Source: Diphasiastrum complanatum (Eukaryota; Streptophyta; Lycopodiopsida; Lycopodiales; Lycopodiaceae). From it: 64,000 bases of DNA. The notes beneath the pieces are model-generated. The model saw nothing but the letters and a program-made list of their open reading frames with translations, had not been told where the DNA came from and ran no database searches. The position numbers and the translations under genes were made by a program. Positions 1 through 64,000 of this stretch are shown here, piece after piece; the stretch's first letter is position 1, and every line of letters starts with the position of its first letter. The stretch spans positions 5,831,246-5,895,245 of the forward strand of contig CM055101.1 of the NCBI GenBank assembly GCA_029204225.1, given 5' to 3'.

Positions 1-2
1 TG

Positions 3-316
3 ATATTTGCCAGCGAGCACGACGATCTACTAGACAAAATTATGAACTGTTGCATCCGGTTTTATCGCAAGCACCATTTGAAAAATGGAGACTGGATTAT
101 GTTGATCCTATTCATCCTGTCGTGCAAGGATCTCAGGCCCGATACATTATCTAAGCAACTGATTATATGGCCAAGTGGGTTGAAGCCAAAGATATCAAAG
201 TTGTTGATGCGAAATCTACGACCAAGTTTCTGTATGAAAATATTATAATCAGATTTGGATGTTCGATTGAGATTGTCAATGACCGGGGTACACACTTTGT
301 TAATCAAACAATAAAG
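3..316 (+). pseudogene. Ty3/gypsy integrase core, 5' part (broken)
   Basis: The reading frame gives an integrase zinc-finger tail (DICQRARRS) followed by the DDE core start (EKWRLDYVDPIHP, then KWVEAKDIKVV and NDRGTHFVNQ). The first two catalytic aspartates are visible (LDYVD and NDRG). A stop interrupts the frame near 150 and the frame ends where unrelated sequence begins at 317. The matching C-terminal half resumes at 1654. The element runs off the left edge of the window. Family assignment to Ty3/gypsy integrase is firm; the exact lineage is not. Confidence 0.8.
224..316 (+). repeat. 93-bp direct repeat, left copy
   Basis: This integrase segment is repeated almost exactly at 1654-1746, with three mismatches by eye. 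The two copies bracket a 1337-bp foreign segment, so the integrase reading frame is duplicated at the insertion edges. Confidence 0.85.
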
Positions 317-1653
317 CGCGTGACTGAGGCCGCCCTTGCTGCCATAGGTATAGCATCTGGTACCCAAGCCTCACCAAACCATAAGCAGGCCAAACAAGCT
401 ATTAAGCCTTACATAGACCTAACAAATGTTTGCATTGGACCAATGACAGATACCTCCTAGATGCCATCATTGAGCCTGCCATACACATTGCTGCTCAGCT
501 CCTCAATAACTTTCTGATGGTTGACAACCTTAGGAAAGACCGCATCACTTCTCAAATCCTACATAGGATAGTGGAGTTCTATGTCAAGATAGCCAAGTCC
601 CCTCTCGAACCATATAACTAGTTCAAGACTGTTTTTGGTGAGCTCAAACAATCCATTAAGAGCAATACCAGGTAGCAGTTCATTGCTGGCTCCATGTTAT
701 CTCTTCTAGCGGCCTCCCACCTTGAAAACAAAATCCATGGCTTTCACCTGAATTCTGTGCTTTCGGTTTATGACGAAGCATCGGCCAAGTCATCCCACCA
801 GGCCTCCAATTCACATAGTCGACATTGTCCACACAACAAGATTATCATTCCTGACTCGCCTTCCGTGTCACGACGTCATACTAGGCATACATCGTCAGTT
901 GCGTACATAAAGCCATACATCGACCTCACCAATGATTTGCATTGGACCAATGACGGATACCTCCTTGATGCCATCACTGAGCCTTCTATACACATTGCTG
1001 CCCAACTATTGAACAACTTTCTGATGGTTGATAACCTCAGGAAAGACCGCATCACTTCACAAATCCTCCATAGGATAGTTGAGTCCTATACCAAGTTGGC
1101 CAAAGCCCCTCTTGAACCATATAATTGGTTCAAGACTATTTCTGGTGAGCTCAAATGAGCTATTAAGAGCAATATTAAGCAGCAGTTCGATGCTGGCTCT
1201 TTGTTGTCTCTTCTAGCCGCCTCTCACCTAGAAAACAAAATCCATGGCTTCCACCTAGATTATGTGCTTTCGGTCTATGAATAAGCACCGGCCGAGTCGT
1301 CTCACCAGGCATCGAGTTCACATAGTCGATGTCGTCCACACAACGAGATCGTCATTCCTGACTCGCCTTCCGCGTCATACATCGTCAGCTGCGCTTCCGT
1401 CCCCTATTGCTGTTCGCACTGAACTTCCTATTTCCCCCACCTCTGAGGCTTCCTTTGCCTCTGCTTCCAAACATGCTCCCACTATAAATTTGGTGGTCCC
1501 TTGGCACCTGTGTGTGTCTTTGATGTTGGCGGGCATGGCGATGTGGAACCATGAGGTTAAAAAGAAAGAAAGTGAAGGAGGTTTGAGAAAATATAGGGAG
1601 ATGAGAAATGGTAAATCGAGGGAAAAACTTTTGGAAATAAACCATGCACAGGA
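317..1653 (+). repeat. Foreign insert with two ~500-bp tandem coding-like units inside integrase
   Basis: Two tandem units occupy about 410-908 and 916-1398, with a period of 506 bp at their start and a short deletion in the second unit. Each encodes a related peptide containing IHIAAQLLNNFLMVDNLRKD and LLAASHLENKIHGFHL, broken by stops in places. I do not recognise the protein; a retroelement gag or accessory ORF is possible. The divergence between units shows an old duplication. The tail (about 1400-1653) has no recognisable content. Confidence 0.6.
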
Positions 1654-1746
1654 AAGTTTCTATATGAAAATATTATAATCAGATTTGGATGTCCGATCGA
1701 GATTGTCAATGACCGGGGTACACACTTTGTTAATCAAACAATAAAG
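1654..1746 (+). repeat. 93-bp direct repeat, right copy
   Basis: Near-identical partner of 224-316. After it the integrase frame continues with the region expected downstream of the second catalytic aspartate. Confidence 0.85.
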
Positions 1747-2388
1747 TGCTTACTGGAAGATTTTTTTGTTATATACAGATTTAGTACTTCCTACTATCCC
1801 AGAGGGAATGGCCAAGCTGAATCTTCCAATAAGATTCTCTACACCATTATGACAAAGACAGTTGAAGCGAGTCAGTCTGATTGGGAACATAAACTGTATG
1901 CAGCATTATGGGCATTCAGAACCGCTTACAAAAATAGTACAAGTCAAACACTCTTTCAACTGGTTTATGGTCAAGATGCTGTCATGCCAATTGAATTTTT
2001 GATTCCATCCTTACGCATAGTAGCAATGGAATGATTAAATGATGATAAGTCTTTACAACTCCGTCATGAAGCGTTACACAAATTATGTGAAACCCGATTG
2101 ATGGCAGCTCATGCCTTAGCAGCAGAGAAAGCCCGCCGCAAGGCCTGGCACAATCGTCGATTGCACAAGAAAGATCTGAAAATAGGAGATCTTGCATTGA
2201 TGTACAAAACCAAGTTGATCAAGGGCAAGTTGAAGTTTACCGATGAAGGCCCGTATAAAGTGAAGGAAATCTTGAATTATGGCGTAGTAATTCTTGAACA
2301 CTTGGATGGAAAACTATTTGATACTCCGGTGAATGACAACCGATTACGCAAGTTTTGGCAGCCTGCTCCGCCAGTTCAGCAAGCTTGA
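1654..2388 (+). pseudogene. Ty3/gypsy integrase, C-terminal half
   Basis: The frame includes the third catalytic residue of the DDE triad (GNGQAESSNK), the conserved stretch ALWAFRTAYKNSTSQTLFQL, and a C-terminal GPY/F-type module (KIGDLALMYK, then DEGPYKVKEI). It ends at a natural-looking stop at 2386-2388 after PAPPVQQA. One in-frame stop occurs near 2033. It is the continuation of the fragment at 3-316. No 3' LTR or polypurine tract could be identified downstream. Confidence 0.8.
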
Positions 2389-2890
2389 TCCCAATGGGTT
2401 TTTTTAATTTTATTTGTCTTTTATTTGTTTTCAGTATTTAATTTGCTGAGTTTTTTGGAAAAAGACAGTAGAAAAAAAGAAAAAAGAAAAAAGAAAAGAA
2501 AAGAGAAAAGCAAAAATTGAGCAAAGACTGATGAGCAAAAGTCAGAAAGTCATCAACATAGGAAAAAGAAAGCACAATAATTTTTGATAGGAAATGACTT
2601 AGAAAATCATTGTTTTGGTCAGATTTGGCCTATACAGTACCAGAAACCTTCGTTGAGCTCTCAGATTGTACATCCACTATCGATTTATAAAATAAAATTT
2701 TTTCATTATTGAATTAAGTTCTTGTTTAGAATAAGGATTAACATTTTTTAGTGTTAGCACTTAAACTAGCCTTGATTTTAATCAAAGAATTCTCATGCAT
2801 AAAAGATAAAGATTTTTTAACAAAATCAACTGTCAATGACTTATTCTTATCAAAGTTGTTATTATTGCCCGAGAACAATATTTACATTAG
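2389..2890. other. Non-coding AT/purine-rich spacer
   Basis: This stretch has an A/G-rich run (about 2455-2530) and AT-rich DNA. I see no gene, RNA or repeat boundary in it. It separates the + strand gypsy fragment from a - strand gypsy fragment. Confidence 0.5.
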
Positions 2891-3810
2891 TTATTGCAAC
2901 AACATGAAATTCTAGTTTTTTAGAGTAATCCTATATGTGTAACTCCATCAGAAACAACATAATCCATACACTTGGAATTACTTTCCGATGCCATTGTCAC
3001 ACAATATTTTTTCACTTTTCGGGTAGGAAGGTTTAGCGTCTGCACCAAATTTACATTAATAAAGTTATGAGTGGATCATGTGTCAAAAAAGACATTAACA
3101 ACTTGATCTTTAACTTTACCTTTATTGCAAAAAAGAACTAAGGAAACATACATCCATCTCATTACTTTGAGATAGATTACCTGAGGTAGAAGCTGGTTTT
3201 TTGACGCAATCTCGTGCAAGGTGACCCTCGCCATTACACTTAAAGCACAAGTTCTTCTTACGAGTTTCAGCAATAATATTATTCCAAACCTTCGTTCATT
3301 GTTAAATGACTCAACTTCTGAAAGTGTTCATATTCATCTAATAATGGTAGGAAGTATTTCCTAAAAACTATGCAAAAATTATCCCATGTATAAGGTTGAT
3401 TGCCTTTTGTAACTAGGTCATTCCACCATACTAAGGCTCTTCCTTCAAGGAACATAGTTACAGTGGACAACTTTTCACATTCAAGAAATTGGTTCATGCC
3501 AAAGTATTTGTTTCACACATCAAGCCATGAACTTACCACTTGCAAGTTTCTATCTTTCTTCCCCCCCTTAAACAATTTTACGGAAGGTGGAACTACATGC
3601 TTCTTTTGGTTGGCTAACCTAGACTCTAAGTCTTGGTTTCTTTGATTAGTTTCAAGAAGCTTTCTATTAGTGGCTTGAATTTGTTGGTATAAAAGTTCAA
3701 GAGCTTGTGCCACATTGGATGAGTTTGATAGATCAAATGATGAGTTTTCATTGGTTTAATCCATTGGAGTTGCTTGTGTGTTTTTCTATTATGCAAATAC
3801 AACAACAAGT
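2890..3810 (-). pseudogene. Ty3/gypsy gag-protease fragment
   Basis: Read on the - strand, the frames give a gag coiled N-part (LLYQQIQATNRKLLETNQRN, about 3713-3513), the capsid-like block GRALVWWNDLVTKGNQPYTW (about 3497-3279), a CCHC zinc knuckle (CFKCNGEGHLARDC, about 3255) and then an aspartic protease start, in which the active-site glycine codon of the DTG motif reads as a stop (FDT*STHNFI, about 3080). Frames are broken between blocks. The 5' LTR and primer site lie upstream at 4802-5830. Pol beyond protease is missing, so the copy is truncated. Confidence 0.75.
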
Positions 3811-4124
3811 AATTCTAATTATAATGATATAATGCTTCAATTCTTACACAATTCAATGCAAATAAAAACATTTACTTCTACTCATTTAATACTTGTTGTT
3901 TGTAAGCTCAATTCAAACCGACTTTTTGCAAGCTCATTCCAAGCTTAAAAGAAAACTACACCAAGCAATTTCCTACTTTTGCCTCAATCCAAAGCAAAAA
4001 TCAAAACTAATCTTTATGTAAACTTCGATTAACTACTTCGAACTAATGTTTACATAAAGTTTCCATTCCAATTTCATTTCCATTTGTCATTTTAAATTCA
4101 ACACAAATTTTCACATTTTTCACT

Positions 4125-4465
4125 TTCCTAGTTCTTCAAATCCATGAAACTAGTGATTAGAAATGAAAAACTAGTGAAGTTCTATGAAAACTTCACTTTT
4201 CAGATCCGTTTTTTAGATTTATAGGTCTAAAAATCAGCACTTCAAAATGAAAAAAATACAAAACTTCAAAACTTTTTTTATGCATAAAGTTACACTACCT
4301 TTTCCTTCCTACGTTGCCATTTTCATGAAACTAGTAGGTAGAAAGGTGTAATTAATGAAGTTTTTATAAAAACTTCACTTTTCAGATCTGATTTTCAAAT
4401 TTACAGGTATGAAAAATAGAACTTCAAAATGAAAATCAGAAGTTTAAACACTTCATTTATGCAAA
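4125..4465 (-). repeat. Imperfect ~185-bp tandem repeat in gypsy leader
   Basis: Two diverged units share the phrases cttcacttttcagatc and acttcaaaatgaaaa at a spacing of about 180-190 bp. They lie between the primer site and gag, in the 5' leader of the - strand gypsy element. Confidence 0.55.
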
Positions 4466-4801
4466 AAAAACACTAGTTTTGATCAAAACACATAGCTAGA
4501 ATCAATCTTTTCGCAATTTCTTTTTTGTGAATGTAGAGGAAGACTTCCTCTAACCATTCCACAAATATTTTTTTAAAAAGATTTAAATCCAAAAGCCCAC
4601 TTTAAAACTTCTCTAACAAAATAAAAAATCAGCCCCTAAACAATTCTATAAGCATCACTACTCTTTATCAAGAGAACTAGACTCATCGGGTACTTCAACT
4701 ACAAGCTTCTATTACTAGAAAAACCAATAATCTTTTCCAAAAAAAAGTTTAGTTTGTGATCTTTATAGAACTTGAAGAAGGTTAGAAGGTTACTATCCTT
4801 T

Positions 4802-4815
4802 GTCTAGCTCTGATA
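4802..4815 (-). promoter_or_regulatory. Primer binding site (tRNA-iMet type) of gypsy element
   Basis: The - strand reads GGTATCAGAGCTA, the usual plant tRNA-iMet complementary site. It sits between the LTR at higher coordinates and gag at lower coordinates, which fixes the element's orientation. Confidence 0.7.
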
Positions 4816-4828
4816 CCGCTTTTACAAA

Positions 4829-5830
4829 TGAAGTCAAGAAGTCCAAAGGTAGTGTCTCCAAAGGTCCTCCAAGTAATCTACAAGCTCCAAGATGCTCCCC
4901 AACTCCAAGCTAGGATGCCTCCACCTGCAAGTAAAGATCTTCAAGCCTCCATGGAACTCTCCTCCACCTGTGTCCCTAATCTTAATCACAAAGGTAGATA
5001 ACAAGTGGTCTCAACTATTCACCATCCAACCATAACTAGCTAGCACATGCAATCCTGCAACTTGGCTAATCTAGCACCCCCTTGCTAACCAATAACTAAT
5101 CACAAGCATACCAATATAAACCATAGCATACTCAAGATCCAAACCCTACTTATGTCCCATACCATAAGCAAGATCCAAATCCTAAGCATACTACACACAA
5201 GAAAACACTCTATACACTAGTAGCCACACTAGAGCATAAGTATAACAAATAAAAGAGATCTCTCCTCCTCCCTATGGGCGCCCTCCTCTCCTCATATAGA
5301 TGACAAATGGCACCCTCCAATACAATATGGAGTTCCAAGCATAATCAATGAGAAAGAGAGAGGCCTAGGGGAGTTAAAGAACCTTCATAGGCTTATGGAA
5401 GGTCAAGAGACTTCTTCCATAACCTATGACTCTTTGAATGCCTTTCTTATGGAAGTTGGGAACTCAATGGACACCTTGGAAGTGCGCCTTCCTACTAGGT
5501 CCCATTGCCCAAGTTGTGCTTGTATACTTTGGTCCAAGACCAATAAAGTGATGTGGTTCAAGGTTGAGGCCCAAAGTTTTTCTAAAATAGCCAAAACACC
5601 CATGATAATGACTTTCTAATATCTCACTAGGTTCCATACCTCCGCCAAGGCATAGACACCTACCTTTCCTTATCCACAGACACCAGTATCTTAATTTAAA
5701 GACACATATCCTTAATCCTAAAGGTACCTCGTATCCTCCGACCAAAGTATAGGCCCTTATCCAAAGGCACCTATCCTTAATCCTAAGGGTACCCCTTATC
5801 CAAGGTTCACTTGCTAGTTAGCCCCCAACA
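4829..5830 (-). repeat. Putative 5' LTR of - strand gypsy element
   Basis: On the - strand the LTR would start TGTTGGGGGCTAACTAGC at 5830 and end in CA near 4829, just before the primer site. Length is about 1.0 kb. No second LTR is in the window, so both ends are inferred from the TG...CA rule and the primer site. The long ORF-like stretches inside are not coding. Confidence 0.55.
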
Positions 5831-6583
5831 CTAAATGGACATATAGGGGTCATTGAAGTACTACTAGTTACATAGGTATGTAACAGTTTGTCTCTTCCTC
5901 CTAGAGGTGGTGAAACAGTTCATTGGAAAACTCGCAACGGAATTCGGCGTTTTGTGTCAGGTGATTGGCAAAAGTTTTTTCTTCATTGCAATGCACTTAC
6001 AACAAAACGGGAGTTTAATTCAGACTTAGACTCGGGATCCATTCCTATTCATAGTCCTCCACATCGTTGTGTTTTGCTGAAAAGCTGGTGAATTTTCTCA
6101 GGCTGCACATGCTCTTGCTCCCTCAGTTTCAACAACACCTTCTTCTACAACTATTCAGACATTGGAACAGCTTCATCCCCATGCTAATGATACTCTTCTT
6201 TTATTTGTGGAAGCCTTTCAGCCTGACTCCGATCTTCAACTTGCAAAAGTTCATTTTATGAAAGCTTTTCTGCGTAGTCCTTGTCTCTCAACTGGTGGGC
6301 CTTCATAAATGGTTTTTGAGCATCTACGTGATTGTTTTTCTCCAGATGATTCTACAAGTGGCTTTGATCTTCTCTTCAAGGTGCGCTCTTTCATTGCATA
6401 TGGGCAGATCCCGCCTTCAGTTGCTCATATTTTGGGTGCTGCTCATCTTTTAGCTTTAGATAAAGCTTTTGGAGGTGTGCGTCCAATTGTAGTAGGTGAA
6501 TGTTTATACAGGTTGGTGGTAAGGACACTCTGTTTCCAGTTTCGAGAAGCGTTTCATGCTCATCTTTTTCCTTTTCAATTTAT

Positions 6584-6727
6584 CAGTTTCTCGGGCGACT
6601 ATGTTTCAAGAACTTCGTGGTGGTCAAGATACATTTGCCATGCTCATTCCTTTTTCAGTTTCTCGGGCGACTATGTTTCAAGAACTTCGTGGTGGTCAAG
6701 ATATATTTGCCATGCTCATTCCTTTTG
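6584..6727 (+). repeat. 72-bp in-frame tandem duplication in RT
   Basis: Two copies with a period of 72 bp (6584-6655 and 6656-6727) differ at only a few bases. Each begins cagtttctcgggcgactatg. The duplication adds 24 codons within the RT region between the GGVRPI and QGDPLG blocks. Confidence 0.9.
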
Positions 6728-8345
6728 TGTGAAGCTTCTATTCTAAAAGTTCTCCTTTATACTTTAGTCATGCTTCTCGTACTGGTGATGTTACCGTCAT
6801 TTCTTCCGCTGAAGGAACTCGACAGGGGGATCCCTTAGGTGGTCCTCTCTTTGCTTTGACACACCATCGCGCATTGAGTGCTACAACTTCAGCTTTTTCC
6901 TCCTGTTTATTCCCCGCAATTGCGGATGATACTCATATTGTGGGGCCTGCTAGTGAAGTCGTCCCTGATTTTTTGTATTTCTCAGTTCAACTTTCTTCCA
7001 TTGGGCTTACAGTGAATAGGTCTAAGTGCATTGCTTGGTGCCCAAAAGGCCTTCCAGCAAATATCTCCTTACCTAAAAGTTTCAATACTCCTCAGCTTGG
7101 GATTAAGGCATTGGGTGTTCCCATTGGTTCTTCTGGATATGTCACTTCATTTATGCGAGAAGTTCTGGATGGATTTGCTCGTCATTTTGATTTGTTGCCA
7201 AAGCTTGGAAATTCTCAGGTTGCATTTGGAATTCTCACTCAGTGCTTTGCTCAACGTCCTAGTATATTCGAAGTTCATTTCTTCTTCGTTTGACATATTA
7301 TCCCTACTTCGAGATTTTGATGATAATTAATTGGGCGTATTTGGTCGCATTTTGGGGCCAGGAACGTTTGACACTTGTGAAGGTCAATTTCTAAGTGACA
7401 AATTTCTCTTCCTACCTCCTCTGGTGGTGTTGGCCTAGTATGATGCTTGCATCGCACCAGTTGCTTTTCTCAGAAGTTGGGCTCTTGTTGCCTCTGCACT
7501 AGTTTCCAGGTTTTAACATGGTAACCAGCCTCTTCTTCTTGATGTGGTGGCTCATGTGGAGACTGACAATTTTGCTTTTCAACACACTCTTCGCACTGCT
7601 CGAGATTTACTTCCACTGTTTGTACAACCTTTTGTGCCTCCCTTTGAATCTTTGGTGACAAATCAACAACTGGCTTTTCAGAAGACTATTTTGGAGCATC
7701 TTCACGCTTATTCCTTCGGTCAACTTATCAATGATTCACCTTTTGATGCAATTCGAGCTTGTCTTCTTTCTTATGCTGGTCCAGGTGTAGGGGCTTGGTT
7801 GGTTGCACGTCTAGTTCTTCCACTCTTGCGACTCAACAATGATTTATTTATAACTGCCCTTCGAACCAGATTGGGACTTTCACATCCAATGTTAATTGGT
7901 CTCTCTAAGTGTTCATTTGGGCATGTGTTGGATTCCTTGGGTACTCATCTTATGTGGTGCCTCTCAAGTGGTGAACGTATTATTTTACATGATTCCATTC
8001 GTGATGCCCTTACTGCTATTGCTTATGATAGTGGGTTTCATGTTGTTCGAGAACTGACACACATTTTATCAGGGCCTTCTTCGCAATCTTCTCGACGACG
8101 AGTTGACGTTGTTGTCTCTCGTGATGGAATTCAGACTCTAGGAGATGTTGTCATTGCTTATCCCTCTTGTCAGGACCTCATTCATCATTCTTCCAACACG
8201 GAAAGGGCCGCTGCATCTCACACAGCTCTTGAAAAGGAGCGAGATTATAATGATCGTGCACCCGGAGAAGATTTCATCTCCTTTGTCTTGGAAACATATG
8301 GTTGTTTGCACAAGAAATTCAATGATTTTTTATCTTTATGTGCGG

Positions 8346-8353
8346 AGCTTATG
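8346..8353. repeat. Target site duplication, left (agcttatg)
   Basis: The same 8 bp recurs at 8559-8566, directly flanking the 5S-tRNA insertion. The host reading frame carries through when one copy plus the 205-bp insert is ignored (213 bp, a multiple of three). Confidence 0.85.
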
Positions 8354-8365
8354 CTTCTTGGTTTC

Positions 8366-8435
8366 CAAGGGGAGGCTCGAACCTGGGACCAAAGAAACTT
8401 TGGATGCCAAGCCAACCAACTGAGAAAAGTGGTAG
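8366..8435 (-). other. tRNA-like part of the chimeric insertion
   Basis: The - strand contains ctcagttggttgg, resembling a D-arm/A box, an anticodon-arm-like stem ccaaag/ctttgg, and the B box ggttcgagcc. The acceptor and T stems pair poorly, so this is a tRNA-derived sequence, not a functional tRNA gene. Confidence 0.65.
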
Positions 8436-8555
8436 AGGGTGCGGCACCCGGACTTCCCGGGAGGTCACCCATCCCAGTACTATTCAGGCCCAAGCACGCT
8501 TAACTTCGGAGTTCTGATGGGATCCGGTGTAGTAGTGCTGGTATGACCGCACCAT
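8436..8555 (-). rRNA. 5S rRNA-derived sequence (pseudogene copy)
   Basis: About 120 nt on the - strand follow plant 5S rRNA, including gtcataccagcactac, ggatcccatcagaactccg, the internal A-box region agttaagcgtgcttgggc and the C-box region gggatgggtgacctcccggg. The terminal helix (ggtgcgg with ccgcacc) is kept. It is a single copy inside a retroelement ORF, not part of a 5S tandem array. Confidence 0.85.
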
Positions 8556-8558
8556 AGT

Positions 8559-8566
8559 AGCTTATG
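8559..8566. repeat. Target site duplication, right (agcttatg)
   Basis: Right partner of 8346-8353. The interrupted ORF resumes inside it, at the ATG at 8564, in the same frame as before the insertion. Confidence 0.85.
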
Positions 8567-8776
8567 GTGAAACGCCAAGGACAAAGCATTACCTTATCAC
8601 CCGTCATTGTTTCTTTCTACCGTCAACGTATTTCTATTGTATTACAACATTCACAGACGCTTTCAATTCTTCAACAGGCTCAGTTTGCAGAAGCGGCTGC
8701 TTCAAAGCTTCTTGCATTACTTATTACTACATCTATTTTAGTTAGTGATTTACATCAGGCAGTTGGTTTTGAGTAA

Positions 8777-8997
8777 TTAGCTCACTATATAAAATTTTTA
8801 TTTAGCTATTGAGTAGCTTAATTCATTTTTTTATTTTTACAATATTTTTTTTAATACTTTAAGCTTTTTGTATTATTATGGATTTTCCCATCATTTTTAA
8901 TAAAAATAGGGATGTTATTATTATTATTATTGCTAATAATATATTAGTGAAGGACCAAAATATAAATTGATAAAAGCATCCGGATGTGCATCCTGGT
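8777..8997. other. AT-rich upstream region of the formyltransferase gene
   Basis: It contains a short ATT repeat (about 8913-8930) and AT-rich DNA, with no coding sequence. It is the likely promoter region of the gene starting at 9112. Confidence 0.4.
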
Positions 8998-9006
8998 CTA
9001 TATATC
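8998..9006 (+). promoter_or_regulatory. TATA-like box
   Basis: The sequence tctatatat lies about 105 bp before the chosen ATG, a plausible core promoter position. There is no other support. Confidence 0.3.
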
Positions 9007-9111
9007 TGGCGATTATAGGAGGAGGAAAAGCGCCAACAGCAGCTGCTGCCGCTAAGGAGGAGGAGGAGGGGGAGGAAGAACTGTGGGTGCAGCGTCTGGA
9101 AGCTCTTCCTC

Positions 9112-9451
9112 ATGCCTCCCCTTCCTTCTATGCACCGTTCCTTCAACATTTCCTTCCATCGGTTCTTGCTTCCACCCCTTGTGTACTTTCATTCACATGC
9201 TCCGTCAAGGTTGCTGCATCCGGCGGCGAGTTCCATCCACAGTGGCACACAACCGAAGCAGAAGTCGGTGGTTTTCCTCGGCACGCCCAATGCACGTTTT
9301 ATTCTTCATCATTTTTTTTCTGTGTTTTGTGTTTGGTGGATAGCTCCTTGGAAGCAATACTAAGAACTGCATACATAACGATGTCCAGGATGCTGCCGAT
9401 ATGCTGGAAGCATTGCTGGATGCAGCAGAAAGAGAAGGCTCTATATTTAAG
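9112..9451 (+). CDS. Formyltransferase exons 1-2
   Basis: Exon 1 (9112-9291) encodes a presumed transit peptide and then the first Rossmann strand (KQKSVVFLGTPN). Exon 2 (9389-9451) gives 21 residues, DAADMLEALLDAAEREGSIF plus K, followed by a GT donor. The 97-bp intron must use a GC donor (AAT|GCACGT) to keep phase and the family spacing; no GT fits in phase 0. Confidence 0.75.
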
Positions 9452-10652
9452 GTATGGATTTTAAAATGCTCTTTGTCATTGGAACCTTTATTCCTAGATT
9501 AAGTTGCCACCAAGACCTTGGGTGAGTAGAATTTTTTATTTTCTATTTTTTTTTAGCTTTGCCGCGATAGTGGTTAGCTATGGCGATGAACAAATGAGGG
9601 TTTTGGGCGAGATCGATGGGATGGAAAAGCTATGGGGGCAGCCATGAATAAAAAATAATGTTAGAGGACAAGAAAGTGCTTTGATATTATGATCACAATC
9701 ACAGATTTTGGTATCAAATCAGGTATAAAATAACAAAAAGCATTCACAAAGCATTCTCCAGCTAAGAAAATCTCATGAATATCAATGGCTGTCGCAAATC
9801 TCCAGTACAAAGACGGAACTCCCCTACAAAGAACTCAAGGCTCCAAGACATAAACTGAAGAGTGATAGAATGATGGCCTCTATTTATAGTAATTAGGCAA
9901 TCATTATGGGCATACAAGTTGGGCATTTGGCCCATTTACTTATCAAATGTATTTCAAAGGGGGTCTAGACATAATAAAAGAATTAGTTGCAGGTCAAGTA
10001 AGTGTATGGTAGAGAAGTATGGACCGTGTGTCCATAACAAAGTTGCACTAGAGAGAATCAATGATCGGTCTATCTTGATTATAATCTTTTGACTTTTTGA
10101 AACTTATGTGCTTATGGTATATGAATGACTTCATAGAAATATTGTTGTTATAATCTAACAAAATATAGTGTGTCTATGTGTGCCTGTAATTTGCATGTGT
10201 GTGTGTGTAATAAATGTAGGGTAGCTGGATGTATCTATGCAAACACTGTTGGCACATTCAAAGACATAAATTTGTATGTTTGATATTACATGTACTGTGT
10301 ATAAATGCAGTCTGAGGGCGGCATAAACTCATAGATGTAGAGGTTTTGCATTCACAGAGAGGTGCATGCTGCATTGAGTACTCAGACATGAGGGCAGCCT
10401 TTTGGCGTCTGCGTCTGACGCCCGGACCCGGACGCGTCCGACCCCCGGACGCAGGGTCGGACGCGTCCTGTTTTTTAAATTTTTTTTTTTTGGGATGCTG
10501 GTCGCGTCCAGCGTCCGGACGCAGACGCCCGGGTCCCAGAACGCGTCCGGGACCCGGATGCATATTTAAAAAAAAACGAGAGAGATGTTTAGGGAGGGTC
10601 CGAGAGAGGGGGAGAGAGAGAGAAAAAAAAACAGAGGCAGATTTGGTTTAGG

Positions 10653-10721
<69 letters not shown>

Positions 10722-10972
10722 AGAATTAGAATTATTATTATTAATGTCTTTTGGTACCCAAAGGTACATAAGACAAAAGAGAGTACAAAAGGTGAGGAGC
10801 ATTGTCCGCATACGGACTTATTTACTAGTAGAAAAGAGAAGAAAACGAGAAACTAGCATATCTATCTCGCTACCTCTAAGAAGAAGAAATATCCAAGCTT
10901 GACCACCAGCTTGCGAGGGTACAATGCAAGAGCTTAACCACCTGCTCTGCGGAGGAGACTAGCTGCGAGTAA

Positions 10973-11028
<56 letters not shown>

Positions 11029-11750
11029 GAAGAATCCAGTGGGAGATAGCAGGGCGCACACCAACTGACGTGAGTGTTTGCCCTGCACCTGTTCGCTTGC
11101 AATATAGGCTTCTTTTTTTGTTTTTCACAGTTTATTTCCATCGTGGGATTTGGCTTGACGGTCTTTTTTGTGTGCAGAGAGAAGCTCCTGGAAGATGTCC
11201 GCTGGCACAACGAACGACATTGGAAGCAAGAAGCAGAATTTCACGAGAGCTAGCGAGGGATAATTGCGCGACTACCGGTCCCCGGAGCTGCAGCCACGTG
11301 CCTTGCGACTCTCGGACCTGCTCCCCCTTACCGTAGCTGGCGAGGGCGAGGAGACACAGTGGATTGAAATTAACTTCATCGCAGAACAGCTGTCCGTGGT
11401 CCGGGAAAGGGTCCTTCGACGTCGGGCCAGCCAGGAGGCAGAGTGACAGAATAATGCACCTGGCCAGGACGACGAGTCTGCGGGCTCTTCGGCGCCCCAA
11501 TAATGTAAAGCCCAAATAAAGTTCCAGCCGTATGTGGGGACTCTTTCTGTGTAATTTTTGGGAGTAAATGAGGCGGCATACAGTTAGACAGTAGTTTACA
11601 AACAGACCCAGCCGTATGTGGCGGGATGCGTAATGTATTTTTGATACTATTTAATATACAATATGCTCTTTTGGGCAACATGCGCCTGGTTTTTTAGAAA
11701 CGCGATCTTTGTAGTTTAACATATGTAATTTGTGCATTGAGCTGAAAATG

Positions 11751-11845
<95 letters not shown>

Positions 11846-13804
11846 GAAGAAGAAGAAGAAGCTTTATTAATGTCTTTTCCATGCCAAAAGGCATATAAGA
11901 CTAAGGAAATACATGTCAAGTATGTGGTAACCGTGGAGCGTATAAATGCCTCCAAAAACTGTAATAAAGAAAAAAGGAAACATCTAGTACAAGTTAAGAT
12001 AACTACATAAATGATAATCTCTGTGCATGGTAGTCAAATGTGTCCATGTCACGATGCCAGGTCTGTACTGGCGCTGTAGAAGGATGTAATGAGACCTGTA
12101 GCATGAGGAATGTAGGAGCCCGCTGACGTCGCCTGTGAACAGGAGCATGTATAGTGTGTCTCTGTGTAAGAGGTCTGGTAGGGCGTGTAACTCTCGTGAC
12201 CGCTTGAGGCTGGGTGATGCGTCGTCTCTGCATCCTAGGTCTGGGAATGTCGTCGCAATCGCTGTCAATCATGTCTGCATCAGAACGTGATCTCCGACGA
12301 GAGAAGAAGGATGTAATCTGAGACTGTGAGTCTGGATAGGTGTGCTGAGCTGTCTGACATAGGTCCTGACGTAGGAGGGACATCTCACGTATCATAAGTG
12401 CCACACATCTAGGGTCCTCATATGAGATGAGGGACCGTAATGTAACTAATCTCATAGTAAACTGGACATGTGAAAAGGAAATGCTCCTCTGTCTCAACCA
12501 TAGATAATGAACATAATTGACAAAAAATGCTCCTCACGTGGGGTACCCTGGAAGCGTCCAGTCTCAATCGCCAACTGGTGTGAGGACACTCGGAACTGGC
12601 CCAGAATAAATCGGAGCCCATGAGATAGCCCTGAGGTGAGATAGTGTGGTAAAACTGGAAAGCCAACTGTGTCTAGCTCCAAAAAGTGTGTCCTGTAATA
12701 GTCGGGTTTGACCCCGAGCTGTCCCTGCCATGTCCGGCTCAGGTATGCTCTATAGAGAAAGCGTCTGATATATTCATGGGTGCCCGATGGAAGGTCTGTG
12801 ATAGAAATCCCAAGTGTATCCAGTATCCGGGAGGCCTGAGAGAACCATGATAGTCGATGCCCCTGATCATAAAGGTCTCGCGAGGAGGCAAGTGCCGTCT
12901 GTGTGTATCTCTGCTCATCTGTGGTAACGTCATAATACGCTAAATATATAGAATAATCTGGAAGATGGCGGATAGGTGAATGGGAGGGACCGCGAACTCT
13001 GTCAGGATAATCTGATGTGGGACAGATGGCTTAGCCCGTATCATACGAGATAGCATGAGAACCTGCAATCGTGAAATACTGGCCCAATTCGAAGATGTAA
13101 GACCCGCACACCATACCTCTGCTGCATATAGGGTTGTGGGAGTAACGAGAGTATCAAAAAGCTGACATTTACTCGGGGCATCCCAAATAAACCGTATGAA
13201 ATAGAAGCGCTCTAACTGGACAAGGGAGGCGTGACCCTTACCAAGTCTGGCGGAGGCTGCCTGTCGCATGCCACCAAAGATAGGATCTGTAAAAAGCACG
13301 CCAAAGTAAGTGTAAGAAGATACGACCTCCAAGGGTTGACTATCAAAGATGAGTTCCTGGCGCTGCATAAAAGCTCTCGATGTGTTGAAAACCATAACTT
13401 TGGTTTTCAATATGTTAACCCCCAATCCCCATCTACTGCAGAAGGCATGAAGGCTGTCTAGCTGTCGTTGTAATCCCTCTATGGAAGAAGATAGGAGGAC
13501 CACGTCATCTGCATATAAAAGTATAGCAAGCAAGATGCTCCCAAGCCTGCAACCTGTGCCACCGCATCCCTCAATAATTCTCTCAAGCTCGTCAATATAT
13601 AGTCCAAACAAGGTTGGGGATAGAGAACAACCCTGTTTCACGCCAATAGTGCTCCAGATGTGGTCTGAGATGCCGGTATCACTCCGAAAACAGCCAAGGA
13701 CTCTCTCATATAGTGCCATCACTGCCAAGATCATGTCAGGAGAAAAACCAAGATCACATAGACGCTGAATGAGAAAGGATCATGGAACAGAGTCGAAGGC
13801 TTTC

Positions 13805-13889
<85 letters not shown>

Positions 13890-16800
13890 CGAATCCGTTT
13901 GGATTGGAGCTAGACTTTGCAAAGAACCCCTTCTTTTTTGTGAAGCCAATTCCTCTTGACAGCCTGTATGCAGGCAAATCCTTTACTCAACCTGTATGAA
14001 GCCCATAAAACTGTAGAGAAGAACGTGGTCTGTTGCCTGAGGAAAGTAAATTTGGACGATCCTGCCGTGGCACGACATGCAATTTCCTGAGCATTTAGAA
14101 TTCGTCAAAAGCACAAGGACCTTGTACTCTCAAAAAATCTCATCTCGCGATCCGATCATCCCATTATGTTCTGCTGCAACAGCGATAGAATTCTTGTTTC
14201 CTTTCAGCGTTGTTGTTGGAGTTCATCCCAAAACCCTAAACCTATCTCATCACATAGGCCATAGCACTGTGTAGGTCTTGAACTTCCCTGTGGAGCATAA
14301 GTAATTTGTAAGTTGTTGAAGTTCATCCAGGGAGCGCATCGTTTACCTGTATTTATATAATAGTATAATATAGATTCGTCAGGGAGAGAGAGATAGCGAG
14401 GGCACGAGATAGAGTTCTGGAGACTGAAAAAATATAAATTGTTGCTCTTTCATGTCCGATTCTGTAGATATCAGACATGGGAGGCATGGGCAGTGGTTAG
14501 GTTTGTTGCAAATTTTTTTGGGTACCGTTTTCCTATTTTTTAACAGGAGGGGGCAGGTGGGTGCCAGACACCCTCTAATAATTAATTCCGGGGGGGGGGG
14601 GGATAGGGGTCATAAATTGTTTTTATTTCGCGCTGGGGATGTGGGACAGTGAGGGCAGGGGCCTATATTTTTATTTTTATTTTTTTGAATTTTTGTTTTT
14701 GGAAAATGTCAGACGCGTCCACTCCCGAACGCACCCTTGAGGTGTCCGCGTCCGGACGCGCGTCTGCGTCTAGCCCCCGCTTCCTTAGGTACATGCATAT
14801 TCTGATACATGATCTCCATATCCAAGATAGAATTTCCTTGAAGTTGACCCCTTTCATGATGAGATGAAGAGCTTTGCACCATCCTAGCACCTTTGACAAT
14901 GATTCCTTCCAAATTTGATGAAGATGCTTGATCTTGAGGCTTACTCCTCCTTGATGTTGTTGCTCCTCCTCATTAGAAACCTGATACCTCCTTGTCTCAT
15001 AAGGATTACAAAGATCCATCATAAGATTTTGAGAATTAGGCATATCAAGATTGTCAAGACTATGCATGCTAATATAACATAGATTTTGCATCATTTCTTT
15101 ATGCTTGAATACAATGCTAATCTCAGATCCTATGAGGCTAAATTCTTCATTATGGATATAAGTGTCCGTGGAGGATGATTCACTTATTATCATAACAAGT
15201 TTACAATATGCCTCTAGAATTGAAAAAACACAATCTTTCATATCATGAATGAACAAATCACTCTTGATCTTATAAAAACCTAGAGAACACACATCATGAA
15301 ACCATTTCAATTCTCTTGAATTCATATCCCATACAAACTTGAATATGATGAAAATGAAGAGAAATACTCCCTTTGCCTTATGATGTGACAGCTCATCCCA
15401 CTATCAATCCACCAAGGATTTTCCCCATAGAACTTGATGAGGCACACATGGATGCCATGAATGACTCTTCTTCATAAAAGCCATCTTCCTGGAGAAGTTT
15501 GCCTCCTCATCTCCTTTGTGCAAGGAAAAAGATCCCATCCTAGCTTTGGCTTTCTGGATCCTACTCTCCTCGGCTATGAGAACACTTTGAAGCTTCTCAA
15601 TGAATGGAAGGGTGTCTTGGATAGCAAAACTTTGAACAAGATTGGAGTATTCATCTCCCAATCCATTCAAGATGACTTGGACAATCTCACTCTCCTTGAT
15701 TTTCTCACCTATGGAGCTCAATTCCATTTTGAGTGACTTGACTCTAAGAACATATGCTTGAGCACTCCCACCTATTTTCCTCATGCTTTGTAGGACTTGA
15801 TTCCTTAACATAAGCATCCTAGAGGTAACTTTTGACTCATAAATGGCCTTCAAGGAATCCCATGCTTCCTTGGCCGAGGTACAAGAAGCAACTTCTCAAA
15901 AGTTCATTACTTACATTCATTTTGATGCAGTGTAAGGCAAGATTACATTTCTTTTTGTATCTTTGCAATTCTTGACCTCCATGAGGTTCTTCCACCTCAT
16001 CAAAGACAAAATCATAAAGGTCTTGGAGTGTAAGTCGTGACTCCATCCTGACCTTCCAATTAGAATAATTGGATGGATTTAGCCTCTCACTAGATTCCAA
16101 GATGAATCCTCTAATAGATCCCATCTTAATCTACCTTTTTTTGGCACACAAAGCATTAAAAAACACAAGGCTCTTGTTTCTTACTGGATTTGCACTCTTT
16201 TGCAACCAAATTTGTGTCCTTCACAAATTGGAAGATCTTCAAAGACAATCTACTTCACAAGGGATGGTAGAAAATGGCACCTAGAATTCACAAAAGAACT
16301 CTCATGAAATTCCAAATGTAAAATGGGAATTCTCTCTACTCTAAACTCATCAAGTGGATCTCAATATGACCCTCACACTCTCACAAAGAAAGTTTGTTTA
16401 GAATCAATTTGGGTTTGCTTGCCAATTCTACACTCTAAATGAGTATTTTTCACTTTTGCATGTAACACAAGATCATTCTCTCTCAACAAGTTTTGATCTA
16501 TGAAGAAACCTGAAAAATCACTTTTAAGGCTCCTAAAACTCAGATCAAAACATTGGATTTACTCTCTTAATTTCAAACCTACCTATAGATTTGAAATCAC
16601 AATAGATTTTCCTACGCCATGGGGAAAAAATCACATCAAACTCTTAGAATGCAATTTTGGGAAGATCTTAAAAATATAGCCTCCTCTCTGGTCCTGTACA
16701 CCTTCACACGTGTGGGGAAGGTACCCGAGACATAAATCCAATGATAGATCCCAAAAAATCCAGTGATTACATTGTTAGAAACTCGCCCTCCAAGAAACTA

Positions 16801-19800
16801 GCTTTCTAGGTCCAAAAAACTAGCTTTCTAGCTCCAAATTTTGATCAAACACTAATCCTCATGCATTTGGCTCTGATACCATGTTGAAAATCAAACATAA
16901 TGGATTCATTCAATCCTTATGAGGGATTCAAGAACAATGATTATACAAGTGTTTATGATCAAATTTGGTTTCACACATGTGAATGACAGCCTGCTGTACG
17001 AACATAAGCCTGAGCATAAAGTTCTAACAATGATTACCACATTAGATTACAAAACATGCAAGACAAATGAGAGAAATCTTTGTTTGGTGCAAAACTAGCT
17101 CTATATTCTCCTTGATTCTCAATATACAAAATGGTCTCCATGATGGAGGGAGCACGACCTAATATGGCAGCTTTCGCACGTGTGGGGATGCTGCATGTAC
17201 TTGCATGCATGCCACTTTTAGTGCCTCATCATCATTCATTGATTTTGCACCACCTAGACACCTAGAAATTGCCAAATGTCAATTTTTGACTGTGTTACAT
17301 GGTTTTCTACATGCATGTCACCAAAACTTATGCATGAGTCAATGCATGTGTACTTTTCACACGTGGGAACAACATCCACACATGTGGAATGATCGTATGT
17401 ACATAGTACAAAGTTTTGGCCTACATCAAGCTATATTTTGCATGATTCTCACAAATTTTATACCATTAAACCGAAATTTTTTAAAGTTTAAAAAAAATTG
17501 CGAATACATTTAAAAACCAATCAAAATAGTAGAAATCTAAAAAACATGCCGACGCCATTCCTATACTTTGTCGGCTTAGGGTGCCGGTTTCATTAGCGGC
17601 TAAGTTGACAACATTTTAGATGCACTAATCAGTGAATCACTACATGATGAATCAGTGAATCAGCAATACCTAGGTATTATTAGATAACCTTGAACGTGTT
17701 CCGAAATGCTCCTTGTATACATCCATGGGTTTAGTTAAAGGTTGTGGTGGAAGAGCACATGCTTATAATTGGCGAAGCATAGAAGGGAACGTCTCTGCAA
17801 AGTTCTCTTCTGCCCAAGATATTTTTTGAATCTGAAGCTTTTCATACTATTGTTAGAAAGTGTCAAGGCTATAGCCCTTGCACAACACTCTAGGAACACA
17901 AATGGACAGGTAGCTCAGTGGTAGAGCACCCCATTGGAATGGGGGAGGTCCTAGGTTCAATCCCTAGCCCGACCACACACACCAAGTGTAAAAACTTTTC
18001 ACATGGTGTCAGAGCCATGGTTGTGGGTGTGGTCTAGGTGGGCAGTAGCTAAAAAGGGCTATGCCTTGAGGGGGAGTGTTAGAAAGTGTCAAGGCTATAG
18101 CCCTTGCACAACACTCTAGGAACACAAATGGACAGGTAGCTCAGTGGTAGAGCACCCCATTTGAATGGGGGAGGTCCTAGGTTCAAACCCTAGCCCGACC
18201 ACACACACCAAGTGTAAAAACTTTTCACAACTATGGGCCTGGAATTGCTTAATGTTGTAGCATTTGTAGCACCTTCTAACAAGTAGATATGCATACTATA
18301 GTTCATGGCTATTTTTAGTTTTCATAACTCTCTTGGATTCTGCAACATTGTGTTCAACAATTTTTGACTCCAACTAGAATTAAAGACATGAAAATATACA
18401 CATGTAGTTGCTCTTTTAAACTTTGTGTTTGATTTTGGACATTTGACTCATTGTTAATTGTCATAAAGATATTGAATCTTACCTTGCTCACATCTTACTA
18501 GTTTGAGTTTTGGAGCAGGTAGTTGGAGTAGTGACTCAACCTCAATCAAGCTCACGTTCAAGAAAAAAGCATGTTTTGTCTCCTGTGGCTCAACGGGCTT
18601 TTGATAGGGGGTTTCCCTCTAGTTCTATATTCCTTCCATCAAAAGCAGGAGAGGTTATTATAAAATATTTAAAAATTTTATTTTATTTTTTGTTGTGTGT
18701 AATAATCTACTTATGTAAGTTCTTGATGATTTTTCATGTTATGATGTGTGCTTTTAAGAAAGTCTTTCCACTATTTTTTATGTGATTACTTTGCAAATTA
18801 GATTGTAGAGCTCAATCTGAACTGTCATTACAATCAATTTTGCATCTACATGGTTTGGTATATCACTTCCTAGCGTTGAAAATAGTGTCATTTAGAAGAA
18901 TTTAGGTGACACTTGAAATCTTCATCTGGTTAGAAACATTGATATGTTTGTTAATTAATGCATTTGACAAGTTATTAATGCTTGTGTGTGTAGGAAAGTT
19001 TCTTATCAAGTCTAAAAGAATTACAACCAGATCTATGCATAACGGCAGCATATGGGAACATATTACCAAAGAGGTTCCTGGACATTCCTCCTTGTGGTAT
19101 TGACTTTGTTTTCATCTTTCGTCTAATTGTGGCAAATTTTCTTGTTGAAAGTATATAGATATTTAGCTAATTAAATGGAATTTGAAGTTGTTCGATACTA
19201 TGACATTTTCAATGCTAACCATTCTTTGCTTTGAGAAATGTCTGAACTTTGATTGTGGTTGGTGATTTCCTCGCTTGGGGTTTGTAGTCAAGATAATTCT
19301 CTGTCTATATGTGCGTGCGTGCTTATGCCTATGGGTGCGTTTATAAGTCTTTTATCTCTCATCTTGCAACACACAAATTTGAGGTCAACTTGATTTTTAA
19401 GATTCAGATGAACTTTCAGAGATATTAGTTTGAAGCTTATCATTCTTTTAGAGCATCTCTATCCATGTTTTTTAATTTTCTATGGACCTATTTAAATACA
19501 ACAGCAAATTTAGGGATGTAAAAGCTTGTGGTAGAGATATTTAATGCCTACATAGAAATGAATCAAGGATAGAAAAGGGAGTTGCTGATTTTCAAATTGC
19601 TCTTTTGAATTTAAGTTGCATCAAAATGCATTATGTGACCCCAATCTTTGAAATACTTTTTCTATACTGCACTGGAATTGTTTTTGGACCTCCACTATAT
19701 TATGAGACCAGACGTAGGTATTATTGCATATTTTAGGATCAGCTTGTCACACTCTGCATTATGAGAATTAGATATGTGTTGCCTTGGTTCTACACTTACG

Positions 19801-20088
19801 AGAGGCTATAGTTCAGGTCCCTAGCACACCATAGAGATATGTAGCATCTTTTTTCTCCAGCCGGTGAGATAGAGGTGCAGACGCAGACTCACGTGATGAA
19901 TCCCTCATCCGTTTTAGACAATGTGCCCCACGTCAAAAGGTCCCTCCTTAGCTTGTTATTTGTTTTGTTCATTCTTAGTTTACTGCTAGATTGTGCAACT
20001 TTTTCCTTGAAGATGTTGCATGTTCTTTTAAGTTAGACCACAGTTGGAATGCACTCTTTTAGTCTTATGGTACCTCATAGATATGAAG

Positions 20089-20122
<34 letters not shown>

Positions 20123-20184
20123 ACAGGTAGAGCATCATCCATAAAGATTTGTTTATTCCAAAGTTTAGCCCTTTTTCTAAGGGC

Positions 20185-20248
<64 letters not shown>

Positions 20249-23200
20249 AAAGAAAGCTTTATTAACGTCTCTTGGGCACTCATGGGTGCATAAGACCAAA
20301 AAGAAAACATGTACAAGCAACAGTGGGAGCATCATCCATAGGAGGACGTGGCCGTAAAATGCTATAAACTAGCTACGAATGAAAGTAGAACAAAGCAGAA
20401 GTGAAATAAGCCCACAACCCGGGCTAGGTATAACAGAAGAACTACAGAAAAAGTACCAATTCCCACAACCCGGGCCAGGTGGAGAATAAGTACATATTAG
20501 CGAAAGTAATTGTGAAGTGTTCGCTGAGTGGAGTGTATAGTGGGCCTTGATGGAGGCAAGTGGCGACTACATTTGGGCTTTTTCCGCGGTGTCACAAGGA
20601 TAAAAATCTCATCATCGGAGTCATCAACATGTGCTCGAGTCCGAAAGAAGCCAGTGAGAAGCAGCTGCTGGGAGTCTAACCCCAGGTGATCTGGTATAGG
20701 CAGATGAGACTGACGGAGAGTAAGTATCTCACGAACAAGAAGTCCCAAGCAACAAGCATCAGGATAGGAGACAAAACTACGAAGTGTATGCGGGCCATCG
20801 TGAAAGAGACAATAATACCTCTCCCGTATCTCATAATACAACGGACATCTGAGAAGGAAATGGGCTTCATCCTCCGCCTCCTGCAACGAGCACAAGCGAC
20901 ATAGACGACGCTCTCGGGGGATGTCCATGCACGATCGGCCCCAATAGCAAGCTAATGAGAGGAAATGCGCAACTGCCCAAGACGATAGCGCCGGCCGTGT
21001 GATAGGGGTTGTGAGAGATAGAGCAGCAACAATAGCAAACCAGGAGGATCCAATGAGAGGAAGTGTGTCTGGTAATTTAGTCGAATGCGGGAAGGTGGGA
21101 GGGAGCTCCAAGTTGGCTGCATATATCGACGGAATAAATAGCCTCGAATATATGAATGCGTACCACGAGGAAGATCCATGATAGAGATGCCCAAATGTCG
21201 TAAGAGATCAGACGCCTGCTGGTACCAGGATAGCTTGGCATGGGAATCAGCTAGGACACGTGAAGAAGTAACCACAACAACTATGTATCTATCCGGGTGA
21301 GATGCACAAATTTCCTGAATCCGCTGAAGAAAAAGAATAAGGCGGAAAAAGCCCTCAAGGATGATTGGAGGAGTAGCTAACTTAGCACATAGGATATCAT
21401 GAGGGGTGGTAGTCTTGGCACGTATCATGCGACCCAACATAGTGGCCTGAATGCGAATGCCTGCCCAGTCCCAGAGAGAAAGTCCTGGCAACCAGATCTC
21501 GGAGGCATACATCATTGCTGGAACCACCCGTGTGTGAAACAACTCGCATCTAGCAGCGGGATAAAAAATATGACTCATTGTACAACCACTCTCCATTTGG
21601 ACCAATGGTGAAAGACCGAAGGAAATGTGCGCAAATGTAGCCTGGCGGAAACCAAGAAGGGGCGTAGTAAACAGGACTCCCAAGTAAGTATAAGAGGCAA
21701 CAATGTCAACTTCTTGGCGACGGTCATAGAAGAATCGATAATTGTGAAGGCTTTGTCGATTGGTGTTGAAAATCTTGATTTTCGTCTTTTTCAAGTTAAC
21801 AGAGAGACCCCAAGCAACACAAAACCGATGTAAGACCTGTAAGTGACACTGCAACCCTTTTGGTGAGGGAGAAAGCAAAACAATGTCATCAGCATAAAGC
21901 AGAATGGGGATCAACAAATGAGCCAGCGGGCAACCATCTCCACCTTCGCGAATGAGGCGCTCAAGACCATCAGTATAAAGTGCAAACAATGGAGGCGACA
22001 GTGGACAACCTTGCTTGACACTAACAGTGCTATGGATGGGAGAAGACAAATCAGTACCCAGCTGAATACGTGCTAGAACTCTCTCATACAAAGCAACCAC
22101 TGCCACGAGAATAGAGTCGGAAAAGCCAGGGTGAAGGAGATTGGTGGCCCAAGGTATGGGGAAACCATCAACGACAGAGTGGTTGAAACAACGGGAGAAG
22201 AAAGGGGAGGTGAGTTTGGCAACTGGTTTGAGGAGCTCAGCTGAAAGGAGGTCAATGTCAGACATACAATTGTTCTTGAGTTTGCAGATGGTGGCTTCAA
22301 CCATGTCAGGAGCAAAGAGGTCACAGTGGGTAGGACGATAAGAAAGAGAGATGGAAGGGTGAGTGGTGGGTCGAACAAAGAGGGAAGGTGGAGGAGAAGG
22401 CGGACTTGGTGCTGGGGAGAAGGAGAGGTAGAGCAGAGAATGATCAACAAGCACCGGGGTAGAGATGGTGAAGGATGCCTGGTGGGGCAATAAAGCAGGA
22501 GATGCAATGAAATAGTCCACTACGTTGTGACCGCCAACAAATGGGTGGCAATTATATGCAGAGGAGGATGGCCACTGAAGAAGACCGTTAAGGATAATGA
22601 GACCGTGTGCTTGAGCCAACCTCAGAAGCTGTTCCCCAAAAAGCATAATTGTCGCTGATGAGTCCTGAGAATAATGAGCAGAAGAGGTATCCAACGGATG
22701 AAGAGAGAGTGTTTCAGCATAGAACTTAGTCTGGCGAGCGGCTGTGCATGCGTTAAAGTCCCCTGCAAGCAATATGTAACCCTGTAGAGAGAGTCTAGCA
22801 ACGTCGTCAGAAAGGGCCTGAAAAGGATCACCTCCCAAATCCATAAACACTGAAGTGTGGGGAGCAAAGTAGCACATTGCAACAAACAAGTCCCGGTCTA
22901 GCCCCAAGAAGGCTGCAATAATCTGAAGCCACAACTAATGGCCATAAGTATCCTGAGACACCAACCGAATAGGAGTATAATCCGACCTGTACAAACATGC
23001 AACTCCACCAGAGGCCCAAAGTATCCAGCCCTGTAGCATAGGTCTTGCAGCAGAAATCCACTGAAAACCAGAAATGTGCGGAAGTGGGTGTGTGGAAGGC
23101 TCATATGTCTCTGCAAAAAGTAGAAAATCAGCCGAACACATATAGGTGTTCGCAGTTCCAAAAACCGAATGTGACGCTAGCTGGGGCTATCGGGCTGCTC

Positions 23201-26200
23201 CTTGGAGAAAAGGCGAGGGTTGCCATTATACCACCCGCTGTTGTTTTGTCCTTGCCTCTTGAATAATAAGTTTACGCCGTAACCATTGGCAGTGAGTAAG
23301 GTCATCATGTATGTAAATTTGAGAGCCTCAGAGAGTATTAAGCGCACGAAGAACTGTTTGCCGGTCGTCCATAGTTTGGAATTTGACAAATAATACCTTC
23401 GGATCATGCTGGAGGTGCCAAGCATACTGGATACCTGGAACTGAGAGCCCCATGCGTGAAGTAAACAAAGAGGTAACCTGGTCCCATGTTGTGCCCTCAG
23501 CAGGAAGACCCCGGAATCTTAAGTTGAGCTTTTTGTCATCCCGACGTTGTTGTTCTGCCAAGACGCCTTGTGCCGTGGTGTCTAAAGAGGGTGCTTGTTA
23601 CGAGCTCGTGACCAGTGCCGAACCCTAGAGAATGCAGATAGGTCAGATACCACAGTCAGGGTCGTGTCCAGCATACACGACCAACAAGGCAAGACAATGT
23701 GAGTAGTGTGCCCCAGCACGGTCCATAGCCATGGCGGGCCTAACACGGTCTAGGGACCCTGTCAGCAGGACAGGGAACACAGTCTAGGGACCCTCCCTGT
23801 CAGCAGGACAGGGCCCCCAGTTGGGTCCCGACGTGCAGTCGGCCACGTCAGTGACACGTGGCCGACACTTGGCAGTTGCATGCTACCAGTCCTCACACTG
23901 GGCTAGGAGGGGCTTACTCTATATCGGGGAGTAGGCAAGGTTGGGTGGATCGGTTAGTGTTTGCCCTATTGTGGTGTTAGGATCTATTACACTGGTATCA
24001 GAGCCATTTATATCTTTGGGAGATTAGTAGTAGCAGTAGAGAAAGCTATCAGAGGATAGGAAAAATCTCTCAGATTCTCAGAGAGGAATAGAGGAGGAGA
24101 ATCGCTGTAGGTGCAGCCTTCAAACTCTTGAATTTCATTGAGAATTTATAGTAGTAAGGAGTCAAATTCCTTGTATAGGTAACTCGCTGGAAAGGCAGCT
24201 GTTTACCACTGATTTCAGAGAGTTTTGTACAGATTTCTTAACGAAATTAGAGTAGGAAATAGTAAGCACATCCATCGCTGTAAATTCAGAGACCTACCTC
24301 TCGTTTCCAAGTGAAATTTCAGTAGTTCTCAGCGAATTTGAAGCCAATAAGAGATGAGCAGGGTCAGTGCTGCCAGTACCTCTGAAATTCCAGATTTTTG
24401 ACAAAGTTTTGGGCCTTAACTTGGACGATTCTGAGTAATAGTACTTCTGCCAATTCAGCAAGCAGGGGTTTTTTGGAATTTCAGAATTCAGAAGTGCCTT
24501 TGGATTTTAAATTTGGTTTTTTGTGGACCAATTTGGGTGCTGTCAAATCAGCGAGGGGGGATAGCAAAAGAGTTCAGATCTTTTTTGCACTTTTTTCCGC
24601 CTTCTATTCAAACTTCTCAGAGCCACAGGTTTGCTAGCAAGCTAGTGAGCTGTTCTACTCAAGGAACTGAAAATTTTGACACCATTTTGGAGCTTCAAAC
24701 TGGGATTTTCCGGAACAGCAGGTCTGAGAATTTGGGTAAAAGAGCTGAGGGTCTCCAAGGTATTGTGGTCCCTTTACCATCAGTAGGAGACTAGGCGAGG
24801 TCACCTATGAACTAGAACTCCCACACAGTAGTAAGGTTTTTCCAGTCTTTCATGTAAGTCAGTTACAAAAAGCCTTAACCAGATCAGAAAATCTGGTAGG
24901 GGACAGTGTTCTAGTTCTCCCATTGGATCCTCAGCAACCTCCACATGAACCAGAGGAGATTCTTGATAGTAGAGAGACGCAGACTCATCATACTCGATAC
25001 CGAGAATATCTGGTCAAGTGGAATGATCAGCCTGTTGAGAATGCCACTTGGGAAAGAGGCAGCAGACTTTGTCTTAGAGGACCAAGACGGTTCTTAAGGG
25101 GGAGGGAGTGTTACGAGCTCGTGACCAGTGCCGAACCCTAGAGAATGCAGATAGGTCAGATACCACAGTCAGGGTCGTGTCCAGCGTACACGACCAATAG
25201 GGCAAAACAGTGTGAGTAGTGTGCCCCAGCACGGTCCATAGCCATGGCGGGCCTAACACAGTATAGGGACCCTGTCAGCAGGATAGGGCCCCCAGTTGGG
25301 TCCTGATGTGCAGTCGGCCACGTCAGTGACGTGGCCGACACTTGGCAGTTGCATGCTACCAGTCCTCACACTGGGCTAGGAGGGGCTTACTCTATATCAG
25401 GGAGTAGGCAAGGCAAGGTTGAGTGGATCAGCTAGTGTTTGCCCTACTGTGGTGTTAGGATCTATTACAGTGCTACAGAAGACGAAGAGGTGGTAGATGA
25501 TCTCAGGATAGAAGCCCATGATTTGGTCTCATGTACTTCTTGCTCGAGAGTAGGTACCTTTTGTACATGTTCCATCGTCTCATATAGCTATTGTTCAAGA
25601 ACGGGAATCCGGGCAGTGCACTCAATGGTGTCATGTATTTGGCACTCACGTAGGGGAAGCTTATTCATGGATGAGTGTCAATCGTGGCAGTCCTAGTAAG
25701 CAAATCCGCACGAAGTTCATTGAGTTATAAAAGAAAAGCGGCAAATTGCTTTTTCAGTGAGGAGATGTTCTTAGGAGTGGTGTGCCGCGTGTAGGTGTGG
25801 CATGTGTCTCCCATAGTAGCTGAGGACTAGGCAGCGACCTATGGCGGTCGGCGCTGACAGAATCGGTAGGCATGGTGGACGCAGTTTCCAAAGTACGAAG
25901 ACGTTTGCGAGAGCCTGTAGACATAAACTTCTTAGCACGCTTTGTGTGCAAGACAAAGCATGGAGGCAGGTGAAACGAAGCCATAGGATGATTTCCAAGA
26001 GATAGACCAGAGAGGAAGCAAAATCCTAATCAAGCAGTTTTACAAAAATGAGCGTAACTTTTTCATACGAAGTCCGATTGACCCGAAAATTGATTCAAAT
26101 CGAAGGTAAGACAGAGCACTACGCAGTCGTTAGCCTGTACTTGCAGTAAGGTACGGATCCATACGGATTTTATAGATTGCAAAAATTTTGAGATCAAGAA

Positions 26201-26352
26201 AAATCAAAATTTCAAAACTCAAATTGTTGAGGATCTATTGCAATGAAATCTTGAGAAACAAGCTAGCTAAAAGTGAGGCAAGAAAGTGTCATGCACATAA
26301 AAGGTAGATCTAGCCACATAGAAAGCTAGAAAGAAGTGAGAGGAGATGAAAG

Positions 26353-26410
<58 letters not shown>

Positions 26411-29400
26411 TATTAATGTTTTTCCATGCCAAAAGGCATATAAGACGAATAAGTACATATCATGTGTGTAGAACAAATGGGCGCGTACGAAAACGTCTCC
26501 GAGTACATAACGAAAATGCATATAATGTAAATCTAGGTACATATACCAATGATAAAGAAACTACATAGGTATGAATCATGAACTGGCTATGAACGAAAGA
26601 AGCCTCAGATCATGTCTTGGAGGTGGTGGTGATGCTGTTGCTGTTGCTACTGAAGAAGGATGTAATACAAGCTGAACTAGGAAGTATAACTGGGATGTGC
26701 CGCCGATGTCCAATATGAGAGGGACCTCTCCTCGTGATAGAGTTGCATAGGGACGTGTGGGCTCTAAATATGGGAGAGCCTCGGGGTCCCATCCACTCCC
26801 ATTGCGGATACAATTTTGGAACTTCAATGGGATTCATTCACTGTCCATAATTAAAGTCCTTTATGATTTTATGGACGGTGGAGATATTATGTTCTTCATG
26901 GAGACACATGAGAATCAGGATTGTGGCTTATTGACATCTCCCGAATTCACTTGGGACTTGGTTTATAGAGCAGAGATGAGATTTGTGAGAGGTAGAGGAT
27001 CATTTGGTGTTGCTTGTTTATATGGATATATCTTATGATTGGTACTTACAATGATGAGACAAGAGGAGCAAGCATGCTATATTTGGGTCAGTCTACAACA
27101 TGCCTCTTGGCTCTTAGCATCCCCATTCTTGCCACCTCTTGTAACTCTATTTATTGTACTCCTCAAAAGGGAGAATAAATTTCAGGTGATTGAATCAAGC
27201 TTTTCTTTGCTTTCTACCTTGCTGTCCCACGAATTTTGTGAGCGCTATTCTTCTTGCAAGTAGATTAAGGCCGATTGCTAGCTTCAAACATTTGGTATTA
27301 GAGCAGGATAGGGTAGCACACATTTAGGGAGTATTCCAGGTCGATTTGATCAATGGAGCTTTTGCTTTAGCCTTTCTACATTTCTATAGGAAAGGTGCAC
27401 TCTCCTAGTAGGCAGCTGATTTTGGATTTTTTTTCTCAAATGTTTGCAGTGGAATATGTTTCTATAAGAGTTTGGTATTTGTTAGAAGTGAAAAACAGCC
27501 CATTGAAATGGTTGATTTCTCTTCTTCTTTTGTAGATTCTCAGATAGGGAGTTAAAAAACCAACAACCATAGAAAGTGTTAGCTAATTAGGCAACATTAA
27601 TTTGCTGGTTTTTGAGTGCGTTAATTTCTGGATTCTCTAGTTTTCTGTTTGAGATGACAACTTTTGTGAAGGAATGTGTTTTTATGAGGGTCTAGGATTT
27701 ATCATAAGTGAAAGGCAGCCCATTGGATAGGTTGATTTCTCTTCTTTTTTTGTAGATCCTCAGGCTAGGGAGTTAGAAACTAACGGCTATAGAAAGTGCT
27801 AGCTTATCAGGCAACATCAGTTTGTTGATTTTTGAGTGCATTGATGTTTGAATTCTATAGTTGTATGTTTGGGACAACAACTTCAATTCTTCTTGTAGCA
27901 AGATGGGTGATAGACTTGATTCTTTGGTCTTGAGTGAGTCTAACAAACTTGACGGTATCAATTATCAAGCATGGCATTTCAACCTTATGGGACATTAATT
28001 TGAGATCAGTCCAATCATGGGCACAACATCGTTACTACTCCCCAATTAAGATTCCCTCAAGGGTGGCCTATGAGTATACTTATACTCTCTAAGGCTCCTC
28101 CACAACGAGGAGTGAACTGTGACAACTCAGTAGCCTAACTGGGCCACCTCAGCCTCTCCCTTTGTGAGTCACTGCTAGCACCATGCAAATCCATCATTAA
28201 GTGTTTTAGGTCTCTAAACCATTATTTATGACTTTAATTCCACGAGGGGCCCAACGTCTTATAGCCATAATCGATTTACGGGTTGAAATAGTCCTATTGA
28301 CCTCCTTACGAGACATTAATCCGAGATCAATCCAATTGTGGGCATGACAAGAAAGGTATGGAGTCATGATAGGCTCAAGGGCTTTCTCTATAGCATCATC
28401 CATAGAAGCCTAAGGATCCTCACTAGGGGATGAAGAGGCCATAACAAAAGAAGTGAGAAAGATGGAGAAATAGACAAAAAAGGAAATGGACGATGGACAG
28501 GAAATAGGAAGTTATGGAAGGGTACTGGAAATGGGTGATGGACAGCAAGCAGAATGGATGGAGTATATGCTGGAAATGGGCGATGAAGACCTGCTAAAAA
28601 GAGGCAAAGTGTTGGAAATTTTGAGCAAGATGATACGCATGTTGAGAAGATGAACTTGCCAAAATAGCTGCCAGAAAAGATAGTGTGCCTCTAAAATAGC
28701 CGGAAATAATTTGCTAAGTTTTTCTTGCCTTAAACTGAATCCAAGATTTTAGCATCAATGAAGCATAAAGATAATAAAATGAGTAGCTTAAGCTAATCCC
28801 TACAAGAATAGCTAAGAAACATCACATAAAGTCATACCCTAATGCTACAAGCAATGAAAGGAGAAGGCTAATGAGGACTAAGAGAGAGATCAATATCATA
28901 AGTTGTTAAATGAATCACAAGGTCTGCTACTTATACCCATAGAAAAGCCCTAAAAGGAAGCTTCTAGAGGATAAGATTGACGAAATTAGTCTCAAGGAGG
29001 GATAATAGTGTGCCCTCCCAGTAGACCTATGACCCAACTAGGTGGCCCCGTTTCTCAATAATATGACCCAAATAGCAACTAGACTAATTAATTGGGCCAT
29101 AGGCTAGTACATGAATAAAAAGGGCCCAAGGCCTGCTTATGCATAAAATAAGGCAATAAAAGAGGGGCGTAGTGAATGTAATGAGCCAAGTCCATAACTA
29201 CATCCTCCATTTGAACAGTCCTAATGACCTCTTTGAGATGTTCTAAAAGGTACTAGCCTACACGTAATGCCCTAGCTTTCAAGATAAGACTCAGCAATAG
29301 TTGCAATCTTTCCAATAATTGGTATGCTGGCAACCAAGTCACATGTCCTCTGAACATCAGTGAAGCAATAGAAAAGTGTTCAGTGATTTTAGTCCCTTCT

Positions 29401-32400
29401 ATGATAGCTGTGGGTGTAATATATATATTACATGGTGGAATGCATACTTGAAATCAGACTGATTGAGGTCGCAAAGCTGTCAGATCTCTTTATCTTTGTT
29501 CAACATAAGCACAAGAATCATTCCACAAAGCTAACATGTAGTATATGGCTGATTGTAATAGTGAGACAGCTGTTTGATTTTATAGGATCTCCAGCTTTAG
29601 GATCAGATAATGTCTGTACACTAAGATTGACAAAAACCGATGTGACAAAGGAGCTGAAGAGATTTGCAATTGGAGAGGTGGCATCATGAGTGTGGATGGG
29701 GTCGCTCTCAAGATCCTGACATGGGGGATTTCATCTTCTCAATTCTCTCAAGAATCATCCATTTCTAATTTGTAGGATTTAGAAAGATGATAATGATTAT
29801 GTAAGTTAGTACGGCAGTGGTGTGAGATATCCAAGTTTGGGGATCAGAAAGTGTAGATGGGGGGATGGGGAAGAGTCATCTGGGTGGTGAAAAATGAGAA
29901 CTGTGAAGAATATGGAGATGACTATTGGCATAGCAATTGTCAGGCCTTTTTGTCTTTGAAATGTGCATGCAGCTAATTATTTTAAGTTCACTTTGTGCAC
30001 CTTTTGACCTACCATGGGCGGAGGACTATTCAAACAAGAAACTGAGAATTGTCATACTAGTTCCAATGTTTTGTTACCCCCCTGCCTTCATTGCTTCCAA
30101 ACTGTAATTGTTCATTAGTGAGATAGTTTTTGCTGGTTTGCAGTCTGCTGCTGTCATATTAGTTTTCAGGGTTTTCATATTTTTGCTTAGATGGTAACTT
30201 GAAGATCTTGTGTTCTAGGTACTGTCAATGTCCACCCCAGCTTGTTGCCTTTATATCGTGGTGCTGCTCCTGTGCAACGAGCAATACAGGTAATAATAGT
30301 CAGAATTTTTCTGTCCAATTTTTCCTTCACTATAGTGTCCTCTTAGCTTTAAAGAAGAGATAAACACTCAGAGGGATGCGGTCTTCATACAAATGCACAA
30401 AAGCCAATGTGGATGGATCTTTATGCATGTGACCTACACCTGCTCGTATGATGATGATGTCAGTAGGAATGTTGTTGTAGCATATATTTATACTGCAGAT
30501 GATTGAGTTTAGAGCTGCGGACTTTCTGGGTACGTGTAATATATTGAGGATTCTGAACAAGAGATATGAATAAGGATCCAGATAGCTTGTGCAGGATGGT
30601 GTAAAGGTTACAGGTGTGACAATAGCATATACTGTTCGATCTCTAGATTCAGGACCTATAATTGCATGGGAGAGCCTCGAGGTTGATTCAGACATTAAGG
30701 TATGTGAAACAGTCTTCCTTTTCAGTGTATGGTGTATTGAGAGTCGGTACAGTTGATTATCCATAAAATTGCTCAATAATGTCTGAGACTCTGAAGCATA
30801 GAAACGTGGCATATGGAATGACCTTGTTCTGAAGGTCATATGGAGCGCAGCATTAAGTATGGAAAGTAGTATTTTTACATCTAAAAAAATCAACTGGTTA
30901 AATATGTTCTGTTATATGGAATGGAACATGCCTAAATATCCGAAGCAGGTAGCTGTCTCATTTGACTTTTGACTTGTAATCTTAATCTTGCAGGCACCAA
31001 AGCTTCAATCCTTACTATTTGCAAAAGGTTGGTCATCATCAGAAAAAGCTCTTTAAGTTTACCCCCAGTTGTAGGTATTTTTTGGGCTGGTTGAATTGAC
31101 ACTCCAAATAACAACAATCCGTAAGGCTATACAAAGAGGATAAGCATGATTATCGGTATTTGTTGTGATTTTAGACAGCCTTCTTACAGGATAAGGTTTC
31201 CCCTTCTGTTGAGCTACGAAATGAAGCTCCAGTTTTTGCATGAGCATGGTGAAGCTTGTTCTTGTGTTAAGTGGCACAGTGGAAGACAAATTTCAAATTT
31301 CAATTTGGTTGGTGAGATGCATGCTACCAATTTTGGGTTAAGACAGAGTGCACTTAAAAAATCTTTTTATGTAACTTGTCTTAGCTTCTCACTCAGCAGG
31401 AACCAGGCTGCTACTTAGGGAGCTTCCAAGCATTTTGGATGGATTGGCTGTCCAGAGCTCCAAGGAGCAAGATCATTCTAGTGCTTCCCTAGCCCCTAAG
31501 GTAAATCATCCCATGATCATGTATAATGAAAAATTTAGTAATTACTTTGAAGCAAAATTAATTTGACTTACCATATGAAGCACAGGTCTGGAGCATATGA
31601 AATAACCACGTTTGGAACATGGGAATTTCTCCCAGGTTCTGTACAGTACGACATTCCTATTTCTATATTTTTTACATTGAAAAATTAATATGTTTTTTGG
31701 TTGTACTTATGTACCCCCTGAAATCCAATGCAATGGACATCTTTGGTGTGAAGAGCTCACCAACCGAAGCTAGAGCAGTCAATCATTCACTTAAACTAAT
31801 AGCTCCAGATTCTTGCTAGCTATATATTTATTGCAGCAAAATCAACGGGTCATTACTTTATTTTTCAACAAGCGAAGCTGGATTATGCTCCCTGATCTAC
31901 CTTTTTATGTTTGTGGGCCATGGGCCACTGGTGTATGCTGTCTCCTGGGGGCTATGGTTTGTGACTTTCTTACAACTAAACTTTGCCAAACTTGCAAAAT
32001 GTCAACTCCAGTCTCCTGGAGCAAAGATCAGTCTCGCTTTCCGCTGACAAAGAATCAAGGATACAATTGATAGATCTAGTGGAGTACTTGTGTGTTCTTT
32101 TTGGATTTCTGGTTTTTCTTGCCTGATCCACTGGTTTTGGAATTGAAAAAAGGACCAGAGATGTGTTTTTAAGTACGTGCTCTCAAGTTAATCGTACCCT
32201 AGGTAATCTGAATCCTGGGTCATAGATAGCCGCGTATCATTCATTCATCAAAATAGGCTGTTGTAACATGGTCTGAGTAGAAAGATGACCGTTGAGGTTT
32301 GTTTGGGCAAGTTCTGCCCAAACCTTCCAGGCCGAAAACTGTTCACATTTTTGAATTTACCATTGAGATGTACTATTGCCTTCAGAAAGTGCATTTTTGG

Positions 32401-34081
32401 TTCCTGATTGTTTCCATTGTTGGTGGAATTTGCCTACAATTTACCCCTTTGCATTATGCCCATATAGTATCATCTATATTCAAGCCTCCAAGAAAGTTTT
32501 CAATTGCTAGTAGAAGGAAACAGCACACTGAAAGCTCTATTATGGAGGAGAATAGGTGCCCCAGAAAAAGGATTAACGTACTATATTCAACTACCAGTTC
32601 TGACAAGGTACCTTTCCCACTCAAGAAGCATTCTCCCAACATAAAACCTGTGCATTGGTGTTAACAAGCATGATTTCTTGTGTTGTAAAGTTTACAAAAA
32701 GTTTTGATGTTGGGGGAATGCTTCTTGAGCTGGAAAGGCACCTTGTCGGAACTCCTAGCTATAGTACGACTGACCGTTTTTTTAGAGCACCTGTTCTCGC
32801 TTCGTAATTGCTCTCAGTTTGCTCTTTCCCTCTACTAGTAATTGAAAAGTTGCTTGCAGGCTTGATATTAACTGATATTTTCTGACATCCCAGTTCGAAT
32901 CTTTTTCCAAAAAGACTTGTTCATTGTAAACATTTTTAGGACCTTTCATGGATAGTACATAATTATAATTTTTTTGTGGACTGCATGAGTTTGAAGATGA
33001 GCACATGCATAAGTCTTAAACCCTAAAGCAAATAGGCATTGGAAGTTTGTTTTTCCTTATCTAAATCATTTGCTTTTAGTGTTGATGTTTCTTATGAAGA
33101 GCAGATCAGTGTTGAAGAGTCTTGGCTCTCTTTTGACGAAACAGCACTGGCTATCCATAACAAGGTACTTTGGTAAATTTTATATGAGATTGTTGTTGGC
33201 ACATGGAACTGTCTGAATTGTTTCTTGTGTGGTAGCGATTGCTTGGATGTTCTCAGGGGTTAGGATTTTGGATTGCCACATATCACAAAGCTTGGAAGTT
33301 TTCATGCTGGTTTGGTTTGCATTTGCAGGTCCGTGCATTTTCGGGCTGGCCTGGGACAAAGGCATTATTTCTTTCGAAAAACTCAGTTGGGGAGCTTGAA
33401 ACAATTGAGGTTAAAATAATTACGACAAGGGTAAAGCCTTATGATAGTGATGTTTCTAACAGTGAGCGGGCTGTGTGGCTGAAAGGAAATTCTTTGGTGC
33501 TTTGTTGTGGCGATCGAACTGTTCTAGAGGTAGTGATTAACATCTTTAATGTGGAAGTTCCTTAGCAACAACACGTTTTTCGGTGTGTATTATTTTAAGG
33601 TGCATTGTAAGAGTTGAGATCCTGTAAAGCCGTACACCATTTTCACCTTTCGAAGTTTTTGTTATTGAGAAGAAACGTGACTGGAGAAAAAAGCGGGGGG
33701 GGCATGCCACACCATTATGGTGTTTTAATGGAAATTAGAAACTAGCTACCGAGGCTCAATTTGTTCTCTAATCCATAAGTACATCTGAGTGAATGATTGT
33801 TGAATCATGGAATACAATCAATACAGGTTAGATTTTTTTCTGTCATGCTGCCAATGAAGGCAGTTCTACTTTCTGATGAACATGCTGCCTTTCATGGGTG
33901 GAAGATCTGTGTATACTAATAAAAGAAGATATCTGGAAATGGAAATGCAATGCTATAGTTTCACATGATTTCTTATGCAAAGCAGATAGTGGAGCTACAG
34001 CCACCAGGGAAAAAGGTGATGAGTGGCCGCGACTTCTGGAATGGGCTGCAGGGGAGACAACTGTTAAAGTTCAAGCCCTGA
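9112..34081 (+). CDS. Methionyl-tRNA formyltransferase, organellar (11 exons)
   Basis: Transfers a formyl group from 10-formyl-tetrahydrofolate to initiator Met-tRNA for organelle translation. Exons read: 9112-9291, 9389-9451, 18519-18653, 18994-19096, 30219-30289, 30595-30699, 30994-31027, 31400-31500, 33105-33164, 33329-33529, 33986-34081, giving about 382 codons, near the usual plant length. All junctions keep phase and use GT-AG except the first, which appears GC-AG. The Ser/His/Arg-rich N-terminus fits a transit peptide; the alternative start at 9130 is in frame. Catalytic Asn and His lie in TVNVHPSLLP, and the Asp in SLDSGP. The C-terminal domain has HNKVRAFSGWPGTKA. Introns 2 and 4 hold most of the transposons here. 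Confidence 0.9.
9659..10160 (-). repeat. Possible solo LTR
   Basis: A 502-bp segment begins tgttagagga and ends taatctaaca, so both strands read TGTTAG...CTAACA-like termini. The - strand carries a TATA box (ctataaatag, about 9880-9889). No primer site or polypurine tract adjoins either end, and no clear 5-bp duplication is visible, so the call is tentative. Confidence 0.4.
10403..10562. repeat. CpG-dense block of ACGCGTCC-type motifs
   Basis: Repeated ggacgcgtcc and gcgtccggacgc palindromes and a long-range inverted pair (ggcgtctgcgtc at 10403, gacgcagacgcc near 10518) surround a T-rich centre. A related block lies at 14708-14785. The surroundings are AT-rich. Function is unknown; this may be part of a dispersed repeat. 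Confidence 0.5.
10655..10718. repeat. (GA)n microsatellite, 3' flank of LINE A
   Basis: A pure GA array that touches the 3' end of a LINE copy read on the - strand, where it is (TC)n. ORFs made of SL or RE repeats here are not genes. Confidence 0.9.
10719..10974 (-). mobile_element. LINE A: short 3' end copy between two (GA)n arrays
   Basis: The - strand 3' end has the hairpin of this LINE family (10746-10774) and the closing phrase gacattaataat before (TC)n. Only about 256 bp of 3' sequence remain, and the truncated 5' side abuts another (GA)n array at 10975. It lies in formyltransferase intron 2. Confidence 0.65.
10975..11016. repeat. (GA)n microsatellite, 5' flank of LINE A
   Basis: A GA array followed by a G run (about 11016-11026). 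It borders the 5' truncation of LINE A. Confidence 0.85.
11028..11753. other. Intron sequence with unassigned exon-like piece
   Basis: A GC-richer segment (about 11180-11450) follows an acceptor-like tract (tttttgtgtgcag at about 11178) and holds an open frame ending IEINFIAEQLSVVRERVLRR before a stop. I do not recognise it. An AATAAA-type signal lies near 11514. The phrase ccagccgtatgtgg occurs twice (about 11522 and 11608). It may be a captured gene fragment; no function is claimed. Confidence 0.3.
11754..11842. repeat. (GA)n microsatellite, 3' flank of LINE B
   Basis: About 89 bp of pure GA, then a short GAA run into the LINE 3' end. Confidence 0.9.
11843..13806 (-). mobile_element. LINE B: 5'-truncated APE-type LINE, RT to 3' end
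   Basis: Read on the - strand, the copy begins abruptly at LRKAFDSVPWSF in RT palm motif A, directly after (TC)n. It continues with GVKQGCSLSPTLFGLYIDEL, the catalytic LLYADDVVLLSS (in the frame 13734-12940) and a C-terminal zinc-ligand block (CQLCSLSMVETEEHFLFTCP, about 12510-12450) with frameshifts. The 3' end has the family hairpin (11872-11901) and attaataaagc before (TC)n. GA/TC arrays touch both ends. Confidence 0.85.
13807..13887. repeat. (GA)n microsatellite, 5' flank of LINE B
   Basis: A pure GA array joined directly to the truncated 5' end of LINE B in mid-ORF, so on the - strand (TC)n runs straight into coding sequence. Confidence 0.9.
13888..14700. other. Intron 2 spacer without recognised gene
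   Basis: Contains a G run (about 14591-14603) and AT-rich DNA. Short open frames are present, but none resembles a known protein. Confidence 0.4.
14708..14785. repeat. Second CpG-dense ACGCGTC block
   Basis: It shares gacgcgtcc, gtccggacgcg and gcgtctgcgtc motifs with 10403-10562, and like it lies next to a T-rich tract (14670-14700). The two blocks are in opposite relative orientation. Confidence 0.45.
15404..16124 (-). pseudogene. Ty1/copia gag fragment
   Basis: The - strand gives a copia gag N-terminus (SSERLNPSNYSNWKVRMES, about 16085-16030) and, after a frameshift near 15850, the continuation (SKVTSRMLMLRNQVLQSMRK and LNGLGDEYSNLVQSFAIQD). This is the UBN2/retrotran_gag family typical of plant copia. 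Coding evidence stops near 15404. The open frame further down (15325-14663) is unrecognised and runs into the CpG-dense block, so pol is missing or replaced. Confidence 0.75.
16867..16881 (-). promoter_or_regulatory. Primer binding site of copia element
   Basis: The - strand reads tggtatcagagccaa immediately after the LTR end (TTCAACA|TGGTATC). It matches tRNA-iMet and fixes the orientation of the gag fragment downstream. Confidence 0.75.
16882..17420 (-). repeat. 5' LTR of copia fragment (outer end approximate)
   Basis: The inner edge, tgttgaaaat at 16882, is fixed by the primer site. The outer edge is only estimated, because no second LTR is in the window. The region has repeated cacgtgtgggg phrases. 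Confidence 0.45.
17904..17975 (+). other. tRNA-like sequence in left TRIM LTR
   Basis: Cloverleaf by eye: acceptor ggacagg/cccgacc (5 of 7 pairs), D arm gctc-agtggta-gagc, anticodon stem cccca/tgggg with a 6-nt loop, and T arm ctagg-ttcaatc-cctag (perfect). The A box is tagctcagtggtagagc and the B box ggttcaatccc. A TTTT at 17996 could terminate Pol III. The short anticodon loop and two acceptor mismatches argue against a working tRNA. Confidence 0.75.
18004..18020 (+). promoter_or_regulatory. TRIM primer binding site
   Basis: tggtgtcagagccatgg directly follows the left LTR and matches the plant tRNA-iMet complementary site with one change. Confidence 0.85.
18130..18201 (+). other. tRNA-like sequence in right TRIM LTR
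   Basis: Same cloverleaf as in the left LTR. The two LTR differences both fall inside it: one in the anticodon loop (ttgg versus tttg) and one in the T loop (ttcaatc versus ttcaaac). Stems are unaffected. Confidence 0.75.
18519..19096 (+). CDS. Formyltransferase exons 3-4
   Basis: Exon 3 (18519-18653) encodes VVGVVTQPQSSSRSRKKHV, the typical TQP loop region. Exon 4 (18994-19096) encodes PDLCITAAYGNILPKRFL, the strand leading to the active site. Acceptors gagcag and gtgtag and donors gttatt and gtattg flank them. Exon 4 ends in phase 1, matched by exon 5. Confidence 0.9.
19097..19779. other. Formyltransferase intron 4, 5' part
   Basis: AT-rich intron DNA; I see no gene or repeat boundary in it. 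Confidence 0.5.
19780..20088 (+). mobile_element. LINE H: 3' end fragment, + strand
   Basis: The 3' end (ttagaccacagttggaatgc ... ggtacctcatagatatgaag) matches the 3' end of the + strand LINE at 46.1-46.9 kb, and it runs into (CT)n at 20089. The upstream limit is approximate. Confidence 0.55.
20089..20122. repeat. (CT)n microsatellite after LINE H
   Basis: A CT array with one TTT interruption, directly following the LINE 3' end in the same sense as the other copies. Confidence 0.85.
20187..20243. repeat. (GA)n microsatellite, 3' flank of LINE C
   Basis: A GA array adjoining the 3' end of the long - strand LINE. Confidence 0.9.
20244..26356 (-). mobile_element. LINE C: near full-length two-ORF LINE, interrupted by an LTR element
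   Basis: From 26356 downward: 5' leader; ORF1 start (MASFHLPPCFVLHTKRAKKF, 25984) continuing after the LTR insertion with the RRM-like block KKLNLRFRGLPAEGTTWDQV (about 23525); ORF2 with APE endonuclease (GYILLAGDFNACTAAR, about 22765), RT (SVKQGCPLSPPLFALYTDGL; LLYADDIVLLSP, about 21890) and a C-terminal zinc-ligand block (CRLCSLQEAEDEAHFLLRCP). Palm motif A is deleted: the text jumps from PIPWATNLLHP to GFSDSILVAVV near 22130. There are stops and a frameshift near 21000. (GA)n arrays border both ends. The copy is dead. Confidence 0.85.
23596..25469 (+). mobile_element. Internally deleted chromovirus copy inside LINE C
   Basis: LTRs at 23596-23991 and 25109-25469, 5-bp duplications gtgct on both sides (23591-23595, 25470-25474), primer site tggtatcagagcca at 23993, and polypurine tract aagggggaggga before the right LTR. 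The interior keeps the 5' leader and only the end of pol with the chromodomain ([20 protein letters not shown], about 24990-25055); gag through integrase is gone. It is the same family as the intact copy at 56542-62766. The left LTR is longer because of a short internal duplication (cagcaggacaggg). Confidence 0.92.
26357..26407. repeat. (GA)n microsatellite between LINE C and LINE D
   Basis: A GA array that borders the 5' end of LINE C on one side and the 3' end of LINE D on the other, so two same-strand copies are joined head-to-tail through TC repeats. Confidence 0.9.
26408..26750 (-). mobile_element. LINE D: 3' end copy
   Basis: The 3' hairpin (26418-26446) and attaataaagc next to (TC)n match LINE B closely. 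About 340 bp of 3' sequence are retained, and the 5' limit is approximate. Confidence 0.65.
26757..27038 (+). pseudogene. LINE endonuclease N-terminal fragment
   Basis: Open frame with IQFWNFNGIHSLSIIK, MFFMETHENQDCG and GSFGVACLYGYI, the start of an APE endonuclease and the counterpart of the LINE C region near 23100-22980 (GGVACLYRSDY). It is in opposite orientation to LINE D. Confidence 0.65.
27060..27993 (+). pseudogene. Copia fragment: LTR end, primer site, leader, gag start
   Basis: A primer-like site ttggtattagagcagg at 27289 follows a possible LTR end (ttcaaaca). The leader contains two ~215-bp diverged tandem units (about 27443-27655 and 27658-27880) sharing ggttgatttctcttctt and tgatttttgagtgc. 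A gag start at 27903 reads MGDRLDSLVLSESNKLDGI, then NYQAWHFNLM. It breaks off at 27993. The LTR outer edge was not found. Confidence 0.6.
27994..28443 (-). pseudogene. Ty3/gypsy gag fragment
   Basis: The - strand frame from about 28443 has MASSSPSEDP, a stop, then MDDAIEKALEPIMTPYLSCH and WIDLGLMSRKEVNRTISTRK. About 37 bp of it (28313-28349) recur at 27991-28027 in the same orientation at the junction with the copia fragment. I see nothing recognisable between 28030 and 28200. Confidence 0.45.
28444..28749 (-). other. Leader of gypsy fragment
   Basis: Between gag start and LTR, with repeated gtccatcgtccatttcc-like phrases on the - strand, resembling the style of the leader at 62772-63390. 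Confidence 0.35.
28750..29143 (-). repeat. Gypsy LTR related to the outer element at 56127
   Basis: The - strand starts TGCATAAGCAGGCCTTGGGC at 29143 and follows the LTR at 56127-56480 throughout, including the gagagagatcaatatcat phrase on the + strand here. The inner edge is approximate. Confidence 0.65.
29144..30218. other. Formyltransferase intron 4, 3' part
   Basis: Unique-looking intron DNA with no recognised gene or element. It ends in the acceptor ttctag before exon 5. Confidence 0.5.
30219..31500 (+). CDS. Formyltransferase exons 5-8
   Basis: Exon 5 (30219-30289) carries the active-site block NVHPSLLPLYRGAAPVQRAI. Exon 6 (30595-30699) has GVTIAYTVRSLDSGPIIAWE with the catalytic Asp. 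Exon 7 (30994-31027) is only 34 nt. Exon 8 (31400-31500) encodes TRLLLRELPSILDG, closing the N-terminal catalytic domain. Phases 1/1 match at the 4-5 and 7-8 junctions. Confidence 0.9.
32578..32767 (+). ncRNA. Long foldback, microRNA-precursor-like, in intron 8
   Basis: Arms 32578-32647 and 32701-32767 pair over about 65 positions with a 53-nt loop. The inner 50 positions have only about four mismatches plus G-U pairs. The arms share gacaagg, cctttcc, ctcaagaagcatt and cccaacat. I do not recognise a known microRNA. A palindromic MITE is the alternative. It lies within the 1.6-kb intron between exons 8 and 9. Confidence 0.45.
33105..34081 (+). CDS. Formyltransferase exons 9-11
   Basis: Exon 9 (33105-33164) encodes ISVEESWLSFDETALAIHNK, exon 10 (33329-33529) the C-terminal tRNA-binding barrel (VRAFSGWPGTKALFLSKNSV), and exon 11 (33986-34081) the end, VMSGRDFWNGLQGRQLLKF, with TGA at 34079. 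The conserved closing phrase fixes the 3' end of the coding sequence. Confidence 0.9.
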
Positions 34082-35336
34082 CTTTGTAAACTTTTGGCTC
34101 ATCAATCTGAGTATTAGCTGTGCTGGTCTCACAAGTGAAACTTTGATTGGGAAGCCATTAATCTTGGACCTTCCCACCAACTCCAGTCTGGCGGGTGACA
34201 TTACCTGCTAGTTTCGATGAGTTATAAACCAGCAGAACTGTAGCTAGAAAAATATCACCAAAAATTTGATACCATCATTTTAATTTGTTGATAGGTTTTG
34301 GTATGGCAATGATCAGATTTTAGTTTCACCGTTCACAGAGGAAAACTCAGGAAAAAGATTTGAGATTTTACGACAAAATGCTCCCAAGCTGAACTCAACT
34401 CCAGAAGCCTACGTGTTTATTTATTTATCCATCCATCTTTTGGGAGTTTTTAAAAATGAAGCAGCTTTCAAACTAAAATGTCAGTCACACCAGAATTTGA
34501 AACTTTCACTCTTGAGATGCGAGCTTACATTGATAAAAGAACACCTTCTTGTGGCATTTTTTTCTTTAGATGTTAATTCACTCCAGTTGTCTCATTTGCA
34601 AATATTATAATAATACATTTAGATTGTATGATTATCTTGTTTTAGAATATATGAAGTGGTTTTTTTTATGAGGGTTCTGGTAAGCAGAACAATTTCTTGC
34701 TCCGCAGTTTTGGCAAGCATTCTGTGTATATAGTTATTATTCCCAGTAATTCAGTAATTACTTTCACTGTCAATGCTGATGTGGCTTAATAATGAAGTTC
34801 TTATCATTGATTAGATTTTGCTATCGTGTTTAAAGCCTGTGCATAAAAACCTAATAAGGGCTCCATTGCATAGTTAGGATAAAATATTAGCAACCTTCAA
34901 AGGTTATGTTTGCGGACAAGTTTGCAGTTCAACTGAATGTCAAAGCGTTTGCAGACATTTCTATACAAAGCCCCGCTTTTACCATGGCTCTGGATATAAA
35001 TCAGTTTTAGGACAAACAGTCCATCGAAATATGTATAGCACTGAGCACAATCAGAAGTAGAAATCTGGAACAACTTGAAAGAGAATATGGAAAATTCAAA
35101 TTATCAATCCAAGATTCCTATACCCTTGGTATAAATTTATTGCAACTTGCAATGGTAAATTACACATTTAGTGCACAACATGATAGAGGGATCTAGATAC
35201 ATGTATAATAGCACTCTTAATGAATTTAAATTCAAGATGAATTATGAATCATGATGGATGCTAGTCTATGAAATTTGAACTGCAAATAATAACTGTGCTC
35301 CATCCAGAGTTTGGGAAAATCTTTTTGTTATTTTGA
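34082..35336. other. Intergenic region after formyltransferase
   Basis: 3' UTR and AT-rich intergenic DNA; no gene or element recognised. Confidence 0.5.
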
Positions 35337-35699
35337 CTAGTAAATGTAGCAAGCATCCCACATCTTGTATATAACAGTTGGAATAAAATGATGAGAAGCA
35401 TCTTTTCTAAGCTGAAGCGGCTGTGTATAGTCACATCTCACACTTCGTATAATGTGCTCAAGATGTCCTAGACTTCCTTGGATGTCTGAGCTTCGGACAC
35501 ATGGCCGATCTGAGTATCCGGAATGTTGAGGATGATCAGCGCAAATGCTTTGCCATCCTTCAGCTTCCATTTGGAGATTGCTGTCGTTAGCTTCGGGTAT
35601 TCCCTCTGCACCTGTAACGTCATATAACTCCTTAGCCATTAGCACGGTTCTCATCTTAAATTTTCACAGATGGTAATTGGCTCCATCAGGCTTATCCAT
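35337..35699 (-). pseudogene. Ty1/copia gag N-terminal fragment
   Basis: The - strand gives MDKPDGANYHL, a stop, then KFKMRTVLMAKELYDVTGAE, the start typical of copia gag. It loses similarity after about 60 codons. Primer site and LTR follow at higher coordinates. The rest of the element is absent. Confidence 0.7.
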
Positions 35700-35950
35700 G
35701 ATAGGACTGAGCTTCCTTTGGGAGTCCACGTGGAAGATTAGTCTAGGTGATAGTAGTAACTATTAGTGACTTAAGTATGAAAATCTGGTGCTAAATTACA
35801 GAACGAGAAAGCAATTATCCTATCGCCTAGTAGGATCAGATTCTGTGGGAAGCTTATCAGGCTATAGAAATAGCTCTGACATAAAACTGCTTGAGAAATC
35901 AGATAATTTCTGATATTAAAACTCTAAATAATCAGAGAATAGTAATCTAT

Positions 35951-35963
35951 CGCACTGATACCA
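35951..35963 (-). promoter_or_regulatory. Primer binding site of copia fragment
   Basis: The - strand reads tggtatcagtgcg immediately after the LTR end (TCTGACA). Confidence 0.65.
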
Positions 35964-37262
35964 TGTCAGAAGAAGAAAATAATGGAATGGATGACTCGAT
36001 TTTCTTCTTCTCGATGCGTGCACTACTAGTGACTTAGTAGGCGAACACAAGAATATGATAATTTTAAAGTTTTAAAGCACAGTCGTAGTGGAAGCGGTGA
36101 GCAGACAATCAGACAAATCAAATAGACAACCAAACAAAATGTAGAAAAGCATTACAGTATTGACATGAATTTGAACGCAGAAACAGACAGAGCTATAATC
36201 AGATTCAGTGTATCAGATTCAGTATAAAAATATACAAGTCAATAATGCGAGTGAGCACAAGACAATAGCGGGCGAAACCGTATACTCACAAAGCTAACTA
36301 CAATCTGTAAAGGTTATGAACTTTTACTAACAATCTGTCTGAAAAGAATGAAAGAATCAATGCGCGAAAGCATCTATAATGTCTGTCTAACATGTCACAG
36401 AATTAAACAGCTAATGCTCTGTTGTAACGCTTATTGCGCTTATGTTCTGCTCTGCTATGATATATACGTAAATTTTACAGGTGTGCAAATGAAGAAGGTA
36501 CAAAAGTGGTTGTGCCGTCTATAGGAGATCGTGGGTTGCCATTGTTGTTGTCAAAATCTGATAGCACAGTGCATAGAACGAGCGTGAAAAGGCTGCGACG
36601 TCGGACTTCGCCAGAAAATAACGTTGGTGAAAATGTTAAGTTGCAACACCCTTTGGCCTTTGGCCTTCTTACTTAAAGGCAACCTGCACCCTCTTAAAAG
36701 GCAAGTGTCGCCTGTCATAAATTGCGTGTGAAAATGCAGGTCACATTTTAGGTAAGTGTCGCTTGTTATAAAATGCATGTAAAAATGCAATGTCGCATTT
36801 TTTGCATTTTTTGTCTGTCATAAAATGCGTGTAAAAATGCAGTGTCACATTTTCCGCTTGTGTGTAAAAATGCAAGTTGCATTTTGGGCAAGTGTCGCCT
36901 GTCATAAAATGCATGTAAAAATGTAGTGTCGCATTTTTCGCCTGTCATAAAATGCGTGTAAAAATGAAGTGTCGAATTTTTCGCAGTTTTTGCCTGTTCA
37001 AAATTACTTGTAAAAATGTAGGCTGCTGTGCAACAGTGGCATTTTCTGGAAGTGTCGCAAAACACTTTTTCGCGACAGTGTCGGGTTTTTCGCCTGTGGA
37101 AAATCCTGAGTAAAAATGCAGACTGTTGCAACTGTCGGCTTTTTCGCCTATCTTATTTTACATGTAAATGTGCAGACTATAGGACAACACAAGTAAAATA
37201 CAACAGCATTAATGGAGGCAGATTAACATAGGATTTAGGAGAGTAGAGGAAATAAATCCAAC
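35964..37262 (-). repeat. Putative 5' LTR containing a minisatellite
   Basis: The - strand would begin TGTTGGATTTATTTCCTC at 37262 and end TTCTGACA at 35964, giving about 1.3 kb. The inner edge is fixed by the primer site. The outer edge rests on the TG...CA rule only. Confidence 0.5.
36690..37160. repeat. Degenerate minisatellite of ~50-60 bp units
   Basis: Repeated phrases gcctgtcataaaatgcgtg, taaaaatgcagtgtc and gcatttttcgcctg occur about seven times with variable spacing. The array lies inside the putative copia LTR. Confidence 0.75.
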
Positions 37263-38660
37263 ACTTTTCATATTTTCCCTTAGACTTTTGGGTTTTTTGG
37301 AGCTATCCAATTTTGACATACATGCTATTTAATAAATAGCTCCTCCACCAACATAGTTAATCATCAATTAGAACATTAAAAAACATTTGAGCCTTAAAAG
37401 GGCCTCTTAAAGAAATGTTTATTTATTTATTCCAAGATTTTCTTACACCTGGCCCAATCAAAATATCCAAATTTGAAATCTATGTAATGTAACTTCTCCA
37501 ATTTGAAAATTTATTTTCTTTTAAGGAAATTGCAATTTGGCATTGGGGACAGCCCACAAGCTATTTTGTCTATAGTATGGATATGTAGTTCATTAAGAAA
37601 TAATAATACTTGTTAATTGTAACTCTTATTGGGACAATTTCTATACCATTAAAAAGCTTGATGAGAACTTTTCAATGACATCATATATGATCTAGTTTAA
37701 AGTGTTGCTTTGTTTTGTAGTCAATTCCTCTAGCAATGCACATACTAAAATTTTGTTCCTATTTAGCAATTTCTCTAGCAATGCTCGTACCAAAATATTC
37801 GGTGTGCACCACTTTTCATTTGAATCAAAGCCTTACTTACATGAAAGCCATCAACTTTCAAAAATATGTATGTGTTTTCTAAAGTTATGAAATCAAATGG
37901 ATCTAAATATAATTTCTTTAATAACTAGCACTTCGAGAATGTGTATTGTAATGTTTGCATTTGTAATTAGACATCCACCTATTTGAAAATTACTTCTTCT
38001 TAATATAGTGATTATATGTATGTTGTATATTTCTAAATTTAAGCCTTGACCTCTATGCCAACCATCATTTTATGTGTACCACTTCAAATTCTAATTATAT
38101 ACCATCATTCAATCTCATCTACTTCATTATCGCTAGTTTTTTCAACAACCACCCAAAAAATTTGGCAACATATTTTATTATAGTATTAAAAAGAGGTCCA
38201 ACAATGTAATTCCAATACAATCTTTTGTATCCGTAAATTAAGCACCCCCACTGCAACTTTGCACTCATTAGAAAAAAATTTGAGCTTGAAAAGGCCTTCA
38301 TAGAATTGCCGCATATGATGACAAAATTTGTCAATGTGAATTATCAAAATAGATTTTGTTTTCTTGCCATCACAATTCTCAATGCTTAAGCATTTATGCC
38401 CACACCATTTTCAATGGTTAACCATTTTGTTTATAATAGAGTCTAGTTAGTATAATTTTTTTAACTGTGGCTTTAATTGAGAGCTTTTCAATGACACCTT
38501 ACATGACCTAGTTTTGAGCTACGATTCAAAAATTATAGTCGGTCGAAGTTTGCAATCACCATTGGCTATAACTTTACTATTGTCTATTGCTTATGAGTTG
38601 ATGCCAAATACATGTAGCCACCATGTGAGCAACCCAAGGATGATGCACAACTAGTAATTA
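37263..38660. other. AT-rich intergenic DNA
   Basis: No gene recognised. A short repeated phrase, tctctagcaatgc, occurs near 37726 and 37771. Confidence 0.4.
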
Positions 38661-38793
38661 TGATAGTGGATTATATTTCGTTTCCCGTTTAATATCCATC
38701 ATGGCATTATAAAGAATTCGATAAGCCAATGATTTTTTTCCATGTCTAAGAATACGGTTAACCAACATGTTAACTAATCTATTACGATAAATT
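38661..38793 (-). pseudogene. rps7: Plastid rps7 fragment (nuclear plastid DNA insert)
   Basis: The - strand encodes [20 protein letters not shown] followed by [20 protein letters not shown] and NPLS, the N-terminal third of plastid ribosomal protein S7. Similarity begins sharply at IYRN and ends after NPLS, giving about 44 uninterrupted codons. No start codon, no C-terminus and no other plastid gene are nearby, so this is a short nuclear copy of plastid DNA rather than a gene. The mitochondrial S7 sequence is quite different. Confidence 0.8.
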
Positions 38794-40065
38794 GTAGCCA
38801 ATAGCTGAGGAGCCCATGAGCGAATTGCAGTGTGCAGTTGAGCAAACTCATGGATGATATGCAATCAATGGTCACGAGCCCCAACGTAGATGATATCCAA
38901 AGATGACGTACAATGAACAACAAGCGAGGAGCCCAAGGATGATGTGCAACCGATAGATGAGCATCCTTTGACTTAGATTTCTTTGAGAAAGAAAAGAAAG
39001 TCTTGCAAAATAAAGTCTAGAATAAGGCTCCCTAAGAATGATCAACAAAGGCAAAAGAGTCCCCAACCTACTCTTGAGCCGTGCATGGTAAAACCTTTCT
39101 TGAGTTACGATCCAAGTTGTTTCAAAAGGTGTCCCATGCTATGCACGATGGGAGATGTATAACTCAAGCTCTAAGCAATGTTTTTGTGAAATGAGAATAA
39201 CACTTGGCAAGTTCATTAAAGCTCAACATTCTTCATGCGATCAAGCTAAATGCAAACAATTTCTTGAGTGGTGAATGAATGACTTTGTTGTCATGTTTTG
39301 AAGTGCAACTAGAGAGGAAAGAATAACAAGTACGATGACATATTGCTCCCCAAATGGTGGCCCTCCAATAAGATTCAAGGTGTGTAATCACAAAAATCAA
39401 TACAAACTAACTCCATTCATCCTAAAGCTCATCCTAATAGACTAATATATTGATGTGTGTGAGTGAGTGTGTGAACGTTCGAGCCTCAACAAAGATATTA
39501 CCTTGTTTATGGACAATTCCATATATACATGTGAATTAAGAATTTCGCTTCTAAGATTCTTGTCTTTAATCTTTCAAACAACATAAGCAAGGACATTACT
39601 TTATAACAAGGGAATAGATTTTATGGTTTGGAATTAGATTCGCCACTCCAATCAACTCCAATACAATAAAGAAAATGGAAATACGAGTGCCAATTCATGT
39701 TCCTTTGTGTTGAGGCTTATTTAGTATTGTGACAATGTAAAAAACAATGAGAACATACACATAATGTATAGAACTTGATACTATGTAGGTGTGTGGTATA
39801 AAATTGGACAAGCACGCAATACATAAAAAATTGCACCCTTTAACATCAATAGTGAAGAATTTGCAAACCTACATGTTGTGTACTGTAATTTTTGTTTTGT
39901 AATTTGGAAGTTTAACTGGGCTTATCTATTAGAACTATACTTGTAAAAGCACAAAATTGTTCTCTCTTGAATCAATACTCAAAAGTAAAAGCACATACTT
40001 GTTTTCTTTTGAATCAAAATTCAAAGGCAATCATAAAAGAATTACATTTGAAAAGTCTCAATGGT

Positions 40066-40308
40066 CAATGCTAAGTAGCACGGTATGAGTGCTAACTAGT
40101 GTGCTAAGTAGCAATAAATGAGTGCAAATTCACAATGCTTGTATTGATGAGTGGTGCTAAGTACTAGTGGAAAAGTGCTAGGTAGCAATGTGAATGTTAA
40201 GCATGCTAACTAGTAGCACTCAATAGTAGTCACAACGTGCTAACTAACAATGCCAAGTATCAATGAAAAAGTGCTACGTAGTAGTAGTGAGTAGTGCTAT
40301 GAATGTCT
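40066..40308. repeat. Cryptic array of GTGCTAAGTAGCA-like motifs
   Basis: About a dozen degenerate copies of gtgctaa(g/c)tag(ca) are scattered at uneven spacing over 240 bp, without a fixed period. Confidence 0.6.
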
Positions 40309-41457
40309 CCCCATTTACAAAGCTTGCTTCTATGTCATAATGATTGATAGACGACTTCAAATGACATTACAAGGATTGACACTTTGAAATTGTTCAAGCA
40401 AGCCACCATGTATTAGCCCAAAAATTAACAAGTTTAGAGTAAATTCTACATGTCACTACATAGATATACCATCAACCATTCTTCCAATGGTAAATGCTTA
40501 AAATTGAAGATTAGTGCATAAGGTCAAAATTAGCAGGTTGAGTTGGGTAGGACTAATATCCACTATGATGTCATCACACAAAAAAAGTGCACAATTATTC
40601 AAAAGCTAGTGTTTCCAACTAACCAAATAACCATGTCTTTACACATACTTCACCTTGCTAATTCTGATTATTGTCAATCTAGACATGACATGACGAGAGA
40701 TAAAACTACGCAAGTGTCCAAAATTGGTAAGTACAAGATAATAAGACTTATGAAACCACCTAACTCAACCACAAAAGACCAATATTGATAATCTACATAT
40801 CAATTGTGATTCGATCATGCACCTTCATGGGTGTAGGGTCACTCTTATCCTTGACCAACTATGAAGAACTTAGCTTTTGGATCATGGTATGCACCTAAGC
40901 AATCAAAAGAAGAAATGTCTGAGGCTTTTGGTAAGCATAAAAAGTAAAACCATCTCATTTTGTATGCTCTTTCTAGTGTCAGATTCTCACCAACTACAAT
41001 CTTGTTGTCACACATCAACACTTGCTTTCATGTTTGACAATTGAGCATGCATTTATTTGCATTGCTCTCAACTTGCTTCTGCTCTTATTAGTATACCTCT
41101 ATTCACATGCAATAGCATGATTATGAATTTAAGGCTTGTAACCTCTTGCAAAAATTAAAACTAACTACTTAACCGTTTCCAAATCAGTTTTGGACCTCTA
41201 GTTCATCCAAAATGGACCATTGTTTTGAAATAAATTTGTTTCTACCTGGTTTACAAATCCCACCACTCAGGCCAAGACTATCAATATCCTTCCCTTGAGT
41301 TAAGAACTTGCATTCACAAATGTAATCTTTGATTCACTTTGTCCAAGTTTTTGCAACCTCCTCTTCAATTTTCTATTGTATTAAGGTAGGTTATGATTTT
41401 TAAAAATTCATGGCGATGCTAGGTTGACTTTTTGAGTATCAAATATATGCTCCTCAT

Positions 41458-41494
41458 TATTCATTGAAGAAATTTTCAATTTCTTCAATGAATA
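41458..41494. repeat. 17-bp perfect inverted repeat
   Basis: tattcattgaagaaatt, a 3-nt loop (ttc), then aatttcttcaatgaata: a perfect short hairpin with no poly-T tract or gene next to it. Confidence 0.7.
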
Positions 41495-42804
41495 GCTACT
41501 GGTTTTTTCCAACCTAGCATCCCCATTTAGCTTGCACTACTCTTGTGAACTTGACCTTGCACAAGACATTTTTAAAAACATATACGCACACGAACTTGTG
41601 AATCTTACTTTGCTATCACACAAAACTTCATAGTACTTAATCTTACTGTGCACAACTAAAATCAAGCTCCAAACTTGAGGTTAAGAAAATGGACTTCAAA
41701 TACTCGAGACCTAATGTAGTCAGATCAACATTCAGAGACCTGATGACAAACGTAGTTTCCAATCGTAAAACTGGCCATAAAAGATATCTACAAATTCAAA
41801 TAGGACATTAAAAACAGATGCTAGAAAGATTTCTGAAATAAGTAAAATTAAACCTTAGAACACATTAGCCACCCAACCATCCTTGCAATGTCAATTTAGT
41901 ACCAATCATCATGTAGGAAAAAGGAAACAATCCACTCAACTATCATTGAAGGTAGATCCTTCACTATCTAGTGTAGATGTCTTACCGTACTATAAGTATA
42001 TGGTAAGGCAGACAATATTTGGTGCCCGGCAAAGGAGAACCTCTGTTCAAGACTGATGTTTGTGAAGAACAGACCTTAGAAATAGTTCCTATCTTTGGTT
42101 TGTTGAAATCTTGGAATTCAATCACACTTGGTGGGCCCATAAAGCATTAGTATATGATGTAAGCATATCAATAAAATTGTAACGTTAGTCAAAAAAATTC
42201 CTGAATATCACCACACATTTCTATTCATATTTAAAACCCACACTGGCAGGACTCCTGTGAAGGTGATCTTCAGATGTACTTACTAGAAATGTCAGAACAG
42301 GATTGTACTATTCATGATGCCAACAGTGGCAGATAGCCCCACATGTAGTGTACTATATCCATGTCATTGAAGAGAGTGGTTTTGCCAATGATACAAGTGG
42401 TAACTTTAACTTCAAAGACAAAACTGGTTTGACAACATCCAACCCTTTCCTAGAGAGGCTGATTTATTGAAAACCGGTGCATCACCCAGTCCTTGGAAGC
42501 TTGGGCTTTGGCTGATGATGATAGATCTTGCTATAGGGAATCTCTGACCGTTATATTGGAGAGACCGAGTTGATTATACTGCGATGCTCTTCAGTGTGAA
42601 GAGCTCAGAGGAAAGGGCAGTAAGTGATAATGTAATATGCAGCGGACAGGGAGAAGCATTCCTGATAGGTGCACCTTATCGCATTGTATGCAAAAGGGGC
42701 ATTGCAAAGAATCTCTTTGCAGAAAGACACAAAAACCAATCTTAAAAACAAAGTGGCATATTTGAGCAAAACTACGTACTGGTAGATTAAGCTGAATGTT
42801 TTCT

Positions 42805-43551
42805 TCAGTTCTCCCTTTTTCTTAGCTTGTGCTGGCTCAAGCCAAAGCACATGAATCGTAACGCACCTGAAAACGCAAGTCGATTTGACATACTCTCCTC
42901 TGAAAGTGATACATTGACATGAGACCCGTTTACCTGAAATGAATGCTCTTTGGTTTGAGGACACCATGCCGAATAAAGATGAAAACCGTATTTCTCTGCC
43001 ATACAGATAATTTCATTCTCTGATACATTCCTTATTACATGGCATAGCAGAACCAAAGGCTCCAGCATGCCAGAAGATGGCTCGGCAAGGACGGCCCTAC
43101 AAGTTTCAAAGAGCAAAGGTAAAGCCTCTGCTACATAAGTCACGTCCGTGCCTATCACTAACTGAAAACCTTCTCTGTTAGATCCTTTTAAAGCATCTAT
43201 TGCTTCTTGGTCACCCCAGCATAACTGACAGCACATTATTTTTTCAACCGGAAAATTCTGTGAGTTTCTTTTGAGATTTTCATACAGCAGTTCTAATGTC
43301 CCCAAGTCACCATCTGTTGCAACAACCCTTTTGGCTACCAATGAAGTTACCAATGTGCATAGTGCTACAGAGCCACAACCCAATTCGAGAACAGTTTTAC
43401 CAGCTGAAAGGCAAGGGCTTGAATTTAACAGATGTGCTAAAGCATAAGCTGACTCCCAAAGAATGAAGCCAGTCGATTTAAATGTATGTTGAAGCTCCTT
43501 GGGAAGAATTTTTGCATGGATGATGTGATTGTCAATTTGGATGCTTGTTAT
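42805..43551 (-). CDS. Methyltransferase C-terminal domain exon
   Basis: One 249-codon exon begins ITSIQIDNHIIHAKILPKEL, then LWESAYALAHLLNSSPCLSA, the SAM loop LELGCGS, and ends ALRFMCFGLSQHKLRKREN. A possible 77-bp terminal intron (GTAAAC...TTTTCAG within the last 60 codons) would give a shorter end; the unspliced reading retains the final LRFMCF strand and is preferred. Confidence 0.82.
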   Translation of the reverse strand: MTSIQIDNHIIHAKILPKELQHTFKSTGFILWESAYALAHLLNSSPCLSAGKTVLELGCGSVALCTLVTSLVAKRVVATDGDLGTLELLYENLKRNSQNFPVEKIMCCQLCWGDQEAIDALKGSNREGFQLVIGTDVTYVAEALPLLFETCRAVLAEPSSGMLEPLVLLCHVIRNVSENEIICMAEKYGFHLYSAWCPQTKEHSFQVNGSHVNVSLSEESMSNRLAFSGALRFMCFGLSQHKLRKREN

Positions 43552-46500
43552 CTGAAATACAAGCAGAGTACTAAGGTTGGTTAATAAAATTTCCCCTGGC
43601 TAGCTTAAATCATACCCCAACCCTAAACCCACTCGACTTGAAAGAAGTCCACTCTAAACTACAATTTCTAGATTCAAAACAAATCACAAATGATATATCA
43701 ATGAATAAAATGACCTGAAATTGCAAAAGTACTGGAAAATTTCTCCATGTTTCTGATTTCCAATCGCTTATTCAAGAAATCAATTGTTTTACTAACTACT
43801 GAACAAAGTACTAGTTTACGTGGAACTGTTAGAGTTTATAATAAACTTCCATGACCGAATCAGTATCTCGCCATTTCATGCACACTTGACATGTAGTAAA
43901 CAGTCACCAAACACAGAGTACCATGTGAGTTGCTCAGTCATTTCAATAAGGTATCTTACCAATTTTCCATTAAAACATGATGGCAGCAAGCTTAAAAGCC
44001 AACAAACAATCAGCTCACATCTACTTCATTTCAACCTTAGTTGCCCATTCCGGAACGGGACCTTTTTTAAAAAAAAAATGCGTTTTTTTTCAACAAAGGA
44101 AAAAATTAATCCTTCCTGCCATCGAATCCTCCATTCTCTACCTCGCTCAGTTCTGATTGAATCTGCTTGCTTATGAACAGCATTATGCATGTCTGGAACA
44201 GAACTAGTGATCCTTCATTTGATATGTTTATTCCGTGCTTTGGTGCTGTGCACTGCAAAGAGAAATCAATATTTTTGGAAGAATTCTTACACGTAGCATC
44301 TTTATTCTGTGCTTTGATGCTGTACGCTGCAAAGGGAAATCAACATTTTTGGATGCGATGGGCACACGCTTCTACTTTTACATGTAGTGTGCACATGCTT
44401 CTAGTTTCATATTGCGCATGAGAAGTGTTTGCCTTGTGAGCTCCCAGTTAAGCTACTACAACCAGTTACGTTCTGATCAACATATAAAAGCGTTCTGCAA
44501 CTGGTCCTCAACATTGATAATCCAACACTGAACACTGAACAGTCGTGAAAAATATTGATTTCTCTTTGCAGTGCTCAGTCAAAATTTTTGAAAAGAATTT
44601 AGTCAGATTATCACGACTGTTCGCTTAAACCAGTTCCGATCAGCTTGAATAATTTATATTGATTTCCCTTTCATTCTCTATGGCTCGCCCGTCCCTGGAA
44701 TGGACCTAAATTTTCCACAGGTAGCTGCAGCTGTAATAGACGTTAGAACAAAAATAAAACGTTCCGACCCAGTACGTTCCAGAATGTTCCGACCCATTTT
44801 GCTCGGAACGGGCTTCTAAGATTCCAGCTGTTGTTGCTGTGTGACGCAATGCTGTAAGAAGTTGAAAATTCAACTAATGATTGTAGTTACTCATACGGAG
44901 GGTGCTCTTGGATGGGTGGATAGTTTACAAGCAATCATGTTGGAGTCGAAGAGCTTGCATGCTGGGTCACGGAGATGGCACATGAGAACGAAGGAGCACA
45001 AAAACCATATAAAATTTGAAGAAGACAGCGACAGAGATGTGGGATGAATGGAGGATACACATATGAATAAACTTATGAGCTGGGCAGACACCATTCCTAG
45101 ATACTATTGATTATAAATTATAGCATAGTTATGCATATAAACTATACACATGATTCATATGATATCATGCAGAGGGACCCTATAGAAAGCATAGATCTGC
45201 ACTGTCATTATTTGTCATTTTCACCATATAACTTTAACCCTGGGATCTTTCACTTACTGTTTGGCATTTACTACTCTTTTGGGTGCCATGTGACCATTAT
45301 CGAGCTCCAACAAGCAAATTGATTTGTGGTAACTGGATATTTATATCCAGATTGATTGCAACTATTATGACTCTATGGTAAGAAGTATGCACAGGGACTG
45401 TAGAATATTTCAGATCATAATATTTTGCTTTGCTAGAAATAAAATCAAAAAATTCTTGATACTTTTTGCAGCTGGATAGGTGGTAGTGATTTGAAAATCA
45501 CATTCTCCAACTAAGAGATTTTCGCATTGACCTTATTTCCGAGCTTAAAACCATCTCAATTATCAATGAAATCTGGAACTCTGTCTATTTGGCCAGGATA
45601 AAATCTTAGGTACTTAGTATAATTTTGCAGTAAGATAACTGTGTTGGACTGTCCAAATGATGCTTTCACTGGTAAGTCTCTTATCTATTGGGTAAAGAAT
45701 GTTTCTCAATTCTAAGTGAACGAGGTCTTAGAATTCCAAGATCTAATCCAAAGGAGGGCGAAAGAATCCAGGGCAGATTGATTGACTACTATCTGAGATT
45801 TGACTTAACAATGGTTAGTATTAAGCAAAAGTTAAGAGCATCTGATAATGTGATTAGATTTGCCATGCCTGCTGGCATCCTCTTGTGAGATTTATGGGCA
45901 GAGTTGTCACTCATTCTGGTACTCTTAAGCTTTGTGACTATTGGTCTCACTTATCCATATCACACTTTTCTGAGAGTACAAAGAATACACATGATTATAT
46001 CTGATGGTTTAAATGTTGTGCAAATACACAAAGTATCCAATTGGACCCACTACATCTATCAGACTCACTTCCTGGAGAAATGTAGTTGGGATCCCAATCT
46101 TACCTCATTATTTACGTTCGAGATTATAACATAGCCGCAGGCTCACTTTGGGGCAGCTTTAGATTTCTTCTCACTAGCTACATGTTGAGACTGGCCGTTT
46201 TGAATGTACTCCAAAGAAAACATGATTTGTCATTTGTGTACTTTGGATGAGGTTGAGACAAAAGCGCATTTTGTCTTCAGTTGTCCTCTATATCAAAAGA
46301 TCAGAGGGCGGTGCAATTGTGTATTTTGTGATTGGAATGTTACACTCCACTCATTGACATCTAATGTTGACCAAAAATGCGTAGCATTGATGGTACAAAG
46401 GATGCCCATTTGAGGAGTGACATATGTTATGGCATCGATCCCAACATGAGTATTATACAAACCTCCCTGTATCAGTACCTTCTTCTCTAGACATAGACCT

Positions 46501-49500
46501 CGTACCAGCACAGATGCAGAGTCCAAAGGATGAGGTGGCTATCCCTTTTAGACATCGGGACCAGAGACAACGTCGTCAGATATTGAGACCTATTGCATCG
46601 AGAGCTACAGGATGGGCTTCACAAACTTGCCCACAGCCTCCATGATGTTTGATACCCAAATCTTCCGCCGTCACAATCTTTTTCAGGCACTCATCTCATG
46701 ATATAGCATGATGGCTATCATTTGGTTAGACTAGTTATATATGGTAGATATTTGTTTCATGAGAGCTCTTGTTATGAGTTATCTTTTAGCTCTTTATTTC
46801 GTTCATCATCTTTATATCTTTCATTTAGTCCCTAGATTAGACCATACTTGGAATGTACTCTTTTTAATCTTCTGTACCTTTGGTACCTCACAGAAGCTTT
46901 CTTTCATTCTTTCCTTCTACAATTGTGAGTTATAGGTTATTCTTAGATTTTAGCGAAGATGTGCCTTCCTGTAGATGGATTACCACATGATAGTAGTAAT
47001 GCTTATTCTTATTTAAAGATTGAATGAATATTAGTTTACTTTCTATCTCTTGGGAGTACTATAAGTAGACACACAATTGGTGCTCACTATAACCATAAAA
47101 AGAAACATGGGTCTAAACTCAAAATTAGCGAAGGAACATCAAGACTATGGGGTCATGGTTGATAGAATGGGAGAGACACCAGAAGATCAATACATAATAC
47201 AACTTATACGGAAAAGCAAATAGTAGCTTAATGCTATTCTCTTCCAAAGTTTCCTACATCAATAAATTTGAGTGCAGAAGACCTACTTGCAGGAATAAAT
47301 CTAGAGGAGTCCAAGTGTAAAGAAGACAATAAATTACTTAGGTGAGAGATTTTAAGCTACGAAGAATTGTGACCAGTCCCCTTTTTCCAGTAACTAGAAC
47401 ATAATTTGAGTTGCCCTACTATGCATTATGTATGAAAAATAAGCAAATATGCTTCAGATGGCTATACGAGAAGAGTGCAATTATAGCCACCTTACCTCAA
47501 AAGTCACAGGATCTCCAAACATTTGTGCAGCAACGCCTTCAGTGAGATCAATTTCTAATGCTGCTACTTTAACTGTCGGCACTGACTGCTTTTTGGACTT
47601 CCTTTCCAGCACATTTGTCAAGCTGGAGTGAGGAGGAACTTCAGTTTGAACAGCATATGAAAAGCATTCTGATGTGGATGTGTCTAAAGAAGGAGAGGAT
47701 TGAAGACTTGAGAGGCAAAAGGCACCCTGAATCCAGCGTCTGTCCATGAAAAATTGCAACTGCATCAACAAACTGGACACAATAACTTCAAAGGACTCAA
47801 TAATTTGGATACTGAACTCAAAGAACAGTAACAATAAGGAAACAAGGCAAGCATTGGACCTATGCATTGTGATTCTCCGTGACCGGTTCTCCACATTTCT
47901 GCAGTGAATACGTATATCCTCCAAGGTAAAGCCTGCTGCTAAAAATAGATTCCCAAGTGACTCTTCTGAGAAATAAAAAGCGCGCTGTAAAAAATAACCA
48001 ATGTCACATTCGGATTGTAGAAGCTGAGAACGAAAGAGCTTGTGGACAAGCCATAATTTCAACAGTCCGTCTCATTATCAATTATCTTCACAGTCTATTC
48101 TTAGCTGTAGTACGAGTTGTGACAGCATACCGTGCCATCACCCCTGACGTAGAAATTTTCACCTATCTTTTGGTCCTTGCCATCCAACCTTTCCTGCATT
48201 GGAAAATTCTACGATTTTAACAAAGTCTCAGGAAGAAAAAACTTGAAATAGTTAACTGGATAAGTGAAGATTTAGTACATTTCACCTACCTCACTACCAA
48301 AAGTGGTAATCAGACAAATGCTAAACCGTAAACCCAACATCCACATGCTAGACAATCTTTATAGCTATATAGCTATGAGTCGAAGTATTCAAAACTATAT
48401 TGGCAACAATTTGTGCTGATACAATATTACCATAGCACGAGTGCTACAAAAATGGGTCCAAAGCCTCTAGGCAACTACAATTTCTTAAACTACAAAACAG
48501 ATATGTAAGCATCAAATCTAATTGTATGTCTCAGTTCTTAAGTGAGACATGTTCATACAAGATCATTGAAGATTCACATCAATCATGGTTCTAAGAATGC
48601 CAAAACAATGCTGAATTGTATGCAGCATGGAAGCAGTTCATTGCAAGACTGTGATTGATGATTCTGATCATCTCCAAGCAGAAGTGAACAGCTTTCACTG
48701 CTTCTAGACTTCAGATGGTACTGATTGAAATCTTGGGCCAAAAACTTCCCCAGTCAAGGTCTTATACTTTACTTTCAAATGCTTCAAATAAGTCATGTGA
48801 AAAACACAATGCCTGTGGGTATTCTGGCAATAACAAAGGTTTACGTGTAGGGTTTAAGAGTTTTGGCCTTCACAAGTCATTGATCATCTCTAATCTCTCA
48901 ATTTCAAGTCAAAAACTCTACTGCACTGAACTAACCTGGGCAAGGTCTCCAACAGCATAATCTCGTACAAGTACATGACCACCTGGCTACCATCACAATA
49001 TAAAGGTATGTTTCAAACCATTTTGCTGGAGATGTCACCAAATTGCTATTGATTAAAGCAACTGTGCAACAAAGTAGGTATCAATAAATCTATATTTCAA
49101 AACTGAAATTAAAGGCCTCAATATAAGGTAAACTTTTCCAAACAGTGACATACCTTCAAAACCTTTTTGACATTGTGCAATACATGAAGCATTTTCTCTG
49201 GCGCTATTGCAGACAGCACAAACACCTACAGAAGAGATACGAAGCAAAAACTTCTCTAAACCAGAAACAAAGCTTGCATCTCTTGATAATCCAAAAAAGT
49301 AATATTTTTCGATGGTGGGCAGGTCTAGAAAGAACGGCGGACTTCACTGAAGGCTGGCCCCTAAAATTAAGCTTTACAGGACCAAAAGATTCTGATAAAT
49401 CAGTGACCAGATTTTATCATGGTTACAAAGAGCAAGAACTTAGGCTAAAAGGTGATGATAGCTACCAGGGTGACGACATCGACCGATGAAGGTGCAACCT

Positions 49501-50021
49501 CTTGAGTTAGTACATCGGAGGTTACATCACAGACAAAAACATGAAAATAACTCTCGTTGTAATCCTTATGTGACTGCAGCAAAAGAAGACACTCTCAATA
49601 ATTGCAACAACAATCCCTAAGCATAGTTCCCAGCTGTACAAAAGGAGGTGTTCCGAAAAACGCTCGGAACATGGACAAAATCCCATGTTCTAAGCAGAAC
49701 GGACATAAAAAAAGTTCTTACAATTTAAAACAAAATATATGTTTTTTATTTGTATGTATGGAAAAGAATATAGCAAAGAAAGCCCAAAAGGTTGATAGCA
49801 ACCTTATTTCTCAGCTCTAACCAAAAATCTTAACATGGAACATTAAAGAATGAGACTGTACTTTCTGAGTTGCCATTGGAGTTTTTAAACTTAGCATATT
49901 GTAAAGGATAACTAACCTTCACCAGGTTGACAGCACGTGGCGAGAAATCACATGCATGAATAAATAAATGAGGAAAATCTGCAAAAAGGGGAAATATTGT
50001 GTTCCCAGCACCACATCCAAC
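42805..50021 (-). CDS. Two-domain methyltransferase: METTL2/Trm140-like plus lysine-MTase-like (5' exon missing)
   Basis: Exons on the - strand: 50021-49917, 49573-49466, 49225-49154, 48986-48936, 48193-48131, 47984-47860, 47739-47496, 43551-42805; phases match throughout, giving about 505 codons. The first domain resembles tRNA m3C32 methyltransferases (SAM motif VGCGAGNTIFPLF, then CDFSPRAVNLVK). The second is Methyltransf_16-like (VLELGCGSVALCTLVTSLVA; LVIGTDVTYVAEALPLLFE). Plants have such fusions of about 565 residues, so about 60 N-terminal residues are absent, either upstream beyond the transposon block or off the window. Substrates are inferred from family only. Confidence 0.88.
43552..46129. 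other. Methyltransferase intron 7, proximal part
   Basis: Holds a set of related direct and inverted repeats (44227-44574) and otherwise unassigned AT-rich DNA. The phrase gttccgaccca is repeated near 44763 and 44787. Confidence 0.4.
44227..44574. repeat. Inverted and tandem repeats, possible MITE
   Basis: A 27-bp perfect inverted pair (44250-44276 and 44548-44574, gcactgcaaagagaaatcaa...) plus a diverged tandem copy of the left arm 74 bp downstream (44301 onward). Target duplications were not found, so a transposon call is tentative. Confidence 0.5.
46130..46915 (+). mobile_element. LINE E: 3' fragment in methyltransferase intron
   Basis: The + strand encodes the C-terminal zinc-ligand block (CHLCTLDEVETKAHFVFSCP) and following ORF2 tail with a frameshift, then a 3' UTR ending in the family hairpin (46869-46896) and a pyrimidine-rich tail (ctttctttcattctttcc) in place of pure (TC)n. 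Confidence 0.75.
46916..47495. other. Methyltransferase intron 7, distal part
   Basis: No gene or element recognised. Confidence 0.4.
47496..50021 (-). CDS. Methyltransferase N-terminal (tRNA m3C-type) domain exons
   Basis: Seven exons encode in order the SAM-binding GCGAG loop, DYNESYFHVFVCDVTSD, VFVLSAIAPEKMLHVLHNVK, PGGHVLVRDYAVGDLAQ, ERLDGKDQKIGENFYVRGDG, RAFYFSEESLGNLFLAAGF and a linker (RWIQGAFCLSSLQ ... GDPVTFE). The LSAIAPEKM and FYVRGDGT motifs are hallmarks of the METTL2/6/8 group. All introns have GT-AG ends. Confidence 0.9.
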
Positions 50022-50239
50022 CTAGATCACAAGAGCAAACGATAATGTGAGTTTCGATTATTTCAGATGATAAAATACTAAAGACATTAAATGACAGTCA
50101 AAACAGAATAAGAGAGCAGAATATGTCAAACTCCAATGACAGTAGGCTGCTGCTATGCTAACCCTTCAGCTGAACAGCTCAAAAGGAAGCTCACAAACCC
50201 TAATTAAAAAAGCCATGAAAATGAATGAAACAGAAGGCT

Positions 50240-51060
50240 ATCTATGGCCTGCTTGAGTCCCGACGCCCTACCGTAAGGAATTTATAGACTCCATTGTCCT
50301 TGGAACCTTCTAGAGGGTGTGCAAGAATGACCTTATGAAGATGAGTAGCAGCAAAACTATACACTAGCCTTTTAGGTAGTTTCATCAAGAGGGTAGGCCT
50401 TCCAACTAGACCCAATACTAGACTAATGGCAGCAATAATTATGCTGAAATTATCCTTGAAAAATTGCAATATGTAAGAAGGATTGATTCTAAAGCTGGTA
50501 ACAAGCCAGTTGTAAGCAAAGGTATGAATACTATCATAATGGCACAAATCTCCACGTAGGAAGGACATCTCATGTAACATGAGGGTGAACATATCTGGGA
50601 TCCTCGTATGTGATGAAAGAGCATGAAATAGCACGTGGGTGTCTGAAGAGGCAATAATACCTCCCTCAAATCTCATAGTACACTAGACATCTGAAGACAA
50701 AGTGTTCCTTAAAATTAACTCTCCTAATGGCACATCCTGTCCTCACGTAGAATACCATCATCTTGTCTCAATGGCAAGCTAGTGAGAAGAGACTTGGAAC
50801 TATCCCAAAGTGAATTCCATAATCAAGATACTGTGGCAAGACCGGGAAACCCGACATATCTAGCTCCAAGAAATAAGTCCAATAACAGTCCAATTTTGAC
50901 ACCCAACTGCCACTACCAAGTATGTTGAAGATGAGCTTGATGGATAGATTGTCTAATATACTGATGAGTGTCTGTTGGAAGATCTAACATGGAGATGCCA
51001 AATGTATCTAGAAGGCAGATAATTTGGCTTTAAGACTTCACAGCACGATCGATCCCAGAA
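50240..51060 (-). mobile_element. LINE F: ORF2 C-terminal fragment
   Basis: The - strand preserves the ORF2 tail in broken frames (RIPDMFTLMLHEMSFLRGDL), parallel to LINE B at 12.3-12.9 kb (ALMIREMSLLRQDL). No intact zinc block, and no (GA)n array at either edge. Confidence 0.6.
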
Positions 51061-51717
51061 TCTACAAGCCTCTTGGTTGTGTCAAAAATAAAAACCAATA
51101 GTGCCTTTGTCAAGTTTTTATTAACTAATGACAAGTTCATTGATAACTTGGCCCTACCAATGTTGTATACCCATGGGGGCACTTATTTTTAATGTAATAT
51201 CAGCTTGTAAGCTTAAAAGGCCCATTTAAAAATATGGCTTTTAGAGTCCGTACGAGTTTGACTGTTTGCCTACTCTTCTAGTAAAGGGATGGCGGTTGGC
51301 TATTCATTCTTGGGCTAAGTCCCATCTATTTGTATCTCTCCACATTGGAGAAGTATTGTATTTCTTGGTTGAATAGAATCCTTAAGCCTACTCCATGACC
51401 TCTCTCAAGAAGGCTTAGTCTATGGCTGTCCACATTTTTTAGATTTGAATTATGTTCAATTTTCTTGATTGTATGCACAATAGCCTGAGCCTATGAGATT
51501 TAAAACTCACCTACACCTTGAGTATCCGGCATACCCCTTACCCTCACAATATGTGCTTTTTATTCTCTCAACTCCTCTTCAGGAAAAGTGGAAGTAATAT
51601 CAAGTGAGGGCAATTCTTACCATCATCCTTCCTCAATAGTGATGCCCACTTTTTGGTAGCCTCTGTGTTGTACTAACTCTTGCTCCAATTCTCAGATTTT
51701 CAATACCTTTTGAAGAG
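51061..51717. other. Unassigned spacer
   Basis: No gene recognised between LINE F and the copia element. Confidence 0.35.
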
Positions 51718-51722
51718 GCATG

Positions 51723-54700
51723 GGTCAGAATTTGTCATACAAATTCCAGATGGAAATTACTAGTCCTACTAGCACTCTAAACAAAGCATAGAGATTAAAG
51801 AGATTATAGATTGTAGAAGAAATCAGCAAAGCTCCAAACAACTGGAATGAACTGAGGTGGGGTGCCAGCCTACATATATAGTTTCTCTAATCTATGTGAA
51901 AAGCTAAAAGCATAAAGCAAATAGCAAAAGACAAAAAGCTATTTGCTAATATTACTACCTATATTGGGTAAAGACCCAAGATGTACTTCTAAGTGGAAAA
52001 ACAAATCCTAATCTAGTAGTAGTGCGCCCACCTACATGCATGAGTAATGAAAAATGCATTACTATAAATAGTAATGACCCTAAAAATATGACTTACTAAA
52101 AATAGTGATTGACCCTATAATAGCACGCAGGCATGGCCAAACTCACACTAAGGGGTACCAAATAAACATTAATTCCTAACACTCCCCCTTAATGTTTACT
52201 TTGATATATTACTCTTAGAAGTTCTCCAAGTTCTTTGGTAAAGATATCTGCAACTTGCTCTTCCGAAGGACAATAGATAAGCTCCACATCACCACTCTGA
52301 ATCTTCTTTCTGATGAAGTGCTGTTGTACTTCAATGTGCTTTGTCCTATTGTGAGAAACTGCATTTCTTGCCAATCTAATACAACTCTGATTGTCTACTT
52401 AGATTGAGAAATAAATAGCCCTTGCACTACTCTCCATACATCAATCCCAAGAAAATATTGTAAACCAAGATCTTTCATGTCAAACTCCAATGAGAGATCT
52501 TTCTTGATACCTTGAATCACATCATGATCTGATCCTGTAATAACAAGGTCATCCACATACATCACTATAATCACAATATGAAAATCCTTGATCAAAACAT
52601 AAAGTGTAGGCTCTGAACTACTCCTCTGAAAACCAAGCTCCTCAAAGTGCCAATCCTTGTGTACCATGCCTTCGGTGCTTGTTTCAATCCATATAGTGCC
52701 TTGTCCAACTTGCAAACCTTGTTTTTATGTCCTGCTACTATGTATCCCTTTGGCTGCTCCGTGTAGACTTCCTCCTCTAGAAATCCACTTAGGAATGCAC
52801 TCTTTACATCCATTTGCTGAATATCCCATCCAAACTGAGCTGCCAATGATGAAACCGTCCTCATAGTAGTAGACTTAGCAACTGGTGCAAAAGTTTCTTC
52901 ATAGTCAATCCCTTCCTGTTGAGCATAACCTTTTGCCACCAATCTTGCCTTACATATATCTATAGAACCATCTGATTTGTACTTAGTTCTATAGACCCAC
53001 TTGCATCCAATGGCCTTTTTACCTGTAGGTAACCGAACAAGTCTCCAAGTCTTGTTCTTCATGATTGAGTCATACTCCTCATCCATAGCTTTCCTCCAAA
53101 TGTCCTCTTTTTTAGCCTCCCTGAAAGGTAGATGGATCCTTGGTTTCCAATATTGCGGCCATATATGCAAAATGTACATCCCCATCTTCATGACGATCCT
53201 CCTGTTGAACCTCCTATCGATCTTGATCTTGAGTCCGATTCTCTACAACCTTTGTAGGACTTCGATTCAAAAGATAAACCGCCGTCTTAAATGCTTCACC
53301 CCAAAACATATTTGGAAGATTTTTACTCTTGAGCATAATCCTTGCCGTTTCCACTATAGACCGGTTCTTTCTTTCCGCAACTCCTTTTGTTGAGGTGTGT
53401 CAGTGTTTGCAAATTGTCTCTTTATACCATGATCCTTGCAAAACACCTGAAATTTCGTAGAAATATACGCTACCCCTTTGTCCGAGTGAAGTATCTTGAT
53501 TTGTCTATCTATTTCTTTCTCCACCCGTGTCTTAAACCATGTGAAATACTTGAATGCTTCACCCTTATTCTTGAGAAGATGTCTTCCTAAACTTGCTCCC
53601 CCATAAGATTGAGTTCTCATAGAATCATGTGATGCTTGCCTAAGACACAACCTTCACAAACCTTGTGATCAGAAACAACTTGAGGTAAACCTGAAACCAT
53701 GTTGTATTTCCTCTGTAATTCAGATGCCCAAACCTTTTGTGCTATAAATTGATCAACAGAAGGCCTCACCTCCTGTAACGATAACATCATCACAAAGTTT
53801 TGATAAGCTAAAGGTAGACTATTAAGCACAATGGATACTCAAATTGAATCCTGAACATTTTCTCCAACCGCAATAAGTTGTCCTCTCAGATCTTTCACCC
53901 GAGTAAAGTAGTCCGTTACTGATTCACCTGTTCCCATCTTCTATGTGTGTAGCTTATTAGTTAAAAACAAGATTCGTAACTGATTCACTGCCTCATACAG
54001 GTTCTTTCCAGCAAACTAGTTTAGTGTTTCAACAATAGGTAGAGTTTAGACAGCAATAATCGGATCCCAAGTCTGATTTACAGAGATGAAGTCTGATTTA
54101 CAAAGATGAAATCAGATCTGTAGCTAGGGATCAGGTCTGATCTTGTAATCAGCGAACAGGATCCAAATTAAGATAGCGAACAACTATAATTTGCACCCTC
54201 CAACACCTATGATCAATCTGTAGACAGCGACAATCCAGAAGTGATCAACCTGTCAGAATTTGATATATCAGGCAGTAAACAGTCTGCAGTTCCAGCAAAC
54301 ACTTGTAGTAGGCCAGAGATCAGGTCACTTTACTTCAGCCGACAATTGTATTTAGCCAACGATCTCAAATTCAGGTCAGCAGCAATCTCATTCAGATCTA
54401 TCTCAGCTCAGTATGCAAGTTCCCAGCGATTTAGATAGTAAAAACTTTGATTGCAGCTCAGCTATCAACCAGAAAATTATCCTGCTTAGGCAACAAAAAA
54501 GCTTGCTCTGATACCATGTCAGAATTTGTCATACAAATTCCAGATGGAAATTACTAGTCCTACTAGCACTCTAAACAAAGCATAGAGATTAAAGAGATTA
54601 TAGATTGTAGAAGAAATCAGCAAAGCTCCAAACAACTGGAATGAACTGAGGTGGGGTGCCAGCCTACATATATAGTTTCTCTAATCTATGTGAAAAGCTA

Positions 54701-54975
54701 AAAGCATAAAGCAAATAGCAAAAGACAAAAAACTATTTGCTAATATTACTACCTATATTGGGTAAAGACCCAAGATGTATGTCTAAGTAGAAAAACAAGT
54801 CCTAATCTAGTAATAGGGCGCCCACCTACATGCATGAGTAATGAAAAACGACTTACTATAAACAGTAATGACTCTAAAAATATGACTTACTAAAAAAAGT
54901 AATGGCCCCTATAATAGCACGTAGGCATGGCCAAACTCACACTAAGGGGTACCAAATAAACATTAATTCCTAACA
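51723..54975 (-). mobile_element. Ty1/copia element, complete ends, internally deleted
   Basis: 459-bp LTRs (51723-52181 and 54517-54975), 5-bp duplications gcatg (51718-51722, 54976-54980), a primer site (tggtatcagagc on the - strand, just inside 54517) and a polypurine tract (aagggggag beside 52181). On the - strand: a gag remnant fused to the pre-integrase motif (CEGCVLGKHHMIL, about 53640), integrase (KILHSDKGVAYIST, about 53480), RT (KSAFLSGFLEEEVY; VMYVDDLVITGSD, about 52560) and the RNase H end (NRTKHIEVQQHFIRKK, about 52330). The gag-protease stretch and part of RNase H are deleted, and frames are broken. Confidence 0.92.
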
Positions 54976-54980
54976 GCATG

Positions 54981-55757
54981 TGCACTCCATGTTGTTGGAA
55001 TCTATTTTGAGGGCTTTTGCCTGGAGAGCTTGAGCTGCAGCATGAATGGTACGCTGTCTTTGATCTCTATGAATATGTGTCTCATCATCAAACTATGGGT
55101 CCCAACATGGTCTTCTCCTAGAGAAGAAAGAGGCAATCTGAGGTTGAGCACTAGGATGAGTCTACTGAGATGTCTGGCATATATCTTGTCGTAACAAGAG
55201 CATAAGTGCAACACAATGGGAATCCTCATATGCTATGAGCGAGCAAAGTGTGGTGGGCATCGCCAAACAAGCAGTGGTATCTCCCTCTGATCTCATAGTA
55301 TATCGGGCATTTGAAGATAAAATGTTCCTTAGACTCCACATCCCCCAAGAGCATAACTGGCATACCCGTTCCGCTCCCGGGATACCGCAGAACCTTCTAC
55401 TCTCAATAGTCAATGATGAAACTGAGATCTGGCCCAATGTGAAACGAGGCCGTGGTCCTCATATTGTATGCGTGATCGTAGTGTGATGGGCATGTCATGA
55501 AACATGCAATGGTATCTCCCTCTAATCTCATAGTATACAAGGCACCTAAAGATGAAGTGCTCCTCAGAGTCCACCTCACCCAAAGAGCATAACTGGCAAA
55601 TCTGCTCCTCTCTCGGAATACCATGGAATCTCCCGGTTTCAAATGACTCAAGGAGGAGGTGGGACGACTGAGAGAACTATGAAAGCCTGTAGCTCTAATC
55701 ATGAAGATACTATGACGAGGCAAGTGCTATCTGTGTGTATCTCCCATCTACATCTAG
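54981..55757 (-). mobile_element. LINE G: ORF2 C-terminal fragments, two tandem pieces
   Basis: The - strand shows two partial copies of the same ORF2 tail: one near 55437-55162 (RFCGIPGAERVCQLCSWGMW) and one near 55723-55490 (VFRERSRFASYALWVRWTL). Both cover the zinc-ligand block, so this is a partial duplication or two adjacent insertions. Confidence 0.6.
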
Positions 55758-56126
55758 AAGCACCTAGTTATGGACTCGGCTCATTACATTCGTCGAAACA
55801 CACTGCATTCCACCGCAATCCACCGCATTCGACCGCAAACAACCACACCCCAACTGCATTCGCCCTGGAATTGTAGCACACCGCATTCCACCAAAACCCA
55901 CCACAAACAAACAGCACCCCAACTGCATTCCCCTTCAATTGCAACAGATCGCATTCCAATCGCAACCCACCACATTCAACCATATCCAACCAGAACAGAA
56001 CGCATACAACCGTAATATATTGCCACAGGCCCAATAAGCAACCGTTGTTTTATTTGTGGCAAAACTAGCCACTTCATGGTTGACTGTAAAGTTAAGAACC
56101 AATACCATGCGAAGTGCCCAGACTGA
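55758..56126 (+). pseudogene. Gag tail with low-complexity region and zinc knuckle
   Basis: A His/Thr/Pro-rich frame built of degenerate 12-bp units (ccgcattccacc-like) leads, after one stop, to the CCHC knuckle CFICGKTSHFMVDC (56046-56087). It ends at a stop just before the LTR at 56127. The element type (copia or gypsy) is undecided. Confidence 0.5.
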
Positions 56127-56481
56127 TGCATAAGCAAGCCTTGGGCCCTTTTTTATTCACTAGTTGCATTCAGACTATATGGTTGGCCTTTGGCCTTATT
56201 ATTCATTATTAGGCCATTTGGACATATTACTGGAGAGTGGGGGCCTTCTTGGAGGGCGCACTACTATCCCTCCCAGTTGGGCCCTAGCCACTGGAAGCTT
56301 CCTTTTAGGGCTTCCTCTTGGCTATAAGTAGGGAAACTGTGTCATTTGTCATTCAGCTGATGATATTGATCTCTCTCTTTAGCCTCCTTAATCTCTCTCT
56401 TTCCTGCTTTCTAGGGTTAAGTCTTGCTTATGTGATGCTTTCATAGCTTAATTCTAGATCAGCTATGGCTTTATTCGTAAC
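56127..56481 (+). repeat. 5' LTR of the outer gypsy element
   Basis: Starts TGCATAAGCAAGCCTTGGGC and ends at the primer site. It is homologous to the LTR at 28750-29143. The partner LTR would lie beyond 64000. Confidence 0.65.
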
Positions 56482-56494
56482 TTGGTATCAAAGC
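56482..56494 (+). promoter_or_regulatory. Primer binding site of the outer gypsy element
   Basis: ttggtatcaaagc, a tRNA-iMet-type site with one change, followed by leader sequence that is interrupted at 56541 by the nested chromovirus and resumes at 62772. Confidence 0.65.
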
Positions 56495-56541
56495 ACTTTT
56501 CTGAGCACAATCTGGAATTTTTTCTTTGCTGCCTTGCCTTG

Positions 56542-59500
56542 TGTAATAGATCCTAACACCACAGTAGGGCAAACACTAACTGATCCACCCAACCTTGCCT
56601 ACTCCCTGATATAGAGTAAGCCCCTCCTAGCCCAGTGTGAGGACTGGTAGCATGCTACTGCCAAGTGTCGGCCACGTGGCACTGACGTGGCCGACTGCAC
56701 GTCGGGACTCAACTGGGGGCCCTATCCTGCTGACAGGGTCCCTAGGCTGTGTTAGGCCCGCCATGGCTATGGACCGTGCTGGGGCACACTACTCACACTG
56801 TCTTGCCCTGTGGGTCATGTACGCTGGACACGACCCTGACTGTGGTATCTGACCTATCTGTGTTCTCTAGGGTTCGGCACTGGTTACGAGCTCGTAACAC
56901 TCCCTCCCCCTTAAGAACCGTCTTGGTCCTCTAAGACAAAGTCTGGAAAAATCTTGCGAAGGGCGCTGCCTCTTTCCCAAGTGGCATTCTCAACAGGCTG
57001 ATCATTCCACTTAACCAGATATTCTCGGTATAGAGTATGACGAGTTTGCGTCTCTCTACTATCTAGAATTTCCTCTGGTTCATGTGGAGGTTGTTGAGGA
57101 TCCAATGGGAGAACTAGAACACTGTCCCCTACCAGATTATCTGATCTGGTTAAGGCTTTTCGTAACTGACTTACATGAAAAACTGGAAAAACCTTACTGC
57201 TGTGTGGGAGTTCTAGTTCATAGGTGACCTCGCCTAGTCTCCTACTGATGGTAAAGGGACCACAATACCTTGGAGACAACTTAGCACACACTCCTGATTT
57301 GAGGGTTTTAGAGTCAACTGGGACTCTCAAGTAGACTTTCTCACCAGTGGAGAAATGCACATCCTGTCTGTGTGGATCTGCATAATGCCTGGCTCGATCC
57401 TGGGATTGTCTAATGCTACGCTTAGCATGTTCTATCATCTGGTTTAGGTCTTCTAAAAAGTTTCTGGCTGCTTCAACTTTTTCTTGTTTAAACCCTACAG
57501 CTGTGGGTGAGCGTGGCTGAAAACCGTACATCAGCATAAATGGGCTGTATCCCGTAGCTGAATGTTTGGTACTGTTGTAAGCAAACTCTAATATTGAGAG
57601 ATACTCCTCCCAATTAGTCTGCCTCTTGCTGACGTATGCACGAAGCATATCCTCCAGCACTTGATTTACCCTTTCTGTTTGACCGTCCGTCTGTGGATGG
57701 TCGGTGGTACTCATATTAAGTTTAGTATGGAGATGATGGAATACTGCCTTCCAAAAATTTCCAGTAAACTTACTGTCCCGGTCGCTGACTATGCCGGAAG
57801 GTAGACCGTACAATTTAAATAGCCCGTCTACAAACAACCTCGCTAACTCTGGAGCTCTAACGGTTGTTTTGGTCGGAATAAAATGAGCCATTTTGGTCAG
57901 ACGGTCAACTGTGACCCATATAGCGTCATTACCCTTTTGGGTTTTAGGCAGGCCTACTATAAAATCCATGGAGATACTCTCCCATTTACCAGCTGGTATT
58001 TCTAAGGGATGCAACAACCCTCCTGCCTTTAAACGCTCTGCTTTATTTACTTGACATTTCTGGCAACTGGTTACATACTGGTGGACGTCCTTTTTCATAC
58101 TGGGCCAGAAAAATTGCCTACGAAGAAGCTCATAGGTCTTCTGTATGCCTGGGTGTCCCGCGCTAGGATTGTCATGACATTCATATAGGACCTGCTGCCT
58201 ATAATCCTCTGAATTGGGGACACATACTCTATCTCTATAGAGCAAGTACTCATCCTGAATGGAATACTGTTTCCATTTGAATCCTTGAGTCAACTGACCC
58301 TCAACCACTGGGGTTTGCTTGGGTGATACAGGCTCAGAATCCTCAACGTCATCTGATGACGTATACTCGGACTCATCATCATCCTCAACGGAAGTTGCCG
58401 TATTCTTGGATGAACTGGCACCAGCCCCGGGAACTGGTTCTGGAGTCTGTAACTGTCTGTTCTGGACTGAGTTCCAGATAATAGAGAAGAATGCATCATG
58501 CTGGCATTTCCCTCTCAAGGACTCGAGTAACTCATTACGAATCTGAGTAAAACTCAGCTCGTTTATTATAGGCATTCTGCTAAGGGCATCTGCTACTGTA
58601 TTGAATTTTCCACGCCTATATCTGATAGACATGTCAAACTCTTGCATCAACTCTGCCCAACGAGCTTTCCGACCCCTAAGCTCAGGTTGATTGCAAAGGT
58701 ATCTGAGACTCTCATGGTCTGTCAGGACCTCAAATTTGGCACCATACAAATAATGCCTCCAAGTCTTAAGGGCATGGACTATAGAAAAGAGTTCCTTTTC
58801 ATAGGCACTATACCTAGTCTGTGCTGGCTCGAGTTTTTTACTCTCGAACGCAACTGGTCGTCCACCCTGAGTTAGCACAGCACCTACTGCAAAGTCGCTA
58901 GCATCTGTTTCGACCACAAATGGCTGATTGGGGTCGACGACTTTTAAAACTGGTGCTGTAGCTAAGGCTGTTTTGAGAGCATCAAAGCTCTCCTGTTGTG
59001 CAGACTCCCAAATGAACTCCTTTCCCTTCCCCTTAAGAAGATTTGTCATAGGGACTGCTATCTGAGCATATTCCTTGACAAATCGTCTGTAATATCCCGC
59101 CAGACCAAGAAAGATTTGAAGTTCCAAAATATTCTGAGGTCTCAGCCAACTGAGTATGGCTTTAACCTTATTTGGGTCCATCTTAATCCCATCTGAAGAG
59201 ATAATGTGACCCAAATATGCTACTTCTTCAACGAAGAATTCACACTTGGATTGTTTAGCATAAAGCTTATGCTTTCTGAGCAGTCGAAACACCTTTCTGA
59301 GGTGTTTTAGATGCTCCTTCCTCGTTTTGCTGTAGACGAGGATGTCATCTAAAAATACGACTACAAACTTACCCAAGTATGGTCTGAGGACACTGTTCAT
59401 CAAGGTCATAAAGGTAGCTGGAGCATTTGTGAGCCCAAATGGCATCACCTTAAACTCATAATGACCGTGACGAGTCCTAAAAGCTGTTTTCGAGACATCT

Positions 59501-62500
59501 TCCGATTTTATACGGACTTGATGATATCCCGATCTGAGATCTATTTTGCTGAAAAACTTAGCCCCGTCGAGTTGATCAAACAACTCGTCTGCCCGAGGCA
59601 TAGGGTATTTATTCTTAATTGTGACTTTATTGAGGGCTCTGTAATCTACGCAAAGACGCATAGACCCCTCTTTCTTTTTCACCAATAGGACTGGTGAGGC
59701 CCATGGTGAACTACTGGTCTGAATTTGGCCTTTCCCAAGATAGTCTGTTAACTGCCTAGTTATTTCTTCATCCTCTGTTCGGCTGACCCGATACGGAGGT
59801 TTAGAAACAGGTGTTGTACCTGGTACTAGGTTTATTACATGATCTACCTCTCTGCTAGGTGGTAAACCATGTGGCAAATCTTCAGGAAAAACATCTTTAA
59901 ATTTAGACAATAAAGTTTCTAATTTACTGATTTTCTGCTGAATAGAACTGGAAATAGAAACTTCAGGAATAAACTGAAAGTCACATAAGAATACCTGATG
60001 GTCTTCGTCTCCGATTAGCTGACAGAGCTCTGAACTGCAGACCATAGGGCTGTTGGGAACATCATGCTCCCCATGCAACTGGATCTCTCGGCCTTTATAC
60101 TGAAAGCTGAGAGTGTTCTCCTGATAGTTTCTGTGGAGGGAAGGTCCTAAACTGTAGAGCCAATCTCTCCCGAGAACAATGTCTGTTCGATCTAGGTGCA
60201 TTATCTGAAAGTTTATTTGATCTTGGTACCCCTGAATACCAAGATTTAACTTACTTACCATAGTTTCCCATATTTTTTTATCTTCACCCTTAGCTAATGA
60301 AACTATGTACCTATGCTGACTAGGTACTTCTGGTAGTTTAAGCTTTTTAACCAGGGTGTGGTTGATGAAATTATGGGTTGCCCCATCATCAACCATGACT
60401 CTTACTGACTGGTTACCAACTTTCCCATGCATACGTACTAGGTCATGCGGCCCAAAGCTGAAGGGTCTCGCTAGCATTGCAGAGGTCAGCTGGCAACAGT
60501 GTTCATGATCTTCATGATACACTTTAATCTCGGAAGCTGCCGAGTCACTGGGGAAACATACAGTCTGAACAAGATGAACTTGTTTTTTATCTTTCTTATC
60601 TTTTTTAGTGAAAGGCCCCTTGGGACACTGTCTGACTGTGTGTCCCTTGCCCATACACACAAAGCACAAACGTTCTTGTTTGGCTTTCTCAAAATCATCT
60701 GGTTTTAAGGGCTGTATGAGTGAAGGGCGTTTCTGAGGAGCTTCACCTTTAAATTTATCTTCTTTCTTTCTTTTTAAAAATTTCTTTTTAAATTGAAAGT
60801 CTTTCTGAGGAAGCTGCTCAGAAAGTGGTTGCTGTCTCGCTCTCTTCCTACCCACTGAATCATCATAGATTTGAGCATATCTGAGAGCTTGCTCAAGGGT
60901 AGTAGGCGAGTTTCTCTGGACCTCTACTTTATATTCATCTTTGAGGCCACGGACAAATCCCCTGATTTTTTGATAGTCATCCATATTTTTAATCTTTAAA
61001 ATTGCCTCTCGATACTGCGAGATATATTGGATGAGGGACTTGTCCATTACTGTTCTTTCCCAGGCTTCCCAGGCTCTATCAAGTTCATTCTCTGGTAGAA
61101 ATTCTCTTAGGAAAGCTTCTTCAAAAGCTTTCCATGACCGGGGAGTCTGCCCAGTCTCCTGGAGATTTAACCACCACTTATAGGCCATAGGCCCTAAAGA
61201 AAGACTGGCCTCAATTGCTTGCAAATGGTCAGGGGTCTGTTTAAGAGCATGAATGTTCTTCCATTTGTTGAGGAAGGTTTGTAGAATATCTGCATTTCTA
61301 TCCTTCTCTTCCCCATTAAAAGTAGGAGGCTTTAAATCTTTAAAAACACTGGGGTGAGACCGTAAAGTCTCACCCGAAACTGATGGAAGTGGAGAAGGGG
61401 ATAACTGAGAAGTGGAGGGAAGGCTTCCTTTCGCGGAGCTCAAAATCAAGTTTTTGAGTTCAGCGAACGAGTCGTCCACACTGGACTTGAAATTGGCTAA
61501 TGCCAGCTTCAGTTCATCCACTTCTGTTACCAATTGGAGGAACTGCTCCTTGGTAACCAGTTCGTCGAGTTCTTCGGCGAACTGTTCCTGTTCTTCTACT
61601 TCCATGGGTTCCTTCCCTTTTCTGTAAGCCAAGGCTTCTGTTTCAAGTTCGTCGAAGCCTCTCTCCTGGGGTTGATCAGGTCCCTGAGGAGTGGTCATTT
61701 TCGAAACTGAAAGAGAGCTACCTTAACTTCTGAAGGAAAAAAGTCTAAAAGACTAATTTACAACTGTACAAGGGAAAGGAAAGATGACTTAGCTGTTTCT
61801 GAGGACTGTACTTCCAAAGAAAGAATGAAGAGGAACCCTTTCAGCTCTTTTCCCCAAAATTTCAGACTTGCTGTGCCGAAAAATGCCAGTTTGAAGCTTC
61901 AAAACGGTGCTAAATTTCCCGGTTTTTTGATGATAGTAGCTCGTTGGTCTGATAGGAATCCTCTTGCTCCAAATCTCTGACGTTGGGGCCCAAAAACTTG
62001 TTGAAAAACCAGATTTTCAGAAGTACTGGCAGCGCTGGCCCTGCTCCTCCTTTTTGGCTTCAAACTCGCTGAGAACCAGTAACTTTTTCCCTGGAAATCG
62101 GATGTAGGTCTCTGACTGTACAGCGATGGAGGTGCTGGCTTCTTCCTACTCTAATTTCGCTGGGAAAACTATAGAGAATCCTCTCAACTCAGTGGGAAAC
62201 AGCTGTTTTTTCAGCGAGTTACCTACACTTGGAATCTGACTCCTTGCTACTGTGATTTCTCAGTGGAAATCAGAAGTTTGAAGGCTGCTCCTACAGCGAT
62301 CCTCCTCCTCTATTCCTCTCTGAGAATCTGAGAAACACTTCCTATCTTCTGATAGCTTTCTCTACTACTGTCCTGAACTCCCTAGGATGGAGATGGCTCT
62401 GATACCAATGTAATAGATCCTAACACCACAGTAGGGCAAACACTAACTGATCCACCCAACCTTGCCTACTCCCTGATATAGAGTAAGCCCCTCCTAGCCC

Positions 62501-62766
62501 AGTGTGAGGACTGGTAGCATGCTACTGCCAAGTGTCGGCCACGTGGCACTGACGTGGCCGACTGCACGTCGGGACCCAACTGGGGGCCCTATCCTGCTGA
62601 CAGGGTCCCTAGGCTGTGTTAGGCCCGCCATGGCTATGGACCGTGCTGGGGCACACTACTCACACTGTCTTGCCCTGTGGGTCATGTACGCTGGACACGA
62701 CCCTGACTGTGGTATCTGACCTATCTGTGTTCTCTAGGGTTCGGCACTGGTTACGAGCTCGTAACA
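56542..62766 (-). mobile_element. Intact, young Ty3/gypsy chromovirus
   Basis: LTRs of 358 bp each (56542-56899 and 62409-62766) differ by one base by eye (gggactcaac versus gggacccaac). Target duplications ccttg (56537-56541, 62767-62771) are perfect. On the - strand the primer site ttggtatcagagcca follows the right-hand (5') LTR, and the polypurine tract aagggggaggga precedes the left-hand (3') LTR. One uninterrupted ORF fills the interior. Near-identical LTRs and an open frame imply recent insertion. It is nested in the leader of another gypsy element. Confidence 0.97.
56911..61698 (-). CDS. Gag-pol polyprotein of the chromovirus (1595 codons)
   Basis: Domains in order, with approximate residues: gag (130-300), CCHC knuckle [14 protein letters not shown] (345), aspartic protease [10 protein letters not shown] (438), RT with [14 protein letters not shown] (781), RNase [15 protein letters not shown] (931), integrase HHCC (1180-1222), DDE core ([30 protein letters not shown]; 1244-1344), and a C-terminal chromodomain [20 protein letters not shown] (1546-1592). 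All domains are in one frame without frameshift or stop, typical of chromoviruses using a single polyprotein. The copy could be autonomous; activity is not shown by sequence. Confidence 0.95.
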
Positions 62767-62771
62767 CCTTG

Positions 62772-63390
62772 CTCCTCCATCGCTGTTCCTACAGCTCCAT
62801 CACCGTTTTGACAGCCCTGTTCCATCGCTGCTCCTTCCACTCCTTCCTGCCCAGCGTTCCCCCTGTTTTGTCCCCTCTTTTCTTTGCTGCCCAGCGCTCC
62901 TCCTCTTCCTTTCCATCGCTGTCCCTGCCTTCCGACCTATCACTTTCGTCTGATATTTTTCCAGTTTGCAGCCATCTTCCACAGTTAGTTCCCTGACTGT
63001 CCAACGCCCATCCTCATCCAAAAACTACCAAATTCCGACATCATTTGCTATTCCAAACAGCTAAAATTCTTCAACCTGTAAATCGCTGCCTCAGCACTCC
63101 CAACTTGTGACTTTTGCCTTTTTTTTTCTCCAATTCCAGCCATCTTTTACAGCTTATCAAAAGGCTGTCGCGCGCTCATTCTCCACCACATTTTCAGGAA
63201 TTCTGACTCCGTTTACTCTTTCAAATTCACATTGTATCCCTGGCTGTCCAGCGCATTTTTACAGCTTCTCCATTGTTCATTGCTGTCTGTTTTTTTTTCA
63301 ATTGTGATAATATTGGTTGTAATAGGCTAATTTGGGGTGACGACAAGAGTCCGCTCCCTCAAGTTTTCGTCTATTCCTTCCACTATCATT
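62772..63390 (+). other. Leader of the outer gypsy element
   Basis: Pyrimidine-rich, with repeated ccatcgctg phrases and no coding sequence. It continues the leader begun at 56495 before the nested insertion. Confidence 0.5.
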
Positions 63391-64000
63391 ATGGCACATT
63401 CACCTACCCCGAGTGAGACTACTCAGGAAACCTTATCCGATCAGTTTCGTCGCATGGATGAGACCCTTTCTGGCCTCGTTCTTCGCTTCGATTCAGTTAT
63501 GACCGGCTTTGCTACTATGCAGTCACAGATTGATTCTTTACAATCTCATGGTCCTGGTAAAGCTCCTGTTTTTCCTACATTTGGGACTCCCCCTCCATTT
63601 GGATTTCCATCTTCTTCTGCTAGTCAGCCTGGTGGTGGACCGTTCATTCCATCTAACCCACCTCTCTTTCCTCGTCCCCCCCTTCCTGAGCCACACTTTG
63701 CTCAAGACTTTCGTGATAGGGTACAGCTTGCTACCTATTCCGGTTCCTCCGACGGGAACTTATTAGAGAATTGGTTTGCTAAGCTTGACACATATCTTCA
63801 GATTTACCCCAAGACTGATCCTCAGAAGATCCAGTTGGCTGCTTTACATTTAGATGGACGTGCCGCCACGTGGTGGCGAGTTTATAGAGTATACTTTTCG
63901 CCGTGACCTCCGCCATGCTATGATTGATCCTCAGTGGCTTGACCGCCAACGTGATACATTCCGTAGTCTCACTCAGACCAGTGATCTTGCTTCTTATACA
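63391..64000 (+). pseudogene. Gag start of the outer gypsy element (frameshifted, runs off window)
   Basis: The chosen start at 63391 gives MAHSPTPSETTQETLSDQFR, a coiled N-part, a Pro/Gly-rich linker and the capsid block NWFAKLDTYLQIYP, then LDGRAATWWRVY. At about 63885 the frame shifts, and similarity continues as FRRDLRHAMIDPQWLDRQRD to the window end. A GAATTT-type replacement cannot be told from a small deletion here. Confidence 0.7.

Follow-up and report, generated by a model that had tools for sequence, protein, structure and literature searches.

The 64-kb window, i.e. the whole stretch of Diphasiastrum complanatum DNA that was analysed, contains a 379-bp element that by structural criteria belongs to a family of TRIMs of the Helenus type. 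It is a new family within an already published class (Helenus, 2024), not a new kind of element. From its layout, we consider it probable that this Helenus-type TRIM is non-autonomous, that it is transcribed by RNA polymerase III (Pol III) via a captured tRNA promoter, and that its helper is a Copia-type element.

Structure of the element in the window

The element has two LTRs of 153 bp with TG...CA ends and an interior of 73 bp on the forward strand (Table 1). The preliminary description had noted two differences between the LTRs, and these were recovered, i.e. 151 of the 153 positions (98.7%) are identical, and the 5′ and 3′ LTRs differ at LTR positions 86 (G/T) and 111 (T/A). The iMet primer site, the polypurine tract, and the perfect ACTAT duplications that it had listed were also found. 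The primer site of the window copy, TGGTGTCAGAGCC, has one mismatch compared with the canonical TGGTATCAGAGCC. Scanning of the 5′ LTR in the window for TATA[AT]A and AATAAA revealed neither.

Each LTR contains one TTTT, which begins after a gap of 20 nt downstream of the tRNA-like part, as had been proposed. These are the sole T4 runs in the element, and they stand in the context CTTTTCA. The A and B boxes in Table 1 were called with patterns that follow what we take to be the consensus forms of the two boxes.

Table 1. Positions of the features of the TRIM and of the Copia element in the window
Feature	Position	Strand	Evidence or remark
Target site duplication ACTAT, left	17846..17850	+	identical to 18230-18234
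5′ LTR, 153 bp, TG...CA	17851..18003	+	
tRNA-like sequence, 5′ LTR, 72 nt	17904..17975	+	RF00005 56.5 bits, E 1.6e-9
A box TAGCTCAGTGG, 5′ LTR	17911..17921	+	pattern scan
B box GGTTCAATCCC, 5′ LTR	17954..17964	+	pattern scan
TTTT, Pol III terminator-like run, 5′ LTR	17996..17999	+	pattern scan
Primer binding site TGGTGTCAGAGCC, iMet type, directly 3′ of the 5′ LTR	18004..18016	+	
Non-coding interior, 73 bp	18004..18076	+	
Inverted-repeat arm 5′ of the polypurine tract	18054..18068	+	partner 18090-18105; seen by eye before testing
Polypurine tract AGGGGGAG, end of the interior	18069..18076	+	
3′ LTR, 153 bp, TG...CA	18077..18229	+	
tRNA-like sequence, 3′ LTR	18130..18201	+	A box 18137, B box 18180; RF00005 57.8 bits, E 7.2e-10
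TTTT, terminator-like run, 3′ LTR	18222..18225	+	pattern scan
Target site duplication ACTAT, right	18230..18234	+	identical to left copy
Copia element, LTRs	51723-52181, 54517-54975	-	RVT_2 match (Pfam)

The tRNA-like part of the LTRs

The preliminary description had recognized a 72-nt tRNA-like sequence in each LTR and suggested a check with a tRNA covariance model. With the Rfam model RF00005, the two window LTRs reached 56.5 and 57.8 bits, well above the gathering cut-off of 29 bits. An E value of about 1e-9 in each LTR rules out a chance resemblance to tRNA, as does a 19-nt stretch of the D arm that occurs twice in the window, compared with 0.01 occurrences expected. A local tandem duplication of a tRNA gene is ruled out by the perfect target duplications at 14 of the 28 sites in the genome (see below).

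Direct reading showed that the D stem (4 bp), the anticodon stem (5 bp), and the T stem (5 bp) are perfect in both window LTRs. The perfect T arm, the D arm, and the A and B boxes claimed earlier are thus present, the boxes by pattern scan; with the patterns used, on both strands of the 64-kb window, A and B box pairs, as well as B boxes, occur only in the LTRs of the element. The claim of a cloverleaf stands for these three stems, but it does not extend to a normal tRNA, because only five of the seven pairs of the acceptor stem are formed in the window copy and its anticodon loop comprises 6 nt instead of 7 nt (both by direct reading). ARAGORN reports both window LTR sequences as “tRNA-???”, with a two-base anticodon and no isotype. 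As the anticodon loop is one base short, the tRNA-like part of the LTR looks like a promoter-bearing relic and not like a working tRNA gene.

A dispersed family in the genome

The genome of the same organism (1,744,706,496 bases, 5176 contigs) was searched for the LTR element. The search returned 697 candidates, the best 40 of which were scored, giving at least 48 matches including the window. As the best 40 of 697 candidates were scored, all copy numbers are minimum values, and the copies recovered are those with the highest similarity. The 47 matches outside the window represent 39 loci, i.e. 40 loci with the window. Grouping of the loci by common flanks resulted in at least 28 sites; the remaining 12 loci were counted with the site with which they share a flank.

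The family is dispersed across many contigs (at least 28 insertion sites, including the window). A lack of other copies with the same structure would have refuted the preliminary description, but copies with the LTR–73 bp–LTR layout and 5-bp duplications were found genome-wide. Perfect 5-bp target duplications are present at 14 of the 28 sites, window included, and the other 14 lack them. In the first copy of each of the 28 sites, there is no flank identity of 6 bp or more. Three of the sites without a duplication have more than two LTRs (L033, L043, and L047), and at two (L025 and L047) further element sequence adjoins the copy.

The first interior at each site is 72 or 73 bp long in all 28 cases. 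It carries the canonical iMet primer site TGGTATCAGAGCC at 19 sites and ends with GAGGGGGAG at 25. For the 25 sites with two LTRs, the LTR–LTR divergence ranges from 1.3% to 11.1%, with a median of 2.6%, and the window copy is one of six sites at 1.3%. The family is therefore partly young. A sample of 200 kb from 20 other places of the genome contained no further copy, and pattern scans of viral and prokaryote contigs gave no matches, as expected.

Several loci have an unusual organization. L047 (C18:47512875-47514770) is a tandem array of six LTR units in the same direction, in which three of the five spacers are about 29 nt long rather than 72-73 nt, and an additional, inverted LTR lies at the edge of the array. 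At L015, a reverse complement of the primer site (at least 13 nt) abuts the outer edge of the 5′ LTR, and L030 and L021 have shorter reverse-complement stubs of the primer site, about 8 nt, at the outer LTR edge. The 20-nt sequences immediately before L030 and after L021 are perfectly reverse-complementary to each other. The reversed stubs at these three loci may reflect rearranged insertions or aberrant integration.

The tRNA part as a trait of the family

To judge the tRNA part across the family, one locus was taken for each of the 27 sites outside the window. The RF00005 threshold was reached by 60 of their 61 LTRs, the only exception being one LTR of L033, which shows that the tRNA part has spread as a component of the LTR. 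ARAGORN made 53 tRNA calls in these loci, 51 of them without an isotype; the two exceptions were a tRNA-Ser in L017 and a tRNA-Phe in L047.

For the comparison of single positions, the LTRs of all 28 sites were combined into a set of 62, leaving out the inverted LTR of L047. The anticodon arm has a length of 16 nt in all 62 LTRs. The A box fits the consensus in 53 LTRs, the B box in 54, and both boxes in 46, so that one box or the other is off consensus in 16. A T4 or T5 run is located within the last 43 bases of 54 LTRs, and none of the 62 has a T4 run within its first 110 bases.

Selection on these motifs was assessed by comparing changes common to both LTRs of a copy, i.e. changes that predate the insertion, with changes in one LTR, i.e. 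changes that arose after it. For the A and B boxes, the fractions were 2 of 23 older and 18 of 129 younger changes (p 0.74), and selection was not detected among the retrieved copies, which, as the closest matches, vary too little for such a test. The two older changes are both G to A and affect one and the same site, at which the A-box consensus accepts either purine. For the T4 run, the corresponding fractions were 0 of 23 and 8 of 129, which leans in the expected direction with too few changes to judge. The 129 changes within elements include 84 transitions, 25 of them at CpG, a pattern that would fit methylated DNA.

Relationship to Helenus and other short elements

The Helenus elements were described by Kojima (2024; PMC10886601) as TRIMs with a tRNA-derived sequence in their LTRs, with rust and other fungi, animals, and one plant, Selaginella moellendorffii, as hosts. 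The features of the class were compared with those of the present family one by one. A Helenus element is a TRIM of <1000 bp with two LTRs, and the window copy has 379 bp. Helenus LTRs contain a tRNA-derived sequence with A and B boxes, which applies to both window LTRs (56.5/57.8 bits) and to 60 of the 61 LTRs at the other sites. The primer site and the polypurine tract are at the two ends of the interior, and the whole is short and non-coding, as in Helenus. Duplications of 5 bp are typical of the plant and fungal members; here they are ACTAT in the window, perfect at 14 of the 28 sites and not at the other 14. Like Helenus, the family is multicopy and dispersed (at least 48 matches, at least 28 sites). 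Lastly, the tRNA part of Helenus is mostly unfit as a tRNA, and here 51 of the 53 ARAGORN calls and both of those in the window lack an isotype; the founding paper (PMC10886601) used tRNAscan-SE for this purpose. Tandem arrays have also been reported for one Helenus family.

The Selaginella moellendorffii element, Helenus-1_SMo, has LTRs of 120 bp, an interior of 85 bp, and 5-bp duplications according to its published description (PMC10886601), compared with LTRs of 153 bp, an interior of 73 bp, and a total of 379 bp here. A 2016 survey of plant TRIMs reports TRIMs in the same species, and its main text contains no word starting with tRNA (PMC4717578). Among the matches listed in the openly licensed literature, there were no further reports of tRNA-bearing plant TRIMs.

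The preliminary description had drawn a parallel to Cassandra and read the element as a case of a captured tRNA promoter. The parallel is sound insofar as the element is a TRIM with a tRNA-type Pol III promoter sequence in the LTR, but it is not new, as the class had already been described by Kojima (2024; PMC10886601). The group of TRIMs with a Pol III promoter goes by the name TRIMp3. Cassandra shares with the present family the TRIM layout with the Pol III promoter of a small-RNA gene in each LTR, the occurrence of tandem arrays, and a methionine primer site, which in Cassandra is described as TGGTATCAGAGC (PMC7215508). In contrast, the promoter is of the tRNA type here and of the 5S type in Cassandra, and membership in Cassandra was rejected on the basis that there is no Rfam 5S match within 17851-18229.

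SMART and the ordinary plant TRIM families are in the same size class; they are not known to carry a small-RNA gene in the LTR. The tRNA-derived SINEs (SINE2) resemble the element in having a promoter head with A and B boxes. LTRs, a primer site, a polypurine tract, and duplications of a fixed length of 5 bp are traits of LTR retrotransposons that are absent from SINEs.

Proposed transcription and replication

LTR retrotransposons replicate by tRNA-primed reverse transcription and priming at the purine tract, and the duplications are made by the integrase. Because the element codes for nothing, its replication functions must be supplied by another element. In the proposed cycle, Pol III would start near 17904 in the 5′ LTR from the captured tRNA promoter, read past the TTTT at 17996-17999 and through the interior, and stop at the TTTT at 18222-18225. 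The resulting full-length RNA would comprise about 320 nt. Its R, repeated at both ends, would span about 96 nt (17904 to ~17999), compared with 53 nt for U3 and only about 4 nt for U5. The reverse transcriptase of a Copia-type element would copy this RNA with the iMet tRNA as a primer, and the integrase of the same Copia-type element would carry out the insertion.

Our best guess for the helper is a Copia element, as suggested by shared termini and the duplication length and not by a shared interior. In the Copia element of the window, TGGTATCAGAGC immediately follows the LTR, and the AGGGGGAG-TGTTAG junction is identical to that of the TRIM. Both of its flanks read CATGC, provided that a change is assumed in the terminal base of its 3′ LTR. 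A Copia helper has also been suggested for SMART (PMC10886601).

Because the TTTT of the 5′ LTR is situated shortly upstream of the primer site, Pol III would have to read through it to make a full-length RNA, and the majority of its transcripts may end at this T4 run of the element itself, short of the primer site. The multi-element transcripts of Cassandra arrays, which presumably arise by reading through LTRs (PMC7215508), hint that a related element is capable of such read-through. For Helenus, Kojima (2024) describes Pol III transcription as not validated (PMC10886601).

Three other readings of the LTR were considered. The first is compatible with the cycle proposed above, and its probability falls a little short of an even chance: the T4 run of the 5′ LTR would be the usual terminator, so that every LTR, including solo LTRs, would mainly give rise to a short RNA of about 96 nt, with the full-length RNA as the outcome of rare read-through. 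The position of the T4 run points in this direction, and the excess of younger over older changes in it (8 of 129 versus 0 of 23) would agree, although the changes are too few to judge. More tentatively still, we suggest that the transcribed LTR could be almost wholly R, and that a short tRNA-like RNA would be made by default, while a replication-competent RNA, with a terminal repeat of about 96 nt and the primer site 4 nt past the first terminator, would be made on read-through only. The leakiness of the terminator could then set the rate of transposition.

Secondly, the element could be a Helenus-type TRIM with the tRNA part as a mere passenger and with transcription by RNA polymerase II from U3, as in ordinary TRIMs. 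The early T4 run, at which many Pol III transcripts could terminate ahead of the primer site, is in line with this, as is the fact that no extra conservation of the A and B boxes was detectable within the highly uniform set of most similar copies. In addition, Cassandra-related TRIMs of Asteraceae that lack the 5S part and have TATA boxes have been described (PMC10853983). On the other hand, the 5′ LTR in the window has no TATA[AT]A, the tRNA part is preceded by a U3 of just 53 nt, and the boxes and the T4 run are present in most of the 62 LTRs, so that we regard polymerase II transcription with a passenger tRNA part as unlikely.

Thirdly, it is highly improbable that the tRNA part is a separate tRNA-derived SINE, acquired by one LTR in a single insertion and multiplied by local copying, and no trait of the family, because all 28 sites, on many contigs and 14 of them with a duplication of their own, share the layout with the tRNA part at the same place of the LTR. 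The proposal of Kojima (2024) that Helenus originated by insertion of a SINE into an LTR (PMC10886601) makes a more ancient SINE ancestor possible. Pol III transcription of a Helenus-type TRIM with a Copia-type helper remains the preferred explanation.

An inverted repeat around the polypurine tract

The polypurine tract of the window copy lies between the arms of an inverted repeat (18054-18105; arms of 15-16 nt with one bulge), which was seen by eye before testing. Both arms are unchanged at 19 of the 28 sites. The polypurine tract of the window Copia is also placed between two arms, of a different sequence (about 52160-52201, reverse strand), again seen by eye before testing. With a score that counts Watson-Crick pairs only, the TRIM reached 12, a value equalled by 1 of 3000 random places in the window, and the Copia element 10, equalled by 20 of 3000. 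Only one of 200 shuffled sequences folds at least as well as the TRIM stretch.

A polypurine-tract hairpin as a Copia-wide feature was not upheld. With a laxer score that admits G-U pairs, 58 of 2000 shuffled sequences were as good as the TRIM and 267 of 2000 were as good as the Copia element, and the fold predicted for the TRIM in a context of 85 nt does not use the stem of the inverted repeat. The Watson-Crick-only scores were 5 for the Gypsy element at 56899 and 6 for the AGGGGGAG-TGTTAG site at position 3625 of L057, both of which lack the repeat. The surroundings of the latter site gave no Pfam match for three frames; a gag-like match in L057 is located on the opposite strand from it.

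Other features of the window

The window contains plant-style Copia and Gypsy frames and iMet primer sites. A Gypsy-like element on the reverse strand (56542-62767) has an open frame of 1603 codons and LTRs that are 99.7% identical, which suggests that its insertion is probably recent. A Copia gag domain (PF14223) was found at 15404-15895 on the reverse strand. Upstream of it, at 16881 on the same strand, are an iMet primer site and an LTR-like TGTTAG... stretch. No second LTR for this stretch was present in 14000-17850.

A full-length 5S rRNA copy is located at 8436-8554 on the reverse strand (RF00001, 111.7 bits), the only 5S match in the window. An open frame on the other strand (7517-8503, +), for which no Pfam match was obtained, ends within the 5S copy, and no repeats of 14 nt or longer were found around this copy. 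It carries box A and box C patterns as described for the 5S part of plant Cassandra (PMC7215508), and may represent a dispersed 5S gene copy or belong to a mobile element.

Implications

For the host, the LTRs of this family may inflate the number of tRNA genes counted in its genome. For the Helenus class, which in the founding paper is known from one plant species (PMC10886601), the present elements add a plant family. As this family is multicopy and partly young and has single as well as arrayed copies, it opens the claim of Pol III read-through to a direct test.
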